Shown one piece after another: positions 1 through 10,000 of a stretch of DNA of 10,000 bases (position 1 is the first letter of the stretch; every line of letters begins with the position of its first letter). Below the pieces are notes generated by a model, which was given only the letters and a program-made list of their open reading frames with translations, ran no database searches and was not told the DNA's origin. This DNA is from Kiritimatiellota bacterium (GTDB lineage Bacteria; Verrucomicrobiota; Kiritimatiellia; JAAZAB01), in contig VSJD01000344.1 in NCBI GenBank assembly GCA_008636095.1, positions 1-10,000 on the forward strand, in the 5' to 3' direction. The translations under genes were made by a program, and so were the position numbers.

Positions 1-1533
1 TCCCATCGACTGCAACTTTATAGCCTGCCCGGCACCGTGATGAGCATGCTCGCCGCCACCACTGCCGCCTTCCGGCGTCATCATGCTTGGCTTGGCACGA
101 ATCTGCAACTCGGCATCCAGTTTGAAATTACCTCTGGTGACAACCTGGTCGCCTTCCTGCAGGCCGCGCCGCACAAGATAGTAGTCACCGGCACGCGGAC
201 CGAGCAGGATTTCCCTGCCTTCGTACGTCGGTCTATCCTTCCCAGGAACGCTCACATAGACGATTGCCCGGGTTCCCGTGATGAGTGGGGCCGTGGCTGG
301 AATGACGAGCGGAGCGTCCGCCGGCGTCGGTTTTTTGCCGACATAGCCAAGGCTCTCCGTCCTTATCAACGGCATACCACACACCTCGCATGTACCCTCC
401 GAGTCATGGACCACCTCAGGATGCATGGGGCAGATCCACTTGCCGGCCAAATCCGGATTCATGACTTTTCCGCTGGACGCCACATTGGCCCGCGCAACGG
501 CCCGCAGGAACATTCCGGGCTTGAGCTTCAATTCCGGGTTCGCCACATTGACCCGGACTTTCACCGTGCGTGTAGCCTGACCCAAGACAGGATCAATAAA
601 CGCAATCGTACCTTTGAATACTTCTCCTGGATAGGATTCCGCCGTAAACTCTACTGTTTGCCCGTAGCGCAGCCACACCAGATCTGATTCGTAGGCATCC
701 AATAGCACCCAGACGCCCGAAAGATCGGCGATGGTGTATATTCGACTGCCCGTCTGCACGTACATTCCCTCCTTGGCATTTTTGTGAATAACGATGCCGC
801 CGACCGGCGAATAGATCGTCATATGGTCATCGGGTTTACCGCGCGTCTCGATTTCGGCGATCTGATTTTGGGTCAGGCCCCATAGCCGCAGTTTCTCGCG
901 CACCGCTTCAATTGTGGCATTCGTCGGCACGCGCGCAGCGGCCCCGTCGCTATTTTGGAGTTGTTTTGCCGCCTTGACGGCTTGAAGAAGTTCTTCCTGC
1001 GCGCCGAGCAACTCGGGGCTGTAGAGGTAGACCATGTGGTCGCCCTTCTTGACCGGCACTCCCGTGTAGTCCACATATAACCGGTCAAGTCGTCCTGGCA
1101 CCCAGGCGGTGATATACGAAACATGCGTCTCATCGTAATCAACCTTGCCTACCATGCGTACTTCGGCCGATACGAATTTCCTTTGCACCGGCGTCGTTTG
1201 AATCTCCATGAGTGCCGCAGCATTCTTACTGACGGATAGTTCCCGCAGGCCCGATCCCATATCGTCCTTGCCCATGTCCAGGGGGATCAGGTCCATGCCG
1301 CAGATCGGGCACTTCCCGGCTTTGGGAAGCTTGATCTGCGGATGCATGGAACACGTCCAAATTTCAGCCTTTTTTGCCGCGGTCGGTGCAACATTCATGG
1401 GTTCATGCCGCTGTGCTTCCCCTGACCGACCGCCGCGCCAGAGCGCGCCGGCGGCAAATGCCACAACAATGAGGACAATGCTTGCCCCCCACCGAACGCG
1501 TCTGTTCTTCAATATTTCAACAAATGTCATCAT
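1..1533 (-). CDS. CusB-type RND efflux periplasmic adaptor, two heavy-metal-binding motifs (3' partial)
   Basis: This is the membrane-fusion subunit of a heavy-metal RND efflux pump, linking an inner-membrane pump to the outer-membrane channel. The frame is open for 511 codons and runs off the left edge. ATG at 1533 is preceded by a GGAAG Shine-Dalgarno; a second ATG follows at once. Residues about 13-32 form a membrane anchor. A first heavy-metal-binding motif spans 59-85 (W59, C61-S-M-H64-P, C75-P-I-C78-G-M). The barrel-sandwich and beta-barrel parts follow (PGRLDRLYV at 146-154, YSPELLGAQ at 171-179, YSPVGGIVIHK at 241-251). A second such motif lies at 366-387 (C368-P-M-H371-P, C382-x2-C385-G-M), ahead of the membrane-proximal part and a His-rich end (HAHH near 496-499). 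It lies 24 nt after the TolC-like gene, so the two are probably co-transcribed. The family call is secure; the exported metal (Cu, Ag or another) cannot be told from this. Confidence 0.93.
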   Translation of the reverse strand, partial: MMTFVEILKNRRVRWGASIVLIVVAFAAGALWRGGRSGEAQRHEPMNVAPTAAKKAEIWTCSMHPQIKLPKAGKCPICGMDLIPLDMGKDDMGSGLRELSVSKNAAALMEIQTTPVQRKFVSAEVRMVGKVDYDETHVSYITAWVPGRLDRLYVDYTGVPVKKGDHMVYLYSPELLGAQEELLQAVKAAKQLQNSDGAAARVPTNATIEAVREKLRLWGLTQNQIAEIETRGKPDDHMTIYSPVGGIVIHKNAKEGMYVQTGSRIYTIADLSGVWVLLDAYESDLVWLRYGQTVEFTAESYPGEVFKGTIAFIDPVLGQATRTVKVRVNVANPELKLKPGMFLRAVARANVASSGKVMNPDLAGKWICPMHPEVVHDSEGTCEVCGMPLIRTESLGYVGKKPTPADAPLVIPATAPLITGTRAIVYVSVPGKDRPTYEGREILLGPRAGDYYLVRRGLQEGDQVVTRGNFKLDAELQIRAKPSMMTPEGGSGGGEHAHHGAGQAIKLQSMG

Positions 1534-1557
1534 GATTTCTTCCTTCTCAGCAGTGTG

Positions 1558-2928
1558 TCATTGCTTCTCGCCGGACGTCTTAGTATCCAGCCAAACCCCG
1601 ATATCATACTTCCCGATATTGCGCCCAATCTCTCCTAACGCAATTTCACGATCCACCGCCGCGCGCTCGGCCATCAGGCTGAACTCAAGCAAGGTGCGTT
1701 GGGCATCAATCAGTGTCATGAAATCCGTCTTACCGGCTGAAAATTCCTGTTTCGCCACGCCGAGCGCCTGCACGGCTTTTGGAATCAAAGAGGTCTTGAA
1801 CAGGCCGATCCTTCGTTCAGCGTCACGGAACTTGAAGATTGCCATGCTCAACTCGGCTTTGAGCATGTTATACCTATCGTCTCTATTATTGACCGCCGCT
1901 CGACGCATGGCGCCGGCTTCCCTGATCTCAGCGCGATATTTTCCCCACCAGACAGGCACGGTGATACCGGCCATGATGCCCACATCGGACTCGTCTCCTT
2001 TCCCATCCATTCCCGGCATAACCATCCAGCTTGCCCCCAGCATAAAATCCGGCAGAAAATTCCTGTGCGCCAGCTTCTCCCGATAGGCCGCGGCATCAAT
2101 CATCGAGTCCGCCGCCTTCAGTTCCGGGTTCAGATCCTTGATCATGCCGTCAAGAACAGCCTCGTTAATGAGCGCACGACCGTAGGGAGCTACTTTTGGC
2201 CAGGGAAGCGCGGCGCGTGCCGGAAAATTGAGCAGGGCGGCAAGCATGGCCGATTTTGATCCGCGCTCGTCCCGCAATGTGGCCAGCTCGTTGGCGATCC
2301 GGTCCTTCTCCACCTGCACCTTGATAAGGTCGGCAAAAGGCGCCAAGCCGGTCGTGTAACGGGTTGTCACGACTTTCTCCAGGTCCGCGAGCAGTTGGAA
2401 GTTCTCATCGGTAACCTCGGTTGCACGGAACAGGTAATGATACTCGTAGAACGCCTTGACCACGCGATCGAATAGCGTGAGCCGCTCGGCATCGAATGCG
2501 CGCATGGCCGCATCCGCCTCTGCCACGGCCCGTTTGTCGCGCAGAGTCAACTTGCCGAATGCCGGGAACAGCTGGATCAAACTCGCCTGGTACCGCGTTT
2601 GTCTCTGTTCAATGAAGTATTCGAATGCCAGTATCGGATCATCAAGGGAGCGCGCCTGGGGAACACGTTCCAGCGCCGCTTTCCAGCGGTCGAATGCCGC
2701 GCGTAACGCGGGACTGTGTGCAAAGGCATACCGGCGATAATCGTCAAACGTTGAATTACCGTCAAACCGCGCGGTGGTATCCGACGTGTCCGGCGCTTCA
2801 TAGACGGCATCATATGTTTCGCGATACTTGGTGTGTAGAATCTTCTCGGGCAGCGAGGTGCAACCGGCCAGGCCGAGACCCCAGGCCGCCGCCAAAACAA
2901 GACATGCCAATTTGATCAGACGCATCAT
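1558..2928 (-). CDS. TolC/CusC-family outer-membrane efflux lipoprotein
   Basis: This is the outer-membrane channel subunit of the efflux system, expected to dock with the adaptor encoded just downstream. The 456-residue length fits the family. The N-terminus is a lipoprotein signal peptide with a hydrophobic stretch (residues 7-20) and lipobox L20-A-G-C23, so the mature protein should be lipid-anchored at C23. The rest is helix-rich and shows the duplicated outer-membrane efflux pattern, with long alpha-hairpin segments at roughly 75-250 and 280-440. The start at 2928 is fixed by an in-frame TGA nine bases upstream of the ATG. The Shine-Dalgarno is poor (only GGA at a distance), so translation may be coupled to the upstream YHS gene, whose frame overlaps this start. 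The family is secure; whether it serves copper/silver or another substrate is not resolved. Confidence 0.92.
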   Translation of the reverse strand: MMRLIKLACLVLAAAWGLGLAGCTSLPEKILHTKYRETYDAVYEAPDTSDTTARFDGNSTFDDYRRYAFAHSPALRAAFDRWKAALERVPQARSLDDPILAFEYFIEQRQTRYQASLIQLFPAFGKLTLRDKRAVAEADAAMRAFDAERLTLFDRVVKAFYEYHYLFRATEVTDENFQLLADLEKVVTTRYTTGLAPFADLIKVQVEKDRIANELATLRDERGSKSAMLAALLNFPARAALPWPKVAPYGRALINEAVLDGMIKDLNPELKAADSMIDAAAYREKLAHRNFLPDFMLGASWMVMPGMDGKGDESDVGIMAGITVPVWWGKYRAEIREAGAMRRAAVNNRDDRYNMLKAELSMAIFKFRDAERRIGLFKTSLIPKAVQALGVAKQEFSAGKTDFMTLIDAQRTLLEFSLMAERAAVDREIALGEIGRNIGKYDIGVWLDTKTSGEKQ

Positions 2929-3277
2929 AAATCACATTTTTCCATCCGATACTTGCGCCGACGGCACCCTCCGGCGGCGGGGTAATCCCCACCCCTGCCA
3001 TAACCGCACAGGTGATCTGCACTTTTTTAAATGTTACCCTACCAGCCTCAAGTTTGCGAATATATTTTTCGGGATCCTTCTTAACGGTCTCGATGCAGTC
3101 TTTGCAGCAGACGTAAATATATTTGCCTTCATAGTCCACAAAGAGCGATTTGTCAATCCTCTCGCCCATAACCGGACATTTTATCTGTGGCTGGAGTTGT
3201 TCTTTGTCCGCCAAGGCGACCGTGCCCAACAGGGCGGTGACTGCAATCACTCCCATAATCAGCATATAGTTTTTCAT
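2810..3277 (-). CDS. Exported YHS-domain metal-binding protein with unusual C-terminal tail
   Basis: A small secreted protein with a YHS-type metal-binding domain, first gene of the metal-efflux operon. It is likely a periplasmic metal scavenger or chaperone for the pump; that role is inferred from context. ATG at 3277 has a GGAG Shine-Dalgarno about 7 nt upstream; longer in-frame starts to 3364 lack one. Residues 1-23 form a Sec signal peptide likely cut after ALA. The domain covers about 31-82: C34-P-V-M, then Y-V-C57-C58-x2-C61 and KKDPEKYIRKLE. Family members of this type normally stop just after this point. Here the frame continues about 68 more residues and overlaps the TolC gene by 119 nt. 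Residues 87-97 (QITCAVMAGVG) faintly repeat the domain's own start (QIKCPVMGERI), suggesting a decayed second YHS unit. An A6 run at 3023-3028 is a possible frameshift site. The domain is certain; the true C-terminus is not. Confidence 0.8.
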   Translation of the reverse strand: MKNYMLIMGVIAVTALLGTVALADKEQLQPQIKCPVMGERIDKSLFVDYEGKYIYVCCKDCIETVKKDPEKYIRKLEAGRVTFKKVQITCAVMAGVGITPPPEGAVGASIGWKNVIYDASDQIGMSCFGGGLGSRPGRLHLAAREDSTHQVSRNI

Positions 3278-3339
3278 CTTGTTCTCCAATCTCCTCGCAA
3301 AAAAGTTTTGATGCGTCCAAGGCGCGCGCCCCGCGGGTT

Positions 3340-3357
3340 GCGTCCCGGGCCGGACGC
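3340..3357 (-). promoter_or_regulatory. Hairpin in the leader of the YHS-efflux operon
   Basis: A perfect 6-bp inverted repeat (GCGTCC / GGACGC) with a 6-nt GC-rich loop lies about 60 nt upstream of the YHS start codon, in sequence that should be 5' leader. A further copy of GCGTCC at 3313-3318 could compete for the same pairing partner. No U tract follows, so it is not a terminator. A regulatory role is speculative. Confidence 0.25.
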
Positions 3358-3384
3358 TCCCCAAAAAATAGTTGTAAATAATCC

Positions 3385-3412
3385 TTGACCGCCGGGCAAT
3401 ATCTGGTATACA
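3385..3412 (+). promoter_or_regulatory. Predicted sigma-70 promoter of the rrf2-hcp-ferredoxin operon
   Basis: A -35 box TTGACC (3385-3390) and a -10 box TATACA (3407-3412) are separated by 16 nt and lie about 37 nt before the regulator's start codon. This is the best promoter match in the divergent intergenic region. The -10 box lies inside the inverted repeat at 3401-3422, so a bound repressor would block RNA polymerase. Confidence 0.6.
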
Positions 3413-3422
3413 AGTACCAGAT
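3401..3422. promoter_or_regulatory. Candidate Rrf2 operator (perfect inverted repeat)
   Basis: ATCTGGTA and TACCAGAT form a perfect 8-bp inverted repeat around a 6-nt centre (TACAAG). The repeat covers the -10 box of the predicted promoter for the adjacent Rrf2 gene. Rrf2 regulators such as NsrR and IscR bind dyad sites of about this size and often repress their own operons. The repeat is seen directly; assigning it to this regulator is inference. It could also affect the divergent metal-efflux operon, whose start codon is about 125 nt away. Confidence 0.6.
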
Positions 3423-3448
3423 TAATACATAAGTAAGGGGTTGACGAT

Positions 3449-3907
3449 ATGGCGTCCTTGATCAAAATCTCAGATGCTGGGGCGATGGCGCTGCATGCCG
3501 GGGTCTACCTGGCGGGCTGGGACGGTTGTGCTTGTACCGCCGGCGAGATGGCCGCGGCACTGCAGGTCTCGGAAGCGCACCTGGTGAAAGTCCTCCAACG
3601 CCTGACGCGGGCCGGGCTGGTCCGGACCACCCGGGGGCCCAAAGGCGGGTATGCCCTTGCCCGGCCGCCGGCGCGGGTCAGTCTACGGGACGTGTTTGAG
3701 GCGACCGAAGGGCCTTTGGTCCCGGTCAAGTGCCTGTTGAAACACAAGGTTTGTGAGGGCCGGGCGTGTATCCTGGGCGACGTGATTAAAGTCATGAATC
3801 GGCGCACAATGGCTTACTTGACCACGACAACGCTGGGGGCGCTGGCCGTCAAGGGTTTATTTTCAGACGGTGTTGAACGCGCAAAGGCCGAAAATAAAAA
3901 GGGATAA
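3449..3907 (+). CDS. Rrf2-family transcriptional regulator, probable Fe-S sensor (NsrR-like)
   Basis: A 152-residue winged-helix regulator of the Rrf2 family, which includes NsrR and IscR. The winged helix covers roughly 28-75: a recognition helix around 41-57 (SEAHLVKVLQRLTRAGL) and the hallmark wing RGPKGGYALARPP at 62-74. Three cysteines, C95, C102 and C107, sit where Rrf2 proteins bind their iron-sulfur cluster. Spacing is C-x6-C-x4-C, slightly different from IscR. A separate C27-x-C29 pair lies before the recognition helix. ATG at 3449 has AAGGGG eight bases upstream. It is the first gene of an operon with hcp (15 nt downstream), so it probably senses NO or another nitrosative signal and represses its own operon through the palindrome in its promoter. 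The family is secure; the ligand is inferred from gene context, as with NsrR and hcp elsewhere. Confidence 0.92.
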   Translation: MASLIKISDAGAMALHAGVYLAGWDGCACTAGEMAAALQVSEAHLVKVLQRLTRAGLVRTTRGPKGGYALARPPARVSLRDVFEATEGPLVPVKCLLKHKVCEGRACILGDVIKVMNRRTMAYLTTTTLGALAVKGLFSDGVERAKAENKKG

Positions 3908-3922
3908 ACAAAGGAGCAAGTC

Positions 3923-5581
3923 ATGTTCTGTTATCAATGCGAACAAACGGCAAAGGGAACGGGTTGTACGGTGGCCGGCGTGTGCGGCAAAGACGCCCAG
4001 ACCGCAGCGTTGCAGGACCTGCTCGTATATGCCACCAAAGGCATCGCCCACTTCGCCATCAAGGCCCGACAGGCCAGCGGCAAGGATCCGGAGATCAATC
4101 GCTTTGTCCTGGAGGCGCTGTTTTCCACGGTCACCAACGTCAATTTCGATCCGGACCGCCTCGTGGCGCTCCTCAAGAAAGCCGCCAGGATGCGCGACAA
4201 GTCCCGTGCCCTCTACAACGAAGTCTGCGGCAACGAGGGACACTGTTCTTGCGGCGGGGGCGCCAAGACCCCTGAATCCGCCCTGTGGGAACCCGCCGAC
4301 ACGATGGCTAGTCTTCTGAAACAGGCCGCGGACGTGGGCATCGAGAAGCAGAAGACTGCGCTGGGCGATGACCGGGCCGGCCTCCAGAATCTCCTCACGT
4401 CTGGACTCAAGGGTACAGCGGCCTATGCCAACCATGCCATGATCCTCGGCAAGGAAGACGACTCGGTCTACGCGTTCTTCTTCGAAGCCCTGGAATTCCT
4501 GAACAATCCGGATCCCCAGGTGAACGACCTGCTGGGCATGAACCTCAAGTGCGGTGAGATCAACCTGAAGGTCATGGGACTGCTCGATGCCGCGAACACC
4601 GGCGCCTACGGCCATCCTGTCCCCACCGCAGTGCGCATCCATCCGCTGAAGGGCAAAGCCATCCTGGTCTCCGGCCACGACCTCAAGGATCTGGAGGCCT
4701 TGCTGAAGCAGACCGAAGGGAAAGGCATCAACATTTACACGCACGGAGAAATGCTGCCGGCGCATGGCTATCCCGGGCTGAAGCAATCCAAGCACCTGGC
4801 AGGCCATTACGGCGGCGCCTGGCAGGATCAACGCACGGAGTTCGACGCTTTTCCCGGCGCTATTCTCATGACCACCAATTGCATCCAGAAGCCCAAGGAT
4901 AGTTATAAAGGCCGCCTCTTTACCTGCGGCCTGGTGGCCTGGCCGGGTGTGGCGCACATCGGTGACCGCGACTACACCCCGCTGATCCGGGCGGCCCTGG
5001 CGGCGGAGGGCTTCAAGGAAGATGGACCTGACAAAACTATCCTGGTTGGTTTTGGACATAACGCCGTGCTGGGCGTGGCCGGCCAGGTGGTGCAGTCCGT
5101 CAAGGCCGGCGCCATTCGACACTTCTTTCTGGTCGGCGGTTGTGACGGCGCCAAGAGCGGCCGTAATTATTACACCGAGTTTGCCCGGCAAGTGCCGAAG
5201 GATTGCGTGATTCTGACCCTGGCCTGCGGCAAGTTTCGGTTCAACAAACTGGACTTTGGCGCAATTAACGGTATTCCGCGGCTTCTGGATTGCGGCCAGT
5301 GCAATGACGCCTATTCGGCCATCCAGATTGCCGTGGCACTGGCAAACGCATTCAAGTGTGGTGTCAACGAATTACCGCTTTCGCTGGTGCTCTCCTGGTA
5401 TGAGCAGAAAGCCGTCTGCATCCTGCTCACGTTATTACATCTTGGCATTCGCAATATCCGCCTGGGGCCCAGTCTGCCGGCCTGCGTAACGCCAGCGGTT
5501 CTGAAGGTGCTGGCGGAGAATTTCGCCATCATGCCGATAACCACGCCGGAGCAGGATCTGAAGGCCATTTTGGGAAAATAG
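3923..5581 (+). CDS. hcp: Hybrid cluster protein (hydroxylamine/NO reductase)
   Basis: Hcp is a cytoplasmic iron-sulfur-oxygen protein that reduces hydroxylamine in vitro and is thought to act as an NO reductase or S-nitrosylase in nitrosative stress. The length of 552 residues matches the Desulfovibrio-type class. The N-terminal cubane ligands are C3-x2-C6-x8-C15-x5-C21. All hybrid-cluster ligands are present: H252 (SGHDLKD), E276 (THGEM), C320 (TTNC), the persulfide-type C407 (GGCDGAK), C435, C460 (DCGQCND), and E494 with K496 (WYEQKA). An insert at 102-113 carries extra cysteines C102, C108 and C110 in a Gly-rich stretch, which I do not recognise from the characterised enzymes. The start is preceded by a strong AAAGGAG. 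It sits 15 nt after the Rrf2 gene and 22 nt before a ferredoxin gene, giving regulator, enzyme and electron donor in one operon. Identification is very secure. Confidence 0.98.
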   Translation: MFCYQCEQTAKGTGCTVAGVCGKDAQTAALQDLLVYATKGIAHFAIKARQASGKDPEINRFVLEALFSTVTNVNFDPDRLVALLKKAARMRDKSRALYNEVCGNEGHCSCGGGAKTPESALWEPADTMASLLKQAADVGIEKQKTALGDDRAGLQNLLTSGLKGTAAYANHAMILGKEDDSVYAFFFEALEFLNNPDPQVNDLLGMNLKCGEINLKVMGLLDAANTGAYGHPVPTAVRIHPLKGKAILVSGHDLKDLEALLKQTEGKGINIYTHGEMLPAHGYPGLKQSKHLAGHYGGAWQDQRTEFDAFPGAILMTTNCIQKPKDSYKGRLFTCGLVAWPGVAHIGDRDYTPLIRAALAAEGFKEDGPDKTILVGFGHNAVLGVAGQVVQSVKAGAIRHFFLVGGCDGAKSGRNYYTEFARQVPKDCVILTLACGKFRFNKLDFGAINGIPRLLDCGQCNDAYSAIQIAVALANAFKCGVNELPLSLVLSWYEQKAVCILLTLLHLGIRNIRLGPSLPACVTPAVLKVLAENFAIMPITTPEQDLKAILGK

Positions 5582-5602
5582 GGAATGGGAGTATCCCAAA
5601 AT
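5567..5602 (+). promoter_or_regulatory. Hairpin spanning the hcp stop and ferredoxin ribosome-binding site
   Basis: ATTTTGGGA and TCCCAAAAT form a perfect 9-bp inverted repeat with an 18-nt loop. The loop holds the hcp stop codon and the GGGAATGGGAG stretch that serves as Shine-Dalgarno for the ferredoxin gene; the right arm ends one base before its ATG. It could tune ferredoxin translation relative to hcp or protect mRNA ends. It has no U tract, so it is not a terminator. Function is inferred. Confidence 0.4.
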
Positions 5603-5603
5603 C

Positions 5604-6413
5604 ATGAAACGGAATATCATCAATATTGACGAGTCGAAATGCAACGGATGCGCTCAGTGTATCACGGCCTGTGCCGAAGGCGCGCTCCAGCTGGTGAACG
5701 GCAAGGCAAAATTAGTCAAGGAAATCTTCTGTGACGGGTTCGGCGATTGCCTGGGCGAGTGTCCCACCGGGGCACTGACTATTGAGGTGCGTGAAGCGCC
5801 TGATTTCGACTACGCGCAGACCAAAGGCCATGTGCGCAACGAGCGGGGTGAAGCCGGCCTTCAGCAATTGGAAACGGCCGCTCAAAAACATGGTGCCCCG
5901 AGCGAGCACCGGCCGTCGGCGGATTCGGGCGAAGGTTGCCCGGGCATGAAGATGCGGTTTACGCCAAAACCGGCCGCCGGCGTTGATGCGGCCATCGCCA
6001 CAGATGCGGCAAAGGCTTCGGCTGGCCGGTCGGAACTGGAGCAATGGCCGGTGCAGATTCACCTGGTCCAGCCAGGCGCGCCTTTTTTCCGCGGCCGCGA
6101 ATTACTGGTGCTCAGCACGTGCGCGCCGGTGGCTTCCGCCGATATCCACGGACAGTTCATCCGCGGACGCGGGGTGGTCGTGGGCTGTCCGAAGCTGGAT
6201 AACACGGAAGGCTACGTTGACAAGCTGGCCGCCATTCTGAAGGACAAGAGTATTCCCGGTGTGCTCGTGGTTCGCATGGAAGTGCCGTGTTGCGGCAGGC
6301 TAACCAAAATCGTCCAGAACGCGGTCCGCCAAAGCGGCCGTCATGACCTCCGCGTGGAGGAAGTTCAAATAGGCTTGGATGGAACGATCAAAACGCCGTC
6401 CCGGATTGAATAA
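5604..6413 (+). CDS. Hcp-associated 4Fe-4S ferredoxin-domain protein
   Basis: The protein is 269 residues and probably passes electrons to Hcp; the role comes from its position directly after hcp in one operon. The N-terminal ferredoxin domain covers 1-62. The first motif is complete: C13-x2-C16-x2-C19-x3-C23. The second reads C43-x5-C49-x3-C53-P, with Phe at position 46 where a cysteine is normal, so the second cluster has only three obvious cysteine ligands. A low-complexity, Ala/Pro-rich linker (about 80-145) follows and contains a GCPGMKM motif at C112. The C-terminal half (about 150-269) is a separate domain with C173 (LSTCAPVAS), C195 (GCPKLDN) and C229-C230 (EVPCCGRL), arranged like further metal or redox ligands. 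I recognise this two-part layout as usual beside hcp in anaerobes but cannot name the C-terminal domain. ATG at 5604 follows a GGGAG sequence at somewhat long spacing. Confidence 0.85.
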   Translation: MKRNIINIDESKCNGCAQCITACAEGALQLVNGKAKLVKEIFCDGFGDCLGECPTGALTIEVREAPDFDYAQTKGHVRNERGEAGLQQLETAAQKHGAPSEHRPSADSGEGCPGMKMRFTPKPAAGVDAAIATDAAKASAGRSELEQWPVQIHLVQPGAPFFRGRELLVLSTCAPVASADIHGQFIRGRGVVVGCPKLDNTEGYVDKLAAILKDKSIPGVLVVRMEVPCCGRLTKIVQNAVRQSGRHDLRVEEVQIGLDGTIKTPSRIE

Positions 6414-6423
6414 GTGTTGAAGG

Positions 6424-6606
6424 TTACAGCCGGTGCACATAAATATGCGAAGCCAGTTCCTCGTCAACCGCGAACCGGCTCTTGCCAAGCTGAAACAGAA
6501 TGGTCGGAAATCGCTGCAGCAGAAAGAGCTCCGTTTGAGGAAGCGCCCCCATGGCAATCAATTTCCGAAGCGCTTCCCGGTCGTGGGTGTGGAGATAAGC
6601 AATCAC
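6424..6606 (-). CDS. FeoA-like SH3-domain protein (small, start uncertain)
   Basis: The readable protein resembles FeoA, the small SH3-like cytosolic partner of the ferrous iron transporter FeoB; the same fold also ends DtxR-type regulators. Matching features are LRKLIAMGALPQTELFLLQ (family pattern L-x-x-M-G-hydrophobic-x-P-G/Q-x-E), then a strand pair ending GKSRFAVDEELASHIYV. With GTG at 6606 it has 60 residues, short for FeoA (usually about 75), and no clear Shine-Dalgarno. The frame stays open up to a TTG at 6711 that overlaps the thiG stop as TTGA, which would give 95 residues and allow coupling to thiG; the extra 35 residues do not look like FeoA. No feoB is visible. It could be a standalone FeoA protein, or the remnant of a longer feoA or DtxR gene. 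It converges on the ferredoxin gene with only 10 nt between stops. Assignment rests on recalled motif resemblance. Confidence 0.5.
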   Translation of the reverse strand: MIAYLHTHDREALRKLIAMGALPQTELFLLQRFPTILFQLGKSRFAVDEELASHIYVHRL

Positions 6607-6707
6607 CGCGCGTATCCAAACAAAGTTGTGTATTCTGGGACGGCCGGCAGGAACCAAACCCGGGTATTCAGCAAGAAACCAATACAAACAGTCTGATATT
6701 ACAGCTA

Positions 6708-7517
6708 TCAAACTGTCTTCTGATTGGTCTGATGGATTGGTCCTGCATCGGCGAGGAACAAGGTCAGCGGACTGGTGGGGACGGCCTCCTCGCTCTGGGA
6801 CATGATCCCGGCCAGGCGCGCGGATCGGCCGGCCTGCACGGCTAAAGCAAAGGCGGCGGCCATAGCCACGGGATCGCCGGCAACGGCAATGGCACTATTT
6901 ACCAGCACGGCGTCGCACCCGATTTCCATGGCCAGGGCGGCATCGGCGGGCGAACGCAATCCCGCATCCACAATCACCGGTACGCGACTGTCGCGGATAA
7001 TGAGTTTCAACAGGTCGGCCGTGGCCAGGCCGTGGCCTGTGCCGATGCCCGATCCCAAGGGCATTACCGCAGCACAGCCGACATCTTCCAGACGCTTGGC
7101 CAGAACCGGGTCAGCCGGCATGTAGGGCATGACCACAAACCCTTCCGCCGCCAGGATCCTGGTTGCCTCCAGGGTTTCAATCGCATCCGGCATCAGGTGA
7201 TGGGGATTGGGATGGATTTCCACCTTGATAAACGGACTGCCACTGAGTTCCCGGGCGATACGGGCGGCCTTGACGGCCTCCTGCGCGTTGCAGGCCCCGG
7301 ACGTGTTCGGCATGAGCGTCAGGCCCTTGATGGTTAACAACGGTCCCAGCAGATCATCCGAAGGCCGTTCCCGATTGAACCGACGCAGAGCCACGGTCAC
7401 GAGTTGGGCGCCGGAAGCCTGGATGGCTTTCAGCATGGTTTCGGCATTTGAGAACTTGCCTGTCCCCAGGATCAGGCGCGAGGTAAATGTGTGTTGGCCT
7501 AATTTTAACAAATCCAT
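6708..7517 (-). CDS. thiG: Thiazole synthase
   Basis: ThiG forms the thiazole phosphate ring of thiamin from 1-deoxyxylulose 5-phosphate, sulfur carried on ThiS, and dehydroglycine; it is a cytoplasmic TIM-barrel enzyme. The 269-residue protein matches the family end to end: LILGTGKF at 16-22, VALRR at 42-46, [15 protein letters not shown] at 68-82, the catalytic Schiff-base lysine K98 in [21 protein letters not shown] at 151-163 for phosphate binding, and VPVIVDAGL at 179-187. The usual ending [13 protein letters not shown] is present, followed by a short non-conserved tail. ATG at 7517 begins the conserved part; the frame upstream (to 7610) only translates a heptamer repeat and is not coding. 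ThiS is encoded 76 nt upstream on the same strand. ThiH or ThiO, needed for dehydroglycine, is not encoded here. No TPP riboswitch fits in the gap before thiS. Confidence 0.96.
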
Positions 7518-7521
7518 GGCA

Positions 7522-7591
7522 GTTCTTCGTTCTTGGTTCTTTGTTCTTTGTTCTTGTCGTCCGTCGTCTGGCTTCTGGCGTCCGTCCCCCG
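7522..7591. repeat. Heptamer repeat island between thiS and thiG
   Basis: Ten consecutive 7-nt units fill the thiS-thiG gap. On the plus strand they are GTTCTTC, GTTCTTG, GTTCTTT, GTTCTTT, GTTCTTG, then TCGTCCG, TCGTCTG, GCTTCTG, GCGTCCG and TCCCCCG. Two unit families (GTTCTTN and NCGTCYG) are joined without loss of phase. The island starts right after the thiS stop codon and ends 4 nt before the thiG ATG, so it also replaces the normal ribosome-binding region of thiG. Confidence 0.85.
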
Positions 7592-7593
7592 CC

Positions 7594-7803
7594 CTACCCG
7601 CCCCCGGCAAAGGTCAGGATTTCAATCCGGTCGCCTTCCTGTACCTGGTGCGCGGCGCGCAACTTGGAGGGCACAACATCGTCGTTCACGACTGTCGCCA
7701 CACGATCAGCCATGAGTTTCAGTTCCCGCAGGAGAGCCTCCAGCGAGCACGGTCCGGGGCGCTCGATCGTTTTGCCGTTTATTATCAGCCGCATGGAGTC
7801 CAT
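7594..7803 (-). CDS. thiS: Sulfur carrier protein ThiS
   Basis: ThiS is the small ubiquitin-like sulfur carrier for thiazole synthesis; its C-terminal glycine is adenylated and thiocarboxylated and gives sulfur to ThiG. The protein has 69 residues from ATG at 7803, or 66 from ATG at 7794. The second begins MRLIING as most homologues do, and GGA precedes both, so the start is not settled. The beta-grasp pattern is clear: INGK near 8-11, LEALLREL in the first helix, [12 protein letters not shown] around 35-46, then the G-D-R-I-E-I-L strand. It ends F-A-G-G-G, satisfying the C-terminal diglycine rule. It lies directly upstream of thiG on the same strand; the gap between them is unusually long and repetitive. 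ThiF, which would activate it, is not in the window. Confidence 0.95.
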
Positions 7804-7849
7804 CCAATTTCCGTCGCCTGCCCTGCGTAGCTCCCCGAGCGAAGCAGGG

Positions 7850-8230
7850 TCACGTCTTCATCAATTTCCGGCGCTGAGCCACAACGATTTCATTAATCCG
7901 TTTGGGATTCGGTAAACCGCGGGCGACCAATTCATAGCCTTCCACGCCAGAGGTGGCCATCTTGATATCACCGATCCGGCACAGCCGCTGGCAAAACGAC
8001 TGGCTAATTTCTACTGTGTTGATTTCCGTTAGCGCCAGATCCACAACGCGCTTGCTGACCAGCCCGGTTTCGAGCACTACCCGGTCCGGGTACACACGCA
8101 AGGTCAGACTAGCCTGCTTCCAGAGCGCGATCACCAGCGGGATCAACAGCCACCCGAACACCAGGTACCAGAAGTAATGCCACCAGGATGGCTCCACTTC
8201 CAGCAGGAGGTCTTCCGTATCTTCAAACAC
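7850..8230 (-). CDS. Membrane-anchored bacterial PH-domain (bPH2/YdbS-like) protein
   Basis: A 126-residue protein of the bacterial pleckstrin-homology (YdbS-like, bPH2) type; function unknown. An acidic N-terminus (residues 2-13) leads to one aromatic-rich membrane segment at about 18-37. The PH-like part follows: LTLRVYPDRVVLETGLVSKR at 42-61, ALTEINTVEISQSFCQRLCRIGDI at 66-89, and GLPNPKRINEIV at 105-116. These match the family's usual order and wording well. It starts with GTG at 8230: GGAGG at 8239-8243 is eight bases upstream, and the ATG at 8235-8237 nearby is out of frame. It lies 46 nt before thiS and may be co-transcribed, though it has no evident link to thiamin synthesis. C80 and C84 are extra cysteines of unknown meaning. 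Confidence 0.85.
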   Translation of the reverse strand: MFEDTEDLLLEVEPSWWHYFWYLVFGWLLIPLVIALWKQASLTLRVYPDRVVLETGLVSKRVVDLALTEINTVEISQSFCQRLCRIGDIKMATSGVEGYELVARGLPNPKRINEIVVAQRRKLMKT

Positions 8231-8253
8231 CTTTTCATCCTCCGAATTTTATT

Positions 8254-8351
8254 CGACATTGAGCGTTCGACGTTGGGCGTTGAGCGTTTGCTTCACTTTC
8301 CATCAGATCTTCCATTCGACGTTGGGCGTTCGATGTTGGATGTTCGACGTT
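8254..8351. repeat. Two in-phase heptamer arrays (consensus SRRYGTT on plus strand)
   Basis: Five 7-nt units (CGACATT, GAGCGTT, CGACGTT, GGGCGTT, GAGCGTT) cover 8254-8288, and five more (CGACGTT, GGGCGTT, CGATGTT, GGATGTT, CGACGTT) cover 8317-8351. The 28-nt stretch between them equals four heptamers, so the whole 98 nt keeps phase as 14 units. It lies in the gap between the methyltransferase and the PH-domain gene. Translated on the minus strand it gives words such as TSNAQRP, a tell-tale of this repeat type rather than of a protein. Confidence 0.9.
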
Positions 8352-8365
8352 TGCTGATCTCACTG

Positions 8366-8393
8366 GTGTCCGGCGTCCGCTGTCCCCCGTCCT
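8366..8393. repeat. Short GTCC heptamer island at the 3' end of the methyltransferase gene
   Basis: Four 7-nt units (GTGTCCG, GCGTCCG, CTGTCCC, CCGTCCT) run up to and into the stop codon of the methyltransferase gene. The same wording, GCGTCCG with TCCCCCG then CCTACCCG, occurs at the 3' end of thiS around 7578-7600, so the two gene ends share a related repeat carrying the TAG stop codon. Confidence 0.7.
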
Positions 8394-9405
8394 ACCCGAG
8401 CTTGCCTGCGCGATGAGCGGCAATGAAATTCATGCCAAAATCGTCCGTGCCCAGCAGGAGCGCCTTGGCCAGCTGGAACGGCTCTGCTTTTGTGTCCAGG
8501 CCCTGGAGGATTTTGGCATTGATCTGGAGCGGATCCACAATACCGCCATCGCCGCCGGCTTCCACCGCCAGATAAGCGAAGACCTGATTGATCAGTTTGC
8601 GGGCGGGCATGCCAAAGGACACATTGCTCAAGCCGCCGATAATATGAACGGCGGGGCCGTACTTTGCCCGGATCGCCTGCACGGCGTCCAAAAACATCTT
8701 GCCGTTGTTCGCTTCCGTGGAAATCGTATAAACAAGCGGGTCCACGTGAATCCAATCCATCTGGATGCCCTTGGCCGTTAACTGCGGGATCAGTCGTCCC
8801 AAGTTGTCCAGGCGTTCCTCCGTGTTAGCAGGCAGGCCTTTTTCGCCGGCGGCGGAAGCCACCACGGCCGGTTGATATTCGGCCACCGCGCCCAGGAGCC
8901 CGATGCGCTCCAGGGAAATGGAGTTCACCATCGGCCGCCCGCGGGCTTGCTCGCAGGCTTTCAGGCCGGCGCGCATGATATCGCTGTTGGAGGAATCAAT
9001 GCTGAGCGGCAGGCGGGAGGCACCCTGGACCAGCGCCGCCGTCCACTGCATGGCCTTGATCCGTTCCGGCAAATCCATGCTGAATTCATCCACGTTCACA
9101 TCGAGGAACGAAGCCCCGGCCTTCTCCTGCTTAGCCGCCATGACCCGCAGGTAATCGCGCCCGGCTTCCTGCGCGGGCCCCTGCCCGTAAAGCCCCTGCC
9201 AGATCGCCGCGACGCAGTGCTTGATTTTTCCGTTTTCCCAATCGGCGCTCTTCAATAAAATTTCGGGAATGGGCAATGTTTTCTTCTTACCAGCATCGTC
9301 ATAGCGAATGACGTGCGCGGCGGCGTCCACCAGGTTGCCATCGCGCTTCAGCACGCGCGTGCAGTGAATGTTTTCGCCGATCACGATAAACGTCTTGATC
9401 TGCAT
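8392..9405 (-). CDS. Pterin-binding methyltransferase (dihydropteroate synthase-like; methyl-THF/corrinoid methyltransferase)
   Basis: The protein has 337 residues and the pterin-binding TIM-barrel fold shared by dihydropteroate synthase, the folate domain of MetH, AcsE and MtgA. It most likely moves a methyl group between a corrinoid protein and tetrahydrofolate in the cytoplasm. Visible motifs are the start IVIGENIHCTR (8-18), GASFLDVNVDEF (97-108; D102 and N104 likely pterin contacts), LPLSIDSSN (132-140), VNSISLER (160-167), HVDPLV (220-225), and GGLSNVSFGMP (257-267; N260 equivalent to a catalytic Asn in methyltransferases). The ATG at 9405 has AGGAGAAG upstream. The neighbouring upstream gene encodes a corrinoid protein, which supports methyl transfer rather than folate biosynthesis. 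It is more like AcsE/MtgA than FolP, because a PABA-using enzyme would not carry this N-terminus. Direction and original methyl donor are unknown. Confidence 0.9.
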   Translation of the reverse strand: MQIKTFIVIGENIHCTRVLKRDGNLVDAAAHVIRYDDAGKKKTLPIPEILLKSADWENGKIKHCVAAIWQGLYGQGPAQEAGRDYLRVMAAKQEKAGASFLDVNVDEFSMDLPERIKAMQWTAALVQGASRLPLSIDSSNSDIMRAGLKACEQARGRPMVNSISLERIGLLGAVAEYQPAVVASAAGEKGLPANTEERLDNLGRLIPQLTAKGIQMDWIHVDPLVYTISTEANNGKMFLDAVQAIRAKYGPAVHIIGGLSNVSFGMPARKLINQVFAYLAVEAGGDGGIVDPLQINAKILQGLDTKAEPFQLAKALLLGTDDFGMNFIAAHRAGKLG

Positions 9406-9427
9406 AGCACAGCTTCTCCTTTAAAAA

Positions 9428-9490
9428 TAGCCGACGTAAAGTCGGCTCTACTTATGCATCATGTAGGTAGAGCCGGTTTTATACCGGCTA
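9428..9490. repeat. REP doublet (REPIN/BIME-like) of two inverted GTAG-headed palindromes
   Basis: Two 24-nt copies face each other across 15 nt. Copy A (9428-9451) has stem AGCCGAC / GTCGGCT with loop GTAAA and ends in CTAC; copy B (9467-9490) begins GTAG and has stem AGCCGGT / ACCGGCT with loop TTTAT. The two stems differ by paired changes (AC/GT against GT/AC), so pairing is kept although sequence differs. A GTAG tetranucleotide followed by a palindrome is the hallmark of REP sequences mobilised by RAYT (REP-associated tyrosine) transposases. On the minus strand copy A is followed by ATTTTT, so it could also act as an attenuator in the methyltransferase leader. No RAYT gene is in the window. 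Confidence 0.75.
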
Positions 9491-9505
9491 TGGCTTTGTT
9501 TTCAA
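9478..9505 (-). promoter_or_regulatory. Predicted methyltransferase promoter using the REP loop as -10 box
   Basis: Read on the minus strand, TTGAAA (9505-9500) and TATAAA (9483-9478) are 16 nt apart and match sigma-70 consensus at five of six bases each. The -10 box falls in the loop and stem edge of REP copy B. Transcription would begin near 9470 and carry REP copy A in the 5' leader of the methyltransferase gene. The terminator at 9651-9691 separates this gene from the upstream one, so an own promoter is expected. Confidence 0.5.
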
Positions 9506-9540
9506 CCCATTAAGTTTCGCCCCACCGCGAGGCAGGTAAT

Positions 9541-9579
9541 TGAACAGTGAACCCTTGGAACGATGAACCTGTGAACCTG
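9541..9579. repeat. Octamer-type word repeat (TGAACCTG family)
   Basis: The units TGAACAG, TGAACCCT, TGGAACGA, TGAACCTG and TGAACCTG follow one another directly. The period is mostly 8 nt rather than 7, but the style matches the heptamer islands near thiS and the PH-domain gene. Confidence 0.7.
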
Positions 9580-9650
9580 TGTTATTCGGTGTAATATACG
9601 CCAACCACCCAACCCGACAAGCAAAATTGGTACCGCCGGTTCTGCGGCAG

Positions 9651-9691
9651 AAAAAAGCCGCCCCGCTGGAATTGCCCAGCAGGGCGGCTTT
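9651..9691 (-). terminator. Intrinsic terminator of the corrinoid-protein gene
   Basis: On the minus strand a 16-bp stem (arms 9676-9691 and 9654-9669, one G-U wobble) with a 6-nt loop is followed by a run of U. It starts about 33 nt after the stop codon of the corrinoid-protein gene. This is a strong Rho-independent terminator; the symmetric A/U flanks might let it work in the other direction too, but nothing upstream on the plus strand needs it. Confidence 0.9.
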
Positions 9692-9724
9692 AAATATACA
9701 GGACTATAGACCACCGGCCGAGTT

Positions 9725-10000
9725 TTACTTTATGCCCGACAGCTTTTTCGCCAAGTCGGCGGCTGAAGCGGCATCCGGGGCGTAGCCATCGGCGCCGATC
9801 TCATCGGCGAACGCCTGGGTCACGGGCGCGCCACCAATCATGACCTTGACCTTACCGGCCATACCCGCCGCCTTGACGGCTTCCACGACGCTTTTCATAT
9901 TGGTCATGGTGGTCGTCAGCAGGGCGGAGGCCCCGATCAGGCTGGCGTTATTTTCCTTGGCCAGTTGAACCATTTTATCGGGCTCCACGTTGATGCCCGC
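9725..10000 (-). CDS. Corrinoid (B12-binding) methyltransferase partner protein, C-terminal part
   Basis: Only the last 91 residues are visible; the frame runs off the right edge without a credible start (the GTG at 9988 is internal). They form the C-terminal part of the Rossmann-like B12-binding domain of MtaC/MtbC/MtgC-type corrinoid proteins. Recognisable pieces are the N-V-E-P-D-K segment, the ASLIGASALLTTTM stretch that lines the corrinoid tail, VKVMIGGAPVTQAFADEIGA, and the usual ending DGYAPDAASAADLAKKL. The cobalt-ligating D-x-H-x-x-G motif would lie upstream, beyond the window. The protein should accept a methyl group from a substrate-specific methyltransferase and pass it to the pterin-binding enzyme encoded downstream. 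The family is very secure; the substrate is not, because the MttB-, MtaB- or MtgB-like partner is not in view. Confidence 0.95.
   Translation of the reverse strand, partial: AGINVEPDKMVQLAKENNASLIGASALLTTTMTNMKSVVEAVKAAGMAGKVKVMIGGAPVTQAFADEIGADGYAPDAASAADLAKKLSGIK

What the first reader, a model, noticed from the sequence alone, without database searches (positions are those of the whole stretch)
8254..8351. Fourteen-unit heptamer grid in the gap before the PH-domain gene
Two blocks of five 7-nt units with consensus SRRYGTT are separated by exactly four unit lengths, so phase is kept over 98 nt. Units vary at set positions but keep GTT or ATT at the end. This is not a simple tandem duplication, since neighbouring units differ while distant ones match (CGACGTT appears three times). 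The pattern suggests a templated or selected 7-nt grid. I have seen comparable word repeats in PVC-group genomes, without a known mechanism.
Basis: partly seen in the sequence, partly recalled or inferred. Interest (0 to 1): 0.7.

Follow-up and report, generated by a model that had tools for sequence, protein, structure and literature searches.

The report
Dispersed heptad-built repeat at gene edges
The stretch holds two copies of a short DNA element made of five seven-letter words, which is scattered through this and many related bacteria with one fixed end facing the neighbouring gene; how it is copied and what it does are unknown.

Summary
Window 8254-8351 has two five-unit SRRYGTT blocks, 28 nt apart, far beyond chance. 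They are two copies of a dispersed element of about 45 nt: CATT-CGAY-GTT-(SRRYGTT)x4-TGCTTC. A 3'-anchored pattern gives 61 own-genome hits, reversed control 0. Unit number peaks at five (40 of 84 arrays), ends are fixed and unit identity depends on position, so ongoing slippage fits poorly. The TGC end lies near open reading frames (median 24-28 nt; CATT end 70-96), more often at stops than starts; inverted pairs are 13 TGC-outward, 0 inward. The polarity recurs in 47 elements from named Verrucomicrobiota-type and Planctomycetota MAGs. The words occur in 101 of 387 phylum genomes. Copies are mostly not shared with the closest congener tested. The single 14-unit grid is probably chance spacing of two copies. 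Period 7 dominates this genome's intergenic arrays. Heptamer repeats are known in other phyla; this polar, fixed-length element was not found in my library searches. Best reading: a REP-like, non-autonomous interspersed repeat spread by copying, agent unknown. New variant of a known kind.

The parts
8250..8294 (+). Copy 1 of the element: TATT + CGACATT GAGCGTT CGACGTT GGGCGTT GAGCGTT + TGCTTC (diverged copy)
8313..8354 (+). Copy 2: CATT + CGACGTT GGGCGTT CGATGTT GGATGTT CGACGTT + TGC; close to the own-genome consensus; TGC end 37 nt before the stop codon of the gene at 8392-9405
8366..8393 (+). Heptad words of another family (GTGTCCG GCGTCCG CTGTCCC CCGTCCT; 'F3', GACGGAC-like on the gene strand), lying between copy 2 and the stop codon
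   Evidence: grid print; family analysis
7522..7555 (+). GTTCTTN heptad array ('F2', AAGAACN on the gene strand) just upstream of the ThiG-like start
7557..7590 (+). GTCYGTC-type words (F3) between the GTTCTTN array and the ThiS-like gene
   Evidence: sequence, by eye; lag-7 array 7513-7579
8392..9405 (-). Pterin_bind-domain gene (PF00809, methyltetrahydrofolate-methyltransferase-like); its stop faces the TGC end
7850..8230 (-). bPH_2-domain gene (PF03703); its start lies 19 nt from copy 1's CATT end

Best explanation
The two blocks are copies of one short, non-autonomous interspersed repeat ('F1', about 45 nt) that spreads by being copied to new sites rather than by growing in place. Shown: fixed ends (CATT, TGCTTC), a usual count of five heptads, position-dependent unit words, dispersion in the genome, a fixed polarity with the TGC end toward the nearest open reading frame, inverted pairs only TGC-outward, patchy presence over a phylum, and presence/absence differences between congeners. 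Inferred: an unidentified activity copies or inserts it in a polar way at gene edges; selection then removes copies that harm genes. The 7-nt repetition is probably inherited from an older heptamer array or serves as repeated contact sites for the copying protein. No host function is shown.
For: 61 three-prime-anchored hits, reversed control 0; PWM hits 83 against a best null score of 3.5 where the cut-off was 14 (the 657 kb scanned was enriched for arrays). 9 PWM hits in the systematic 435-kb sample, about 79 per genome. 40 of 84 arrays have five units, 13 four, 18 three, 9 six, 4 two; 53 of 84 are followed by TGCTT and 33 of 84 preceded by CATT. Unit-by-position association G = 133.6 against at most 112.2 in 1000 within-array shuffles, 48 arrays. 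TGC side to nearest gene: median 24 nt (39 stops) and 28 (20 starts), with 20 more TGC ends inside an ORF in sense and 0 antisense; CATT side medians 96 and 70; 13 outward, 0 inward, 6 same-orientation neighbours. Polarity also in elements without a partner: TGC closer in 25 of 36, p 0.01. Named MAGs: 47 elements, TGC side medians 15 and 30.5, CATT side 103 and 84, p 3e-6; a subset of 15 from distant lineages, p 0.002. Outward partners 24 of 77 own and 14 of 45 named, inward 0 and 0. A presence/absence difference between TGA and the next ATG at C76 against sister G004.
Against: No copying enzyme was found. No target-site duplication was seen by eye in the printed pairs, nor tested systematically. 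Cores of inverted pairs are unrelated and arms within a pair are not more alike than arms of different pairs in the own genome (p 0.81; named set p 0.02). Elements of two relatives with other ends (G014, 11 elements; G010, 16) did not show the polarity. Gaps without the element are as poorly conserved between G000 and G004 (single alignment over 5 of 22) as gaps with it (3 of 9), so turnover is not special to it. Gene calls are my own dicodon caller, not an annotation.
Confidence: 0.55

Rival explanations
1. Ordinary intergenic heptameric simple sequence repeats: arrays arise by polymerase slippage in place, mutate, and are tolerated outside genes; the shared period 7 reflects the polymerase.
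For: Period 7 dominates across several unrelated word families (families). Heptameric repeats are over-represented in many bacteria and the polymerase-footprint idea is in print (PMC4692102, passages and Discussion read). Other families here may well be of this kind.
Against: For this family: count peaks at five with fixed ends, identical neighbours no commoner than in shuffles (0.111 against 0.132), position-dependent words, and the same ends in different classes (that scan required the 3' end).
Confidence: 0.2
2. The element is one end of a MITE-like insertion: TGC is the outer tip of a terminal inverted repeat, and single copies are half-elements.
For: All inverted neighbours under 600 nt are TGC-outward (13 to 0); outward partners also in named MAGs at 73-274 nt.
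Against: About two thirds of elements have no partner, and partners of intermediate score are almost absent (26 of 77 at score 6, 24 at 16). Cores unrelated. At 600-4000 nt, outward pairs (2) are no commoner than inward (2), so no autonomous version was seen.
Confidence: 0.2
3. An RNA-level signal at gene ends: the gene strand reads GAAGCAAAC(RYYSAAC)n after stop codons, an unstructured track for a protein or for termination.
For: Stop-facing copies outnumber start-facing ones (39 plus 20 inside ORFs in sense, against 20). In tandem gaps three families favour one strand: F1 41 to 20, F2 13 to 3, F3 23 to 3. A terminator-like hairpin is predicted over copy 1, on the strand opposite to the genes (10 such sites against 4.4 in shuffles).
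Against: About a quarter of copies (20 of 79) face starts, giving the opposite RNA strand. Copies are mostly absent from the same gaps in the sister genome (0 of 18 intact; regex for 14, by eye for 4). No Rfam match in the window.
Confidence: 0.12

Closest known systems
Heptameric intergenic repeats GGGNATC / GGGGA(C/T)T of Xanthomonas and Nostoc (PMC4692102; passages and Discussion read)
   Same: 7-nt units, heterogeneous words, intergenic bias, some inverted repeats, variation between close relatives, function unknown.
   Different: Those are G-rich, fold as G-quadruplexes, range from 2 to 26 units and usually have four; this one is not of the GGG type, peaks at five units and has fixed ends and a gene-facing polarity.
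TAACTGA direct repeats of Beggiatoaceae, Cyanobacteria and Bacteroidetes (PMC4679880; abstract and passages read)
   Same: Heptamers outside genes, about 170 sets per genome, patchy distribution without a known mechanism.
   Different: One exact word, mostly just upstream of starts in one orientation; here a degenerate word set, mostly at stops, with fixed ends.
REP/BIME repeats and Correia/NEMIS-type MITEs (recalled, no call)
   Same: Short, dispersed, intergenic, solo or in inverted pairs with fixed relative orientation.
   Different: No palindrome within a copy, no conserved core, no enzyme identified.
STRR heptamers of cyanobacteria (name recalled; one listing hit)
   Same: Heptanucleotide arrays in intergenic DNA.
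   Different: As for slippage-type repeats: no fixed length or ends (recalled).

Membership tests
Heptameric simple sequence repeat (slippage type) | Tandem 7-nt units, mostly outside genes | tested here: met
   period 7; 24 of 32 lag-7 arrays non-coding
Heptameric simple sequence repeat (slippage type) | Freely varying unit number, neighbours homogenised | tested here: not met
   40 of 84 arrays have five units; identical neighbours 0.111 against 0.132 in shuffles
REP/BIME | Dispersed, intergenic, near gene ends, solo or inverted pairs of fixed orientation | tested here: met
REP/BIME | Each unit an imperfect palindrome | tested here: not met
   The consensus of a single copy is a direct-repeat array, read; no folding run was made
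REP/BIME | Linked to a RAYT (Y1_Tnp) gene | tested here: inconclusive
   PF01797 in 95 of 101 genomes with the words, 184 of 286 without (tally by hand; Fisher 5e-10), but by eye large genomes nearly all have it; G391 has 29 hits and no PF01797 match
MITE | Both terminal inverted repeats around a conserved core | tested here: not met
   Outward partner in 24 of 77; cores unrelated
MITE | Target-site duplication | tested here: inconclusive
   None seen by eye or the C76 alignment; not tested systematically
Integron attC sites (core GTTRRRY, recalled) | An integron integrase in the genome | tested here: inconclusive
   TIGR02249: 0 matches over cut-off, best 118 bits over positions 220-315; the same search rings in all 14 control genomes, and the assembly is 87% complete
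TAACTGA-type repeats | Exact TAACTGA word just upstream of starts | tested here: not met
   Words are SRRYGTT; stops predominate

The most novel reading that the evidence does not exclude
A PVC-wide class of polar, heptad-built gene-edge elements, written by a dedicated and unknown machinery that adds or copies 7-nt words outward from open reading frames; several word families are laid down on one strand in a preferred order (F3, then F1, then F2), as in sister locus L032, where 18 units of three families keep one phase.
Probability: 0.2. Interest if true: 0.8.

Novelty: new variant of a known kind. Interest (0 to 1): 0.5.

Why it matters
Heptamer repeats have been noted in several phyla without a mechanism. 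Here one family has a fixed length, fixed ends and a rule for how it faces genes, shared across classes, so its origin becomes testable: look for the enzyme, empty sites and fresh insertions. It also warns that intergenic DNA in these genomes is largely repeat-made, which matters when promoters or small RNAs are predicted there.

Tried and rejected
One 14-unit grid over 98 nt: rejected as probable chance spacing (1 of 6 same-orientation spacings is a multiple of 7; F1-F2 neighbours in register 1 of 3). Against this, sister locus L032 keeps 18 units of three families in phase.

Hairpin selected as such: arms within pairs are not more alike in the own genome (p 0.81), weakly so in the named set (p 0.02) (that script printed its results and then stopped on an error while saving a file).

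Rho-utilisation track: considered and dropped, because a quarter of copies face starts and the F3 words are G-rich on the gene strand (by eye, not computed). Integron attC: no integrase over cut-off. Rfam: 0 matches. A first, simpler gene caller gave more antisense calls and was replaced by the dicodon caller. A first sister comparison on 492 kb found one informative gap and was extended.

caution: with the loose GTTNNNN pattern 31 of 38 relatives have matches, but in several (such as G020, G021, G022) the reversed control is as high or higher; the tighter SRRY pattern does not have that problem in most genomes (reversed control non-zero in 10 of 387, 51 hits, by my reading).

Full report
Observation. 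The two blocks are at the stated places and are not chance. They lie in the gap between a Pterin_bind gene (8392-9405, minus) and a bPH_2 gene (7850-8230, minus), with ThiS-like and ThiG-like genes further on. A second heptad array, GTTCTTN, stands at 7522-7555 in the same gene row, and GTCYGTC-type words flank both.

Genome-wide. GTTNNNN repeated to four GTTs gives 101+98 own-genome hits against 5+6 for the reversed pattern. In a systematic sample of 40 contigs (435 kb), lag-7 arrays number 32, 24 of them non-coding, in DNA that is 12.6% non-coding; lags 4-6 and 8-13 give 0-5 each, lags 14 and 21 (multiples of 7) give 18 and 7, and lag 18 gives 10, of which 1 is non-coding. Several word families share the period.

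The element. Aligning the own-genome copies on their 3' end showed CATT-CGAY-GTT-(SRRYGTT)x4-TGCTTC. The anchored pattern has 61 hits and 0 reversed. Of 84 arrays with at least three in-phase GTTs, 40 have five units; this set includes a related GTTCRGT family with other ends. Commonest words from the 3' end are CGAT, GGAT, CGAT, then GGGC or CGGC, then CGAC or CGAT; this order exceeds within-array shuffles. Window copy 2 follows it closely; copy 1 is diverged.

Placement. With my dicodon gene calls (about 87% coding in the enriched set; they match the window's genes), the TGC end is nearest to a stop in 39, to a start in 20, and inside an ORF in sense in 20 of 83; the other 4 have no gene called on that side. 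Medians are 24 and 28 nt, against 96 and 70 on the CATT side. The start-facing cases have genes whose translations look like ordinary proteins (judged by eye, no family search). Close inverted neighbours are 13 outward and 0 inward. Elements without a partner keep the polarity.

Other genomes. An exact 33-nt pattern with the TGCTT end matched 40 stretches among named genomes: 39 with Verrucomicrobia, Kiritimatiellae or Lentisphaerae-type labels and 1 Planctomycetota, from 18 MAGs by my count of titles. The tool may leave out records near the window's genome. There, 47 elements repeat the polarity (p 3e-6); in 15 from lineages outside the Kiritimatiellae/Lentisphaerae-labelled MAGs and outside MAG KR13, which I left out of that subset, p is 0.002. 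In 387 phylum genomes 101 (78 of 198 genera) have four in-phase SRRY GTTs. Some relatives have their own ends: G010 ends in GTTCTC, G014 in GTTCGC; the polarity was not seen in them.

Turnover. Five congeners have five different contents in the Pterin_bind to PH gap, one of them a short gap without words. Of 83 own-genome elements, 18 had both flanks aligned in G004: none is intact there (14 by pattern, 4 by eye), and two, at C215 and C146, are interrupted remnants. C76 shows the element in one genome and a short spacer between the same stop and start in the other. But gaps without the element are about as poorly conserved.

Order of families. On the gene strand F3 precedes F1 in 18 of 22 same-strand neighbours, F1 precedes F2 in 5 of 6, F3 precedes F2 in 3 of 3; F1 and F3 share a strand in 22 of 25. 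This ordering is unexplained.

Literature. Heptameric intergenic repeats are in print for Xanthomonas and Nostoc (PMC4692102) and Beggiatoaceae and others (PMC4679880). Searches for PVC heptamers and for the words themselves found no description in the library held; most subscription papers are not in it.

Conclusion. The block is a pair of copies of a short, polar, dispersed repeat. Copying to new sites is the best reading; its agent and any function are open.

Noticed in passing
G000 C19 about 5250-5390, C304 about 1540-1600 (own genome); G004 gaps matching C215 and C146: Palindromic, REP-like sequences interrupt copies of the element, so the arrays also serve as landing places for another repeat.
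   Followed up: partly
G000 C256:7878-8060: Three same-orientation copies 92 and 90 nt apart lie in what looks like a tandem triplication of about 90 nt that includes a gene end.
   Followed up: no
window 9540-9581: Imperfect 7-8-nt repeats (TGAACAG, TGAACCC, TGAACCTG twice) before the B12-binding gene.
   Followed up: no
window 9425-9495: Inverted-repeat-like sequence (GCCGACGTAAAGTCGGC and GAGCCGGTTTTATACCGGCT); a terminator-like site is called at 9447-9429 on the minus strand.
   Followed up: no
own-genome set, 20 of 83 elements: The TGC end lies inside a called ORF, each time in sense; several such ORFs run through the heptads near their 3' end and may carry heptad-coded tails.
   Followed up: partly
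G000 C271:16346-16633: Partial tyrosine recombinase resembling integron integrases (118 bits, under the cut-off).
   Followed up: partly
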